This document shows, in pieces, positions 1-59,811 of a stretch of DNA of 59,811 nt. A program made the position numbers and the translations under genes. Numbering within the stretch: the first letter of the stretch is position 1; each line of letters starts with the position of its first letter. The DNA is taken from assembly GCA_021324815.1 (NCBI GenBank), contig JAJPIJ010000036.1, positions 1-59,811 of the forward strand. Reading direction: 5' to 3'. The notes below the pieces were generated by a model. The model was not told the DNA's origin. It worked only from the letters and a program-made list of their open reading frames with translations, and did no database searches. This DNA comes from Gammaproteobacteria bacterium (lineage in GTDB: Bacteria > Pseudomonadota > Gammaproteobacteria > JAJPIJ01).

Positions 1-46
1 CCGCTTCGAGCTTGAACTCACGCGTGAACGATTGACGCTTTTTCAT
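1..46 (-). CDS. IS3-family transposase OrfA, N-terminal fragment (runs off the window)
   Basis: Only the first 15 codons are inside the window; they translate as MKKRQSFTREFKLEA, the typical opening of the helix-turn-helix OrfA of IS3-family elements, which binds the element's ends. A strong GGAGG ribosome site lies about ten bases before the ATG. The rest of the element, including the catalytic OrfB, is beyond the left edge, so whether it is intact cannot be judged. The family assignment rests on this short N-terminus plus the end-like sequence at 80-106. Confidence 0.7.
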   Translation of the reverse strand, partial: MKKRQSFTREFKLEA

Positions 47-79
47 CGCACACCCCCTCCGGCATTATGTGCCTATCTG

Positions 80-106
80 GGTGTCCGTGAAATCGGGTAT
101 ACCTCA
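80..106 (-). repeat. Probable terminal inverted repeat of the IS3-family element
   Basis: Read on the minus strand the stretch starts with TGAGGTATACCCG and ends with GGACACC, the general form (TG... then ...GGACA) of IS3-family ends, about 35 bases before the OrfA start. If correct, the element boundary is near 106 and the protease gene that ends at 146 lies just outside it. The partner end and any target duplication are not in the window. Confidence 0.5.
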
Positions 107-145
107 CTCTGACCCCTTAAATCGTTTAACCCGCGAATTGCGTAA

Positions 146-1166
146 TCAGCGTGTTTTCTTCTTTGGAAACGGGGGTTGGTCGGGCGGCCGCCGCGGCTGT
201 TTTGGCATTTGTGATGGGGTAGCTATCTGCTGGACCAAAATCTGCTGCATATGATTAATGTATGCATTACCGAGATGATTCTCGATAATTTTGACCGCAC
301 CGGAATTGGAAAAGGTATGAGTGGTCGCGTGGAAAATTGATAGTACATGATCCTGCTGCAATTTATCAGCTTCGAGATCGAGAATTTTTAATCCCTGATT
401 ACGTAACATATCGCGATTAATGTATTTACCATGCATCTTAAAATTGGCGTGTGTTGCTAGCCATTCAGAGATAGATGAAGCTTTCTCTGGTCCAGAGGCT
501 TCACCTTTAAACATATATGTCATAAGCCAGTTCTCTACCAATTTACGCGACAACTCTGAAACATGATTACATTGAACCAATAAATCCGGACCGTATTGTT
601 GCAACATCGGCAGCCAAACGGGTAGTTGCGCAGGGTCATGACATTCCTTTTTCGCGATTTCGAATTGTTCCAGAATCGCCTGAGCAGGTATTGAGCGTGC
701 CCCTAGCGATGTATTCATTATGAACTGTGGATCAATTGGGCCAAGGAATGAATGCTTACCCATCACGATTTCGTCAGCTGCACATGCAATCATTGTTGCC
801 GCAGACATCGCAGCATGAGGAACAAATACTCTAATGTGATCAAACTTGGAACGGAGGTATTGAACACAAGCATCTGCAGCCGCCAAACTGCCGCCGGGGC
901 TGTGAATGATCAAATCAAGAGCAGTCTCCTTAACACCATGAATAACCTCCATTAGTCCTTGAATATCCTCATCCGCAACGGAAATTAGTTCAGGGGGGCA
1001 CATTGTCAGAATGTTGCGTCCATTTCGTAGCGTACAGGATTACTGCACGCTTTGAATGCGCGTACTGAGAAGAAATAAATCTACGACGGACGAGATCTAA
1101 ATAATGTTCAGGATCTCGTTGCCTGAGCTCAGTTATTTCCTTGAGGATAACTCCCCAAGACGGCAT
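146..1166 (-). pseudogene. SDH-family (SppA/ClpP-fold) serine protease, frameshifted at a C6 run
   Basis: The protein resembles the serine dehydrogenase proteinase (SDH) family, ClpP/SppA-fold hydrolases. Two frames are needed. The first starts at 1166 with MPSWGVILKEITELRQRD and ends in NVPP followed by TGA. The second continues directly as ELISVADEDIQGLMEVIHG, then LIIHSPGGS (oxyanion-type glycines), HAAMSAATM with the likely nucleophile serine (about residue 121 of the joined protein) and GKHSFLGPIDPQF. Removing one C from the six-C run at 993-998 (G on the plus strand) gives a 339-residue protein of normal form. The ATG abuts the stop of the preceding small gene (TAAATG), which suggests translational coupling. 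A homopolymer sequencing error, a true pseudogene, or +1 frameshifting at CCC-TGA are all possible. GC is well below that of the rho region next door. Confidence 0.75.
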
Positions 1167-1367
1167 TTACTTTACCGATCTTGAGGATGACGTAGAAGAA
1201 AATACGACCCAGCGTGGTGCAACAGCCTGCTGAGCTTTGACATAAGCTTCTAGAGCAGGTCTTTGCAAATCATACAAACGCATGACATCGGCCACACCGG
1301 GTTGCTTCATTGCCTCATCAAGCAACGCATTAATCTGATTTTGGATATTCTTCATTTTATTATCCAT
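1167..1367 (-). CDS. Small hypothetical protein upstream of the SDH protease
   Basis: The gene encodes 66 residues and forms a two-gene unit with the protease: its TAA stop is followed immediately by the protease ATG. The predicted protein is helical at the N-terminus (IQNQINALLDEAMKQPG) and ends in a Ser-rich tail. No signal peptide or membrane segment is visible. I recall similar small proteins beside SDH proteases on mobile DNA, but I cannot give a function; a substrate, adaptor or inhibitor of the protease would be a guess from context. A second in-frame ATG four codons in is an alternative start, and neither has a good ribosome site. Confidence 0.6.
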   Translation of the reverse strand: MDNKMKNIQNQINALLDEAMKQPGVADVMRLYDLQRPALEAYVKAQQAVAPRWVVFSSTSSSRSVK

Positions 1368-1497
1368 TTGCGAGGCAGCCGGGGGTGCAAGAGGTTACAT
1401 AATACATTGTAAATGGCGGACGTCTCCAGTGCAAAACCTCGATAGCCAAAGGGGTAGAGCCCTTTTCCGCACCGTTATGCCGAGCGCAGTAGCTTTA

Positions 1498-2760
1498 TCA
1501 TGAAGCGCGCTTCATGGAGTCGAAGAACTCGGCGTTATTCTTGGTGACCTTGAGGCGCTCCAGCAGGAATTCAATCGCCGCGACTTCCTCCATCGGCGAC
1601 AGCAGCTTGCGCAGGATCCAGGTCTTCTGCAATTCATCCGGCGGCACCAGCAACTCCTCGCGGCGGGTGCCGGAGCGGTTGATGTTGATGGAGGGGAAGA
1701 TGCGGCGCTCGGAGATCTTGCGCTCCAGATGCAGTTCCATGTTGCCGGTGCCCTTGAATTCCTCGTAGATCACCTCGTCCATGCGCGAGCCGGTGTCGAT
1801 TAAGGCGGTCGCGATGATGGTGAGGGAGCCGCCCTCCTCGATGTTGCGCGCGGCGCCGAAGAAGCGCTTGGGTTTCTGCAGCGCGTTGGCGTCCACGCCG
1901 CCGGTCAGCACCTTGCCGGAGGACGGGATCACGGTGTTGTAGGCGCGCGCCAGACGCGTGATGGAATCGAGCAGGATGACGACGTCGCGTTTGTGCTCGA
2001 CCAGCCGCTTGGCCTTCTCGATCACCATCTCGGCCACCTGCACGTGGCGGGTGGCGGGCTCGTCGAAGGTGCTGGACACCACCTCGCCCTTGACCGAGCG
2101 CTCCATTTCGGTGACCTCCTCCGGGCGCTCGTCGATGAGCAGCACGATGAGGTAGCACTCCGGATGATTGGTGACGATGGACTGGGCGATGGCCTGCAAG
2201 AGCATGGTCTTGCCCGCCTTGGGCGGCGAGACGATGAGGCCGCGCTGGCCCTTGCCGATGGGCGCCACCAGATCGATGACGCGCGGCGTGAGGTCCTCCG
2301 TGCTGCCGTTGCCGCGCTCGAGCTTCAGCCGCTTGTTGGCAAAGAGCGGCGTCAGGTTTTCGAACAGGACCTTGTTCTTGGCGTTTTCCGGCGGCTCGAA
2401 GTTGATCTCGTTGACCTTGAGCAGGGCGAAATAGCGCTCGCCCTCCTTCGGCGGGCGGATGGTGCCGGAGATGGTGTCGCCGGTGCGCAGGTTGAAGCGG
2501 CGGATCTGCGAGGGGCTGACGTAGATGTCGTCCGGACCGGCGAGATAGGAGCCGTCCGCCGTGCGCAGGAAGCCGAAGCCGTCCTGCAGGATTTCCAGCA
2601 CGCCGTCGCCCCAGATTTCCTCGCCTTTTTTGGCGTGTCCCTTGAGGATGCCGAAGATGACGTCCTGTTTGCGGGAGCGGGCGGCGCCCTCGATGCCCAT
2701 GGTCTCGGCGAGGTTGATGAGTTCGGAGGCGGGTTTGCGTTTGAGTTCGGTCAGGTTCAT
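1498..2760 (-). CDS. rho: Transcription termination factor Rho
   Basis: Rho is a hexameric RNA-dependent ATPase that ends transcription at Rho-dependent sites. The 420-residue length matches E. coli (419). The N-terminus [19 protein letters not shown] is the Rho_N domain. It is followed by the cold-shock-like RNA-binding domain ([14 protein letters not shown], about 53-66) and the RecA-type ATPase with the P-loop SPPKAGKTM near residue 180 and the Walker B stretch [16 protein letters not shown]. The start at MNLTELK is chosen by homology; upstream in-frame codons do not resemble Rho. It follows trxA on the same strand, the conserved gammaproteobacterial trxA-rho order. Confidence 0.98.
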
Positions 2761-2902
2761 GTCGAATGGCGTGGTTTGAATGAATTGAAGCCGGCGGGAT
2801 GATCCGCGCCGGGGAAGAAAGTTGATGGAAGTTTGGGCCGGAACCGGCGGACTGCAATTACAGCTTGGCAACTAAGCTAGCATGCTCTGGCGCTCCCGTC
2901 CA

Positions 2903-2925
2903 GCCCCGCCCCGGCGGGGCGGGGC
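2903..2925. terminator. GC-rich perfect hairpin between trxA and rho
   Basis: A ten-base arm GCCCCGCCCC at 2903-2912 pairs perfectly with 2916-2925 across a three-base loop. It lies just after the trxA stop in the trxA-to-rho direction. No T tract follows on the minus strand, so it is not a canonical intrinsic terminator; it could partly attenuate transcription into rho or protect the trxA 3' end. Confidence 0.45.
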
Positions 2926-2940
2926 GCGCGCATGGCGGGG

Positions 2941-3270
2941 TCAGATGTTGCTGTCGACAAAGGCCGCCAGCTGCGACTTGGACAGCGCCCCCACCTTGGT
3001 GGCGGCGACGTTGCCGTCCTTGAAGATCATCAGCGTGGGGATGCCGCGGATGCCGTATTTGGCGGCGGTGTCGCGGTTTTCGTCCACGTTCACCTTGGCC
3101 ACCTTGAGCTTGCCGGCATAGGTGCTGGCAATCTCGTCGAGGATGGGCGCGATCATGCGGCAGGGACCGCACCATTCCGCCCAGTAGTCGACCAGCACCG
3201 GCAGGCTGGCGTTCAGGACATCGGTTTCAAAACTGGCATCACTGACGTGAACCACATTGGGACTGCTCAT
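2941..3270 (-). CDS. trxA: Thioredoxin 1
   Basis: This is the small cytoplasmic disulfide reductase, reduced by thioredoxin reductase, that supplies electrons to ribonucleotide reductase and other enzymes. The 109-residue product has the active site [10 protein letters not shown] near residues 29-38 and the cis-proline loop GIRGIPTLM, all as in E. coli TrxA. It is transcribed toward rho and away from rhlB. Confidence 0.98.
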
Positions 3271-3333
3271 GGAGTGCGCGGACCTTTCTTGTATGAATCA
3301 AGAGGAAGCATTTTCGATGCAACCATGCCTTTC

Positions 3334-3362
3334 TTGCAAGCGCGGCCCGCGATTGCGTTATC
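3334..3362 (+). promoter_or_regulatory. Candidate sigma-70 promoter of rhlB
   Basis: TTGCAA (3334-3339) and GTTATC (3357-3362) are separated by 17 bases and lie about 30 bases before the rhlB ATG. This fits a -35/-10 pair in the trxA/rhlB divergent region. It is inferred from consensus only. Confidence 0.4.
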
Positions 3363-3391
3363 CTAGTCGGCGCTTACTACTCAAGGCCGAC

Positions 3392-4651
3392 ATGGAAAAA
3401 ACCTTTCAAGAGCTTGATTTGCATCCCGCTTTGTTGCAGGGCGTGGCTGCCGCCGGCTTCACCCGCTGCACGCCGATCCAGTCCGCCGCCCTGCCGATTG
3501 CGCTTTCCGGGCACGATGTCGCCGGCCAGGCGCAGACCGGCACCGGCAAGACCGCCGCCTTCCTGCTGGCGTTGATGGATCGCCTGTTGAAACGGCCGGA
3601 ACCGGCCGGCCGCAGGCCCAACCAGCCGCGCGCCATCGTGCTGGCCCCTACGCGCGAGCTGGCGATTCAAATTCACAAGGATGCGCTGCAACTGGGCCAG
3701 TTCACGCCCTTCAAATTCGCCCTCATTTATGGCGGCGTGGACTACGACGCCCAGCGCGACGCCCTGCGCGCCGGCGTGGACGTGCTCATCGGCACGCCGG
3801 GGCGCGTCATCGACTACTTCAAGCAGCACGTCTTCGACCTGCGCGCCGTCGAGGTGATGGTGCTGGACGAGGCCGATCGCATGTTTGATCTCGGCTTCAT
3901 CAAGGACATCCGCTTCCTGCTGCGGCGCATGCCCGACCCGGAGCAGCGCCTGTCCATGCTGTTCTCGGCCACGCTCAGCCTGCGCGTGCACGAGCTGGCC
4001 TACGAGCACATGAACAACCCGCAGGTGGTGGAAATCAACCCCGACCAGGTGACCGTCGACAGCGTCAAGCAGGTGCTGTATCACATCGAGAGCGCGCAGA
4101 AGCCGGCGCTGCTGGTCGGCCTGTTGCGGCAGATCAACCCGGCGCGCACGCTGATCTTCGTCAATACCAAGCGCGTGGCGGAGGAAATCTCCGACGTGCT
4201 GCGCGAGCAGGACATCGAGGCGCGCGTCTTGTCCGGCGACGTGCCGCAGAAAAAGCGCCAGTCGCTGCTAGCCCGTTTCACCCGCGGCGAACTGCCGATC
4301 CTGGTGGCGACCGATGTCGCCGCGCGCGGACTGCACATCCCCGGCGTCAGCCATGTCATCAACTACGACCTGCCGCAGAACGGCGAGGATTACGTGCATC
4401 GCATCGGCCGCACCGCGCGCGCCGGCGCCAGCGGCGACGCCATCACCTTCGCCTGCGAGGAGTACGTGTATTCGTTGATGGACATCGAGGAGTACATCGG
4501 CCACAAGATCCCGACCGGCCAGATCACCGCCGGCATGCTGGCGGAGCTTCCGCCCCGGCCGCCACGACCGCGCCATCACGACCGCGTCCATGGGCGCGCC
4601 GGCGGTGGCCGGCGCCCTTCGGGCCGCCGCCGTTCCGCCCCCCGTCGCTAG
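3392..4651 (+). CDS. rhlB: ATP-dependent DEAD-box RNA helicase RhlB
   Basis: RhlB unwinds structured RNA and in E. coli is part of the RNA degradosome with RNase E. The 419-residue product shows the helicase motifs in order: Q-motif around [20 protein letters not shown] (motif I), PTRELA, GTPGR, DEAD within [14 protein letters not shown], and HRIGRTAR (motif VI). The C-terminus is a basic Arg/Gly/Pro-rich tail, a likely RNA-binding extension. The start [15 protein letters not shown] is chosen over an earlier in-frame ATG at 3257 because the extra 45 residues overlap trxA and look random. The divergent rhlB / trxA-rho layout supports RhlB over other DEAD-box paralogs. Confidence 0.95.
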
Positions 4652-4694
4652 GTGGTAAGCTATTTACGGGTGCCCATTCCATCGGGAAGTTGAC

Positions 4695-5084
4695 ATGCAA
4701 ATCACAGTGCTCAAATGCAAACTGCACCGCGTGCGCGTCACCCACGCCGAGCTCGACTACGAGGGCTCCTGCGCCATCGACACCCGGCTCATGGAGGCGG
4801 CCGGCATACGCGAGTACGAACAGATCCAGATTTACAACATCGCCAACGGCGAGCGCTTCACCACCTACGCCATGCCGGCGCAGCCCGGCTCGGGGATCAT
4901 CTCCATCAACGGCGCCGCCGCCCACAAGGCCCGGCCGGGGGATCAGGTGATCGTCTGGGCCTACGCCGCGATCGACGAGCAGCAGGCGGCCCGCTTCAAG
5001 CCGCGGCTGGTTTACGTGGACACCGACAACCGCGTCACCCGCATCGGCAACGCCATACCGATGCAGGTGGCGCGCTCCAAGTAG
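4695..5084 (+). CDS. panD: Aspartate 1-decarboxylase (pyruvoyl enzyme)
   Basis: PanD decarboxylates L-aspartate to beta-alanine for pantothenate and coenzyme A synthesis. It is made as a proenzyme that cleaves itself between Gly24 and Ser25, the serine becoming the pyruvoyl group; the site is visible as DYEGSCAID. The length (129 residues) and the motif [11 protein letters not shown] are typical. It stands alone, without panB or panC, between rhlB and a repeat-like element whose first bases overlap the panD stop codon. Confidence 0.97.
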
Positions 5085-5327
5085 CAAAACTATTGCGAGG
5101 GTCATCTGCGTTGTTGCTCCTCGCTCGAAAGCTCGCCGTACTGCTTTGTACTGTCTCGCTTTGCGCCTCGGACACGAGGCCGCGAAGCGGCGCTTTCGGG
5201 AAGGGGAGCGCGGCTGCGTTTAACTGCACACGGGCCGCTTGCGGCTGCTCCCGCACCTCCCGCTGCGCGCACCGCGTCGCAGCCGCCATCGTCGCGCCCA
5301 GCATCTGACCCTCTCATGACGTTTTGC
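5084..5327. repeat. MITE-like or structured intergenic element with imperfect terminal inverted repeats
   Basis: The intergenic DNA after panD begins with GCAAAAC...GAGGGTCA and ends with the inverse (TGACCCTC...GTTTTGC), an imperfect terminal inverted repeat of roughly 28 bases bounding 244 bp. Inside are smaller palindromes such as GCCTCG-gaca-CGAGGC. No gene is supported in it. It could be a miniature transposable element or a large cruciform-forming intergenic repeat; other genomic copies would decide. Confidence 0.45.
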
Positions 5328-5352
5328 ATCGACCTCGTGGGTGAGGAATCAG

Positions 5353-6024
5353 TCAGCGCAATTCCGCCTTGAGCCAGGCGGCGAGATCGCGGATTTCCTC
5401 GGCGCAGACACTGTGCGGCATGGCGTAGGTGCGCCAAGTGACGCTGTATCCCCGCGCGCGCAATTGTTCGGCCGAATGCTGCCCGTGGAGGACGGGGATG
5501 AGCGGATCGTAGAGGCCATGCGCCATGAAGATGGGTGTCTGCCGGGCGGCGCCATGCGCCTCGGCGGGCAAGGTGTCCGGCAGCGGGAGATAGGTCGAGA
5601 GCGCCATGATTCCCGCCAGACGCTCCGGATGGCGCAGGCCGGCAAACAATGAAATCGCGCCGCCTTGGGAGAAACCGGCCAGCACGATGCGTCCGGCGGA
5701 CACGCCGGCGGCGCGTTCCCTTGCGATGAATTCCTCGACGATGGCGGAAGAATCGCGGATCCCCGCCTCGTCCTCGCGCTCCGTCAGGTCCGGCCCGGCG
5801 ACGTCGTACCAGCCGCGCATGACCATGCCGCCGTTGATGGTGATGGGGCGGTGCGGCGCGTGCGGGAAGATGAAGCGGATGCCGTGTGTTCGGGGCAGGC
5901 CCAGTTCCGGCACGATGCCCTCGAAATCGTGCCCGTCGGCGCCGAGGCCGTGCAGCCAGATGACACTGGCGTCATGCTTGCCCGGAGGCTCAATCAAGAC
6001 GGGAGGTTCAGCTATGGAGGGCAT
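5353..6024 (-). CDS. Carboxylesterase / phospholipase (alpha/beta hydrolase 2 family)
   Basis: The 223-residue product is a cytosolic serine esterase of the Pseudomonas EstB / thioesterase-like group that hydrolyses short-chain esters. It shows VIWLHGLGADGHDF (oxyanion loop), GFSQGGAIS with the nucleophile serine, the catalytic aspartate in HGLYDPLIP, and the histidine in AMPHSVC. There is no signal peptide. It is divergent from lptM-lysA. Its natural substrate cannot be read from the sequence. Confidence 0.9.
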   Translation of the reverse strand: MPSIAEPPVLIEPPGKHDASVIWLHGLGADGHDFEGIVPELGLPRTHGIRFIFPHAPHRPITINGGMVMRGWYDVAGPDLTEREDEAGIRDSSAIVEEFIARERAAGVSAGRIVLAGFSQGGAISLFAGLRHPERLAGIMALSTYLPLPDTLPAEAHGAARQTPIFMAHGLYDPLIPVLHGQHSAEQLRARGYSVTWRTYAMPHSVCAEEIRDLAAWLKAELR

Positions 6025-6100
6025 GGGATATGGGCGCGGGGTGGGAATTGGCGGGCGATCACTTTATCATGGTCGGCATGATTGTCCGGGGTCACGAGCC

Positions 6101-6238
6101 ATGACCAGCCGTCCGCTGCGCATTCTCGCGGTGGTTGCCGCGATCGGCCTGGCGCTGTGCGGCTGCGGGCAGAAGGGCGATCTCTACCTGCCGGATCACA
6201 AGACCGCCCCGGCGTTCACCCCCTCGTTTATTCGATGA
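6101..6238 (+). CDS. lptM: LptM-type small lipoprotein (YifL family)
   Basis: The gene encodes 45 residues: a short basic start, a hydrophobic signal segment (LRILAVVAAIGLAL), a lipobox-like CGC and the family motif CGQKGDLYLP. LptM is an outer-membrane lipoprotein reported in E. coli to promote assembly of the LPS translocon LptD/LptE. Its stop overlaps the lysA start (ATGA), so the two are co-translated. The lptM-lysA order is common in gammaproteobacteria. Confidence 0.88.
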   Translation: MTSRPLRILAVVAAIGLALCGCGQKGDLYLPDHKTAPAFTPSFIR

Positions 6239-7488
6239 CTGATCCGTTCACCTACCGCGATCGGCAGCTGTACGCCGAAGGCGTGCCGCTGGCCGAAATC
6301 GCGCGCCGGCACGGCACCCCGGTCTATGTGTATTCGCGCGCCGCCATTGAGGCGCGCTGGCGCGAGTTCGATGCGGCCTTCAGCGGCCACCCCCATCTCG
6401 TCTGCTACGCGGTCAAGGCCAATGGCAATCTGGCGGTGCTGAACGTGCTCGCGCGCCTCGGCTCCGGGTTCGATATCGTCTCCGTCGGCGAACTCGAGCG
6501 GGTGCTGCGCGCGGGCGGCGATGCCGGGCGCGTCGTGTTCGCCGGCGTGGGCAAGCGCGCCGAGGAAATGAAGCGCGCGCTGGAGGCAGGTATACGCTGC
6601 TTCAACGTCGAATCCGGGCCCGAGTTGGAGCGGCTGAACGAAGTGGCCGGCGGTCTTGGCAGGAAGGCGAAAGCCGCGCTGCGCATCAATCCGGATGTGG
6701 ACGTCCGCACGCACCCCTACATCGCCACCGGCCTGCTGGAGAGCAAGTTCGGCATCACCGCGGCGGAGGCGCTGCGGGTGTGCCGGCGCGCGGCGGCGCT
6801 GCCCCACATTGACATCGTCGGCATCGCCTGCCACATCGGCTCGCAATTGACCGACAGCCGCCCCTTCGCCGACGCGCTGGAGCGCCTGCTGGGGCTGGTC
6901 GCGGAGCTGTCGCGGCAGGGGATCGCTTTGCAGCACATCGATATCGGCGGGGGCCTGGGGATACGCTACCGCGATGAAACGCCGCCGACCGTAGCCGAGT
7001 ACGCGGCGGCCATCCGCCGCCACACCGACCGGCTGCCCCACGAAATTCTGCTGGAGCCGGGACGCGCCATTGTCGGCAATGCCGGCGTGCTGCTGACGCG
7101 CGTGGAATACTTGAAGCCCGCCGGCCCCAGGAATTTCGCCATTGTCGATGCCGCCATGAACGACCTCGCCCGGCCGGCGCTGTACGACGCCTGGCATGAC
7201 ATCGTGCCGGTGGTGCGGCGGGAAGGCGGTACGCCGCGGGATTGCGACATCGTCGGGCCGGTGTGCGAGTCGGCGGATTTCCTCGGCAGGGGGCGGAAGC
7301 TGAACCTCGAACCCGGCGACCTGCTGGCGGTGCGATCGGCGGGTGCCTATGGATTCTCCATGAGTTCCACCTATAATGCGCGTCCACGTGCCGCTGAAGT
7401 CATGGTGGAAGGGGAAATCGCCCACCTCATCCGCCGTCGGGAATCCCTTGACGACTTGATGATAGGCGAATCCATCCTACCGCTTTAA
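6235..7488 (+). CDS. lysA: Diaminopimelate decarboxylase
   Basis: LysA is a PLP enzyme that converts meso-diaminopimelate to L-lysine, the last step of lysine synthesis. The 417-residue protein has the PLP lysine in CYAVKANGN (K61), the substrate helix HIGSQLTD, the phosphate-binding glycines DIGGGLGIRY, EPGRAIVGNAG and the active-site cysteine GPVCESADF. The start at 6235 overlaps the lptM stop; an earlier in-frame start would run inside lptM. No terminator is evident before the glnA control region. Confidence 0.98.
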   Translation: MTDPFTYRDRQLYAEGVPLAEIARRHGTPVYVYSRAAIEARWREFDAAFSGHPHLVCYAVKANGNLAVLNVLARLGSGFDIVSVGELERVLRAGGDAGRVVFAGVGKRAEEMKRALEAGIRCFNVESGPELERLNEVAGGLGRKAKAALRINPDVDVRTHPYIATGLLESKFGITAAEALRVCRRAAALPHIDIVGIACHIGSQLTDSRPFADALERLLGLVAELSRQGIALQHIDIGGGLGIRYRDETPPTVAEYAAAIRRHTDRLPHEILLEPGRAIVGNAGVLLTRVEYLKPAGPRNFAIVDAAMNDLARPALYDAWHDIVPVVRREGGTPRDCDIVGPVCESADFLGRGRKLNLEPGDLLAVRSAGAYGFSMSSTYNARPRAAEVMVEGEIAHLIRRRESLDDLMIGESILPL

Positions 7489-7496
7489 GCGTCTAA

Positions 7497-7511
7497 GCAC
7501 TAAAATAGTGC
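7497..7511. promoter_or_regulatory. NtrC operator 1 upstream of glnA
   Basis: GCACTAAAATAGTGC is a perfect dyad of the NtrC form GCAC-N7-GTGC. Its centre lies 31 bp (three helical turns) before that of a second copy, like the paired enhancer of E. coli glnAp2. Phosphorylated NtrC bound here would activate the sigma-54 promoter downstream. Confidence 0.85.
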
Positions 7512-7527
7512 AAAGAATAACCATGTT

Positions 7528-7542
7528 GCACATAAAAGGTGC
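7528..7542. promoter_or_regulatory. NtrC operator 2 upstream of glnA
   Basis: GCACATAAAAGGTGC fits GCAC-N7-GTGC, with the inner dyad weaker than in operator 1. It lies roughly 85 bases before the inferred transcription start, a normal enhancer distance. Confidence 0.8.
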
Positions 7543-7593
7543 GACAATCAGTGCACGTACCCGGAGAATCCAGTCGTATTCTGCGCCGTTTTC

Positions 7594-7609
7594 TGGCACA
7601 GGAAATGCT
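7594..7609 (+). promoter_or_regulatory. Sigma-54 promoter of glnA
   Basis: TGGCACAGGAAATGCT matches the -24/-12 consensus TGGCAC-N5-TTGCW at all but one core position, with GG and GC exactly spaced. The expected start is near 7621, leaving a leader of about 60 bases that ends in the strong GGAGG site before glnA. Confidence 0.87.
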
Positions 7610-7679
7610 GTTTTCCTCCCTTGCTATGGGCTTTTATATCAACTAATGACCTGATTAACGAAGGCGGAGGAGTAAGTTT

Positions 7680-9092
7680 ATGTCCACACCAGATAATGTC
7701 CTGAAAATGATCAAGGACAAGGAGGTTAAATTCGTTGACCTCCGTTTCACCGATACCCGCGGCAAGGAGCAGCACGTCACCGTGCCGGTCAAGTATTTCA
7801 CCAAGGAAAAATTTGAGGACGGCCACGCCTTCGACGGTTCCTCCATCGCCGGCTGGAAGGGCATCCAGGCCTCGGACATGCTGCTGATGCCGGATCCCGC
7901 CACCGCGCGCATGGATCCCTTCACCGACGAGCCGATGCTCAACATCACCTGCGACGTCATCGAGCCCTCCGACGGCAAGGGCTACGATCGCGATCCGCGC
8001 ACCATCGCCAAGCGCGCCGAGGCCTACATGAAATCCTCGGGCCTCGGCGACACGGCCTATTTCGGCCCGGAGCCGGAGTTCTTCATCTTCGACAGCGTCA
8101 CCTGGAGCGTGGACATGTCCGGCAGCTCGGTGAAGATCAAGTCCGAGGAGGCCCCGTGGTCGTCCGGCATCGAATACGAGGACGGCAACATGGCCCACCG
8201 CGCGCCGGTCAAGGGCGGTTATTTCCCGGTGCCGCCGGCCGCTACGCTGCAGGACATCCGCAACGCCATTGCGCTCGCCCTCGAGCAGCAGGGCGTGGAG
8301 TGCGAGGTCCATCATCACGAGGTGGCGGCGGCGGGCCAGAATGAAGTCGGCACCCGCTTCGCGCCGCTCGTCCAGCGCGCCGACTGGATGCAAATCCTGA
8401 AATACACGGTGTGGATGGTCGCGCATTCCTACGGCAAGACCGCCACCTTCATGCCCAAGCCCATCGTCGGCGACAACGGCTCCGGCATGCACGTGCACCA
8501 GTCGGTGTGGAAGGGCGGCAAGAACCTGTTCGCCGGCGACGGCTATTCCGGGCTCTCCGAGTTCGCGCTGTACTACATCGGCGGCATCATCAAGCACGCC
8601 AGGGCGCTGAACGCCATCACCAACCCGGGCACCAACAGCTACAAGCGGCTGGTGCCGGGCTTCGAGGCGCCGATCAATCTCGCCTACTCCGGGCGCAACC
8701 GATCGGCGGCCTGCCGCATCCCCTACGTCAGCAACCCCAAGGCCAGGCGCGTCGAGGTGCGTTTCCCGGACCCGACCACCAATCCGTACCTGGCGTTCGC
8801 CGCGATGCTGATGGCGGGTCTGGACGGCGTGCAGAACAAGATCCACCCCGGCGAGCCGATCGACAAGAATCTTTATGATCTTCCGCCCAGGGAGGCCAGG
8901 AAGGTGCCCAATGTCTGTTCATCGCTGGAGATGGCGCTGGAATGCCTGGAGAAGGATCACGACTTCCTCACCAAGGGCGGCGTGTTCTCGGAGGACTTCC
9001 TGGACTCCTACATGGCGCTCAAACACGAGGAGTTGACGCGGTTCCGGATGACCACGCATCCGGTCGAGTTCGATATGTATTACAGCTCGTAA
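7680..9092 (+). CDS. glnA: Glutamine synthetase, type I
   Basis: GlnA makes glutamine from glutamate, ammonia and ATP as a dodecamer. The 470-residue protein shows the N-terminal beta-grasp ([17 protein letters not shown]), the catalytic signature GSGMHVHQS, the glutamate-binding [13 protein letters not shown] and the adenylylation loop [10 protein letters not shown], whose tyrosine (near residue 398) is the target of GlnE; it is therefore the adenylylated GSI-beta type. Control by nitrogen is written in the upstream region (two NtrC operators and a sigma-54 promoter), and the sensor and regulator genes lie just downstream. Confidence 0.98.
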
Positions 9093-9124
9093 ACCGCGGC
9101 GCGCGTTCAGCGGCTGTACAGGAG

Positions 9125-9153
9125 AGCCCCCGGATTCGGGGGCTTTCCCTTTG
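9125..9153 (+). terminator. Intrinsic terminator after glnA
   Basis: AGCCCCCG (9125-9132) pairs perfectly with CGGGGGCT (9137-9144) across a four-base loop, followed by TTTCCCTTT. Placed 30 bases after the glnA stop, it should separate glnA from the genes behind it and so lets ntrBC have its own promoter. Confidence 0.8.
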
Positions 9154-9217
9154 GGGAACTGAAACCCCGTCCACCTCTTTCTTGTCTACCTGTCAGGCCT
9201 TGGTTATGCTGGAACCC

Positions 9218-9757
9218 ATGACTATTCTTCGTGCGGTGGCCCGTGTGCTGCTCGTGCTGTGGACGGCGGCCGCCGTGGCCGATACGGAACTTTACAAGTG
9301 GGTGGACAAGGACGGCGTCGTGCATTTCTCCGACAAGCCCGCCGCCGGGGCGGAGAAAATCAAGGTCAAGGACGTGGATACCATCCCGGCCGAGAAAGTA
9401 CAGACGCCGGCTGCCGGGCCCAAGGCCCCCGAGTCAAGGCATTATGAGATTACCTTCATTTCGCCGAAGGCCGATGAGTCGATCCGTGAGAATACGGGGA
9501 ACGTCAATGTCAGCGTACAGCTGAATCCTCCGCTGAATCCCGGGGACACCATTCAATTCCTGATGGACGGGCAGCCGCAGGGGGAGCCGGGCGGTTCGAC
9601 GGAATTGAGCCTGACCAACGTGGATCGAGGCACGCATACGGTGCAGGCGACGGTGCAGGATCAGAACGGCAGGCCGTTGGGCTCGGCCAGCACGACTTTC
9701 ACGCTTCAGCGTTTCTCCATACTCACCAATCCGGCCGCCAAAAACAAAAAGAACTGA
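9218..9757 (+). CDS. Exported DUF4124-domain protein between glnA and ntrB
   Basis: The 179-residue protein has a signal peptide (MTILRAVARVLLVLWTAAAVA), then the DUF4124 motif ELYKWVDKDGVVHFSDKP, a Pro/Lys-rich linker, and a C-terminal part that looks like an Ig-like beta-sandwich (ADESIRENTGNVNVSV ... DRGTHTVQATVQDQNGRPLG). It is probably periplasmic; the biochemical role of DUF4124 proteins is unknown to me. An ATG at 9206 would add four residues; the start at 9218 gives the cleaner signal peptide. A DUF4124 gene between glnA and ntrB recurs in several gammaproteobacteria, but a link to nitrogen control is unproven. Confidence 0.85.
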   Translation: MTILRAVARVLLVLWTAAAVADTELYKWVDKDGVVHFSDKPAAGAEKIKVKDVDTIPAEKVQTPAAGPKAPESRHYEITFISPKADESIRENTGNVNVSVQLNPPLNPGDTIQFLMDGQPQGEPGGSTELSLTNVDRGTHTVQATVQDQNGRPLGSASTTFTLQRFSILTNPAAKNKKN

Positions 9758-9894
9758 AGTACTTCCATTGGTTCATCTGGTCTGATTATTGCTGTTCTTT
9801 CGTAGAAACTGGTTATACCGCCATGTATGGGGCGGCTTTTCCCTACGTTTTCCGAGAGTCGGGAGCGCGATTGCACCGTACCCCAATTTCATAT

Positions 9895-9909
9895 GCACCA
9901 GAATAGTGC
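9895..9909. promoter_or_regulatory. NtrC-type operator in front of ntrB
   Basis: GCACCAGAATAGTGC has the same GCAC-N7-GTGC form as the glnA operators. It ends 16 bases before the chosen ntrB start. A weak promoter-like pair, TTGCAC (9871-9876) and TATGCA (9892-9897), overlaps it, so bound NtrC would be expected to repress, as at E. coli glnLp. Confidence 0.7.
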
Positions 9910-9925
9910 GATAAGATTGCATGCC

Positions 9926-10979
9926 ATGCCGGATGCCAGGCGCCTGCTGGCCTTGTTGGATCATCTGTCCACTGCGGTCATGGTGTTTGATGGAGCGGCC
10001 CGTTTGTGCTGGCAGAGCGCGGCGGTGGAGGCGTTGTTCGCCGTCAACATGCGCAAATCGGTCGGCCAACCCGCCGGGCAATTGCTCGCCGGCGCGCCGG
10101 TGCTGCTGGCGGCGCTCGACAAGGTGCTGAAGACCGGTGAGCCGCTGGTGGAACGCGAAGTCACGCTCGCCGAGTCGGGCATCACGCCCGCGCACAGCGT
10201 CGACTGCAGCCTGACGCCGGTGTTCGAGGGCAGCCGGGTGACGCACGTCCTGCTCGAACTCACCGACGCCGGCTGGCGCCGCCGGGTGGTGCGCGAGGAG
10301 AACCGTCTGGCGCAGGACCACGCCACGGCGGCCCTGATGCGCGGCATGGCCCACGAGGTGAAAAATCCGCTGGGCGGCATCCGCGGCGCGGCGCAGTTGC
10401 TCGAGCGCGAGCTGGGCAGCGAGGCGCACCGCGAATACACCCGCCTCATCATGGGCGAGGCCGACCGGCTGCGCAAACTGCTGGACAACATGATGCTGCC
10501 GGAAAGCAAGCCGCATCCCGTGGCCTTGAATGTCCACGAGGTCCTCGAGCACGTCCGGCAGCTGGTGGAGGCCGAACGGCCCAACCTGCGGATTCACCGC
10601 GATTACGACCCCAGCCTGCCGCCCCTGATCGCCGATCGCGACCATCTGGTGCAGGCGTTCCTGAACGTGGTGCACAACGCCAGCCAGGCGGTGGCCGGTG
10701 GCGGTGAAATCACGCTGCGCACGCGCGCCGAGCGGCAGATGACCCTGAACGGCCAGCGTCACCGCCTCGCCCTGCGCGTGGAGGTCATCGACACCGGCCC
10801 CGGCGTGCCTCCCGAGATCGCCGACCAGATCTTCTACCCCATGATCTCGGGACGCGCCGACGGCACCGGCCTCGGACTGGCGATCACCCGCAGCCTGATC
10901 CACAAGAACGGCGGCACCATCGAATGCCAGAGCCGCCCCGGCCATACCGTCTTCAGCGTGCTGCTGCCGCTCAACGACA

Positions 10980-10987
<8 letters not shown>
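9926..10987 (+). CDS. ntrB: Nitrogen regulation sensor histidine kinase NtrB
   Basis: NtrB (NRII, GlnL) phosphorylates or dephosphorylates NtrC according to the PII signal. From the start MPDARRLLALLDHLSTAV it has 353 residues (E. coli 349): a PAS domain (about 1-110), the phosphoacceptor helix RGMAHEVKNPLGG with His143, and the HATPase domain with N-box VVHNASQA, G1 DTGPGVPP and G2 GTGLGLAI. Earlier in-frame starts (9827, 9893) are rejected because an NtrC operator lies across that DNA and those residues do not match the family. It overlaps ntrC by eight bases. Confidence 0.95.
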
Positions 10988-12380
<1,393 letters not shown>

Positions 12381-12448
12381 CGGTTCTACTGCGCGTTCAG
12401 AGCCGTCGAAGGCGGCTTCTGTTAGGATCTGTTCGAGACTTGCCTCGC

Positions 12449-13384
12449 ATGTTCATACGACAGCTGCGCTATCTGACCGCCCTTGCGCGCGAGCAGCACT
12501 TTGCCCGCGCGGCGGTGGCCAGCCACGTCTCGCAGCCCACGCTGTCCGCGGGTCTGCACAAGCTCGAATGCGAACTGGGCATCCGCATTATCGAAAGGGA
12601 TCAACAGTTCCGGGGCTTCACGCCGGAGGGCGAGCGGGTACTCGTCTGGGCACAGCGCATTCTTGCCGACTGGGAGGCGCTGGTTCAGGACGTCAGTGAA
12701 TCGCGCGAAGGCCTGCAGGGCACGGTGCGCCTCGGCGTCGTGCCGGCGGCGCTGCCGGCCGTCGGGGCGCTGATCGAGGAGTTCTGCGCACGTCATCCGG
12801 CCGCGCGCGTTTTGATTCAGCAAATGTCCTCGCGCAGCATCGAACAGCGCTTGGCGGAATTCGATCTGGATGCCGGTCTGACCTACCTCGACAATGAACC
12901 CTTGAAAGATGTCATCGCGCGGCCGCTGTACCGCGAGCATTATGTGTTTCTCACTGCCGAGGGCGGTCCCTGGAGCAACGTCCGTTCGGTGAGCTGGCGG
13001 GCGGTCGCAGGCGTTCCGCTCTGCCTGCTGTCACAGGACATGCAGATGCGCCGCATCATCGACGCCGTCTTCCGCGCCGCCGGTGTGTTTCCCCGCACTG
13101 TCGTCGAGGCCAATTCCTTCATCGCGCTGTATTCCCTGGTGCGGCAGGGGTCATGGTCGAGCGTGTTTCCGCACACCTTCCTCTCCCTGTTCGGCGTGCC
13201 GCCGGGGGTGCACGCCATCCCACTGGCGGAGCAGCTGCCGGATCACGCCGTGGGGCTGGTGATACCGAAGAACGAGCCGGTATCACCGGCCGCACGGGCG
13301 TTGCTGGCCGCCGCCGAAGGACTGGCGCTACGGTCCTTTTTCGACACGGAACCCTCCTCCCAGGAATCCGCCCAAGCGTCATAG
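12449..13384 (+). CDS. LysR-family regulator, probable regulator of the formate dehydrogenase gene
   Basis: The 311-residue protein opens with MFIRQLRYLTALAREQHF, a winged helix-turn-helix with the recognition region ARAAVASHVSQPTLSAGLHKLE, followed by the two-lobed effector domain (GTVRLGVVPAALPAV onward). The N-terminus resembles the LysR regulators next to formate dehydrogenase operons in betaproteobacteria, and here too the next gene encodes a formate dehydrogenase in the same direction. The ATG at 12449 is preferred to a TTG nine bases earlier. The effector (formate or a redox signal) is not visible. Confidence 0.85.
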   Translation: MFIRQLRYLTALAREQHFARAAVASHVSQPTLSAGLHKLECELGIRIIERDQQFRGFTPEGERVLVWAQRILADWEALVQDVSESREGLQGTVRLGVVPAALPAVGALIEEFCARHPAARVLIQQMSSRSIEQRLAEFDLDAGLTYLDNEPLKDVIARPLYREHYVFLTAEGGPWSNVRSVSWRAVAGVPLCLLSQDMQMRRIIDAVFRAAGVFPRTVVEANSFIALYSLVRQGSWSSVFPHTFLSLFGVPPGVHAIPLAEQLPDHAVGLVIPKNEPVSPAARALLAAAEGLALRSFFDTEPSSQESAQAS

Positions 13385-13396
13385 ACATCATCTATC
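13382..13396. promoter_or_regulatory. Candidate LysR-type operator upstream of fdh
   Basis: The dyad ATAGA-catca-TCTAT, which starts one base earlier at 13381 and ends at 13395, contains a T-N11-A core typical of LysR regulators. It overlaps the stop codon of the regulator gene and lies about 210 bases before fdh, so it could serve the regulator in controlling the dehydrogenase. Confidence 0.4.
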
Positions 13397-13603
13397 GGCG
13401 TTCCGCGCAATCGATTTGAAGAGGCGTGGAGTGTTTCTCATACTCACGCGCGTTGCTGGTTGTTGTCCGCAGTGCCTCATGGTGTGGGTGCAGACCGTCC
13501 CTGACGCATTCGCGGTAACCGCCGGGCGTTATCCGGTGGAATCGCTGCGGGCCGCCATGGCCCGTCTCCAAAAATCCAAACAATCATCAGGAGGTCTCAT
13601 CCT

Positions 13604-14806
13604 ATGGCCAAGGTCATATGCGTGCTGTACGACGATCCCGTGGGCGGCTATCCAAAATCCTACGCCCGCGACGATATCCCCAAACTGGAACGTTATCCCG
13701 ACGGGCAGACGCTGCCGACGCCGGCAGGCATTGATTTCAAACCGGGGCAGTTGCTGGGCAGCGTCTCCGGAGAACTCGGGCTGCGAAAATTCCTTGAGAG
13801 CAACGGCCACAAATTGGTTGTCACTTCGGATAAGGACGGCGCCGACTCCGTCCTGGATCGCGAGCTGCCGGACGCCGACATCGTCATCTCGCAGCCCTTC
13901 TGGCCCGCCTACATGACGGCGGCAAGGATCGCCAAGGCGCCGAAATTGAAGCTCATCGTCACCGCCGGCATCGGCTCCGATCACACCGACTTGCAGGCGG
14001 CGATGGAGCGGGGCATCACGGTCGCGGAAGTCACCTACTGCAACAGCATCAGCGTCTCCGAGCACGTGGTGATGATGATCCTGGCGTTGGTGCGCAATTA
14101 CATCCCCTCCTACCAGTGGGTGGTCAACAAGGGTTGGAATATCGCCGACTGCGTGGCGCGCTCCTACGACGTGGAGGGCATGGTGTTCGGGACGGTCGCC
14201 GCGGGACGTATCGGACTCGCGGTGCTGAAGCGACTGAAACCCTTCGACATGAAGCTGCATTACACCGACCGGCACCGCCTGCCGCAGAGCGTCGAAAAGG
14301 AACTGGGATTGACCTTCCATCCCGATGTGGAGTCGATGGTGAAAATTTGTGATGTTGTCAGCATCAATTGTCCGCTGCATCCCGAGACCGAGCATCTGTT
14401 CAACGACAAGCTCATCGCCAAGATGAAGCGCGGGGCCTACATCGTCAACACCGCGCGCGGCAAGATTTGTGATCGCGACGCCATCGTGAGGGCGCTGCAG
14501 AGCGGACAGCTCGCCGGCTACGCCGGTGACGTATGGTTCCCACAGCCGGCGCCCAAGGACCATCCTTGGCGGACGATGCCGCACCACGGCATGACGCCGC
14601 ACATCTCCGGCTCCAGTTTGTCAGCGCAGGCGCGCTACGCCGCCGGCACGCGTGAAATTCTGGAATGCTGGTTCAGCGGCCGCCCCATCCGCAATGAATA
14701 CCTGATCGTCGACAAGGGCAGACTGGCCGGTGTGGGGGCGCACTCCTACAGCGCCGGCAACGCCACCGCTGGCTCCGATGAGGCGGTGAAATTCAAAAAG
14801 GGGTGA
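13604..14806 (+). CDS. fdh: NAD-dependent formate dehydrogenase (metal-independent)
   Basis: The enzyme oxidises formate to CO2 with reduction of NAD+, without molybdenum or tungsten. The 400-residue sequence is close to Pseudomonas sp. 101 FDH from end to end: MAKVICVLYDDPV, ISQPFWPAYMT, TAGIGSDH, EVTYCNSISVSEH (active-site Asn), the NAD fold GTVAAGRIG, the NAD-selecting HYTDRHR, NTARGKICDRDA (catalytic Arg) and TPHISGSSLSAQARYA (catalytic His). The C-terminus VGAHSYSAGNATAGSDEA matches too. A strong AGGAGG site precedes the ATG. It would give NADH from formate arising in C1 metabolism or taken up from outside. Confidence 0.97.
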   Translation: MAKVICVLYDDPVGGYPKSYARDDIPKLERYPDGQTLPTPAGIDFKPGQLLGSVSGELGLRKFLESNGHKLVVTSDKDGADSVLDRELPDADIVISQPFWPAYMTAARIAKAPKLKLIVTAGIGSDHTDLQAAMERGITVAEVTYCNSISVSEHVVMMILALVRNYIPSYQWVVNKGWNIADCVARSYDVEGMVFGTVAAGRIGLAVLKRLKPFDMKLHYTDRHRLPQSVEKELGLTFHPDVESMVKICDVVSINCPLHPETEHLFNDKLIAKMKRGAYIVNTARGKICDRDAIVRALQSGQLAGYAGDVWFPQPAPKDHPWRTMPHHGMTPHISGSSLSAQARYAAGTREILECWFSGRPIRNEYLIVDKGRLAGVGAHSYSAGNATAGSDEAVKFKKG

Positions 14807-14821
14807 AACTTTGCCGGGATT

Positions 14822-14851
14822 ACCCGCATGGCGCGTTCGCGCCATGCGGGT
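14822..14851. terminator. Long perfect hairpin between convergent fdh and hemB
   Basis: ACCCGCATGGCG at 14822-14833 pairs with 14840-14851, and the stem can extend to a two-base loop. It lies 15 bases after the fdh stop and directly before the hemB stop, so it can serve both directions. No T tract follows either side. Confidence 0.55.
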
Positions 14852-14854
14852 GGA

Positions 14855-15903
<1,049 letters not shown>

Positions 15904-16050
15904 TCCTCAAGCCATCCTCGTCCGGGATTAGGGGGCGGCCGGCCGCCTCCGCGTGAGCCATGGCCGTTAAGATTTAGTACCGCCGCCACGCGGGGCGAAT
16001 TCACTCCTGGTCCATACGGCGACCGCGCGTCACCACCAATCATCCCCGGC

Positions 16051-16995
16051 CTACTGGAAGTTGAGGATATATGTCGCCCTGACAATATTGCCGAAGGGAT
16101 GGGGATCATTGACCGGCAGGTCCACGCCGAGTATTAAAGAGTTTTCACGCGCAAACCAGAATCGAAGGCCGGGCGTGATGGTGAAAACCGTTTGACCTTC
16201 CTTGTCGCCGTTCAAATTGGTGGTGGCGAAGGCCTCTGCGAAGGTCGTGAAGTTGCCGAAAATGGGTGTATTGGGATCGGTCCAGGTCTTCGCCAGCGAG
16301 AGGTCATAGCTGATGTCGTCTTCCCGGGTGCCGGGCTTGTGCGGGCCCGACAGGCTTTCGTATTGGAACGAATAGTACAGCCCCACTTGATTGAGATTAA
16401 GGAGCGACTGCAAATCATTGAACCCCGCCAGGGCATACGATACCGAGGTCTGGGTTTGGCCAATGCCCTTGTTCGGGGTCGCCACTTTCACCTGTGCGGC
16501 ATAGGACGAAGTGGAGGTGTCGATGAGTTGCAAGCGCACCAATCCGCCGCCGCCGGCACCGTCCTCATCCGTTCCGGCTCGCGCGTTATTCCATTGGTAG
16601 TTGGTGATGGCCTCGATCATCAGCCGGCGATTGAGCCCATAGGCGATGAGGCCATTGAGAAAGTCCGTGCTATCGAGTTTGGGATTATTGCGAATGTCAT
16701 TGGTGCGGGCGTAATCCAGCCGGAATTCGCGCTCCAGAAAGTTTGTCGTGACCCGCAGAAGCGCCATATCCGGCGCTGCCCGTTCCCGCTTCGCCCAGGG
16801 TTGGTCCCAGCCCTCTGAAAACAAGTTAAAGAGGGTCAGATCGGACAGCGTCGTATTCCGATCATGCGCCGCCCCCTGATTATCGTCAGCCCTGGCGGCA
16901 TTGAGGCACGATCCCATGATGGTCAGGCAGATTAGAAAGACCTTCCAGGTTGAAACCCCGCGTAGCAGCTTCTCCGTCGTCATGTTTGTTTTCAT
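16051..16995 (-). CDS. Putative outer-membrane beta-barrel protein
   Basis: The 314-residue protein has an N-terminal signal peptide (hydrophobic WKVFLICLTIMGSCLNAARA, then DDNQ) and a body of alternating polar and aromatic strands: LRVTTNFLEREFRLDYA, YGLNRRLMIEAITNYQW, VGLYYSFQYESL, FTITPGLRFWFARENSLILG. It ends in NIVRATYILNFQ, consistent with a closing barrel strand. It looks like a transporter-type or channel outer-membrane protein; I cannot name the substrate. A GATGAGGAG ribosome site fixes the start. It is divergent from tupBCA across an AT-rich region. Confidence 0.7.
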   Translation of the reverse strand: MKTNMTTEKLLRGVSTWKVFLICLTIMGSCLNAARADDNQGAAHDRNTTLSDLTLFNLFSEGWDQPWAKRERAAPDMALLRVTTNFLEREFRLDYARTNDIRNNPKLDSTDFLNGLIAYGLNRRLMIEAITNYQWNNARAGTDEDGAGGGGLVRLQLIDTSTSSYAAQVKVATPNKGIGQTQTSVSYALAGFNDLQSLLNLNQVGLYYSFQYESLSGPHKPGTREDDISYDLSLAKTWTDPNTPIFGNFTTFAEAFATTNLNGDKEGQTVFTITPGLRFWFARENSLILGVDLPVNDPHPFGNIVRATYILNFQ

Positions 16996-17079
16996 GGCTC
17001 CTCATCAGTTTCTGTGCTTGTGTAAGCGCTGGCCGTCTTCTCGCATGACCGGCGGCTTGACGCTTCTGCAATACTTTAT

Positions 17080-17176
17080 GAATTTAATTTCTTATTTCAT
17101 GGCACTCTATTTGATTACCTAGATAATATTATGGTAAATAATATAATTAAAATATGAATTATTAAGCATAAATAGC
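17080..17176. promoter_or_regulatory. Strongly AT-rich divergent control region before tupB
   Basis: About 100 bases are mostly A and T in otherwise GC-rich DNA, with short palindromes such as ATAATATTAT and an AATAAT...ATTATT inverted repeat. tupB has no clear ribosome site after it. The region probably holds the tup promoter and a metalate-responsive operator for the ModE-like regulator encoded at the end of the operon, but no known operator consensus is recognisable. Confidence 0.4.
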
Positions 17177-17899
17177 ATGAGCGACATCACGCAGGCATTT
17201 CCCCTGGCCGCCCGTCTGCTGTTGCAGTTTGATCCGCTGCTGCGCGAGATCATCGGTCTGTCGCTGGCGGTCAGCCTGACGGCCGTGGTGCTGGCCGCAA
17301 TCGTCGGTTTGCCGCTGGGCGCCGGATTGGCCCTGTTGCGGTTTCCAACACGCAATTTTTTCATCGTCCTCAACAACACCCTGTTGGGATTGCCGCCGGT
17401 GGTGGTGGGACTGGTGGTTTACCTGTTGCTGTCGCGCAGTGGTCCGTTCGGGTTCCTCGGGCTGCTGTTCACGCCGGCGGCGATGGTGCTGGCGCAATGC
17501 GTGCTGGTGACGCCCATCATCATGGCCCTGACGCGCCAGCAGATCGAAGACCTGTGGCTGGAATATGCCGAACAGTTGCAGTCGATGGGCGCCAGCCGCT
17601 TGCTGGCCATTCCCACGTTGCTATGGGAGGGGCGTCACAGCCTCATGACCTGCGTGCTGGCGGGGTTCGGCCGGGCCATCGGCGAGGTCGGCGCCATCAT
17701 CATCGTCGGCGGGAATATCGATCACTACACCCGCACCATGACCACGGCCATCGCGCTCGAAACCTCCAAGGGAAATCTGGCGCTGGCGCTGGCGCTGGGC
17801 TTCGTGCTCATCACCCTGTCGATGGTGGTGAACGGCACGGTCTACGGCCTCAAGGAGCACGCCCTGCGCCACGACTTGAGCGGGATCACGGCGCCGTGA
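17177..17899 (+). CDS. tupB: Tungstate ABC transporter permease TupB
   Basis: The 240-residue inner-membrane permease has about five to six hydrophobic segments and the ABC-permease EAA loop (YAEQLQSMGASRLLAIPTLL), followed by GRAIGEVGAIIIVGGNI. The similarity is to TupB-type tungstate permeases rather than ModB. Its stop overlaps the tupC GTG (GTGA), so the two are coupled. Confidence 0.92.
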   Translation: MSDITQAFPLAARLLLQFDPLLREIIGLSLAVSLTAVVLAAIVGLPLGAGLALLRFPTRNFFIVLNNTLLGLPPVVVGLVVYLLLSRSGPFGFLGLLFTPAAMVLAQCVLVTPIIMALTRQQIEDLWLEYAEQLQSMGASRLLAIPTLLWEGRHSLMTCVLAGFGRAIGEVGAIIIVGGNIDHYTRTMTTAIALETSKGNLALALALGFVLITLSMVVNGTVYGLKEHALRHDLSGITAP

Positions 17900-18636
17900 A
17901 CGCACCCTGCACAAGCCTCACGCCAAGCATACTGCCATTGCGGCTGGAGCATGTCGCGTATGAATTTCGGGGAAGGACCTTGTTGCAGGACGTGAACCTG
18001 ACCATCACCGCCGGCGGCAAGACCGTGCTCTTGGGGCCGAATGGCGCGGGCAAAAGCCTCATCATGCGCCTGTGCCACGGCCTGCTCGCGCCGACGGCGG
18101 GAAGGATCACCTGGGCGGGCGGCCCGATCGCGTGGGCGCGGGACCGGCAGGCCATGGTGTTTCAGCGTCCCATCATGCTGCGCCGTTCAGTGGCGGAGAA
18201 TATCGAATATCCGCTGTCGTTGCGTGGCTTCGGCCGCGGCCTGCGGCGACAACGGCTGCGGGAGGCGCTGCAAATGGCAGGGCTCACGAATCACGCCAAT
18301 CTCCCGGCACGACTGCTCTCCGGGGGCGAGCAGCAGCGCGTCGCACTGGCGCGCGCCTGGGTGATCCGCCCGGAGGTTCTGCTGCTGGATGAGCCCACGG
18401 CCAATCTCGACCCCACGGCGACCGGCGCCGTGGAACAGGTGATTGAGGAATTCGCGCAGGCCGGCGTCAAAATCATCATGACGACGCATGATTTAAGCGA
18501 GGCACGCCGGCTGGCCGATGAGATTGTATTTATGCATCGAGGCTGCGTTGCCGAGCATCAACCGGCGCGGCAATTCTTCGGCGCACCGCAAAGTCGCGAG
18601 GGAAAGGCGTTCCTGGCGGGGCAATTGTCTTGGTAA
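17896..18636 (+). CDS. tupC: Tungstate ABC transporter ATP-binding protein TupC
   Basis: The 246-residue ATPase energises tungstate uptake. Walker A is LLGPNGAGKSLIMRL, the Q-loop VFQRPIMLRRS, the signature LSGGEQQRVALARAW, Walker B VLLLDEPTANLDP, and the switch histidine is in TTHDLSEARR. No C-terminal TOBE/Mop domain is fused, unlike ModC; a separate Mop protein is encoded at 21448. The GTG start at 17896 is chosen from the overlap with tupB and the lack of an ATG before the conserved region. Confidence 0.93.
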   Translation: MNAPCTSLTPSILPLRLEHVAYEFRGRTLLQDVNLTITAGGKTVLLGPNGAGKSLIMRLCHGLLAPTAGRITWAGGPIAWARDRQAMVFQRPIMLRRSVAENIEYPLSLRGFGRGLRRQRLREALQMAGLTNHANLPARLLSGGEQQRVALARAWVIRPEVLLLDEPTANLDPTATGAVEQVIEEFAQAGVKIIMTTHDLSEARRLADEIVFMHRGCVAEHQPARQFFGAPQSREGKAFLAGQLSW

Positions 18637-18662
18637 CGGCCAATGAGGAATTGAGAACCGCA

Positions 18663-19493
18663 ATGAAGTTGAATCTTCGTCTTAAAGGGGTGTTTACTGG
18701 TCTTTTGCTGGCGTTATTGGCGGCGCCGGCGTGGACCGCGGAGAAATTCATCACGCTGTCCTCGACGACTTCCACCCAGAATTCGGGCTTGTTTGATTAT
18801 CTGCTGCCGAAGTTCACCGCCAAAACCGGGATCGAAGTCCGCGTGATCGCAGTGGGCACGGGGCAGGCCTTGAAGCTCGGCGAGCAGGGGGACGCCGACG
18901 TGCTGTTGGTGCACGACCGGGCCGGCGAGGAGAAATTCATCCGCGATGGCCATGGGGTGGAACGGTTGGAGGTGATGTACAACGACTTCGTCATCATCGG
19001 GCCCAGGTCCGATCCGGCCGGCGTACGCGGCATGAAGGACGCCGTGGAGGCCTTCCGCGCCATCGCGAGGAAGCAATCGACGTTCATTTCGCGCGGTGAT
19101 GACAGCGGCACGCATCGCGAGGAGTTGCGTCTGTGGGGGGAGGCGGGCGTCGACGTCAGGGCCGCCTCTGGAAAGTGGTACAAGGACATCGGCGGCGGCA
19201 TGAGCGCCGCCCTCAATACCGCCGCGGGCCTGGAGGCATACACGTTGAGTGACCGCGCCACCTGGGCCACCTTCAAAAACCGCGGCAATTTGGAACTGCT
19301 GGCCGAGGGCGATCCGCGGCTGTTCAATCAGTACGCCCTCATCCTGGTCAATCCCGGGCGGCATCCCCATGTGAAAAAGGCGGAGGGCCAGCGATTCATC
19401 GACTGGATGCTGTCGCCGGAGGGCCAGCAAGTCATCGGCGCCTATGTCGTGGGCGGACAGACTCTGTTTCATCCCAATGCCAGGGCCAAATGA
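18663..19493 (+). CDS. tupA: Periplasmic tungstate-binding protein TupA
   Basis: The 276-residue protein has a signal peptide (VFTGLLLALLAAPAWTA) and the TupA signatures: LSSTTSTQNSGLFDYLLPKF at the start of the mature protein, GTGQALKLGEQGDADVLLVH, and SRGDDSGTHREEL, which in the family bind the oxyanion. TupA proteins usually select tungstate over molybdate, but the sequence alone cannot prove selectivity. The gene order here is B-C-A rather than the commoner A-B-C. Its stop overlaps the start of the regulator gene. Confidence 0.93.
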   Translation: MKLNLRLKGVFTGLLLALLAAPAWTAEKFITLSSTTSTQNSGLFDYLLPKFTAKTGIEVRVIAVGTGQALKLGEQGDADVLLVHDRAGEEKFIRDGHGVERLEVMYNDFVIIGPRSDPAGVRGMKDAVEAFRAIARKQSTFISRGDDSGTHREELRLWGEAGVDVRAASGKWYKDIGGGMSAALNTAAGLEAYTLSDRATWATFKNRGNLELLAEGDPRLFNQYALILVNPGRHPHVKKAEGQRFIDWMLSPEGQQVIGAYVVGGQTLFHPNARAK

Positions 19494-20608
19494 TGCGAGC
19501 CTCTTCTTCTTCCGTACCGCTGAAACTGGAGCTGCGCTGGTGGCTGGGCGGCAGGGATGCGTTGGAGGTTGAGCCGTTGCTGCTGTTGTTGCTCCAGGAG
19601 ATCGACAACCTCGGATCACTGCAGATGGCGGCACGGGCCGCCGCCTGCTCCTACCGTCATGCCTGGGGATTGTTGCGCAAGTGGGAACACCTGCTCGGCC
19701 ACCGTCTGGTGACGCTGGAGCGGGGACGCGGCGCCAGTCTGGCGCCGCTCGGCCGGCAGTTGCTGCGGGAGGACCACCACGTGCGGGCACGGCTGGGGCC
19801 GGAACTGGAGAGTCTGGCGCTGGAGAGCGGCAACGCGCTCAGCGCCCTGCTGGAGCAGGGCGGCCGCGAGATTCATCTGCGCATCTTCGCCAGCCATGGT
19901 CTGGCCGTGTCCGCGTTGCGCGATCTGCTGCTCAAACAGGGCGGGCTCCGGGTCGATTTGCAGTTCCGCGGCAGCCTGGACAGCCTGCGCCTGTATCGCG
20001 CCGGCAAGTGCGACGCCGCGGGATTTCACCTGCCGCAGGGGGCGCTCGGCGAGAAACTGCTGCCGCGGTTCACGCGTCACCTGGACGACACCGGGGACAG
20101 GCTGGTGCGCGTGGTGCAGCGCGAACAGGGCCTGATCGTGACGCGGGGCAATCCCAGGGCGGTGCGCAAGATCACCGACCTCAAGGCACCGTCCATCCGC
20201 TACATCAGCCGCCAGCCGGGCTCGGGCACGCGCCTCATCTTTGACGCCCTGCTTGAGGAGGCGGGCGTCAATCCCGCGGACATCAACGGCTATCACACGG
20301 AGGAGTTCACCCACATGGCGGTGGCCGCCTTGATCGCCAGCGGCGCGGCCGACGCTGGCATGGGCATACGCGCCGCGGCGGCCAGAGTTGGCCTCGATTT
20401 CGTGCCCTGGGTGACGGAAAATTATTACTTCGTTTTCCGACGCGACGCCGGCCGCTCCCCGCCCATCGCGCATTTGCTCGCCGCGTTGCGCGGGGGGGAA
20501 TACGCGCGGGAGGTTGCGGCACTGCCGGGATATGGTGCCGCCGGCGCCGGCGAAATCGTCGAGATCTCCGAACTGCGCGCCGATCTGCAGCGCAAAACGG
20601 GGCGGTGA
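19490..20608 (+). CDS. ModE-like one-component regulator with substrate-binding domain (TupR-like)
   Basis: The 372-residue protein has a ModE/LysR-like winged helix-turn-helix at the N-terminus (EIDNLGSLQMAARAAACSYRHAWGLLRKWEHLLG) and a periplasmic-binding-protein-like domain from about residue 125 (LRIFASHGLAVSALRDLL ... ISRQPGSGTRLIFDALLEEAG ... EEFTHMAVAALIASGAADAGMGI). The binding domain resembles the MoeA/PBP-like domain fused to ModE-type HTHs. It is translated with tupA and probably senses tungstate or molybdate, or the cofactor, to control tupBCA. It lacks signal and membrane segments, so it acts in the cytoplasm. Confidence 0.85.
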   Translation: MMRASSSSVPLKLELRWWLGGRDALEVEPLLLLLLQEIDNLGSLQMAARAAACSYRHAWGLLRKWEHLLGHRLVTLERGRGASLAPLGRQLLREDHHVRARLGPELESLALESGNALSALLEQGGREIHLRIFASHGLAVSALRDLLLKQGGLRVDLQFRGSLDSLRLYRAGKCDAAGFHLPQGALGEKLLPRFTRHLDDTGDRLVRVVQREQGLIVTRGNPRAVRKITDLKAPSIRYISRQPGSGTRLIFDALLEEAGVNPADINGYHTEEFTHMAVAALIASGAADAGMGIRAAAARVGLDFVPWVTENYYFVFRRDAGRSPPIAHLLAALRGGEYAREVAALPGYGAAGAGEIVEISELRADLQRKTGR

Positions 20609-20614
20609 CCCGCT

Positions 20615-21379
20615 TCAGGGACCGCCGGTCCTTTCCACGACGCGGACGATGGGCTCATCCGAGCGCATGGCGGCCAGCACCACGCGGTCGAACCGCTGCG
20701 TGAGCGCGAGCGCCTCTTCCGCCGCCGCGCGCGCGGCGGCTTCCAGGATCCGGTTGTCCACCATGTTGATGACGGGCACCACCGTGGCGCCGCCGGTGCG
20801 GCGCAGTGACCCCTCCGCCGAGGCCAGCAGCCGGGCGACATGCGTCGCGGTCAGCGGCTCACCAGGTTGAGCGCCGGTGACGGCGGTGATCCGCTCCGGC
20901 CGGTGGGCGATTTTTTCGCCGAGCGGACGGCCGAACACCTTCGCGGAAACGATCGGCACGACCGTGTCGGCGAAGTCCGGCAACGCCGGTTCATGATCGG
21001 CAGGCGCCTTGATATGGCGACTGCGCGCCCCGTCGGACTTGACCACGCACAGATCAAAGCCGCCGCAGGCCAGCACCTCCCGCAACTCCGCCGGGCTCAG
21101 GCCCGCATGGCGGCCGCGCAACTCGCAGGCATGGGCCAGCGCCAGCACCCGCTGCCCGCGGTGCGGCGCCAGCTTCGCGCACCAGGTGATGTCCGCGGGC
21201 TCCGTCGTCAGCGCGGTGATGCCGCGCGGAAAATACTCGATGTGCGCCGTGGTCGTGATCAGAACGCGGCCCGGGTGCAGCGCCGCCAGCCTGTACATGG
21301 TGGTTTTTTTGCCGCCCGCGCCGACAAAGCACACCACGCCGCGGCGGGCGTGCAGCACGTCAAGCAGGTTCATCGGCAT
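20615..21379 (-). CDS. yqeC: YqeC-family protein (selenium/molybdenum hydroxylase accessory)
   Basis: The 254-residue protein has an N-terminal P-loop-like GAGGKKTTMYRLA, ITTTAHIEYFP, and the family stretch VVKSDGARSRHIKAPADHEP. YqeC is linked by genome context with selenium-dependent molybdenum hydroxylases; its biochemical role is unsettled. Here it is convergent with the tup operon and divergent from a molbindin gene, which strengthens a molybdenum/tungsten link. No selenium gene or molybdenum hydroxylase is in the window. Confidence 0.82.
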   Translation of the reverse strand: MPMNLLDVLHARRGVVCFVGAGGKKTTMYRLAALHPGRVLITTTAHIEYFPRGITALTTEPADITWCAKLAPHRGQRVLALAHACELRGRHAGLSPAELREVLACGGFDLCVVKSDGARSRHIKAPADHEPALPDFADTVVPIVSAKVFGRPLGEKIAHRPERITAVTGAQPGEPLTATHVARLLASAEGSLRRTGGATVVPVINMVDNRILEAAARAAAEEALALTQRFDRVVLAAMRSDEPIVRVVERTGGP

Positions 21380-21447
21380 GGATGTGTTGAGGGTGGGGAA
21401 CGGGAAGGTTATTGTAGGAAGGTCCCAGGTGATTAAGGGGAGGACCG

Positions 21448-21657
21448 ATGAAATTCAGCGCACGGAACGTATTGCGGGGCAGGATCAGCAGGATTCATCA
21501 CGGTGAGGTCAACACCGAGGTGGTGGTGCGGATCAACGGAAAAACGGAAATTGTCTCCGTCATCACCAAGGCGTCCGCCGAGCAACTCAAATTGCGCAAG
21601 GGCAGGGCCGTGTATGCCGTGATCAAGGCGTCCAACGTCATTCTGGCGGTGGATTAG
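21448..21657 (+). CDS. mop: Molbindin: single Mop/TOBE domain protein
   Basis: The 69-residue protein is a single Mop domain: FSARNVLRGRISRIHHGEVNTEV, then KTEIVSVITKASAEQLKLRKG and a final AVIKASNVILAVD. Molbindins assemble into hexamers that bind molybdate or tungstate, probably as an intracellular store or buffer. It may also stand in for the TOBE domain missing from TupC. Its stop overlaps the convergent plsC stop by three bases. Confidence 0.93.
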   Translation: MKFSARNVLRGRISRIHHGEVNTEVVVRINGKTEIVSVITKASAEQLKLRKGRAVYAVIKASNVILAVD

Positions 21658-22382
21658 GGCGTTGCCGGCGCGGGCTCGTCCAGCGTCTGCATCGTGGTTT
21701 CAATCCACTCCTCGGCGGCCGCCACGATCTGGCGCGCGCTGCGACCCCGGCTGGAAATGGGGGCGCCGATGACGAGATCGATGCAGCCCGGCCGCTTGCG
21801 CAGGCTTTGCCGCGGCCAGTACCTGCCGGCGTTGTGCGCCACCGGCACGACCGGGACGCCGGTCTCCGCCGCCAGCAATCCACCGCCGATGTTGTAGCGC
21901 CCGCGCTGCCCCGGCGCGGTGCGCGTGCCCTCCGGAAACAGCGTGACCCAGATGCCGCGCGCGAGGCGCTCCTTGCCCTGCGCGACCAGTTGACGCAGCG
22001 CCTTGTGGCCCGCCTGCCGGTTGAGCGCGATCGACTCCAGGCTGGCCAGCCCCCAGCCGAAGAACGGAATCCACAACAGTTCGCGTTTCAACACCCAGAC
22101 CTGCGGCGGGAAGATCAATTGCAACGCCATCGTCTCCCAGGCCGACTGGTGCTTGCACATGATGATGGCCGGCCCGGGAGGAATGTTTTCCCGTCCGTGC
22201 ACGCGATGCGTGAGGCCGCAACTCAGCTTGAGCCACCACAACGTGATGTGCGTCCAGCGGGTGATGATCCGATAGCGCGGAAAGAAGGGCAGCGGCCGTA
22301 TCAGGATGCCGAGCAGCGCGAAAAAGACGGTGTGCGGCACCAGGCCGGCATAGAACACGATTGCGCGCAGGGTGCCGGGCAT
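21654..22382 (-). CDS. plsC: 1-acyl-sn-glycerol-3-phosphate acyltransferase (PlsC family)
   Basis: The membrane enzyme acylates lysophosphatidic acid to phosphatidic acid. The 242-residue protein starts with one or two hydrophobic segments (AIVFYAGLVPHTVFFALLGILI). The catalytic HX4D motif appears as KHQSAWE, with Glu in place of Asp, a known variant in some gammaproteobacterial members, and the phosphate-binding motif is FPEGTR. The start at 22382 lies 14 bases after gmhB; a start at 22415 would overlap gmhB. It follows glyQ-glyS-gmhB on the same strand, a common order. Confidence 0.9.
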   Translation of the reverse strand: MPGTLRAIVFYAGLVPHTVFFALLGILIRPLPFFPRYRIITRWTHITLWWLKLSCGLTHRVHGRENIPPGPAIIMCKHQSAWETMALQLIFPPQVWVLKRELLWIPFFGWGLASLESIALNRQAGHKALRQLVAQGKERLARGIWVTLFPEGTRTAPGQRGRYNIGGGLLAAETGVPVVPVAHNAGRYWPRQSLRKRPGCIDLVIGAPISSRGRSARQIVAAAEEWIETTMQTLDEPAPATP

Positions 22383-22396
22383 CGGACGCACATCGA

Positions 22397-22951
22397 TCAA
22401 TGCGAGCCGACCCATTCCGTGGCCAGCAGGTGCTCGACGACGGCGGCGAGATCGGGATACACCGCGACGTCCCTGGCCTGCCCGATGATGTCCGCGGTCT
22501 CCCGCCCCGCGCCGGTCAGCACCAGCACCGGCCGTGCGCCGGCCGCCCGCGCCGCGGCGATGTCGCTCTCCCGGTCGCCGATGGCCGGCACGTATTCGAG
22601 CGGCACCCGCAGCCGGCGCGCCACCTCGTGCAGCATGCCCGGCTGGGGTTTGCGACACTCGCATTTCTCCTCCGGCGCGTGCGGGCAGAAGAAGATCGCC
22701 TCGATCATCCCCCCCGCCGCCTTGACCGCCGCCAGCATCTTCTGGTGGATCTGATGCAGGCGGCTGACGTCGAACAGACCGCGGGCGATGCCGGACTGGT
22801 TGGTGCATACCACCACGCGCGCGCCGGCGCGGGTGGCCATGGCGATGGCATGCAGGCTGCCTTCCACCGGCACCCACTCATCGGGGTGCTTGATGAAGGC
22901 GTCGGAATCCTCGTTGATGACGCCGTCACGATCGAGAATGAGCAGTCTCAT
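22397..22951 (-). CDS. gmhB: D-glycero-beta-D-manno-heptose-1,7-bisphosphate 7-phosphatase
   Basis: This HAD-family phosphatase acts in synthesis of ADP-heptose for the LPS core. The 184-residue protein has the nucleophile motif LDRDGVIN, the second motif VCTNQSGIARG, the GmhB zinc loop CPHAPEEKCECRKP with its Cys-His-Cys-Cys ligands, and the acidic motif GDRESDI. It overlaps glyS by four bases (ATGA). Confidence 0.95.
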   Translation of the reverse strand: MRLLILDRDGVINEDSDAFIKHPDEWVPVEGSLHAIAMATRAGARVVVCTNQSGIARGLFDVSRLHQIHQKMLAAVKAAGGMIEAIFFCPHAPEEKCECRKPQPGMLHEVARRLRVPLEYVPAIGDRESDIAAARAAGARPVLVLTGAGRETADIIGQARDVAVYPDLAAVVEHLLATEWVGSH

Positions 22952-25053
22952 GACGCCAGTTTGGAAATATCCGCCACGCGGTTCATTTTAAGCCGCAACT
23001 CGGCCAGCAGGGCCAGGCGGTTGCGGCGCAGGGCCGGATCCTCCGCCATCACCATGACCGAGTCGAAGAACGCGTCCACCGGCGCCTTCAGGGCGGCGAA
23101 GGAGCGGAGATACCCGGCGTAGTCGCCGCGATCGAACAACGCCCGCGCCTTTTGATAGGTGTGATCAAGAGCGTCATAAAGCGCACGTTCCGCGGGTTCC
23201 TTGAGGTGTTTTGGATTGGCGGCCTTGAATTTTTCGCCCTTCGCCTCCGCCTGCCGCAGAATGTTGGCCACCCGCTTGTTCGCCGCGCTCAGGCTTTCGG
23301 CCTCCGGCAGCGCCTGGAACGCCTGCACCGCCTCCAGCTGCCTCGGCACGAGATCGAGCCGTTGCGGTTCCTGGCACAGCACCGCCTCCACTGGCAGCGT
23401 GGTGAAGCCCCTGTCTTTGAGATAACCCGCGAAACGATCGAAAATGAACGCCTCGAGATCGGCGCGCGCGTCTTTGATTCTGCCACCGTAGCTTTCAAAT
23501 CCGGCGGACAGCAGTTCACGCAGCGGGAGCGGCAGCCTGCGTTCAACGATGATCCTGATGAATCCGAGGGCGGCGCGGCGCAATCCGAGCGGGTCCCTGT
23601 CGCCGGTCGGCGCCTGCCCGATGCCGAACAGGCCGGCGAGCGTGTCGAGTTTGTCGGCCAGCGCCAGCGCCTGGCCGGCGGCGGTCTCCGGCAGCGCGTC
23701 GCCGGCGAAGCGCGGACGGTACATCTCGTCGATGGCGGCGCAGACCTCGGCGGGCTCGCCGTCAAGGGCGGCGTAGTGGCGGCCCATGATGCCCTGCAAT
23801 TCGGGGAATTCCCCCACCATCTGCGTCAGCAGATCGCAGCGCGACAGCTCGGCGGCGCGCTTCACCCGTGCCGCGTCGGCGCCGATGTGTCCGGCTATCC
23901 CCGCGGCCAGCTTGGAGACACGCTGCGTCTTTTCATGCAGCGTGCCGAGTTCTTTCTGGAAGACGACCTCCTTCAACCCGCGCAGCCGCGCGCGGAGCGG
24001 CGTCTCGCGGTCGCGGCGCCAGAAAAAGGCGGCGTCCGCCAGCCGCGGGCGGATCACACGCTCGTTGCCGTGGCGCACCACGGCGGGATCGCGGCTGGCG
24101 ATGTTGGCGACGGCGATGAAGCGCGGCAGCAGGCGGCCATCGCCGCCGCGCAGCGGAAAGCAGCGCTGCTGATCCTGCAACACGGCGATGATCACCTCCT
24201 CCGGCAGCTCCAGGAACGCCGGATCGAAGCCGCCGGCCAGCGCCTGCGGCCACTCGGTAAGCGCCGTGACCTCGTCCAGCAGCGCGCCGTCAATCTCCGC
24301 GTGCGCATCCTCCTGCGCGGCGGCGGCCAGCACTTCTTCCTGGACGCGCGCGCGGCGCCGCTCGAAATCGGGAATGACGTAGCCGCGCTTTTCCAGGGCG
24401 TCCTCGTAATCGCGCGGCTGATCGAGATGGATGGGCGCGGGATGCAGAAAGCGGTGCCCGCGCGTGTAGCGGCAGGCGCGCACGCCCAGCAATTCCGCGT
24501 CGACGACGGTTTCGCCAAAAAGCAGCACCAGCCAGTGCACCGGCCGCACGAATTCCACATCGCCATCCCCCCAGCGCATGCGTCTGGGGATGGGTAACTT
24601 TCTGATAATGGATTCCAATTCCCTGAGCAGGAAGGCTTGAAGACTCTCGCCCTTCGCGAGAGAACGCAACCAAACGTAATCCGGTTTTACAAATAGATGA
24701 TCCGGACCATCCCAAACGTCAGGAAGTCCGCGAACCATGTGTGCCCGGCCAAGCTTCTCAAGTTTTTTCTGCAAAGCCAACGTCGCCTTGCCGCTGGCGT
24801 CCACCGCATGGACGGTAGGCATCAGTTTTTCGGTGATTTCTTGATCTTCTGCTTTTTCTCGCACATTGGTGATGGAGACAGCGAACCTGCGTGGCGAGGC
24901 AAATGACTTGGCATGACTCGTCCCGCTTAAAAAATTCGATTCCTTCAGAATTGATATCACGCCTTCTGCAAATGCGGTCGCCAACAGGCGTAATGCCTTC
25001 GGCGGCAGCTCCTCGGTGCCGATTTCGATGAGCAGATCGCGCGATTCGGCCAC
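22948..25053 (-). CDS. glyS: Glycyl-tRNA synthetase beta subunit
   Basis: The 701-residue beta chain of the bacterial alpha2beta2 glycyl-tRNA synthetase provides tRNA recognition. It opens with LLIEIGTEELPPKALRLL, contains the conserved MRWGDGDVEFVRPVHWLVLL and the HD-like region GIMGRHYAALDGEP, and has the C-terminal anticodon-binding-like domain (ADLEAFIFDRFAGYLKDRGF). Length is close to E. coli (689). Three bases separate it from glyQ. Confidence 0.97.
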   Translation of the reverse strand: MAESRDLLIEIGTEELPPKALRLLATAFAEGVISILKESNFLSGTSHAKSFASPRRFAVSITNVREKAEDQEITEKLMPTVHAVDASGKATLALQKKLEKLGRAHMVRGLPDVWDGPDHLFVKPDYVWLRSLAKGESLQAFLLRELESIIRKLPIPRRMRWGDGDVEFVRPVHWLVLLFGETVVDAELLGVRACRYTRGHRFLHPAPIHLDQPRDYEDALEKRGYVIPDFERRRARVQEEVLAAAAQEDAHAEIDGALLDEVTALTEWPQALAGGFDPAFLELPEEVIIAVLQDQQRCFPLRGGDGRLLPRFIAVANIASRDPAVVRHGNERVIRPRLADAAFFWRRDRETPLRARLRGLKEVVFQKELGTLHEKTQRVSKLAAGIAGHIGADAARVKRAAELSRCDLLTQMVGEFPELQGIMGRHYAALDGEPAEVCAAIDEMYRPRFAGDALPETAAGQALALADKLDTLAGLFGIGQAPTGDRDPLGLRRAALGFIRIIVERRLPLPLRELLSAGFESYGGRIKDARADLEAFIFDRFAGYLKDRGFTTLPVEAVLCQEPQRLDLVPRQLEAVQAFQALPEAESLSAANKRVANILRQAEAKGEKFKAANPKHLKEPAERALYDALDHTYQKARALFDRGDYAGYLRSFAALKAPVDAFFDSVMVMAEDPALRRNRLALLAELRLKMNRVADISKLAS

Positions 25054-25056
25054 GGC

Positions 25057-25962
25057 TCAGCCCGCCTTTTTGAGCAAGGGGAAGCCCAGCGCCTCGCGGC
25101 GGGCGAGGTAACATTCGGCCACCGCGCGCGCCAGCGCACGCACGCGCAGGATGTAACGCTGCCGCTCGGTCACCGACACGGCACGGCGCGCGTCGAGCAG
25201 GTTGAAGGCGTGCGACGCCTTCATCACCTGCTCATACGCCGGCAGCGGCAGTTGCTGTTCGATCAGCTTCCGTGACTCGCGCTCGCAGGTGTTGAACCAG
25301 TCGGTCAGCGTGGCGGTGTCGGCGTGCTCGAAATTGTAGGCGGATTGCTCCGCCTCGTTTTGTTTGTAGATGTCGCCGTAGGTGATTTTCCCCGCCGGCG
25401 TCACGGCCCAGGTCAGATCAAAGACGCTGTCCACGTTTTGCAGGACCATGGCGATGCGTTCGAGGCCGTAGGTGATCTCGCCGGCGACCGGCCGGCAGTC
25501 CAGCCCGCCGACCTGCTGGAAATAGGTGAACTGGCTGATCTCCATGCCGTTGAGCCACACCTCCCAGCCCAGTCCCCACGCCCCCAGCGTGGGCGACTCC
25601 CAGTTGTCCTCGACGAAGCGGATGTCGTGGACCAGTGGGTCGATGCCCAGATGGCGCAGTGAATCGAGGTACTGATCCTGGATGTCGGGCGGCGAGGGCT
25701 TGAGGTTGACCTGCAATTGGAAATAACGCTGCAGCCGGTTCGGGTTCTCGCCGTAGCGGCCGTCGGTGGGGCGTCGCGATGGCTGCACGTAGGCGGCGTG
25801 CCAGGGCTCCGGGCCGATGGCGCGCAAAAAGGTCGAGGGGTGGAACGTGCCGGCCCCCATTTCCATGTCATGGGGCTGTTCCAGGACGCAGCCGCGTTTC
25901 ACCCAGTAGCGCTCCAAGGCGTGGATCAAATCCTGGAAGCTGGGTGGTGATGGCGGGGTCAT
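25057..25962 (-). CDS. glyQ: Glycyl-tRNA synthetase alpha subunit
   Basis: The 301-residue alpha chain (E. coli 303) carries the class II catalytic core. It has [25 protein letters not shown], the motif 2 region [31 protein letters not shown], and [15 protein letters not shown]. The start at [12 protein letters not shown] is preferred to an ATG 33 bases earlier because the extra residues are Arg-rich and unconserved. Confidence 0.97.
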
Positions 25963-26093
25963 GCGACGTGCCGCGTGGCGGCGGTTTCGCTGCAACGGTG
26001 GATTGGAGGGAAAGAATTCGGCATGGAAGCGATGCGCGCAGTATAACGCGCGGACTTCCCTCCATGCACGGGGGCGCCCGCCGCGGCGGAGAG

Positions 26094-27341
26094 CTAGCGG
26101 GGCGTGACCGGCTTGACCGGCACCGGCGCCGGCTGTGGTTCCGGAATCAGCTTTCCGTCCTTGTCGTAATGCTCAACCTTCAAGGGGTCCCTGACCGGCG
26201 GCGGAGGCGCGGGTTTTTTCTTCTCGGCGATGAGTGAATCCTTGGTCCGCGTAAGCATGTCGAACTTGTAATCCGGCAGCACAAAGGCCCAATCCTTCAC
26301 CTTGGCGTTCAGATCGGCCACCTGCCGCCCCACCGTGAGCTTGGGCGGCTTGGCTTCGTCCGGACCGGGCGGCGCCACGCGCCTCCCCTCGAGGCCGATG
26401 ACCGGCGGCTCATCCTTGTTTTCCGGCACGGGGTTGGTCAGGGTGCCCGGCTCGACGCTGAATTCGAAGGTGGCGTACTTGCGCCCGTCGATTTCGGCGA
26501 CGCGCACCGCGGCGGTCAACCCGTCGAAGGTGCGCAGGGTCGTGACCGTCTCCTGCTGCGGCCAGTGGAGCGCGCGTCTGGCGCGGACGTCATCGAAGCG
26601 CAATTGCTCCAGCGCGGTGCCGAGGCTGGTGACGACGGAGGTCGAGCGGACGACATGATCTTCGGGGACATCCTGGAGAACCAGATCGAGATCCTCCGGC
26701 TTGCCGCGGCGCGCGATCACCGCAGGCCCGCCGGGGCGTTCGATGGTCACCTCACGCACGCGCCCGCCGCTGATGTCCATGAGATCGCGCCTGACCCACG
26801 TCATCGGATCAGCGCTGACTTCGATCGGGCCCTTGACGAGATAGGACTGTTCCTGACCCTGCACCCGGACATAGCGGGTGTGGGCCATCGGACCCTCCTC
26901 CCCGCCGCCCTCGCGGGGCTTGCCGAGGAGGACGGCCGCCAGGCCGTTCCCCCTGGCGTCCTTCACCTCCATCAGCGTCGATGACGATTTCTCGCTTTGC
27001 ACGTCCTCCACGCCCAGCCGCGGATATAGATCAGGCTTGCGGGTCTTGGCTTCCAGTATCTTCAGCTCCGCCAGGCCCAGAATGGCGCCCTTGACGTTTT
27101 CGAATATCGCCGGATAGTCGTCGCGGTTTTCAATCAGCCAGCGGTCACCGTCGCGCCTGAGCAGCGTCTTGTTCAGGCGGGTGACGATTTCCACGCGCGC
27201 GGCATCGTTCACGTGCGCGCCGAATGCCGGCAGCAGGAGCGGGGTGCCGACGTCGGTGGACGGCGCGCGCCAGTAGGCGACCCAGATCGCCGCCGCGACG
27301 GCCAGGACGGTGATGACGGGCAGCAGCGGGGGGCGGCGCAT
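26094..27341 (-). CDS. DUF4340 protein of the Gld-like ABC system
   Basis: The 415-residue protein has one N-terminal membrane anchor ([20 protein letters not shown]) and a large periplasmic part with DUF4340 features: [53 protein letters not shown] and [17 protein letters not shown]. The C-terminus is Pro/Lys-rich. It ends a four-gene operon (ATPase, permease, GldG-like, DUF4340), seven bases behind its neighbour. Function is unknown; partnership with the ABC complex is inferred from the operon. Confidence 0.82.
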
Positions 27342-27348
27342 GGGCGGG

Positions 27349-29247
27349 TCAGACCGCGGGCTGCCGCCGCCGGCGGCGCAGGTAACGGTAAATCATGACG
27401 GCGAACGCGCCGCCGCCCAGGAGCAGCGGAATGAGGCCGATGTTGATGATTCGCAGCAGCGCGCCCAGGCTTTCGATGTTTTTGCGCAGGTCATGCTGGA
27501 CATTGCGAAGTTCGCGGCGGGTGGCCACCTGCTCCGCCTTGAACTTGTCGATGGCCTGTTTCTGGGCCGGGCTGAGCAGGGCCTTGGTCTTCTCATCCTT
27601 CTGTTGTTGCAGTTCACGGATCTTCTTCTCGGTCTCCTCCAGGCGCGTCTGCAGCGCCTGCGCCTTGTCGCGGAACTGGGTCTCGGCCTCGCGCTGGATT
27701 CGTTCGACCACCGTGAACGGCCGGCGGAACTGGCCGCGGCTGCGCAGGCTGATCAAGTCATCGTTGCCGCCCAGGTTGTCGAGCGCATTGACGATGAAAT
27801 CGCCGTTGTCGGCGATGGGCGTGGGCATGGTGACGCCCATGACGTTCTGTCCGCGCACCCAGAATCGATCGGAGGCGATGTCGGTGTCGGCGACCACGAT
27901 GACGTGGATGCTGTCTTTCGATTCCGCCGTGAAACCGGGGTCGACGCCGCCGCTGCCGTCCTTCTCCTTCGGCTTGCCTTCGGGGAAGGCGGTCTTCACC
28001 CGGCCGGTGACGCGCGCGGCCAGCACCTTGCCGGCGCCGTCCGGCTTGAACTGCTGCAGCATCGCGCCCGGATCGCGCACGAACATGATCGACTCGGCGT
28101 CGAGGAAGCCGGACTGCGGACCGGTCGTGAGCAGCGGCGTCAGCTGGGTCGTGGCGCCCTCGATCTTCTCCAGCGCGCCGGCGCTGCCGAGGTTGACGGA
28201 CTTCAACTGGCTGGTGATGAAATCCTCGTGGTTGAAGTTGGCCTCCTTCAAGCCCAGCCACGGCAGGAAATCCACCTCCTGCGGGCCGCGATTGCCGGCG
28301 AAGGAGGCGCGCACCGCGGCGTCGCGATCGGCGGCGATCTTGCCCTCCACCAGCTTGATGCCCCAGGCGCGGAAGATGTCGGCGAGATTGGAGTCGTGCC
28401 GGGGCATGACGGTGGGGGTTTCGGGGTTGGGCATGGCCTCATCGGCCTCCGCGAACGGATCGACGAACACCATGGCCCTGCCGCCCTTGATCACGAATTG
28501 ATCGATGGCGTACTGCGTCGTGGGCGGCAGGTCCTTGGGGTGCACCACCATCAATGTGTCGATGTCGCCATCGATGTAGCCGGCGTCGGGGCGCAACTGC
28601 CGCACGTCGAAGACCTCGCGCATCATGTTGATGAGCGCCCACGGCGGGGCGCCGCGGCGGCCGGTGGCCGGATCATCGGCGCCGCCGAACATCGGCAGCG
28701 TGGTCAGGACGCCGATGACGCGTTTCTTGGGATGGGCCAGGTTGTAGATGAGCTTGGTGAGATCATATTCCAGCGCCTCCTCGCGGTTGGGCTGGAAGAA
28801 GGGGATGACGGCGGTGTCATCGGTGGTGTTGGTGCCGACCAGGCCGAAGTAGGCCATGTCGCCGGTCTCGCTCACCGGCAGCTGCCGCACGCCGTAGCCG
28901 ACCGCCTGATCCTCGGCCTCGGAAAACGGCTCTGGATCAATCACCGTCAGTTTGAGCATGCCGTGCGACTTGGCGGCGTATTCCTGCAGCAGGTCGCGCA
29001 CCCGCACGCCGTAATTCTGGTATTGCGGGATGCCGGAGAACAGCTTGTTGGAGAAGTAGTACCTCAGCGTGATCGGCTCCTCGAGGCCGGCCAGGATGTT
29101 TTTGGTGCCCGGCGACAGCGTGAACAGCCTGTTCTCCGTCAGATCGAGACGCCAGGAGGTGAGCAGCAGGTTGGCGAGCAGGTTGACAGCGATGAGCAGG
29201 ATCAACGCCAGCAGCACCCCGCCGCCCGTTGAATATCGGTTTGCCAC
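27349..29247 (-). CDS. GldG-like ABC-2 auxiliary protein
   Basis: The 632-residue protein is of the GldG / ABC-type auxiliary family. An N-terminal membrane segment (GGVLLALILLIAVNLLANLLL) is followed by a periplasmic domain with FTLSPGTKNILAGLEEPITLRYYFS, VTVIDPEPF and GYIDGDIDTLMVVHPKDLPPTTQYAIDQFV, a coiled-coil rich in Glu/Lys/Gln (about 550-600), and a C-terminal membrane helix with a basic tail (YRYLRRRRRQ). In Flavobacterium, GldA-F-G are needed for gliding; here no gliding genes are present, so another substrate is likely. Confidence 0.85.
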   Translation of the reverse strand: MANRYSTGGGVLLALILLIAVNLLANLLLTSWRLDLTENRLFTLSPGTKNILAGLEEPITLRYYFSNKLFSGIPQYQNYGVRVRDLLQEYAAKSHGMLKLTVIDPEPFSEAEDQAVGYGVRQLPVSETGDMAYFGLVGTNTTDDTAVIPFFQPNREEALEYDLTKLIYNLAHPKKRVIGVLTTLPMFGGADDPATGRRGAPPWALINMMREVFDVRQLRPDAGYIDGDIDTLMVVHPKDLPPTTQYAIDQFVIKGGRAMVFVDPFAEADEAMPNPETPTVMPRHDSNLADIFRAWGIKLVEGKIAADRDAAVRASFAGNRGPQEVDFLPWLGLKEANFNHEDFITSQLKSVNLGSAGALEKIEGATTQLTPLLTTGPQSGFLDAESIMFVRDPGAMLQQFKPDGAGKVLAARVTGRVKTAFPEGKPKEKDGSGGVDPGFTAESKDSIHVIVVADTDIASDRFWVRGQNVMGVTMPTPIADNGDFIVNALDNLGGNDDLISLRSRGQFRRPFTVVERIQREAETQFRDKAQALQTRLEETEKKIRELQQQKDEKTKALLSPAQKQAIDKFKAEQVATRRELRNVQHDLRKNIESLGALLRIINIGLIPLLLGGGAFAVMIYRYLRRRRRQPAV

Positions 29248-29248
29248 G

Positions 29249-29983
29249 TCAGCTCGCCTTCCGGTTCTGGATGACCAGCGTGTTGGCGTACAGCCAGAAG
29301 GCGATCAGGGTCGCGAAATACACGACGTCGCGCACGTCCAGCACGCCCTTCTTGATGGATTCGAAGTGGGCGATGAAGCTGAAGGAGCTGATCACGTCCA
29401 CGACCGCCTGCGGCGCCCAGCCGCTGAAAAAGTCCAGCACGATGCGCGTGCCGCTGAAGATGAAGCAGAAGCAGATCACGACCGACACCACGAAGGCGAT
29501 GACTTGGTTTTTGGTCGTCGCCGAGATGCAGGAGCCGATGGCCAGGAAGCCGCCGGCCATCAGCAGGCTGCCGAGATAACCCGCCACGATGACGACGTTG
29601 TCCGGATCACCCAGGTAATTGACCGTAATCCACATGGGAAAGGTCAGCAGAAGGGCGATGGCCGTGAAGCACCAGGCGGCGAGAAATTTCCCCAGCACCG
29701 CGTCCCAGAGCGTGATCGGCAGCGTCATCAAGAGCTCGATGGTGCCGGTCTTGCGCTCCTCCGACCACAGCCGCATGGCGATGGCCGGGATTAAAAACAG
29801 GTACAGCCACGGGTGGAAGCGGAAGAACGGCTCCAGATCGGCCTGGTCGCGCTCGTAGAAGGCGCCGAGGTAGAAGGTGAAGATGCCGGTCAGGAACAGG
29901 AAGATGATGATGAAGACGTACGCCACCGGCGTGGCGAAGTAGGCCCGCAGCTCGCGCTTGAAGATGGTGAGCACGTTGCTCAT
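29249..29983 (-). CDS. ABC-2 type permease, GldF-like
   Basis: The 244-residue integral membrane protein has about six hydrophobic helices (FATPVAYVFIIIFLFLTGIF; WLYLFLIPAIAMRLW; FTAIALLLTFPMW; VIAFVVSVVICFCFIFSG; DVVYFATLIAFWLYANTLVI). It shows the ABC-2 family loop RLWSEERKTGTIELLMTLPI. The start at MSNVLTIFKREL overlaps the ATPase stop by four bases. It would form the membrane channel driven by the ATPase. Confidence 0.88.
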   Translation of the reverse strand: MSNVLTIFKRELRAYFATPVAYVFIIIFLFLTGIFTFYLGAFYERDQADLEPFFRFHPWLYLFLIPAIAMRLWSEERKTGTIELLMTLPITLWDAVLGKFLAAWCFTAIALLLTFPMWITVNYLGDPDNVVIVAGYLGSLLMAGGFLAIGSCISATTKNQVIAFVVSVVICFCFIFSGTRIVLDFFSGWAPQAVVDVISSFSFIAHFESIKKGVLDVRDVVYFATLIAFWLYANTLVIQNRKAS

Positions 29984-30936
29984 GAGCGCGCGGCCCGGCT
30001 CTGCGTGGTGATGTCGCGGAACACCTCGTCGAGGCGCCCGCCTTCCACGTGCAATTCGGTCACGCTCCAGCCGCGGGCCTGCACCGCGCCCTGCACCGCC
30101 GGCAGCGGCACGCAACCGGGTCTCGGGATGACGGTGAGGCGCGCCCGGCCGGCGGCGTCGGCCCGTTCCTCCACCGCCTCCACGTCGGGAAGCGCGACCA
30201 GCGCGGCCCTGACCTGCGCCGTATCGGCGCTGACCGAGAGCGTCACCGCGTTATGCCAGCGCGATCGGCCCTCGAGTTCCGCCGGCGTGCCCTCGAACAG
30301 GATCCGTCCGGCGGCGATGATGATGGCGCGCGTGCAGACGGCGTTGACCTCCTCGAGGATGTGCGTGGAGATGACGATGGCCTTGGTCGCCGCCATCTCC
30401 CTGATCAGCGTGCGCACCTCGTGTTTCTGGTTCGGATCGAGGCCATCGGTCGGCTCGTCCATGATCAGCACCTCGGGATCGTGCAGGATGGCCTGCGCCA
30501 CGCCCACGCGGCGCTTGTAGCCCTTGGACAGCGTCTCGATGCGCTGGTGCAGCACCGCCTCCAGGTGAATCTTGCCGACCACGTCGCGGATGCGTTCCTG
30601 CAACCGCGCGCCGCGCAGACCGCGGATTTGGCCCACGAACTCGAGAAAACTCAGCGGCGTCATTTCACCGTACGCCGGGGCGCCCTCCGGCAGATAACCG
30701 ATTTTGCTCTTGAGCATGACCGGCGAGGCGGCGAGATCGAAACCGCAGACGTTCACCGTGCCGGCCGTCGGCTCGAGGAAGCCCGTGATCATCTTCATGG
30801 TGGTGGACTTGCCGGCGCCGTTCGGGCCGAGAAAGCCGAGCACGTCCCCGCGCGCCACGTTAAAGGACACGCCGTCAACGGCGCGCAGGGCGCCGAAATG
30901 CTTGCTTAAATTTTTGACCTCGATGGCGTAGGACAT
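29980..30936 (-). CDS. ABC transporter ATP-binding protein, GldA-like
   Basis: The 318-residue protein is first in the four-gene operon. Walker A is FLGPNGAGKSTTMKMI, the Q-loop LPEGAPAYGEMT, the degenerate signature LSKGYKRRVGVAQAI (LSKGY is usual for this subfamily), Walker B VLIMDEPTDGLDP, and the H-loop STHILEEV. The last 90 residues form a small accessory domain. It pairs with the ABC-2 permease that follows; substrate unknown. Confidence 0.9.
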   Translation of the reverse strand: MSYAIEVKNLSKHFGALRAVDGVSFNVARGDVLGFLGPNGAGKSTTMKMITGFLEPTAGTVNVCGFDLAASPVMLKSKIGYLPEGAPAYGEMTPLSFLEFVGQIRGLRGARLQERIRDVVGKIHLEAVLHQRIETLSKGYKRRVGVAQAILHDPEVLIMDEPTDGLDPNQKHEVRTLIREMAATKAIVISTHILEEVNAVCTRAIIIAAGRILFEGTPAELEGRSRWHNAVTLSVSADTAQVRAALVALPDVEAVEERADAAGRARLTVIPRPGCVPLPAVQGAVQARGWSVTELHVEGGRLDEVFRDITTQSRAARS

Positions 30937-31052
30937 CGCTTAAATCCCGGGCCTCATTATTTTGACTGCCGCCTTGGGTTTGCCGGCGCCGCGGCGACCC
31001 GCCACCGGCGCATGCAACCACCGGCTGCGGGCAAGCCGCGTATTTTCCATAA

Positions 31053-31084
31053 CCCCATCGGCGCGTCAACACGCGCCGATGGGG
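31053..31084. terminator. Perfect 14-bp hairpin after the hydroxyacid dehydrogenase gene
   Basis: CCCCATCGGCGCGT pairs with its exact complement across a CAAC loop, about 40 bases past the dehydrogenase stop on the minus strand and upstream of the ABC operon. No long T tract follows, so it is called only a probable transcription or RNA end. Confidence 0.55.
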
Positions 31085-31122
31085 GCGTTCAGGGGTGATG
31101 GGTTAGTGGGATGGCGCCGGCC

Positions 31123-31998
31123 TTAAGTTCCCGGCTTGAAATTCTCCTTTTTGAGGCGGTAGAGGGCGGAGATGTCCTCATCGCCATGACCCTCGTGCAT
31201 GAGTTGCTCGTAATCGGCAAGCGTGTTGGCCACGACGGAAAGCGGCCATCGCGAGCGATCCCGGGCCATGCGCTGGATGATTTCTAGGTCCTTGTGATGC
31301 AGGGCGACCTTGAAGCCGGGCGCGTAGCTTCCCGCCACCATCGTTTTCCCGCGGTGGCTCAAAAACCAGTTGCCCGCCGCGCCGCTGCCGACCACGTCGA
31401 TGACCTTGTTCATGTCGAGGCCCATCGCCTCGCCGAAGGCCAGCGCCTCGGTGACGGCCTGGTTGATGCCCGCCGCCATGATCTGATTCACCGCCTTGGT
31501 GGCCTGGCCCGAGCCGGTCGGCCCCATGTGCACGACGTTGGCGGCGATCTTCGACAATAGCGGGCGCGCGCGCCCGAACACCGCCGCATCGCCGCCAACC
31601 ATCATCGCCAGCGCCGCCTTGCGCGCGCCCTCGACGCCGCCGGACACCGGGCAGTCGAGAAAATCCGCCCGCCGGGTTTTGTACAGCGCCGAGAGCTCGC
31701 ACGCGGTGTCTCTGCTTACCGTGGAGGTGTCGCAGACGATTTTGCCGGCGCTCAACCCCGGCAGCATGGCGCGCGCGACCTCGAACACGTCGGCGTCGCG
31801 TGAGACGCAGGTCACGATCAGATCGGATTTTGCCGCCGCCTCGGCGGGTGTTCCGGCGCGCAAGACGCCCCCGCTGAATTCCAGGGCCTGCGCGCGCGCC
31901 GGCGTGCGGTTCCACACGGCCGCGAGCACGCCGGCGCGATCGAAATTCAGCGCCATGTGGGCGCCCATCGCGCCCAGCCCGATGACGCCGGCCTTCAT
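31123..31998 (-). CDS. NAD(P)-dependent beta-hydroxyacid dehydrogenase (3-hydroxyisobutyrate dehydrogenase family)
   Basis: The 291-residue oxidoreductase has the Rossmann motif VIGLGAMGAHMALN, the family signature DCPVSGGVEGAR, GPTGSGQATKAVNQ with the catalytic lysine, and HHKDLEI near the C-terminus. Family members act on 3-hydroxyisobutyrate, tartronate semialdehyde or related acids; the substrate cannot be fixed. Its start overlaps the M20 peptidase stop by four bases, so the two are coupled. Confidence 0.88.
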   Translation of the reverse strand: MKAGVIGLGAMGAHMALNFDRAGVLAAVWNRTPARAQALEFSGGVLRAGTPAEAAAKSDLIVTCVSRDADVFEVARAMLPGLSAGKIVCDTSTVSRDTACELSALYKTRRADFLDCPVSGGVEGARKAALAMMVGGDAAVFGRARPLLSKIAANVVHMGPTGSGQATKAVNQIMAAGINQAVTEALAFGEAMGLDMNKVIDVVGSGAAGNWFLSHRGKTMVAGSYAPGFKVALHHKDLEIIQRMARDRSRWPLSVVANTLADYEQLMHEGHGDEDISALYRLKKENFKPGT

Positions 31999-33413
31999 GC
32001 CACCACGCCCGTTTGATAATGATCGGCGATGACCTGCGCGACACAGCAGGTCAGCCGGCGGGCGGTGGGCAGATGCAGGAATTCATTGGGGCCGTGGGCA
32101 TTGGCATGCGGGCCGAGCACGCCGGTGATGACGAACTGCGCCCGCGGGTAGCGTTCGCCCAGCATGGCCATGAACGGGATGGTGCCGCCTTCGCCCATGT
32201 ACACCGGCGGCCTGCCAAAGAACTGTCTCGAGGCCCGCTCCAGCGATTGCGTCAGCCACTCCGCCTCGTGCGGCGCATCCCAGCCGGTGACCGCCCAGTC
32301 GGGGATGAAGGTGACGCGCGCGCCGTAGGGCGGGTCTTCCTCGAGGATGCGTTTGAGCGTTGCCGAGGCCTGCGCACCGTCAATGTTCGGCGGCAGGCGC
32401 AGCGAGAGCTTGAGACGGACGCCGGCGAGCGCCACATTGCCGGCGTCCGCCACCGCCGGCAGTCCATCGGCGCCGGTGATGGCAAGCGCCGGCCGCCAGG
32501 TCCGGTTCAGGATCAATTCCATCGGCTGGTGCGCCATCGGCTTGACGCCGGCGTGCAGCGGGAACTTGCGGTGGGTTTCCTCGCCCAGTACCTTCGCGGC
32601 AGTCTCGGCCTGCACGATGCGACGCGGGGGGATGAGCGTGTTGAACGCGGCGTCGAGGATGCGGCCGTCGCTCTCGTCCTCGATGCGGCTCAACAGCGCG
32701 CGCGCCACGCGGAATGCGTTTGGCACGACGCCACCCGCGTCGCCGGAATGCACGCCCTCGCTCATCACCTCGACGTCCAGCACGCCGCCGACCAGGCCGC
32801 GCAGTGACGTCGTCACCCACAACTGCTCGTAATTGCCACAACCCGAATCGAGACAAATGACGAGTTCGGGCGATCCAATGCGTGCACTGAGGGCGTCGAT
32901 GTAATGGGGGAGATCGAAGCTGCCGCTCTCCTCGCAGGCCTCGATGATGACCACGCAGCGCGCGTGCGCGATGGTTTGCTCCTGCAGCGCCTTGATCGCG
33001 GTCAAGGCGGCGAACATCGCGTAACCGTCATCGGCGCCGCCACGCCCGTAGAGCCGGTCGCCTTCCAGCACCGGCTGCCAGGGGCCGGAACCCTCGCGCC
33101 AGCCGGTCATCTCCGGTTGCTTGTCGAGGTGGCCGTAAAGCAGCACGGTGCGTTGATCGTCCCCCGGGATCTCCATGAACAGGAGCGGAGTGCGGCCGGG
33201 CAGCCGGACCACCTCGATGATCATGCCGCGGAGGTTCATGCCCTTCGCCCAGCGCTCAAAGCGGGCCACCGCGACGTCCATGTAGCCGCGTTCCCGCCAC
33301 TGCGCATCGAAGGCGGGCGACTTGTTGGGGATGCGGATGTACTCGGTCAATTCCCGCAGGATATCCCCCCGCCAGAGGTCGGTGGCGAATTTCTCCAGGG
33401 CGCCGGTGTTCAT
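31995..33413 (-). CDS. M20-family metallopeptidase (carnosinase-like dipeptidase)
   Basis: The 472-residue protein has the di-zinc ligands of M20 enzymes: His in LYGHLDKQPEM, the bridging Asp in GRGGADDGYA, the catalytic Glu-Glu in IEACEESGS, Asp in VICLDSGCG and His in GPHANAHGPNEF. The dimerisation domain (GGVLDVEVMSEGVHSGDAGG) is inserted as usual. It is probably a cytoplasmic dipeptidase. It is divergent from rlmKL across a hairpin array. Confidence 0.9.
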   Translation of the reverse strand: MNTGALEKFATDLWRGDILRELTEYIRIPNKSPAFDAQWRERGYMDVAVARFERWAKGMNLRGMIIEVVRLPGRTPLLFMEIPGDDQRTVLLYGHLDKQPEMTGWREGSGPWQPVLEGDRLYGRGGADDGYAMFAALTAIKALQEQTIAHARCVVIIEACEESGSFDLPHYIDALSARIGSPELVICLDSGCGNYEQLWVTTSLRGLVGGVLDVEVMSEGVHSGDAGGVVPNAFRVARALLSRIEDESDGRILDAAFNTLIPPRRIVQAETAAKVLGEETHRKFPLHAGVKPMAHQPMELILNRTWRPALAITGADGLPAVADAGNVALAGVRLKLSLRLPPNIDGAQASATLKRILEEDPPYGARVTFIPDWAVTGWDAPHEAEWLTQSLERASRQFFGRPPVYMGEGGTIPFMAMLGERYPRAQFVITGVLGPHANAHGPNEFLHLPTARRLTCCVAQVIADHYQTGVVA

Positions 33414-33428
33414 ATTCGAAGTCTAGCA

Positions 33429-33582
33429 GGTTGCTGAAAAACCCGTTTTTCAGCAACCCGCGGTGCGGTCGGGGGATCAACCGCCATTGTTCAATCGCGC
33501 CAAGCGATTGAAAAATGAAGCAAAGCAAAAACCGCGCTTTTTGCCTTGCGTGGCTGGAAAAGTCCGTGCAGGACTTTTCAGC
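33429..33582. repeat. Array of four consecutive hairpins (array A)
   Basis: Four separate inverted repeats follow one another: 33429-33458 (GGTTGCTGAAAAAC arms), 33490-33512 (TTCAATCGC arms), 33521-33548 (GCAAAAA-ccgcgc-TTTTTGC) and 33553-33582 (GGAAAAGTCC/GGACTTTTC, one bulge). No reading frame in it looks coding. It lies in the divergent region between the M20 peptidase and rlmKL. A similar array lies between parA and parB and shares the GCAAAAA/TTTTTGC hairpin. Confidence 0.75.
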
Positions 33583-33642
33583 ACCCTGCCGGCGCGGCGG
33601 GGGCGGGCGCAAAGCGGCGGACCTCCGCGGTTACAATGCAAC

Positions 33643-35841
33643 ATGTCCGCATGCCGGTTTTTTGCCTCAGCGCCGAAAGGCGTAGCCTCCCTGCTTGCCG
33701 ATGAGTTGCGTCAACTCGGCGCGGCAGACGTGGTCGAGCGTCCGGCGGGCGTTGAGTTCGGCGGCGATCTCGAACTGGGATGCCGCGCCTGCCTGTGGTC
33801 GCGCACCGCCAGCCGCGTGCTCTTGGAACTGGCGCGCTTCAAGGCGCCGACGCCGGAGGCGTTGTACGCCGGCATCCAAACCATCGATTGGTCGGAGCAT
33901 CTGGCGCCCGCCGGCACGCTGGCCGTCGATTTTCACTCGTTGCGCTCGCAAATCACGCATACGCATTTCGGCGCGCTCAAGGTCAAGGACGCCATCGTCG
34001 ATCAGTTCCGCGAACGTCACGGGGAGCGGCCGTCGGTGGCGCTGGGGCAGCCCGATGTGCGGGTGAGCGTCGTGCTTGATCGCGATCGGGCCACGTTGAG
34101 CCTGGACTTGTCCGGCGAGGGCCTGCACCGGCGCGGCTATCGCGTCGATTCCGTCAGCGCGCCGCTCAAGCAGAATCTCGCCGCCGCGCTGCTGCTGCGC
34201 TGCGGCTGGCCCGCGATCGCGGCGGCGGGCGGCGCGTTCGTCGATCCGATGTGCGGCGCCGGCACGCTGGCCATCGAGGCGGCGATGATCGCCGGCGACA
34301 TCGCGCCGGGACTCAAGCGTGGCTATTACGGCTTTCTGCATTGGCGGCAGTTCGACGCCGCGATGTGGAAGGGACTGCTGCGCGAAGCGGAAGAGCGCCG
34401 CGAGGCGGGCATGGCGAAGCCGCCGCTCATCCAGATCAGCGATGCCGATCGCCGGGCGATCGCGGCGGCCAGGCAAAATGTCAAGGCGGCGGGACTCGGC
34501 GATTGCATAATCGTCAAGCATGCGGATCTGGGCGCGTTGCAACGTCCTCCCGCGGACACCGGCCTGCTGTTGGTGAATCCGCCTTATGGCGAGCGCCTCG
34601 GGGAAACGGAGGAACTGCGCGCTCTCTATGCCCTGCTCGGCGAAAAACTGCGGCGGGAGTTCATGGGCTGGCAGGCGGCGGTGTTTACCGGCAACCCGTC
34701 GCTCGGCAAATTTCTCGGCCTCACCGCCAGGCGCAAGCACACCTTTTACAACGGCGCCATCGAATGCCAGTTGCTGCGTTTCGATATCACGCCCGAATCG
34801 ATACCACCAACGCCTCAAGAACGCATGGCGCGGGCAGCGGCCATCCCGCGCAGTGCGGGCGCGCAGATGTTCGCCAATCGCCTGGAAAAAAATCTCGACA
34901 ACATCGGCCGCTGGGCGGCGAAGGAGGGCGGCACCTGTTACCGGCTCTACGACGCCGACCTGCCGGAATACGCGCTGGCCGTCGATCTCTATCATGACGA
35001 GGAAGGCGTGCGCTTCGTGCACGCGCAGGAATACGCCGCCCCCGCCACGGTGGACCCGGACAAGGCCCGGCGGCGGCTGCGCGATGCGCTGCGCGTGCTG
35101 CCCGAAACGCTGGCGGTGCCGCGCGAGCGCATTTTCCTGAAAAAGCGCGAGCGCAAGCGCGGCCGGACGCAGTACGAGAAACTCGGCGAAGGCGGGCGGT
35201 TTCACGTCGTGCGCGAGGGCGACTGCCGGTTTCTCGTCAACTTCGAGGATTACCTCGACACGGGATTGTATCTGGATCATCGCCTCACCCGCCGCATGAT
35301 CGCGGAATGGTCGCAGGATAAACGCCTTCTCAATCTGTTCGCCTACACCGGCACCGCGACCGTTCATGCGGCGGCGGGCGGCGCGCGCGCGACGACTTCG
35401 GTGGATTTGTCGGCAACGTATCTCGATTGGGCCCGGCGCAATCTGGAATTGAACGGTCTGAGTCTCGAAGCGCATGAATTGATCCGGGCCGACTGCCGGG
35501 AATGGCTGCGCGGGCAAGCGGGGGATGCGCGGCGGCGCTACGATCTCATCTTTCTCGATCCGCCGTCTTTTTCCACCTCCAAGCGCATGCAGGGCACGCT
35601 GGACATCCAGCGCGATCACGTTCCATTGATCCGCGACGCGATGGCGCTGCTCGCGCCGGGCGGCCTGTTGATTTTTTCCACCAACCGCCGGAGGTTCAAA
35701 CTGGATGCCGCCGGTCTCGCCGATCTCAGGATTGAAGACTGGAGCCGCGCCACGCTGCCGCGCGACTTCGCCCGCAACCCTCGCATCCATCAGTGCTGGA
35801 AATTTACCTTGAACCGGAACAGCGGGACTGATGGCGCGTAA
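33643..35841 (+). CDS. rlmKL: Bifunctional 23S rRNA methyltransferase (RlmL m2G2445 / RlmK m7G2069)
   Basis: The 732-residue fusion (E. coli 702) starts MSACRFFASAPKG. A THUMP domain (about 55-160) is followed by the RlmL methyltransferase with FVDPMCGAGTLAIEAAM and LLVNPPYGERLG, and then the RlmK half with NLFAYTGTATVHAA and LIFLDPPSFSTSK. The start is chosen by homology; an earlier in-frame start at 33463 would translate part of the hairpin array. There is no Shine-Dalgarno sequence, and TACAAT at 33632-33637 ends five bases before the ATG, so a leaderless mRNA is possible. Confidence 0.95.
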   Translation: MSACRFFASAPKGVASLLADELRQLGAADVVERPAGVEFGGDLELGCRACLWSRTASRVLLELARFKAPTPEALYAGIQTIDWSEHLAPAGTLAVDFHSLRSQITHTHFGALKVKDAIVDQFRERHGERPSVALGQPDVRVSVVLDRDRATLSLDLSGEGLHRRGYRVDSVSAPLKQNLAAALLLRCGWPAIAAAGGAFVDPMCGAGTLAIEAAMIAGDIAPGLKRGYYGFLHWRQFDAAMWKGLLREAEERREAGMAKPPLIQISDADRRAIAAARQNVKAAGLGDCIIVKHADLGALQRPPADTGLLLVNPPYGERLGETEELRALYALLGEKLRREFMGWQAAVFTGNPSLGKFLGLTARRKHTFYNGAIECQLLRFDITPESIPPTPQERMARAAAIPRSAGAQMFANRLEKNLDNIGRWAAKEGGTCYRLYDADLPEYALAVDLYHDEEGVRFVHAQEYAAPATVDPDKARRRLRDALRVLPETLAVPRERIFLKKRERKRGRTQYEKLGEGGRFHVVREGDCRFLVNFEDYLDTGLYLDHRLTRRMIAEWSQDKRLLNLFAYTGTATVHAAAGGARATTSVDLSATYLDWARRNLELNGLSLEAHELIRADCREWLRGQAGDARRRYDLIFLDPPSFSTSKRMQGTLDIQRDHVPLIRDAMALLAPGGLLIFSTNRRRFKLDAAGLADLRIEDWSRATLPRDFARNPRIHQCWKFTLNRNSGTDGA

Positions 35842-35949
35842 CTTGCGGCGCCGCCTTCACGGTTTATTCCAGTGCATGACCGTTTATCATATCGTCGGTG
35901 GAATCCCTGAGGCAGGATTGGATGTCGATGATGATGGGGATAAGCAGGC

Positions 35950-36489
35950 GTGACGTTGCGGACGTTTGAAGGCAAGGCGCCGGTGGTCGCCCCGACCGCC
36001 TATGTCGATCCCGCCGCGGTGGTCATTGGCGATGTCGCGATAGGCGAGCATTCCTCGCTGTGGCCGATGGCGGTGGTGCGCGGGGACGTCAACCGCATCG
36101 TGATCGGCTCGCACACCAGCATCCAGGACGGCGCCGTGCTGCATGCGACCCACGATGGCCCCTACACGCCGGGCGGATACGTGTTGACTGTCGGCAATCA
36201 CGTCACGGTGGGGCACCGGGCCATCCTGCACGCCTGCACGGTCGGCGATTACTGCCTCATCGGCATGGCGTCGACCATCATGGACGGCGCCGTGCTGGAG
36301 CCGCGCGTCATGCTGGGCGCGGGCGCGCTGGTGCCGGCGGGCAGGCATTTGCAGGGCGGGCACCTGTGGGTCGGCGCGCCCGCGAAAAAAATCCGCGCGC
36401 TCACGGATCGCGAGCTGGAAATGCTGGAATACTCGGCGGACTATTACGTCAAATTGAAGGCGCGACACCCCGGCTCGTCCGGGGCGTGA
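35950..36489 (+). CDS. Gamma-carbonic-anhydrase-like hexapeptide-repeat protein (YrdA family)
   Basis: The 179-residue protein is a left-handed beta-helix of hexapeptide repeats (VVIGDVAIGEHSSLWPMAVVRGDVNRIVIG). Its metal-site histidines are in VLHATHDG and VTVGHRAILHAC, followed by a C-terminal helix (LTDRELEMLEYSADYYVKLK). Family members bind zinc and resemble gamma carbonic anhydrase, though many lack measurable activity. It starts at a GTG that overlaps the stop of a possible 25-codon ORF. Confidence 0.9.
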   Translation: MTLRTFEGKAPVVAPTAYVDPAAVVIGDVAIGEHSSLWPMAVVRGDVNRIVIGSHTSIQDGAVLHATHDGPYTPGGYVLTVGNHVTVGHRAILHACTVGDYCLIGMASTIMDGAVLEPRVMLGAGALVPAGRHLQGGHLWVGAPAKKIRALTDRELEMLEYSADYYVKLKARHPGSSGA

Positions 36490-36502
36490 TGCCGCCGTCG
36501 AG

Positions 36503-37141
36503 CTATTGTTTGAACGGCGTCAGATTGCGCTCGCGTTCGCGGGCGCGCAGATGCGCCGGCCGCGCCAGCACGGCATCGGCGTAGCGTTCAAGCGGGCCGT
36601 GGCCCAGGGGCACGTCGGCCTTGCGCGCCCAGGCCAGCGTCTCGGCGGCGAAGATGTCCGCGGCGGTGAAACCGTCACCCACGAGGTATTCGCGCCGCGC
36701 CAGCCGCAGCGCCAGTATCCGCGCCGCCGCGGCGAATTCCCAGTGCGCCGTCGGCGCAATCTGCGGCAGGCGTTTTTCCGCCGGCAGCACCGCCTCGTGC
36801 TTCCACAGCGTCCACAACGGCTGCTCCAGCTCGGTCATCACGAAAAAAATCCACTGGAGGTAATCCGCACGCAGCCGCGGCTCGGCGGGCGGCGGCACCA
36901 GTCCGGACCGCGGATATTTCTCCCCGAGATAGGTGCAGATGGCGGCGGATTCCGTCAGCACGAAATCGTCGTCCACGAGCACGGGCACCTTGCCGGCGGG
37001 GTTGATGGCGAGATAGACGGGGCTGTGCTGGTTGCCGCGCCGAAGGTTGACCTTGACGTAATCGTAGTCGGCGCCGATTTCCTCCAGCATCCAGGCGACG
37101 CGGGTGGAGCGGGAACCGGGAGAGCCATAGAGTGTCATCAT
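36503..37141 (-). CDS. Glutathione S-transferase family protein
   Basis: The 212-residue protein has the thioredoxin-like N-terminal domain with [18 protein letters not shown] (catalytic Ser/Cys region), [30 protein letters not shown] (cis-Pro and the glutathione-binding Glu-Ser), and an all-helical C-terminal domain with [18 protein letters not shown]. Substrate unknown. It is divergent from mnmG; two adjacent ATGs are equally possible starts. Confidence 0.9.
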
Positions 37142-37152
37142 GGGCGGGTTTC

Positions 37153-37180
37153 CTGACGGGGGCGCAACTGGGATTATAAT
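37153..37180 (+). promoter_or_regulatory. Candidate sigma-70 promoter of mnmG
   Basis: A perfect -10, TATAAT (37175-37180), is preceded after 16 bases by CTGACG (37153-37158), a four-of-six match to -35. It lies about 40 bases before the mnmG ATG. Between them is the inverted repeat GTTTC-CGGC-GAAAC (37191-37204). Confidence 0.55.
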
Positions 37181-37217
37181 GACAGCCCGGGTTTCCGGCG
37201 AAACACCGCGCCATTTT

Positions 37218-39092
37218 ATGCTCCACCCTGAATCATTCGATGTCATCATCGTCGGCGGCGGCCACGCCGGCACCGAGGCCGCGCTGGCGGCGGCGCGCCT
37301 GGGCGCGCGCACGCTGCTGCTCACCCACAGCATCGAGACGCTGGGCCAGATGTCCTGCAATCCCGCCATCGGCGGCATCGGCAAGGGCCACCTGGTGCGC
37401 GAGATCGACGCGCTTGGCGGCCTCATGGGCATCGCCGCCGATCACTGCGGCATCCACTTCCGCCGCTTGAACGCGAGCAAGGGGCCGGCGGTGCGCGCCA
37501 CGCGCGCGCAGATCGACCGCGCGCTGTACCGCCAGTACGTGCGTCATGCGCTGGAGACGCAGCCGGACCTCACCCTGTTTCAGCAGTCCGTGGACGACTT
37601 GATCATCGAAAATGGTCGTGTGACCGGCGTGGTGACGCAGATGGGCCTCAAGTTCCGCGCCCACGCCGTGGTGCTCACGGTCGGCACCTTCCTCGCCGGC
37701 CGCATCCACGTCGGCGAGAAGAATTATCAAGGCGGCCGCGCCGGCGACCCGCCCGCGAATGCATTGTCGAAACGCCTGCGCGAACTGCACCCGCGCGTGG
37801 GCCGGCTCAAGACCGGCACGCCGCCGCGCCTGGACGGCCGCACGCTCGACTTCACGAAATTTGAAGTCCAGCCCGGCGATGATCCCGTGCCGGTGTTCTC
37901 CTTCATGGGCAATGCGGACATGCACCCGCGTCAGGTGCACTGCCACATCACCCACACCAATCCCCGCACGCACGACATCATCCGCGCCGGCCTCCATCGC
38001 TCGCCCATGTACAGCGGCGCCATCGAGGGCGTCGGCCCGCGCTACTGCCCCTCGGTCGAGGACAAGGTCGTGCGCTTCGCCCACAAATCCTCGCACCAGA
38101 TCTTCGTCGAGCCGGAGGGTTTGAACACCCACGAGGTCTATCCCAACGGCATCTCCACCAGCCTGCCGTTCGACGTGCAATACGAACTGGTGCGCAGCAT
38201 CCGCGGCTTCGAGAACGCGCACATCACGCGGCCCGGCTACGCCATCGAGTACGATTACTTCGACCCGCGCGACATCCATGCCTCGCTCGAAACCAAGCAC
38301 ATCCGCGGCCTGTTCTTCGCCGGCCAGATCAACGGCACCACCGGCTACGAGGAGGCCGCCGCGCAGGGCCTCATCGCCGGCATCAACGCCGTGCGTCGCG
38401 TGCGCGGGCAGGAGCCGTGGTGGCCGCGCCGTGACGAGGGCTACATCGGCGTGCTCATCGACGATCTGGTCACACGCGGCACCAGCGAGCCCTACCGCAT
38501 GTTCACCAGCCGCGCCGAATACCGCCTGTCGCTGCGCGAGGACAACGCCGATCTGCGTTTGACTGCAAAAGGCCGCGAATTGGGCTTGGTCGACGACGCG
38601 CGCTGGGCGCGTTTCGAGCAGAAGCGCGAAACGATCGAGCGCGAACAGCAGCGCCTGCGAGAAACGTGGATCAATCCGGCGACCACGCCGCCGCAGGATA
38701 TCGAGCGCGTGCTCGGCCAGCCCATCGAGCGCGAATATGCGCTCGCCGATCTCCTCAAGCGCCCGAATGTCAGCTACACCGAACTCATGACGTTGGCTGG
38801 AGTGGATGCGGTGTTGACCGACCACGAAGTCATTGAACAACTCGAGGTACAGGCCAAGTACAGCGGCTATCTCGACCGGCAGGAGGACGAAATCGCCCGC
38901 GCCCGCCGCCACGAGGAAACGCGCCTTCCCGCCGATCTCGACTACCGCGAGGTGCGCGGCCTGTCGAACGAAGTCATCCAGAAACTCAGCGACTACCGCC
39001 CGGCCACCCTCGGCCAGGCCTCGCGCATCTCCGGCGTCACCCCCGCCGCCGTTTCGCTCCTGCTCGTCCATCTCAAGAAACGCTCCGCCTGA
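37218..39092 (+). CDS. mnmG: tRNA uridine 5-carboxymethylaminomethyl modification enzyme MnmG (GidA)
   Basis: With MnmE, this FAD enzyme adds the cmnm5 group at the wobble uridine of several tRNAs. The 624-residue protein (E. coli 629) starts [20 protein letters not shown] with the FAD dinucleotide fold. It has [39 protein letters not shown] (GidA signature), the second signature [20 protein letters not shown], and the helical C-terminal domain. In most gammaproteobacteria rsmG follows directly; here 1.4 kb of remnant genes separate them. Confidence 0.98.
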
Positions 39093-39095
39093 GGT
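39086..39095 (+). repeat. 10-bp direct repeat, left copy (CGCCTGAGGT)
   Basis: CGCCTGAGGT spans the mnmG stop codon and the ribosome site of the next gene. The same ten bases recur at 39434-39443, spanning the stop of that gene. Together they bracket the 112-residue composite antitoxin and may mark a recombination event. Confidence 0.5.
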
Positions 39096-39101
39096 GCGAA
39101 C

Positions 39102-39440
39102 ATGGCAAAGAGAAGAGTTAAGGTTGGTATTGGTAGGCTGACCGATGCACTGGATCGGTTTGAGCAAACCTGGCGCGATGCCAGGAAAGGCAAGGCAATA
39201 ACACGGGATTTCAGGGAAACAATTCTTGCGCGCGCGCAACGCGACGGGCGTTATCGCGAGGCGCTGTTTACCGAGGCAATCAATGCGTATCTCACCGGCG
39301 ACACCGCGCTGCGTCTGGGGCTTTACTTTAATGTCAGTCCGGAGCTCTGGATGGGGCTGCAGTCCGATTACGATTTGCGGGTGGCGCAGCGCAACGTGCC
39401 ACCCAAAATCCGTCAGAATATTCGTCGTCGCGTCGCCTGA
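39102..39440 (+). CDS. Composite antitoxin-like protein with HigA-like C-terminus
   Basis: The 112-residue protein looks like parts of different antitoxin-type proteins joined in one frame. Residues 1-30 (RVKVGIGRLTDALDRFEQTW) resemble the start of a COG4190-type regulator. Residues 35-67 (ITRDFRETILARAQRDGRYREALFTEA) resemble an antidote family. Residues 70-100 (TALRLGLYFNVSPELWMGLQSDYDLRVAQR) resemble the C-terminus of HigA. The HigA helix-turn-helix itself is absent. GAGGTG gives a good ribosome site ten bases after the mnmG stop. It is probably a deletion-fusion remnant; whether it is made or functional is open. Confidence 0.6.
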   Translation: MAKRRVKVGIGRLTDALDRFEQTWRDARKGKAITRDFRETILARAQRDGRYREALFTEAINAYLTGDTALRLGLYFNVSPELWMGLQSDYDLRVAQRNVPPKIRQNIRRRVA

Positions 39441-39443
39441 GGT
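39434..39443 (+). repeat. 10-bp direct repeat, right copy (CGCCTGAGGT)
   Basis: This is the second copy of the repeat at 39086-39095, 348 bases away; similarity continues for a few bases as GAAC-TG. Confidence 0.5.
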
Positions 39444-39484
39444 ATGAACGTGTCTAGGATACTGATTTTCACACGGACAAAATA

Positions 39485-39994
39485 ATGGATATCGTTTCCT
39501 TCTCTGTTACAAACTACCGCAGCCTTACGAAGGCATATAAGCTCCCAATCCGGCGCTCCACCGTCCTGATCGGGCCGAACAACGAGGGCAAGTCGAACAT
39601 CCTCCGAGCACTGGTCACTATATTGGAAATGCTCAGTCGAATCGGCGGGGTACGAATTGAGAGAGGCCGCTTCCGTTCATCTGAACGATTCTCGTCCTTC
39701 TACGAGTGACAACGTGATTTTCCCGTGTCGCTTCAGCTCGAATTCCCGGGCGGCGAATATATTTTCAACTTAGAGCTTCAACTCTCAGAGGCAGAAATTG
39801 GCGAATTCGAATCGGAAGTGCAAAGTAAGCTTAATGGCACACTTCCAATTGAACTCAAGCTTGGACCAAAACAGGCGGGCTTCAAAGTGCTCAAAAAAGG
39901 GCCAGGCGGACCAGCTTTATCGAAGAATGCCGGCAGGTCACTGTCTTTGACCGCGCCTTCAACGGCAAACTTTGACTCTGTTTCAGCTACATAG
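39485..39994 (+). pseudogene. N-terminal remnant of an AAA/OLD-like ATPase with an in-frame stop
   Basis: The frame opens with MDIVSFSVTNYRSLTKAYKL and the P-loop LIGPNNEGKSNILRAL, typical of OLD-like / SMC-type AAA ATPases associated with defence. It reaches SSFYE, hits TGA at 39707-39709, and then continues in the same frame as QRDFPVSLQLEFPGGEY. Relatives have a tryptophan at about this position, so a TGG-to-TGA change is likely. The rest of the ATPase (signature, Walker B, effector domain) is missing after GPGGPALSKNAG. Lower GC than the flanking mnmG and rsmG points to foreign origin. Confidence 0.75.
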
Positions 39995-40006
39995 CATTAT
40001 TTACGC

Positions 40007-40219
40007 ATGTCCACTGAAATCATCTTTGAAGTGACCGAGGCCGGGGAGGGCGGGTATATAGCCTCCGCGTTGGGGCATGGCATCCACACGCAGGCCGAGA
40101 CCATCGAAAAATTGCGGGAAATGGTGCGGGATGCGGTGAATTGTTATTTCGATGATCCTTCCAAAGCGCCTAAATTAATCCGCTTGCATTTCGTCCGCGA
40201 CGAAGTGCTGGCGGCATGA
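40007..40219 (+). CDS. hicB: HicB-family antitoxin
   Basis: The 70-residue protein has the HicB partial RNase H-like fold: IIFEVTEAGEGGYIASALGHGIHTQAETIEKLREMVRDAV and a short tail. It lacks the C-terminal DNA-binding domain found in longer HicB proteins. It normally neutralises HicA by binding its active site. It overlaps the next gene by four bases (ATGA) in the order antitoxin-toxin. It appears intact although its partner is broken. Confidence 0.82.
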   Translation: MSTEIIFEVTEAGEGGYIASALGHGIHTQAETIEKLREMVRDAVNCYFDDPSKAPKLIRLHFVRDEVLAA

Positions 40220-40459
40220 AGCTGCCGCGCGACCTGTCCGGCGCCGATCTCGCCAAGGCTTTACGCACTCTGGGTTACCAGATCAGCCGCCAAACCGGCT
40301 CACACTTGCGGATAACCACACAAGTTGCTGGTGAGCATCACGAGGTTATTCCCAGTCATAGCCCTCTCAAGGTAGGCACCTTGCACAGCATTCTGCGCAA
40401 CATGTGCCTCACATCATGGTTTGACCACCGCAGAATTGATCGAGAAGTTAGGGCTGTAA
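40216..40459 (+). pseudogene. hicA: HicA-family toxin, frameshifted near its C-terminus
   Basis: HicA is an mRNA interferase. The start reads KLPRDLSGADLAKALRTLGYQI, then RQTGSHLRIT with the catalytic histidine, and SHSPLKVGTLHSILRN. After that the frame leaves the family. Shifting by one base at about 40410 (in CGCAACATG) gives CASHHGLTTAELIEKLGL and a stop at 40457-40459, the expected HicA ending. Unshifted, the frame runs to 40548 and overlaps rsmG. The toxin is therefore probably inactive, though most of the catalytic fold precedes the shift. Confidence 0.75.
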
Positions 40460-40528
40460 CGCTTTCTGGACGGTGCCCAATTTATGTTCCGACTCATCTC
40501 AGACCTTTTCGACGTCGGGATGTAAATC

Positions 40529-41185
40529 ATGAGTATCGGAGAGCCTAACGTTGCGTCGCTTGCGATTGCCGAGAACCTGGCGGCGGGGGTGAAGGCGCTC
40601 GACCTCAATCTCGGCGCGCCGCAACTGCGGCTGCTGCTCGAATATCTGCGGCTGCTGGCGAAGTGGAACCGCGCTTTTAACCTGACTTCCATCCGCGATC
40701 CATGGGCCATGGTGCCGCAACATCTGCTCGACTGCCTCGCGGTGCTGCCTTACGTGCGCGGGACACGATTGCTGGACGTGGGCAGCGGCGCGGGGCTACC
40801 CGGCATGGTGCTGGCGATCGCGAGGCCCGAGCTGCATTGCACGCTGCTTGACAGCAGCGGCAAGAAGACGCGCTTTCTCACGCAGGCGAAGCTCGAATTG
40901 AAATTATCGAACGTCGAGGTGGTGCAGTCACGGGCCGGGAATTACCGCGCGGCGCGGCCTTTCGATTGCATCATCTCACGAGCGCTCGGAACCCTTGAGA
41001 CACTGGTGATGCAGACCGGGCATTTGCTCGCGCCCGGCGGATGCTGGCTCGCCATGAAGGGCGCGCGCCCGGAGGCCGAGCTGGCCGCCCTGCCGACCGG
41101 CGTGCGCGCGACTGTTCACCGCTTGCTAGTGCCCGGCCTCATGGCCGAACGTCACCTCGTCGCTATCGAAATGATCGGTTCTTAG
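40529..41185 (+). CDS. rsmG: 16S rRNA (guanine527-N7)-methyltransferase RsmG (GidB)
   Basis: RsmG methylates G527 of 16S rRNA. The 218-residue protein has LLEYLRLLAKWNRAFNLTSIRDP, the SAM-binding LLDVGSGAGLPGMVLAIARPE, and the family motif DSSGKKTRFLTQ. ISRALGTLETLVMQ and ISRA are conserved near the active site. The N-terminus is about 15 residues longer than usual; internal starts are possible. It overlaps the convergent hydrolase gene at its stop. parA, its usual follower, is 13.5 kb away. Confidence 0.95.
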   Translation: MSIGEPNVASLAIAENLAAGVKALDLNLGAPQLRLLLEYLRLLAKWNRAFNLTSIRDPWAMVPQHLLDCLAVLPYVRGTRLLDVGSGAGLPGMVLAIARPELHCTLLDSSGKKTRFLTQAKLELKLSNVEVVQSRAGNYRAARPFDCIISRALGTLETLVMQTGHLLAPGGCWLAMKGARPEAELAALPTGVRATVHRLLVPGLMAERHLVAIEMIGS

Positions 41186-42390
41186 TACATTCCGCCGAAG
41201 GAGACGCGTTGCACGGCGGCCGCGCGGGAATAATCCGGCGCGCCGAGCCAGGGGCCGGCGTTGGCGGATCGAGCCCGCCTGGCGGCCAACAGTCTGCGCA
41301 GGTCGGTGAGCGAATAGCCATCCGGAATGATTTGCAGCGTGTTGGATCGCCAGGTCGCGCCGGTGAGCAGCGGCGGGGAGATCTCCGCGGCTGCCAGCGC
41401 CAGCCCGAGCGAGAATGCGGATTGGCCGCGCGCGAGATCACGCACCATGCCGATGGCGCCGGCGACCAGCGCGGGCTGATCAAGATGGATGTGGTGGCCG
41501 CTGTGCGTGGCGATCAAATGCACGGCGCGCGTGCTCATCGCCGCGAGTTCGTCCTGCAATTGCAGCCACAGCGACTCGATCAGCGGCGTGCGTGGGTCCA
41601 TGGCGCCGCGTTCGGCGATGCCGCGCGTGATCACCACCAGCGGCACCGGCGGCAGCCTGCCGGAATTCCGCACTTCGTCGCCGCTGTCGCGGAAATAGAG
41701 AAACTCCTGCGCCGCGGTCACGAGGGCCTTGTGCTGCGACATCAGCATCATGGATGGAAGCCTGAGTTCATCAGGCAGGTGCGCGGGAGGCATGGGCACG
41801 CCTCCGGTCAGCACGATGCCCTCGACGTCCTTGCCGGGCGCCGTGTTCATGGAGAGCGGCGGCGCGAGAAAACGCGCCACCTGCGCGGGGTGCGAGGAGT
41901 CAATCAGCACGATGCCGGCGGTCAGTTCCGGATAACGTTCGGCGAAAAGCTGGGCCGTGTAACCGCCGTAGGAATGGCCGACGAGCACATAGGGGCCGGG
42001 CACCGCGGCATTGATCAGCAGGGTGTGCAATTCTTCGACGATGACGGCCGCGGTGCGCGGTTGCGGCCCGGGATCACTCCAGCCGTTGCCGGCGCGGTCA
42101 TAACTGCATACGCGCCCCTGCCGGCTTAAAGGCTGCTGCACCGGCAGCCATTCGAGCGACAAGCCGCCCAATCCGGCATCCATGACCACCGTCGGCGAAC
42201 CCTCACCGCGGCAATCGATGTGCAGGCGGTAGCCGCCGACATCCACCATCCGTCCCGGTGGATGCTCGATGTCGATATTGTCAGCCCGAACCGGTGCGCA
42301 GAAAGAGAGCGCCAAAGCAACAGGCAAAAAGAGGCCCCTCGCAGCCAAGGCCGCGCGCATAGTGATGGCGGAAGCAAGTTTTCGCCTCAT
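41182..42390 (-). CDS. Exported alpha/beta hydrolase
   Basis: The 402-residue protein has a signal peptide (LAARGLFLPVALALSFCAPVRA) and an alpha/beta-hydrolase fold: VVMDAGLGGLSLEWLPVQ, VCSYDRAGNGWSD, the nucleophile elbow VLVGHSYGGYTAQLFA, and the catalytic His in ATHSGHHIHLDQP. The last 90 residues (from about ARGQSAFSLGLALAAAEI) are an extension beyond the usual fold. The ATG at 42390 has GAGGTG upstream; a TTG 12 bases earlier is less likely. It is probably periplasmic; substrate unknown. It is the first gene of the accessory island. Confidence 0.85.
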   Translation of the reverse strand: MRRKLASAITMRAALAARGLFLPVALALSFCAPVRADNIDIEHPPGRMVDVGGYRLHIDCRGEGSPTVVMDAGLGGLSLEWLPVQQPLSRQGRVCSYDRAGNGWSDPGPQPRTAAVIVEELHTLLINAAVPGPYVLVGHSYGGYTAQLFAERYPELTAGIVLIDSSHPAQVARFLAPPLSMNTAPGKDVEGIVLTGGVPMPPAHLPDELRLPSMMLMSQHKALVTAAQEFLYFRDSGDEVRNSGRLPPVPLVVITRGIAERGAMDPRTPLIESLWLQLQDELAAMSTRAVHLIATHSGHHIHLDQPALVAGAIGMVRDLARGQSAFSLGLALAAAEISPPLLTGATWRSNTLQIIPDGYSLTDLRRLLAARRARSANAGPWLGAPDYSRAAAVQRVSFGGMY

Positions 42391-42649
42391 CCTGCACCTC
42401 AAATGCGTGTTTGCCGTCGCTCAAAGCCGGTGTTCCCGTTTGTTTAAAAGTGTTCTGTCTATAAACAGGCAATCATTGTGCCACGCAGCATTTAAAAATA
42501 AAAGACCTATAAATCATATGGATATACTTTTAAGTTATGGAATGTTTAACTATTTCAAGCCGATAACATTCAAAATGATGCTGCAATGCATCAAAGGAGG
42601 GCATACGGCAGGCGTGATAACTAATCGTATTCAAAGCACCCGTCCGTGC

Positions 42650-42663
42650 TTGATGTAAATCAA
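42650..42663. promoter_or_regulatory. Perfect FNR/ANR-type operator with class II promoter spacing
   Basis: TTGATGTAAATCAA matches TTGAT-N4-ATCAA at every position. Its centre is about 41.5 bases before a start site predicted near 42698, and TAAACT (42685-42690), preceded by TGC, is a suitable -10. The flanking intergenic DNA (42403-42741, 339 bases, AT-rich around 42460-42560) holds no other gene I can support. Confidence 0.7.
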
Positions 42664-42741
42664 AGGTCACCCGCCAAGCGGTGCTAAACTCAACAAATTA
42701 AAAGGCCGCCGGGTGGAAACACGAAACCCGAAAGGTGGCTC

Positions 42742-44370
42742 ATGATGTCCATTGGTGCCGGCGGGGGGAAGCAGACGGACGCGCAGGACGCGAGGGTTTG
42801 TGCGTGTCTTGAAAAAATTCTTTTGAACCCGCTGTTTGCGCAATCGGAGCGATTGCAGCGCTTCCTCAAGTTCGTCGTGACTGAAACACTGGCCGGCCGC
42901 ACCGACCGTCTCAAGGGCTATACCATCGGCCTGGAAGTATTCGATCGCCAGTCTGATTTTGATCCAACCATCGACGCCATCGTGCGCGTCGAGGCGGCGC
43001 GGTTGCGCGCCAAGCTGCGCGAATACTACGACGGCGAAGGGCAAGCCGATCCGGTGCGCATCGAGCTGCCCAAGGGCAGCTACACGCCCGTCATCCAGTG
43101 CCGCACGGCCACCGCAACCGAAATCCCCCCGCCGCTGCGCGACACCCCCCTTTTACAAAGGGGGGGTGAGGTGGATTTACGATACCCGCCGCCCATCGAG
43201 GACAAGCCGTCGATCGCCGTGTTGCCGTTCACCAATATGAGCGGCGATCAGGAACAAGGATATTTCGCCGACGGCATCACGGATTGCCTGATCACGGAGC
43301 TTTCCCGGCTGCCGGGATTGTTTGTCATTTCCCGCCATTCGTCCTTCGTCTACAAGGGGGTGTCAAAAAACACCGGGGAGATCGGCAGAGAACTTGGCGT
43401 GAAATACCTGCTGGAAGGCGGCGTGCAGCGGGCGGGCAACCACATGCGCATCACGGCGCAGCTCATCGAGGCCGCCAACGGCGCGCATGTCTGGGCGGAG
43501 CGCTATGACCGGGAACTCAAGGACATCTTTGAAATACAGGACGACGTCATCCGGCGCATTCTTGCGGTGCTGCAAGTCAAGCTTGCCGGCCAGGAGGTCG
43601 GGCACAGAGGTCACGAAGGCACCTGCAGTCTCGGGGCCCATGACTGCCTGCTGCGGGGACTTGAATGCTTTTGGGTGTACTCGCGTGAATCCACGGAAGA
43701 GGCGCGCCGGCACTTCGCACGTGCCGTTGAACTCGATCCGACGTACGCAATTGCCCATGCCTGGCTGGCGAGAGCGCTGGTCTTCCAATGGAGTCAACGA
43801 TGGGATCCCGATCCAAATTTGCTTGAGCGGGCCTTGGAGCATGCCCGCAAAGCGGTCGAATTGAACCCGCAGCTTCCTTTTGCCTACTCCATCCTTTGTT
43901 GGGTGCAGACGTGGCGCAAACAGGGAGAAGCCGCCATCGCCGCAGGCTGGCGCGCGGTGGCGCTCGATCCGAACAACGCCGATGCCCACCTCTTTTTGTC
44001 TTTTGCGCTTGCAGTGGCGAACCGTGCCGAGGAGGCGCTGCATTACATTGAGCAGGGCATACGGCTCAATCCCCACCCTTCCGCCTTCTACCAGCTTGTA
44101 CTCGGCCTGTGTTACCTGGTTCTTGAGGAGTACGAGCAGGCCGTTACGATATTCAAGCGCGGCATAGCGTTGAGGGACGTGTTCGCTCCCAATCACATCT
44201 GGCTATGCGTCGCCTATGCCGCACTGGGACGTGATGAGGAGGCGCGTATTGAACGCGACAAAGTGTTGGCAATTTTACCCGACCGCATACCCATGGGTCA
44301 GGATGTCTGGCTGGACAAAGACCTGAGTCTGCGCATGAACGCGCTGAGACGACTCACCGGCCTTCCGTAG
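42742..44370 (+). CDS. TolB-like/TPR signalling-type protein (intact paralog)
   Basis: The 542-residue protein has three parts. Residues 20-118 form a conserved N-terminal domain (CLEKILLNPLFAQSERLQRF ... DAIVRVEAARLRAKLREYY ... IELPKGSYTPVI). Residues 155-275 form a TolB/FlgO-like domain (SIAVLPFTNMSGDQEQGYFAD, GVKYLLEGGVQRAGNHMRI, AERYDRELKDIFEIQDDV). From 310 on there are TPR repeats. No signal peptide or membrane helix is evident. Residues 127-146 are encoded by an inserted palindromic repeat. Such proteins usually sit with cyclases, kinases or CadC-like regulators, but no catalytic or DNA-binding domain is recognisable here. A perfect FNR-type box upstream suggests anaerobic control. A frameshifted paralog lies at 52875. 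Confidence 0.75.
   Translation: MMSIGAGGGKQTDAQDARVCACLEKILLNPLFAQSERLQRFLKFVVTETLAGRTDRLKGYTIGLEVFDRQSDFDPTIDAIVRVEAARLRAKLREYYDGEGQADPVRIELPKGSYTPVIQCRTATATEIPPPLRDTPLLQRGGEVDLRYPPPIEDKPSIAVLPFTNMSGDQEQGYFADGITDCLITELSRLPGLFVISRHSSFVYKGVSKNTGEIGRELGVKYLLEGGVQRAGNHMRITAQLIEAANGAHVWAERYDRELKDIFEIQDDVIRRILAVLQVKLAGQEVGHRGHEGTCSLGAHDCLLRGLECFWVYSRESTEEARRHFARAVELDPTYAIAHAWLARALVFQWSQRWDPDPNLLERALEHARKAVELNPQLPFAYSILCWVQTWRKQGEAAIAAGWRAVALDPNNADAHLFLSFALAVANRAEEALHYIEQGIRLNPHPSAFYQLVLGLCYLVLEEYEQAVTIFKRGIALRDVFAPNHIWLCVAYAALGRDEEARIERDKVLAILPDRIPMGQDVWLDKDLSLRMNALRRLTGLP
43121..43178. repeat. Palindromic repeat inside a coding gene, copy 1 (G7)
   Basis: The stretch begins AAATCCCCCC and ends GGATTT, with an inner hairpin CACCCCCCTTT/AAAGGGGGGGTG. 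It looks like the intergenic AAATCCCC...GGGGATTT repeats seen in many genomes, but here it is in frame and codes for 20 residues of linker. Its G tract has seven bases, which keeps the frame open. Confidence 0.75.
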
Positions 44371-44373
44371 CTG

Positions 44374-46593
44374 TCAACCCTGCCAGCCGGCCTTGCGCAG
44401 GCCGTCGAGGAAAAACTTGAGGTGCTCCGGGTTCTTGAAGGGATACGTCGCCTCCAGATACTGCCGGAAGAAGGAAGGCATCAACTGGCAGCACTCCTTG
44501 AATGCGGCGCGGGCGCCTTCGAGATCGCCGGCATGGGCAAGCGCCACGGCCAGACGTGTGTGGCCGCGCAGGTTGTTCGGTTGTTCCTGGATGGCGCGGC
44601 GGGCGGAGGCTGCGGCGGCGTCATAATCCCCCGCGAGCAAATAAGCCAGCGCTTCCACCGAGAAGCAGTGAGTAAGAAAGTGATCCATTGGGCTTAAGCG
44701 TATTGCCATCCGTACCGCCGTCATCGCTTCCCGCGGCTCGCCCGAGAACACCAGCACCGTCGCCCGGACGAAGTGGCATATCGGGTTGATGGGATGAAGT
44801 TGCACGGCGAGACGGCTTTCCTCCAGTGCCTGCTCGTGCTGCCTGTTCCATAACAGGCAAACGGCCAGACCGGATTTGACCTGGCCATTCTGCGGGTCCC
44901 TTTTTACTGCGTCTTTTGCGTAGCGCATGGCCTCGCGGAAGGCCGCCGTCGGATCTTCCGTCCATCCCAGCAAGGCGTCCCAGATATAGCTTTCGACAAG
45001 AAATACATAAGAGGGCACAAATGCCGGGTCGCGCTTGATGGCCTTGAGAAATAATTTACGGCCCTGTTCGTTGCCTTCCCTGGTTCTGGCGAACAGCCCT
45101 ATGCCGCGTTGCACCAGCTCCCATACGGTGAGATCAGCGGGCCGCTTGCGCAGTATGCGATGTTGTTCGGCGCGGCTGATCTCCGGGGTGATGGCGGAGA
45201 CGATGCAACGGGTGATTTCATCCTGCAATTCGAAGAGATCGGCGATCTCGCGGTCGTAGCGATCCGTCCAGATTTGGCTGCCGGTTTCGGCGTTCAATAA
45301 GCGGACATTAACGCGAACGCGGTTTCCCGACTTGCGGATGCTGCCCTCGATCACGTAACGCACGCCCAAATCGCTTCCCACCTGCCGGACATCCACAGCC
45401 CTGCCCTTGTAGGCAAAGACCGAGTTGCGCGCGATCACCGGCATCCACCGCCACAACGATAGCGCGGTGATGATGTCGTCGGTCATGCCGTCGGCGAAGA
45501 ACTCCTGCGCCGGGTCTTCGCTTAAGTTCGCGAACGGCAGCACGGCGACCGCAGGCCGATCGCGGATATCCGAGAGGCTGATGCTGGAGCCGCGCAGCCC
45601 TGTGCGCCCGGGGTCCGTCTTGCCCTTGCTCGACGCCGATCGCCCGCTGCGAGTGCGCTGTTTGCCGTGTTTTACAGCCGGGACAACAGTGGCGGCCTCG
45701 GCGGTGAGGTTGAGATCGCGGCGCCAGTCTGGGACGGTCTGCGGGCGATCCCGCTCGCGCAGCGCCAGTGCATGGTCTATGCCTTGAAGCAGGGGTTCCG
45801 GGTAATCGCCGCGCCCTACCTCGACCGCGGGCACGTAACAATCCCGCACGCCCTTGATCAAGGCCGTGCTGCGCTCGATGGCGGAAGGCGGCGTCAGCCC
45901 GCACACGGCCCGATAAAAAGTCGCGCCGCAGGCATAAATATCCGTCCACGGCCCGAGGCATTCCGGCTGGCTCTGATACTGCTCGATGGGTGCATAGCCC
46001 GGTGACACCATTGCAGTCACGTTCGTCGTCGCCGCGCCCAGCGCCTGCCGTGCTGCGCCGAAGTCCAGCAATACTGGCGAACTGTCGGCGCGCAGATAAA
46101 TGTTCGCCGGCTTGATGTCGCGGTGGAGAAAGCCGGCGGCATGCACGTGCTCCAGTCCATCGAGGAGAGGAGGCACGATGCGCAGCAAAGTGGCGGCATC
46201 CAGCCGCTGGCGGTGGGCGAGCCTTTGCTCAAGGCTGACGCCCTCCTCGAAGCGCATGACCATGTAGGCCGTGCCGTTGGCCTCAAACACTGACAAGACG
46301 CGCACGACATAGGGATGGTCGAAGCAGGCCAGCGTGCGCGCCTCGGTCAGAAATTTATCGCGCCAGGCAAGAAAATTCGCTTCCTGATTGGCGGCGCGCG
46401 GCACGACCGTGCCGTCGCCATCGCGGCTGGCGAATTCAGCGGGAAAATATTCCTTGATGGCGACCGGCTGGTGCAGATTACGGTCATGGGCGAGATAAGT
46501 GATGCCGAAGCCGCCCTGGCCCATCACCCCCTCGATCTCGTACCAGTGCAGCCGCGTGCCGGGTGTAAGTGCGTTGTGGTGCCGGTTTTCCAC
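44374..46593 (-). CDS. Serine/threonine protein kinase with TolB-like and TPR domains
   Basis: The 739-residue protein has an N-terminal Hanks-type kinase (glycine loop MGQGGFGITYLA, Lys47 in VAIKEYFP, HRDIKPAN with Asp159, DFGAA at 177, the activation region TAMVSPGYAPIEQY). A basic Ser/Lys/Gly-rich linker (about 305-340) is followed by a TolB/FlgO-like domain (VAVLPFANLSEDPAQEFFAD ... YVIEGSIRKSGNRVRV ... DRYDREIADLFELQDEI) and TPR repeats (510-720). No membrane helix is seen. It lies six bases after the reductase gene on the same strand and ends four bases from the convergent TolB/TPR gene, with which it shares its C-terminal half. Kinase targets are unknown. Confidence 0.88.
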   Translation of the reverse strand: MENRHHNALTPGTRLHWYEIEGVMGQGGFGITYLAHDRNLHQPVAIKEYFPAEFASRDGDGTVVPRAANQEANFLAWRDKFLTEARTLACFDHPYVVRVLSVFEANGTAYMVMRFEEGVSLEQRLAHRQRLDAATLLRIVPPLLDGLEHVHAAGFLHRDIKPANIYLRADSSPVLLDFGAARQALGAATTNVTAMVSPGYAPIEQYQSQPECLGPWTDIYACGATFYRAVCGLTPPSAIERSTALIKGVRDCYVPAVEVGRGDYPEPLLQGIDHALALRERDRPQTVPDWRRDLNLTAEAATVVPAVKHGKQRTRSGRSASSKGKTDPGRTGLRGSSISLSDIRDRPAVAVLPFANLSEDPAQEFFADGMTDDIITALSLWRWMPVIARNSVFAYKGRAVDVRQVGSDLGVRYVIEGSIRKSGNRVRVNVRLLNAETGSQIWTDRYDREIADLFELQDEITRCIVSAITPEISRAEQHRILRKRPADLTVWELVQRGIGLFARTREGNEQGRKLFLKAIKRDPAFVPSYVFLVESYIWDALLGWTEDPTAAFREAMRYAKDAVKRDPQNGQVKSGLAVCLLWNRQHEQALEESRLAVQLHPINPICHFVRATVLVFSGEPREAMTAVRMAIRLSPMDHFLTHCFSVEALAYLLAGDYDAAAASARRAIQEQPNNLRGHTRLAVALAHAGDLEGARAAFKECCQLMPSFFRQYLEATYPFKNPEHLKFFLDGLRKAGWQG

Positions 46594-46599
46594 GGTAAT

Positions 46600-47406
46600 T
46601 TACGCAAGCCGGCGCGGGCGCCGGTAGCCGGTGATCGTCATCAGCCATTGCACGAGCCAGGGAACGACGGCGTGTTGCCAGTAGGTCATGCGCATCATGA
46701 ACGGGATCACGATGAGCCGTTTATTGCGCTCGACCCCGCAAACGATGGCCTTGCCGACTTGTTCCGGTGTCAATGCTGGGACCAGCAGTCCCATCTTTGG
46801 CACTCGCTCCAGACTGTTTGCGTTGTGCTCCCAGTAAGGGGACTTGACCACGCCGCTTTCGTATAAGGTGGCGCGCAGTCCGGTGCCATAAAAGTCGGCC
46901 TGTAGCGCCTCGGTAAAACCCCGCATGGCCCAGCGCGCCGCCAGATACGCAGTGGCGCCGGGCCAGACGAAGCGCGAGCCCACCGAACTCACGTTGACGA
47001 TATGGCCGCTGTTGCGCTTCAGCATCTCCGGCAGGAAGGCGCGGGTGACGTAGAACGCGGCGAAGTAGGGCGCCGCCATCATCTGCACCGCCTCCTCGGG
47101 GCTGGTTTCATCGACAAACTTCCATTGGCCCGCGCCGGCGTTGTTGACGATGACATCCGGTGGCCCCACCTCCGCCGTGATGCGGCGGGCCACCTCCATG
47201 ACCGCCTTGGCATTGGTGAGATCCACGGGATAGATGGAGGCGTTTCCGCCTGCCCGTGTGATTTCGCCCGCCACGGTGCGGAGTGCATTTTCGTTGCGGG
47301 CGAGCAGCACCATCCGGCCTCCCGCATGAGCCATGGCCCGGGCGATGGCGGCGCCCATGCCACTGGAGGCGCCCGTTACCAGTACGATTTTGTCCTTGAT
47401 TTTCAT
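46600..47406 (-). CDS. Short-chain dehydrogenase/reductase with Arg in place of the catalytic Lys
   Basis: The 268-residue protein has the NAD(P) motif VTGASSGMGAAIARA, NNAG, and the catalytic serine in IVNVSSVGS. The tyrosine motif reads YLAAR: the usual YxxxK lysine is arginine. The C-terminus is hydrophobic (MMRMTYWQHAVVPWLVQWLMTI) and basic at the end, perhaps membrane-associated. It sits between the methyltransferase and the kinase in the minus-strand run, so it probably acts in the same pathway. Confidence 0.87.
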   Translation of the reverse strand: MKIKDKIVLVTGASSGMGAAIARAMAHAGGRMVLLARNENALRTVAGEITRAGGNASIYPVDLTNAKAVMEVARRITAEVGPPDVIVNNAGAGQWKFVDETSPEEAVQMMAAPYFAAFYVTRAFLPEMLKRNSGHIVNVSSVGSRFVWPGATAYLAARWAMRGFTEALQADFYGTGLRATLYESGVVKSPYWEHNANSLERVPKMGLLVPALTPEQVGKAIVCGVERNKRLIVIPFMMRMTYWQHAVVPWLVQWLMTITGYRRPRRLA

Positions 47407-47466
47407 GATTACCTCCTGATGTGTTGGAAATGGGGATGGCGTGATCGTGGCTGGTATTAACGCTGA

Positions 47467-48294
47467 TTAGCCGGGTTTCTGCGTCCAGGCGCCGATGATC
47501 GAGGGTAGTATCGAGATGCCATCCCGGCTGATTAATTCCTCTCGCAGGCGCGCCGCCAATGTTTCAATCTTCACTTCCGCTCTGGTTGCAACACCGAGGC
47601 GCTCCATTACCGGCAGCATGGCGGCAGAGATGGCCGTAGCGTAGTCGGGATTGAATGAGTCAGCGCCGCCAATGCGCGCGTGCAAATTCATGTGCGGCGC
47701 AGGCAACCCGGCCCCTCGGAATACGGCATGGAGCTTCGATCCCATCTGTACATCTACACCCGCGCGCTGAAATGCCGTTTTTATCCATTCTCCCTGCTGA
47801 CGCCACAGCGGCAAATCCAAAGGCATGGTGCGGGAGTGACTGATGTCCATTTCCTGAAACGCGATGACGCCGCCATCGCGAATGTGTCGCGCCGCTCTTT
47901 GCAAAACGGCGGAAGGGTCCGGCAGAAATATGAGTACGAAGCGGCCGATCAAAGCGTCGAAGGAGTCCGTTAAATCCAATTCGTTCAAGTCGGCTTGTAT
48001 GAAGCGCATATGCCGGAAACCCTCCTGCTCGGCGCGCCGGCGGGCAAGCTGCAGCGACTCCGGAGATTTATCCACACCGGTGACACTACCCGCTGGCCCC
48101 ACCATGCGCGCCGCCAGCAGCGACACGTCGCCGGCGCCGCAGCCGATGTCGAGCACACGCATGCCGGGCTTGAAACCGGCGCGGCGCAGCACGTCCTCGG
48201 TGAATTCGGCGTAAAACTCCGACTGCCGGATCAGGCGTTGAAATTCAGCGTCAGAATAACCGAGCGCATAATCCACTCCAGACCGGTCATTCAT
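47467..48294 (-). CDS. SAM-dependent class I methyltransferase
   Basis: The 275-residue protein has motif I VLDIGCGAGDVSLLAARMVG (about 47-66), the acidic motif II VTGVDKSPESLQ, motif post-I RFIQADLNELDL and the DGGVIAFQEMD strand. It resembles the UbiE/small-molecule methyltransferase group. The methyl acceptor is unknown. It is probably a small organic acid, ketone or polyketide-like intermediate, given the flanking SnoaL-like, reductase and aldehyde dehydrogenase genes. Confidence 0.87.
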   Translation of the reverse strand: MNDRSGVDYALGYSDAEFQRLIRQSEFYAEFTEDVLRRAGFKPGMRVLDIGCGAGDVSLLAARMVGPAGSVTGVDKSPESLQLARRRAEQEGFRHMRFIQADLNELDLTDSFDALIGRFVLIFLPDPSAVLQRAARHIRDGGVIAFQEMDISHSRTMPLDLPLWRQQGEWIKTAFQRAGVDVQMGSKLHAVFRGAGLPAPHMNLHARIGGADSFNPDYATAISAAMLPVMERLGVATRAEVKIETLAARLREELISRDGISILPSIIGAWTQKPG

Positions 48295-48331
48295 CTTTTT
48301 AACATCCTCCGTCGCTGATCATTGGACTGGG

Positions 48332-49204
48332 CTACCAGTAGGGCGCCGGCGCAGGGAGGGCTGCGCCACAAGGACATTTCCCCGCGACCTGATCGTAATC
48401 AGACAAGCGCAAACAGGCCGTGCAACGTGACCCAAGGTGTTTGATGCGCACCGGCGACCAGACACTGAGCATCCCACCCAGCGTGAAATCCGAGTTGTAC
48501 ATCCGATCCACCGCCTCCCGATGGGCGCCGATGTTGAATATCTGGCGGACATCTTCAATATTCTCCCAAGCGGTCACTGTGTACATGCGTGGGCCAACAC
48601 CTGCGGTCAGCGCACTGATGAGGCCGGGCAACTTCGCCATTTCGCCATACATCCTGCGGCTGTAGCTGCGCACCTCATCGCGTTCCAGCTCCGAGCGCAC
48701 CTGCAACATAGTCAGGCTGAACGCCCCCGGTTTGGTGAGCTTGCCTTGGTGCAGGTTGACGCTGTAACCAAACTCAACAGGGCCCATCGTGCGCGGCTGA
48801 ACCAGGACCTGCATCCCCAGTTGTTCCGGCACGGCGCGCGAGTCAAAGTAGCCCTTGACCGAACGCACCATGTTGCCATCCAAGGTGATGAAATCCGCGC
48901 CCGGCAACATGATGGGCTTGCCGGACGGTGGCACTCCCCGGTAAGGGCCGTTGTGGGTGCCACGCATGACCCACTGCGCGGACACCGTGCGATCGGCGAT
49001 GAGCTTCGGGCCCGTGATTTCAAATGACAAGTCGGGAAATCCCGCAAACAGGCTCGATGCATAATCGCCGATGGCCTGGCCGGTGACTTCACCGGCGACA
49101 GGATCCCAGTAAGTGCCGCCTTCGGCAAAGGTGGCGACGAGCGCACTGGGATCGCGGCGGTTCCACGCCTCGAAGTAGCGCTGAACGGCGGCGATGGTAT
49201 CCAT
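48332..49204 (-). CDS. SnoaL-like protein fused to a second domain and a C-terminal zinc ribbon
   Basis: The 290-residue protein has a SnoaL/NTF2-like domain (1-130: VQRYFEAWNRRDPSALVATFAEGGTYWDP). The middle segment (about 135-255) has an ABM- or ferredoxin-like feel (GAFSLTMLQVRSELERDEVRSYSRRMYGEMAKLPGL, MYTVTAWENIEDV). The C-terminus holds four cysteines as CTACLRL...GKCPCGA, a probable zinc ribbon. SnoaL-like domains bind small hydrophobic ligands or catalyse cyclisation. The fusion is unusual, and the zinc site suggests binding to a partner or nucleic acid. It lies nine bases after the aldehyde dehydrogenase gene. Confidence 0.75.
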   Translation of the reverse strand: MDTIAAVQRYFEAWNRRDPSALVATFAEGGTYWDPVAGEVTGQAIGDYASSLFAGFPDLSFEITGPKLIADRTVSAQWVMRGTHNGPYRGVPPSGKPIMLPGADFITLDGNMVRSVKGYFDSRAVPEQLGMQVLVQPRTMGPVEFGYSVNLHQGKLTKPGAFSLTMLQVRSELERDEVRSYSRRMYGEMAKLPGLISALTAGVGPRMYTVTAWENIEDVRQIFNIGAHREAVDRMYNSDFTLGGMLSVWSPVRIKHLGSRCTACLRLSDYDQVAGKCPCGAALPAPAPYW

Positions 49205-49213
49205 TTCTCCTCC

Positions 49214-50977
49214 TCAGCCGCGCATCGCGTTGAAGACGATGCCCGGCACCTTGGCCCAGCTCGCATTCTCCTCCATTGCCACGATCCGCGGCACCACCTT
49301 GTGGGCGGTGCGGTGAGTCGGGAAGTAGCCGGGCTTGGGGAAGCCGGTCAGCGGCGCGCGCATCACCACCTTCTCGACGCCTTCCAGCATCGAGGTGTTG
49401 TGCACGAAGCCGCGCCCGCTCTGGATGTTGTCCAACGTTGAGCCCGGATGAGCGCCCCACGGCGGCGAAGCCATCACGAATGACAATCCTGAATAACTAT
49501 TCACCGTGACCGTGCCAAAGCGCAGGCGGGTGATGGCGCGCTCCACCGCCTCGTTCACGCGCGGATCCTTGAGCGATTTCGGATGCACGACGAGGCCCGC
49601 GGTGAGCGTGCCCCAGAGCCTGTTGTTGGCAAAGTCCACCGCCCGGTCCAGAAACTCCAGCGGATCACTGCTGCCCAATCTGGCTTCGGAGATCAGGGAG
49701 CAGAACGGCTCCTGCGAGTACAGCGGCTCGTCGCGCGCATTGGGATCAAGACCGCTGATGAAGGTCCACGGCAGCGTGCCTGCCGCCGCGGTCCCGATCA
49801 TTTTCACATGCGCGCGGCCGGAGGTGAGGGTTCGCCAGCGATCCTCGGCGCCGGGATAATAGGCCTGTCGCGGCGCCGCCGCCGCGCAGATGTCCTGCAT
49901 GCCCTTGACGAAGATATCGCTGCCATTCCAGCCTTTGGGCAGCGCCAGCATCTTCGAGGCGTTGCAAAGGAATGAGGCGTTCATGAGAAAGTAACTCGCC
50001 GCGTCCTCGGCCTGGAAGCGCAGTTCCTTCTCGCTGTAGGGGCCGGGCACGACGATGACCGGCGTGATGTTGCCGAGCTCGGAGGTGATGGGTTTCTTCA
50101 GCAGCGGATCGTTGCGCTGCATGCGCGCCTCGCGCTCCACCCCGGGCGGCCCCCAGACGATGTTGTCATGGGCCTTGTCGGAGCCGGTGATGTGCACCTC
50201 GTCGATGTCACGGTGGTAAACGAGATAGCGGCCTTCCTCGGCGCCGCCATACGTCACGGCGAGAAAATTCCGCTGGATGGCCTCGGCGAAGGCTTCCTCG
50301 ATGTAAGGGCCGATGTAGGCGTTCACCGGGTTCATCTTGATCAAACAAACCCTGCCCTCGTTGAACAGGAAGGTGATCGCATCCATGGAGGGAATGGCGG
50401 CAATGTTGCCGGCACCCAGTATCAACACCACCCGTCCATCGTGTGCGGGGTGCTTGTAGAAACCGGCGCGGGAGGATGAGAGTTTCTCTTCCGTGACGCC
50501 GGGCTGCATGTGCACATCGATGCTCCAGTCCTTGAACAGCATTCCGTCGATGGCATTGCCGGGAAACAGGCGCACCGCGAGCCGTCCGTCGATGGTTCTG
50601 CCCACCGGACCGATGGGCGTATTGCCGGTTTGCTTGAGCGCTTGCATCGATTCGCGGATGAGGCGCAGTTGCCGCACCACGCCCCAGGGGCCGGTGGCCC
50701 ATTCCTCGGCCTCCATCGGTGTGCCCATGGCGATGCCCTTGGCCCGGCAGCCGGCCTCCACGCTGCGCCCGGCAACGCGGAGATACCCGCGCTGCATGCC
50801 TTCGGCGAGCCGGATGCGCTCATCGATGGACAGCCGTGCGAAGGTTCTGGCGCCTTCGCGCAGGCGTTTGATGGCGGCATCCATCTGCGACTGGCTGGAA
50901 TTGGGCGGCGCATGGACCGCCGGGCTTACTGCATAACTGGCGAACTCTCGCAATTTCATGACCGCGCTCATGTTCAT
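49214..50977 (-). CDS. Aldehyde dehydrogenase superfamily protein
   Basis: The 587-residue protein is longer than typical aldehyde dehydrogenases (about 480-500). Catalytic features are present: Glu300 in TSELGNITPVIV, Cys338 in NASFLCNAS, and the cofactor-binding LGAGNIAAIPSMDAITFLFNEG. The N-terminal 60 residues and the loop carrying GAEEGRYLVYHRDID are atypical. It could oxidise a large or aromatic aldehyde, or reduce an acyl thioester; the sequence cannot decide. It leads a run of four metabolic genes on the minus strand. Confidence 0.87.
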   Translation of the reverse strand: MNMSAVMKLREFASYAVSPAVHAPPNSSQSQMDAAIKRLREGARTFARLSIDERIRLAEGMQRGYLRVAGRSVEAGCRAKGIAMGTPMEAEEWATGPWGVVRQLRLIRESMQALKQTGNTPIGPVGRTIDGRLAVRLFPGNAIDGMLFKDWSIDVHMQPGVTEEKLSSSRAGFYKHPAHDGRVVLILGAGNIAAIPSMDAITFLFNEGRVCLIKMNPVNAYIGPYIEEAFAEAIQRNFLAVTYGGAEEGRYLVYHRDIDEVHITGSDKAHDNIVWGPPGVEREARMQRNDPLLKKPITSELGNITPVIVVPGPYSEKELRFQAEDAASYFLMNASFLCNASKMLALPKGWNGSDIFVKGMQDICAAAAPRQAYYPGAEDRWRTLTSGRAHVKMIGTAAAGTLPWTFISGLDPNARDEPLYSQEPFCSLISEARLGSSDPLEFLDRAVDFANNRLWGTLTAGLVVHPKSLKDPRVNEAVERAITRLRFGTVTVNSYSGLSFVMASPPWGAHPGSTLDNIQSGRGFVHNTSMLEGVEKVVMRAPLTGFPKPGYFPTHRTAHKVVPRIVAMEENASWAKVPGIVFNAMRG

Positions 50978-51119
50978 TCTCCTCTTCAGGTTATTCCGGC
51001 TTCGGCGGCAGGGAGATTTTTGCGCATCGCCGGTGGTTCGGAAATTTCCACGTCATCGCGAAAAGGCAGGCCGGCCTCCAGCTTTGACGCCGAGAGGCCG
51101 GTCTCCGCTGACTGCACGA

Positions 51120-51635
51120 TCACTTGCTGGCCACGGGCAGGCTGGTCTGACCCACCCAGTTGGCGACATAGTCCGTCGGCGAGGTGTAGTAGCCGCTGTA
51201 AGTGCCCTGACCCTGGATGCCCTGATACTTGCCGGTGCCCTTGACCTGCTCCCACGTGCCGACGAAGCTGATCTGCGGCTGGCCTTTCGACATGACCGTG
51301 CTCACATTGCCGCTCCATTTGATGTCAACCGAGCCGTCACCTTTGGTGAAGACGAGGTAGCCCTGATGCGGGCCGCTGCCTTGCAGGAGGGAGACGACCT
51401 CTTTGTTGACGATTTGCGCGCCGTCCATGAAGTTGGCGCTCTTGTTGGTGCCATGCGACTCATCCAGCATCAGCATGTCGCCGGCCTGGCTGGTGACCGG
51501 CAAAACCTCCTGCTTCGTCACTTTCGCGGTGAACGAACCGGAGATGGGATCAGCCTGGACAGTCAAGCTCACCGCAAATGCGCCCGTTATCAGTAACCGT
51601 ATTGCACTTCTTGGAATTAAAGCTGACGTTTTCAT
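51120..51635 (-). CDS. Small exported protein, allene-oxide-cyclase-barrel-like
   Basis: The 171-residue protein has a signal peptide (SAIRLLITGAFAVSLTVQA, then DPISG) and a beta-rich body. FVGTWEQVKGTGKYQGIQGQGTYSG is similar to the GTGKFKGIxGxGTY motif of barrel-type proteins annotated as allene oxide cyclase-like. Function unknown; probably periplasmic or secreted. The start at 51635 has GAGGG upstream; a longer frame to 51713 would begin inside a conserved regulatory element and is rejected. Confidence 0.75.
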   Translation of the reverse strand: MKTSALIPRSAIRLLITGAFAVSLTVQADPISGSFTAKVTKQEVLPVTSQAGDMLMLDESHGTNKSANFMDGAQIVNKEVVSLLQGSGPHQGYLVFTKGDGSVDIKWSGNVSTVMSKGQPQISFVGTWEQVKGTGKYQGIQGQGTYSGYYTSPTDYVANWVGQTSLPVASK

Positions 51636-51689
51636 AAGCAGGCCCTCTTTTGTAGGCGGGAAATCACGTTGCGATTGCAACGCTCGAAT

Positions 51690-51743
51690 GAAGTTTGAAT
51701 GTAAAGCCGCCACGAACGTAGTTTGTAACGGTTAGTAACCTTG
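51690..51743 (+). promoter_or_regulatory. Conserved ~50-bp element, copy A
   Basis: On the plus strand the blocks GAAGTTTG, GTAGTTT and AACGGTTAGTAAC occur in this order; 29 bases separate GAAGTTTG from AACGGTTA. TAAC-G-GTTA-G-TAAC holds overlapping dyads. It ends about 55 bases before the start of the minus-strand exported gene, in opposite orientation. Two more copies lie at 52672 and 52770. Confidence 0.6.
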
Positions 51744-51839
51744 GGAACGACTGGCCGGCCGGATTGCTTTTGCGGCATCAATCCAGCGGTGATGTCACCT
51801 TCTCAAAATGGCGATTTGCGCCGAGGGTTAAGTCAGGGT

Positions 51840-51998
51840 TTATGCCGCCATCGGCAGCAGGCGGCCCCGCCGCCACAGCGCAGCAAGCTGCGTGAAGAGA
51901 CCCGGAGCCCTGGCAAGCAGTTCGTCGAGATTACCGTAACCGCGATTGACGGCCTGATTCGCAAGCCATGCCGCCTGTTCCGTAATGTCGCTTTCCAT
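51840..51998 (-). CDS. Possible small hypothetical protein
   Basis: A 52-codon frame starting MESDITEQAAWLANQAVNRG and ending in WRRGRLLPMAA has an amphipathic, protein-like pattern, unlike its surroundings. No ribosome site stands out and no family is recognised. It could also be the 3' end of a longer decayed gene, since the same frame is open up to 52283. The rest of 51744-52298 holds nothing else I can support. Confidence 0.3.
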   Translation of the reverse strand: MESDITEQAAWLANQAVNRGYGNLDELLARAPGLFTQLAALWRRGRLLPMAA

Positions 51999-52298
51999 AA
52001 GGGCACGCCGCGTATTCCAACTGACCACCAGCGGACACGATCGCCCGTCCGCCTGGCGGGTAAGGCATGCCGATCCCGCGTTGAGCAAGGTAGTCAGAAG
52101 TCGATTGCCTTTGCGTGTGTTCATGTTGCCCAAGAATGGCATCGGCATTGGCATGGTGGAGATAAAAAGCGGGCGCGCCCGGCACCCTTCCTCCCCGGCG
52201 TCGCCGCGTAATCCGATGGATGTCGGACCATGCAGGCGACGACTTTGGAGGTCAGATAATCCGGGCGCGTCCATTGGGGCCACAGTAGTCGCACCGAT

Positions 52299-52628
52299 TT
52301 AGCGGATCGACACTTCCGCTTTTACCGGCACCGCATCGAATCGATGGCAGTAGCTGGCGCTGGTCATGCACTTGAGCGAATCCGTCCAGTTGCGCCCCCC
52401 CTGATAAGGTTCCGCCACTTCCCTCTCGCGTAACTGGGAATTCGTCCCTGGGTGGAACCCGATCTCCGTGACCAGTCCGGGCTGCCCGACTGTCGAGTCC
52501 TGTATCCGGGCATCCGTCCACGGTTGGAAACCCATACCGCCCGCGGCATGAGCGGCTCCAACCAGTACCATGGACAACACTGATGCACTGAGCACCTTCA
52601 TGGGAATGAAACGTTTTGCATTACGCAT
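52299..52628 (-). CDS. Small exported hypothetical protein
   Basis: The 109-residue protein has a signal peptide (MKVLSASVLSMVLVGAAHA) and a short mature part rich in Gly, Thr and Gln, with two cysteines (KCMTSASYCHRF) that could form a disulfide. No family is recognised. A second ATG nine codons in gives a tidier signal peptide. It is divergent from the frameshifted TolB/TPR gene, and two copies of the conserved element lie between them. Confidence 0.6.
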   Translation of the reverse strand: MRNAKRFIPMKVLSASVLSMVLVGAAHAAGGMGFQPWTDARIQDSTVGQPGLVTEIGFHPGTNSQLREREVAEPYQGGRNWTDSLKCMTSASYCHRFDAVPVKAEVSIR

Positions 52629-52671
52629 GGTTTACCTCCATCAGTTGAACAGGCTGCAATTCAGCCTGAGC

Positions 52672-52721
52672 GAAGTTTGGTTCAATGCCTGCGGCAAATG
52701 TAGTTTCAAACGGTTAATGAC
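52672..52721 (+). promoter_or_regulatory. Conserved ~50-bp element, copy B
   Basis: GAAGTTTG, GTAGTTT and AACGGTTAATGAC occur with the same 29-base gap as copy A. It ends about 45 bases before the start of the minus-strand exported gene, in the same relation as copy A has to its gene. Confidence 0.6.
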
Positions 52722-52769
52722 TTTTCGTAAAACGCCAATGCATTGATCGGGCAATGGTTCGGCCCGAGT

Positions 52770-52818
52770 GGAGTTTGGTCTAATATGTGATCCAGCGTAA
52801 TCGCTAACGGTTAGTAAC
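52770..52818 (+). promoter_or_regulatory. Conserved ~50-bp element, copy C
   Basis: GGAGTTTG and AACGGTTAGTAAC occur with a gap of 28 bases; the middle GTAGTTT block is weaker (GTAATC). It starts 98 bases after copy B as a tandem direct repeat, and ends 56 bases before the plus-strand TolB/TPR gene. Confidence 0.55.
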
Positions 52819-52874
52819 TTTGAAAGCGGCACTAGTGCACGGATGCTACCCGTGGTGCCCTTGGGGAATTCCTG

Positions 52875-54487
52875 ATGGCGGAACGAAAAACAGAGCGGGC
52901 AAACGCGGAAACTACCGAGGTTCGCGCCTGTCTCGAAAAAATTCTGATTAGTCACCCGTTCGCGCAGTCCGAGCGCCAGCAGCGTTTCCTCAAGTACCTT
53001 GTTAACGAGACGCTGGCTGGCCACGCCGAAAAGCTCAAGGGCTACACCATCGGCGTGGAGGTCTTCGACCGGGACTCCGATTTTGATCCGACGGTGGATG
53101 CCATCGTGCGCGTTGAGGCCGTGCGGCTGCGCGCCAAGCTGCGTGAATACTACGACAACGAGGGCCGCAGCGACTCACTGCGCATCGAGCTGCCGAAGGG
53201 CGGCTACATGCCGGTCATCCAGCCCCGCGTGAGCCAGGAAATCCCCCCGCCGCTGCGCGACACCCCACCTTTACAAAGGGGGGTGAGGGGGATTTACGAC
53301 ACCCGCCGATCATCGAGGACAAGCCGTCGCTGGCGGTGCTGCCGTTTGCCAATTTGAGCAGCGACCCTGAGCAGGAATATTTTGCCGACGGCATCACCGA
53401 GTGCCTGCTCATGGAGCTGTCAAGATTGTCGGGACTGTTTGTCATCTCCCGTCATTCCTCGTTTCTTTACAAAGGCCGGTCAAAGCGGGCCGAGGAGATC
53501 GGCGCCGAGCTCGGCGTGAGATTCCTCGTGGAAGGGAGCGTGCAACGTTCGGGATCGCAGGTGCGCATCACCGCCCAGTTGATCGACGCCAGCACGGGCG
53601 CACACCTGTGGGCGGAACGTTACGACCGTGAGCTTAAGGATATCTTTGCATTGCAGGACGATGTGACGCAGCACATCGTTGCCGTGTTGCAGGTGAGGCT
53701 CGGCAGTGACGATCAGAAACGTGCAAGCCATCAGGGCACCGCCAGCCTCGAAGCCCACGACCACGTGTTGCACGGCCTGGAGCGTTTCTGGACCTACGAG
53801 CGGGAGCCCGTTGAAGAATCCTCCGCCTTGTTTGCGAAAGCCGTTGAACTCGATCCGGGTTACGCCTTCGCGCATGCGTGGCTTGCCCGCGTCTTGACAT
53901 TCTGTTGGGCCATGTTATGGGACTCCCGCGAGGAGACCCTGACGCGGGCGTTTGATCATGCCCGCATGGCGGTCGATCTGGCGCCGCAACTGCCGTACGC
54001 CCACGCGGTTTTGTGCTGGTTGCAGATCTGGCGCAAGCAAAGCGAGGCGGCCATCGCCGCGGGCTGGCGGGCGGTGACGCTGGACCCGAACAATGCCGAC
54101 GCCCATTTCTTTCTGTCCATTGCCTTCTCGACCGCGGCGCGTGGAGAAGAAGCGTTGCACCATATCAGCAAGGCGTTGCGGCTCAATCCTCATCCCTCCG
54201 CTCTCTATCAATGGGGATTGGGCATGTGTTACTTCGTGTTGGAGGAGTACGACCAAGCCATCGCGGCATGCCGGCGCGGTGTCGAATTGAAGGATGCATT
54301 CATTTCCAATCACTTCTGGCTGTGCGTGACCTACACGCTGCTTGGACGTGATGAGGAGGCGCGGATTGAGCGCGAGAAGGCGCTCACACTCAGCGGCGGG
54401 CACAAGCCGGTGGTCCGTGGGATCTGGGTGGAGGAGGATTTGCGCCTGCGCATGAGGGGCTTGGCGCTGCTTGCCGGGCTGGCATAG
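52875..54487 (+). pseudogene. TolB-like/TPR protein, frameshifted paralog (G6 tract)
   Basis: This gene has the same domain order as the 42742 protein: N-terminal domain (CLEKILISHPFAQSERQQRF ... AIVRVEAVRLRAKLREYY), TolB-like domain (LAVLPFANLSSDPEQEYFAD ... FLVEGSVQRSGSQVRI) and TPR repeats. The first frame leaves the family after EIPPPLRDTPPLQRG; the second resumes at IIEDKPSLAVLPFANL. The break is in the palindromic repeat: this copy has six G (53278-53283) where the intact paralog has seven. One added G restores a 537-residue protein. Loss of function, a sequencing error, or slippage-driven on/off switching are all possible. Confidence 0.75.
53239..53295. repeat. Palindromic repeat inside a coding gene, copy 2 (G6)
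   Basis: This is the same AAATCCCCCC...GGGGATTT repeat as at 43121, with inner hairpin CACCCCACCTTT/AAAGGGGGGTG. It sits at the same place in the protein. Its G tract has six bases and breaks the reading frame. Confidence 0.75.
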
Positions 54488-54654
54488 TGAAAAGAGTGGG
54501 GAAATTCAATCTTCCCAGCATGTTACTTGGCCAAATTAGCAGCGCGCGCAAGCACCATTGCGTCACGGCTATTTAGGCTGTTTATATGGGATGTGCCATA
54601 ATTGTCTGAATCGGGGGGACAATTCCGGAGCCGCGTTGGCGTTACCCTAGTTTC

Positions 54655-55425
54655 ATGGCCAGAATCTTCGCAGTGGCGAACCAGAAGGGCGGGGTGGGCA
54701 AGACCACCACCAGCGTCAATCTGGCCGCGTCCTTTGCCGCCACCAGGCGGCGGGTGCTCTTGGTGGACATGGATCCGCAGGGCAACGCCACCATGGGCAG
54801 CGGCGCCGACAAGGGCCACCTGCGCTATTCCACATTCGATGTGCTCATGAACGACGTGCTGGTGGCCGAGGCCCGGCTCACGCTGGAGAAGGCGGGCTAT
54901 GACCTGCTGCCCGCCAACGGTGACCTCACCGGCGCGGAGGTGGGTCTCTTGGATGAACTGGGGCGCGAGCTGCGGCTGCGCACGGCGCTCACCCCGATCG
55001 CGCCTGACTACGATTACATCCTCATCGATTGTCCGCCGTCGCTCAACATGCTGACCGTGAACGCCCTGGTGGCGGCGGACTCGGTGATTATCCCCACGCA
55101 GTGCGAGTATTATGCGCTGGAGGGTCTGTCCGCCCTCGTCGGCACGATAGAGAAGATCCGCAAGATCCTGAACCCGAACCTGCAAATCGAGGGCCTGCTG
55201 CGCACCATGTACGACCCGCGCAATAATCTCGCCACCCAGGTCTCGGCGCAGTTGCTGAAGCACTTCAACGACAAGGTGTACAACACCGTCATCCCGCGTA
55301 ATATCCGCCTGGCGGAGGCGCCCAGCCACGGCCTGCCCGGCCTGCTGTACGATAAAACCTCGAGCGGCGCGGTGGCCTATCTGGCGCTGGCGGGGGAGAT
55401 GCTGCGGCGGTATGAGCCGGCGTGA
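54655..55425 (+). CDS. parA: Chromosome partitioning ATPase ParA (Soj)
   Basis: The 256-residue protein has the deviant Walker A KGGVGKTTTSVNLAASFA, the switch motif VDMDPQGNATMGSG, and IDCPPSLNMLTVNAL. It works with ParB to separate replicated origins. The start at MARIFAVANQKGG is standard. The usual upstream neighbour rsmG is displaced by the accessory island. The 167 bases before it (54488-54654) hold no gene; a promoter must be there but none is clear. Confidence 0.97.
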   Translation: MARIFAVANQKGGVGKTTTSVNLAASFAATRRRVLLVDMDPQGNATMGSGADKGHLRYSTFDVLMNDVLVAEARLTLEKAGYDLLPANGDLTGAEVGLLDELGRELRLRTALTPIAPDYDYILIDCPPSLNMLTVNALVAADSVIIPTQCEYYALEGLSALVGTIEKIRKILNPNLQIEGLLRTMYDPRNNLATQVSAQLLKHFNDKVYNTVIPRNIRLAEAPSHGLPGLLYDKTSSGAVAYLALAGEMLRRYEPA

Positions 55426-55445
55426 ATATCATTAACATTCTGAAT

Positions 55446-55556
55446 AAGTTCATCCTGAACTTCTCAGAATTCGGAAAGCAAAAAACGCGGTTTTTGCTTT
55501 CCTCCATTTGCAATGACGGAAGAGTCATTGCAAATGGCAGTGCGTCCCTGCACTGC
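55446..55556. repeat. Array of four consecutive hairpins (array B) between parA and parB
   Basis: Four perfect inverted repeats lie end to end: 55446-55462 (AAGTTCA-tcc-TGAACTT), 55473-55502 (GGAAAGCAAAAA arms), 55504-55537 (CCATTTGCAATGAC arms) and 55537-55556 (GCAGTGC/GCACTGC). The array fills the 169-base gap between two genes that are usually only a few bases apart. It shares the GCAAAAA/TTTTTGC hairpin with array A at 33429. It is probably transcribed with parAB. Confidence 0.8.
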
Positions 55557-55594
55557 GGGGAGTCAATAGACACAGTTACAGGGGGCAGCGAACA

Positions 55595-56473
55595 GTGAAG
55601 AAACGCGGTTTGGGCAGGGGGCTGGATGCGTTGCTCGGGCTGGTCTCCGAGCCGGAGACGTCGCCCACCGGCGAGCGGGTGGCGGAGCACGAATTGCGGA
55701 CCCTGCCGATCGATCTCATCCAGCGCGGCCGCTACCAGCCGCGCATGGACATGAAAACCGAAACGCTCCAAGAGCTGGCGGACTCCATCAAGGTGCAGGG
55801 CATCGTCCAGCCGGTGGTGGTGCGGCGGCTGACGGAGCAGGGGCGGTATGAACTGATCGCCGGCGAGCGCCGCTGGCGCGCGGCGCAGATCGCCGGACTG
55901 CACGACATTCCCGCCATCATCCGCGACATCCCGGATCAGGCGGCGGCGAGCATCGCCCTCATCGAAAACATCCAGCGCGAGGAATTGAACGCGCTGGAGG
56001 AGGCCAACGCCATCTCCCGGCTGGTGAATGAATTCAGCATGACGCACCAGGACGTGGCCGAGGCGGTGGGCCGCTCGCGCGCCGCGGTGACCAACATATT
56101 GCGGCTGCTGGAGCTCGGCGAACCGGTGAAGCGCATGCTGGAGGTCGGCGACATCGAGATGGGCCACGCCCGCGCGCTGCTGGCGCTCCCGCCCGAGCAG
56201 CAGCCGCTGGCGGCCAACCAGATCGTGACGCGCGGGCTGTCGGTGCGGGAGGCGGAGCGGCTGGTCAAGGACTGGCAGCGGCGCCACGACGGGCGCAAGA
56301 CGAGGGGGGCCGGCGGCACGACGGACCCCAACATCCGCAAGCTGCAGGAGGAACTGGCCGAGAAGCTGGCGACCAAGGTGGAACTGCGCCACACCAGGAA
56401 AGGCAGGGGCGAGCTGCGCATCCACTACCATTCCCTCGACGAACTGGACGGCATTCTCGCCCGCATCAAGTAA
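55595..56473 (+). CDS. parB: Chromosome partitioning protein ParB (Spo0J)
   Basis: The 292-residue protein starts at a GTG (KKRGLGRGLDALLG). It has the ParB N-terminal CTPase domain with LIQRGRYQPRMDM and GERRWRAAQIAGL, the ENIQREELNALEEA box, a helix-turn-helix (MTHQDVAEAVGRSRAAVTNILRLLEL) that binds parS, and a C-terminal dimerisation domain. No consensus parS (TGTTTCACGTGAAACA) was found in the window by eye. Confidence 0.97.
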   Translation: MKKRGLGRGLDALLGLVSEPETSPTGERVAEHELRTLPIDLIQRGRYQPRMDMKTETLQELADSIKVQGIVQPVVVRRLTEQGRYELIAGERRWRAAQIAGLHDIPAIIRDIPDQAAASIALIENIQREELNALEEANAISRLVNEFSMTHQDVAEAVGRSRAAVTNILRLLELGEPVKRMLEVGDIEMGHARALLALPPEQQPLAANQIVTRGLSVREAERLVKDWQRRHDGRKTRGAGGTTDPNIRKLQEELAEKLATKVELRHTRKGRGELRIHYHSLDELDGILARIK

Positions 56474-56528
56474 CAGTCCCCGGCGTTTCCGGCCGCCAGG
56501 GGGCGGCATGATTTTGGCCGGGATTTTA

Positions 56529-56557
56529 TTGACGCCCCCCGCGGGGATATTTACAAT
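56529..56557 (+). promoter_or_regulatory. Strong sigma-70 promoter of the atp operon
   Basis: TTGACG (56529-56534) and TACAAT (56552-56557) are separated by exactly 17 bases, five of six matches each. Transcription should begin near 56564, about 70 bases before atpI. The spacer contains the short dyad CCCCGCGGGG. Confidence 0.75.
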
Positions 56558-56634
56558 TGTCCGGTTTTGATGAGCGTCTCCAGAAAGACGCCGAATCGCC
56601 CTCCCGCTAAACCGGCAATCGGGTTGGTGACGGG

Positions 56635-57015
56635 ATGCTAAGAGCGAAATGGGGAGCGACTGTGTGGGTTACAGTCGCATTGCAGTGGGCCGTAGTCCTA
56701 CTCGTGGCGGCGGCGACGCTGGCGGGTTTTGGCGCAACCAGCGCCGGATCCGCGCTGGCCGGCGGCGCCGCGATCGCACTCCCGAACACGCTGTTCGCGA
56801 TCGGCCTGATGTTGCGCATGCAGCTCAAGGGTGGCGTGGCCGCGACGGCGCTGCTGGGCGGCGAACTCGTCAAGCTGATGCTGACCATCGCGCTCCTGCT
56901 CGTGGCGGTGAAATTCAGTCTGCGGCAGCCGGTCTGGCCGGCATTGCTCGCAGGGGTGGTGCTGGCGGTGAAGGCGCAGTGGCTGGCCTTGTGGGTCACG
57001 CGCAAGATGCGGTGA
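56635..57015 (+). CDS. atpI: ATP synthase protein I
   Basis: The 126-residue membrane protein has four hydrophobic segments (VWVTVALQWAVVLLVAAATL; AIALPNTLFAIGLML; LVKLMLTIALLLVAVKF; WPALLAGVVLAVKAQWLALWV). AtpI assists assembly of the c-ring and is the usual first gene of the operon. Confidence 0.88.
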   Translation: MLRAKWGATVWVTVALQWAVVLLVAAATLAGFGATSAGSALAGGAAIALPNTLFAIGLMLRMQLKGGVAATALLGGELVKLMLTIALLLVAVKFSLRQPVWPALLAGVVLAVKAQWLALWVTRKMR

Positions 57016-57047
57016 ATGAGACGGTAAACGGTTTGCTCGGATTCTAA

Positions 57048-58228
<1,181 letters not shown>

Positions 58229-58257
58229 CGGCGCATGACACCCATTGGGGGGCGGTG

Positions 58258-58728
58258 ATGAACATTACTTTCACCCTGATCGCGCAAGCCGTCTCGTTCG
58301 CGCTCTTCATCTGGTTCACGGCCCGGTTCGTATGGCCGCCGCTGATGAAGGCCATCGATGAGCGGCAGAAGAAGATCGCCGACGGGCTGGCGGCCGCCGA
58401 GCAGGGCCATCGCAGTCTGAAGGACGCCGAATCGCGCATCCAGGTCATCGAGCGCGAGGCGCGCGCGCAGGCCCAGAACATCCTGGCCGAGACCGACAAG
58501 CGCGCCGGCGCGCTGATCGAAGAGGCCAAGGCGCAGGCCAGGGCCGAGGGTGGCCGGCAACTGGCCGCCGCCAAGGCCGAGATCGCCCAGGAGGTCGAGC
58601 GCGCCAAGGCCGCCCTGCGCGAGCAGGTCGCGGCACTGGCCGTGGCCGGGGCCGAGCACATTTTGAAGCGCGAGGTGAACGCCCAGGCCCATGCCGATCT
58701 GCTTGCCCGCCTGAAGTCGCAGTTGTAG
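58258..58728 (+). CDS. atpF: ATP synthase F0 subunit b
   Basis: The 156-residue protein (same length as E. coli) has one N-terminal membrane helix ([24 protein letters not shown]) and a long charged coiled-coil ([18 protein letters not shown] ... [20 protein letters not shown]) that forms the peripheral stalk. The start at [10 protein letters not shown] is chosen because the earlier in-frame codons overlap atpE. Confidence 0.96.
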
Positions 58729-58737
58729 GCATCCCGC

Positions 58738-59274
58738 ATGGCCGAATTGTCCACCCTCGCCCGCCCCTACGCCGACGCTCTGTTTCGCATCGCGCTGGAG
58801 GAAGGGCGGCTGGCGGAATGGTCGGGGCTGCTGCGCGAGCTGGCGCAGGTCGCCGCGCATCCCGACATGATTGCCGTGGCCGGCGATCCCAACGTGTCCG
58901 CCGACCGGCAGTACGCCGTGTTCGTCGGGGCCGTGCAGCAGCGGCTGCCGGTGGAGGCGCAGAATTTCGTGCGGCTCTTGATCAGCAACGACCGGCTCGT
59001 CCTGCTGCCGTCCATTGCGCGCGCCTTCGAGGAATTCAAAAACGCCCACGAGGGCGCCGCGGAGGCCGAAATCGTCACCGCCTTCCAACTGTCGGACGCC
59101 CAGCTCGGCGAACTTGTGGGCGCGATGGAAAGGAAATTCGGTGTGCGTCTGAAGCCCGTCGTCAAGGTGGACACCGGCCTCATCGGCGGCGTGCGCGTGA
59201 CGGTCGGGGACCGGATGCTGGACGGCTCGGTGCGCGGGCAGCTGGAGCGCATGCGGGCCGTGCTGATGGCCTGA
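58738..59274 (+). CDS. atpH: ATP synthase F1 subunit delta
   Basis: The 178-residue peripheral stalk subunit starts [22 protein letters not shown] and has the C-terminal signature [32 protein letters not shown]. It links subunit b to the alpha3beta3 head. Nine bases separate it from atpF. Confidence 0.97.
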
Positions 59275-59317
59275 GCGGCCGGGGAAAGAACCGAGGAATT
59301 CTCAGGAGATTACATTT

Positions 59318-59811
59318 ATGCAACTCAACCCTTCCGAGATCAGCGAGCTGATCAGAAACCGCATCAAGGGCCTGGGCACGGAGACCGATCTGCGCACGCA
59401 GGGCACCGTGGTCACGGTGACCGACGGCATCTGCCGCATCCACGGCCTGTCCGGCGTCATGCAGGGCGAGATGCTGGAGTTCCCGAAGAACACCTTCGGG
59501 CTGGCGCTCAACCTCGAGCGCGACTCCGTCGGCGCCGTGGTGCTGGGCGACTATGAGCACATCAGCGAAGGCGACACGGTGAAATGCACCGGCCAGATTT
59601 TGTCGGTGCCGGTGGGCAGGGAATTGATCGGCCGCGTGGTGAATTCGCTCGGACAGCCGATCGACGGCAAGGGGCCCGTCAACGCCAGCGAGACGGACGT
59701 CATCGAAAAAGTGGCGCCGGGCGTCATCTGGCGCAAGTCGGTGTCGGAGCCGGTGCAGACGGGCTTGAAGGCCATCGACTCCATGGTGCCGATCGGGCGC
59801 GGCCAGCGCGA
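59318..59811 (+). CDS. atpA: ATP synthase F1 subunit alpha (5' part, cut by the window end)
   Basis: About 164 residues are present: [62 protein letters not shown] and [25 protein letters not shown], ending just before the P-loop. An AGGAGA site lies upstream. The rest of the gene, and presumably atpG, atpD and atpC, is beyond the right edge. Confidence 0.97.

Follow-up and report, generated by a model that had tools for sequence, protein, structure and literature searches.

HilA, the activator of Salmonella SPI-1, is a member of the OmpR/ToxR family that acts directly at its target promoters (PMC7232297). Its soluble-type architecture, with a winged helix at the N-terminus and a TPR region after it, is also predicted for a regulator encoded beside a ~50-bp repeated element in the window, i.e., the 59,811-nt stretch of DNA analyzed here. 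The C-terminal part of the regulator matched the NCBIfam HilA/EilA model with E-values of 4e-9 to 7e-9, and since its score was 35 bits against a cut-off of 589, we did not classify the protein as HilA. It further differs from HilA in that its N-terminal domain has no Pfam or NCBIfam match, and in that its putative targets are exported proteins and small enzymes rather than a type III secretion system. CadC/ToxR-type one-component regulators possess an OmpR-like DNA-binding domain; that of CadC was among the fold matches of the regulator (Z 5.3, a commonplace value for the tool), and the regulator's TolB_N-like region gave a weak match to the CadC model. Unlike these proteins, however, the regulator carries a TPR array, and no transmembrane segment was apparent on inspection of its full-length relatives. 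Winged-helix similarity extends to the PhoB/OmpR response regulators, including the PhoB-pho box complex 1gxp (Z 6.3, also commonplace), and the DNA element itself recalls the pho box in that the putative operator would lie directly upstream of the -10, replacing the -35, with a repeat period near one helical turn. A receiver domain was not found in the regulator, however, and the half-sites, set 10 bp apart, are dyad-like and do not form plain direct repeats, whereas most OmpR/PhoB members bind direct repeats (PMC3960148).

Table 1. Coordinates of the element copies, neighboring window genes, and transporter genes of related genomes.
Feature	Position	Strand	Details
Element copy 1 (c1)	51690..51739	-	box GTTACTAACC GTTACAAACT, 22 nt, CAAACT at 51697-51692
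Element copy 2 (c2)	52672..52721	-	box GTCATTAACC GTTTGAAACT, 22 nt, CAAACT
Element copy 3 (c3)	52770..52818	-	box GTTACTAACC GTTAGCGATT, 21 nt, CAAACT
SnoaL-like protein	48332..49204	-	next gene downstream of the aldehyde-dehydrogenase-like gene; homologues in same cluster in relatives
Aldehyde-dehydrogenase-like protein	49214..50977	-	downstream of c1
Small exported protein	51123..51632	-	signal-peptide-like start MKTSALIPRSAIRLLITGAFAVSLTVQA; orthologues adjoin regulator in G002, G003
Second small exported protein, 109 aa	52299..52628	-	GGAGG ribosome site
Regulator, N-terminal part	52875..53357	+	winged-helix-like DNA-binding domain, model pLDDT 88
Regulator, C-terminal part	53336..54487	+	TPR; different frame from N-terminal part
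Cation-efflux (CDF) transporter genes	L044:6920-8710, L051:319-1227, L046:3759-4769		adjoin element in relatives

As reported in the initial annotation, the window contains three copies of the element (c1-c3; Table 1), in which GAAGTTTG, GAAGTTTG, and GGAGTTTG blocks lie 29, 29, and 28 bases ahead of the AACGGTTAGTAAC-type blocks. Each copy is ~50 bp long, is read on the minus strand toward minus-strand genes, and consists of a 20-bp box (consensus GTTACTAACC GTTAGAAACT), a spacer, and the hexamer CAAACT, after which a pyrimidine-rich stretch follows. Judged from its sequence, the hexamer is -10-like, and starts (+1) are predicted near 51685 (c1), 52667 (c2), and 52765 (c3). The interpretation given in that annotation was upheld in part. 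It had not noted that the GAAGTTTG half is a -10-like region and not a second operator. Copy c1 is upstream of the gene at 51123-51632, whose ATG is at about +51 of the predicted start, while c2 and c3 are both upstream of 52299-52628, whose ATG is at about +40 and +137 of the respective predicted starts. Lying 97 bp farther out than c2 and 57 bp from the start of the divergent regulator gene (52875+), c3 could be either a second, upstream promoter of 52299-52628 or an operator situated between 52299-52628 and the regulator. The initial annotation had not linked the element to this regulator gene. A promoter search of the region 50900-52900 found no sigma-70-like promoter. When symmetry was scored over 12 distinct boxes, a dyad on TAAC-N-GTTA ranked first with a mean match of 0.68 and a 10-bp direct repeat second with 0.52, confirming that the overlapping dyads described earlier in the core are real and conserved. 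The c1 and c2 transcripts would each begin with a short perfect stem-loop (51685-51660 and 52667-52645), the two differing in sequence and having no conserved counterpart at the other sites. We considered a 5' stem-loop at the predicted +1, seemingly kept in c1-c3, as a further component; folding z scores ranged from -2.7 to +1.0 across 14 sites, however, so it was placed outside the element.

The copies are unlikely to have arisen by chance. AACGGTTAGTAAC occurs exactly at 51727-51739 and 52806-52818, and AACGGTTAATGAC, with two mismatches to it, at 52709-52721; these were the sole matches at ≤2 mismatches in 59.8 kb, whereas shuffled windows contained a mean of 0.16 matches and reached three in 1 of 100 cases. 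A search of the 2.37-Mb genome with AACGGTTARTRAC at ≤1 mismatch returned the c1-c3 sites and one chance-level site (reversed control, 3), and the two-block pattern matched c1 and c2 alone, the c3 spacer being one base shorter. Since the genome of the window thus holds no further good copies, the element does not define a genome-wide regulon there. A putative copy, TAACTAATCGTA, upstream of the regulator's paralogue at 42742 was rejected, as it ranked 13,568 of 119,588 positions with the matrix described below and 237 of 500 shuffles scored as well. Similarity within the element was 0.74 for c1/c2 and 0.68 for c1/c3, while flanks were at or near the shuffled level. Considering that the c2/c3 flanks showed borderline similarity, a local duplication of this pair is possible; flank comparison of the c1-c3 pairs nevertheless revealed no transposed segment of greater length around the copies, one of the two findings that would have spoken against the initial proposal.

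The element recurs with the same geometry in five related genomes (G002, G003, G123, G211, and G313), giving 14 sites in six genomes including that of the window. Spacing is fixed in 13 of these sites, c3 being one base shorter, and the -10 varies to CATACT, CACACT, or GATACT in the relatives. Both G002 and G003, which belong to the family of the window's genome, carry the regulator and the exported gene together, divergent and about 0.6 kb apart. Using a matrix built from the three window copies alone, we found that the top match among 31,968 (G002) and 21,346 (G003) positions fell in the intergenic region between these two genes, in the same orientation and register as the window copies; by eye, this site is also the best-conserved block of their intergenic alignment. 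Both genomes have a second site, with about 20 identical bases, which is followed by a different small exported gene and then by an aldehyde-dehydrogenase-like gene. The same box and spacing were found in G211, where the element is followed in one direction by an exported SnoaL-like gene, a dehydrogenase-like gene, a SnoaL gene, and the regulator; in G123, where it lies before a gene that encodes an exported EF-hand protein and runs divergently from the regulator gene; and in G313, where the gene behind one site encodes a relative of the window's exported protein and another site is divergent from the regulator. The congener G001 has neither regulator, exported gene, nor element, and in G088, which is congeneric with G211, matches to both the regulator and the element were lacking. 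A cation-efflux (CDF) transporter gene adjoins the element in G123, G211 (C20), and G313 (C334), which may hint at a metal-related signal.

The consensus pattern was scanned across 369 genomes of the class. Results showed seven matches in four genomes (reversed control, 0). Each of the four carries a regulator homologue at E below 1e-40, and the remaining 365 genomes contained no match to the pattern. Since the pattern was drawn up with four of the seven sites already known, the independent evidence consists of the three new ones (G211 C20, G211 C46, and G313 C380). Moreover, G211 and G313 share one family, and G000, G002, and G003 another, so the co-occurrences are not fully independent. With the gap one base shorter, the same pattern found c3 alone, against three control matches. 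The consensus pattern itself is strict, failing to match c2, c3, and the sites of G002 and G003, such that the lack of a match argues only weakly for absence. No further genomes with the regulator came from searching the orders to which G211 and G123 belong.

The initial annotation had placed the element before genes for small exported proteins, and conservation of the element across families strongly supports an operator-like element there. Indeed, 12 of the 14 sites are followed, at 31-137 nt between predicted start and start codon, by a gene whose N-terminus resembles a signal peptide, as called by hydropathy and by eye (the G313 C291 reading frame is poor). The proteins come from several unrelated families, i.e., the 51123 family, SnoaL-like and EF-hand proteins, and two matchless ones. 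Both exceptions are in G211, where C20 is followed by an apparent remnant of an exported gene and C46 lies near a contig end. Neither the 51123-51632 product, for which Pfam and NCBIfam were searched, nor the 52299-52628 product matched a family, and when solved structures were searched by sequence, the exported protein, the dehydrogenase-like protein, and the regulator domain all lacked a significant relative. In G002, G003, and G211, homologues of 49214-50977 likewise follow an element. Farther along the minus-strand gene string downstream of c1, 44374-46593 (-) encodes a Ser/Thr kinase domain and a TPR region in one protein, the middle part of which resembles, by eye, the TolB-like part of the regulator.

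Intact relatives of the regulator (G003, G211) are single chains in which an N-terminal domain of ~110 residues precedes a TolB_N-like region, itself a weak match, and TPRs; the DNA-binding domain and TPR region are thus found in one protein. A model of the N-terminal domain (m29fa1ab89777, pLDDT 88) has helices up to residue 95 and strands at 102-105 and 114-117, forming a helix-turn-helix and a C-terminal beta-hairpin wing. The N-terminal beta-sheet platform was not found in this model, which opens with a long helix (2-24) and has no N-terminal strands. The best solved matches by VIA-align were OmpR/PhoB-type DNA-binding domains, including SaeR, PhoB, and CadC (Z 5.3-6.6, a range the tool calls common), while Foldseek returned no significant match. 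Because of the latter result and the missing N-terminal strands, we regard the modeled domain as winged-helix-like only and not as an OmpR/PhoB member. Domains of this kind are present in several families of the class, and a scan of viral contigs revealed one weak relative only. Our literature search found no paper on regulators combining winged-helix-like, TolB_N-like, and TPR parts.

A scan of genome contigs returned two loci only, both already known. The regulator beside the element has an intact paralogue at 42742 (+), open for 560 aa. The TPR half of the regulator beside the element is out of frame because a poly-G tract is one base shorter, with G6 at about 53278-53283 versus G7 in the paralogue near 43160. 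This frameshift may reflect an assembly error, a broken gene (pseudogene), or a phase-variable switch, and the same boxes could be used by the paralogue, which is intact. The tract lies inside a repeat-like insert in the linker (CCTTTACAAAGGGGGG...GATTT; 53268-53295 and about 43146-43180), which both paralogues carry and of which three weaker copies (3 mismatches) occur elsewhere in the genome. Upstream of the paralogue, at 42650-42663, is TTGATGTAAATCAA, a candidate FNR/ANR-like box of perfect sequence, ~41 bases ahead of a predicted start with an extended -10, TGCTAAACT.

Taken together, each copy is probably an activator-dependent promoter, read on the minus strand and bound by a HilA/CadC-like one-component regulator. 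Its operator of ~20 bp (GTTANTNACN GTTANNAACT) would lie at about -54 to -35 of the predicted start, where it would replace the consensus -35 next to a weak -10 (CAAACT). Either the adjacent regulator (52875+) or the intact paralogue (42742+) would most likely bind this operator and bring RNA polymerase to the genes for small exported proteins and to those that follow, with transcription from c1 possibly reading through into 50977-48332. A box with constant spacing to the -10 that follows it, together with the missing consensus -35, is the arrangement of an activator-dependent promoter. Against this explanation, the dyad slightly exceeds the direct repeat in strength, a less common situation for OmpR-type domains; a frameshift separates the two halves of the regulator next to the window copies; and G211 C20 and C46 have no intact exported gene after them. 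The frameshift, beside copies that look intact, would favor recognition of the element by an unlinked DNA-binding protein, with the linked regulator a bystander of the cluster. We consider this quite improbable, as matches in the class-wide scan were confined to genomes that encode a close homologue of the regulator, and each of the six genomes has one or more copies within the regulator's own cluster, although gene orders and targets differ.

The position of c3 between the two genes of a divergent pair, at 57 bp from the start of the regulator, and of sites between the regulator and a divergent exported gene in G002, G003, G123, and G313, would also suit a regulator acting as a repressor or divergent autoregulator. 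However, the box is upstream of the -10 and start and not over them, and it always points to exported genes, even where the regulator is downstream in the same direction (G211). Since there is no sigma-70-like -35, the promoter would moreover be weak without an activator, and repression or divergent autoregulation by the same protein is rather unlikely. Two conserved blocks at fixed spacing before exported-protein genes could instead be the -35 and -10 elements recognized by an alternative (ECF-type) sigma factor acting without a separate activator. ECF promoters have a spacing of 16-17 nt. This is exceeded by the box-to-(-10) gap of about 22 nt; the upstream block, at ~20 bp with an internal dyad and repeat, is far longer than a sigma -35; and the linked gene encodes a winged-helix-like protein rather than a sigma factor, leaving this explanation highly doubtful. 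Finally, that the copies are chance similarities or parts of a repeat or mobile element is extremely unlikely: the borderline c2/c3 flanks are compatible with local duplication, but the other flank pairs do not match, no dispersed copies exist in the genome, and the same register is conserved across families.

Considering that the same element lies beside the same regulator in five related bacteria, it appears to define a real but small undescribed regulon. The regulon proposed initially was therefore supported in kind, though not in extent: the window's genome has a single locus, scattered sites occur in G211 and G313 only, and the motif search across that genome added no good copy, while the element recurs in the five relatives. 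A further proposal, which we regard as unlikely, is that soluble winged-helix, TolB_N-like, and TPR one-component regulators for small exported proteins constitute an undescribed regulon family, in which poly-G slippage (G6 vs. G7) would switch the window regulator by uncoupling its DNA-binding half from its sensor half.

As judged from sequence, the element is a real, conserved, and apparently undescribed operator-promoter with a probable partner regulator, small in scope. An operator tied to a regulator provides a target sequence, a direct binding test, and a set of target genes, here small exported proteins and SnoaL-like and aldehyde-dehydrogenase-like enzymes. Such a conserved operator could make an uncharacterized class of regulators tractable.
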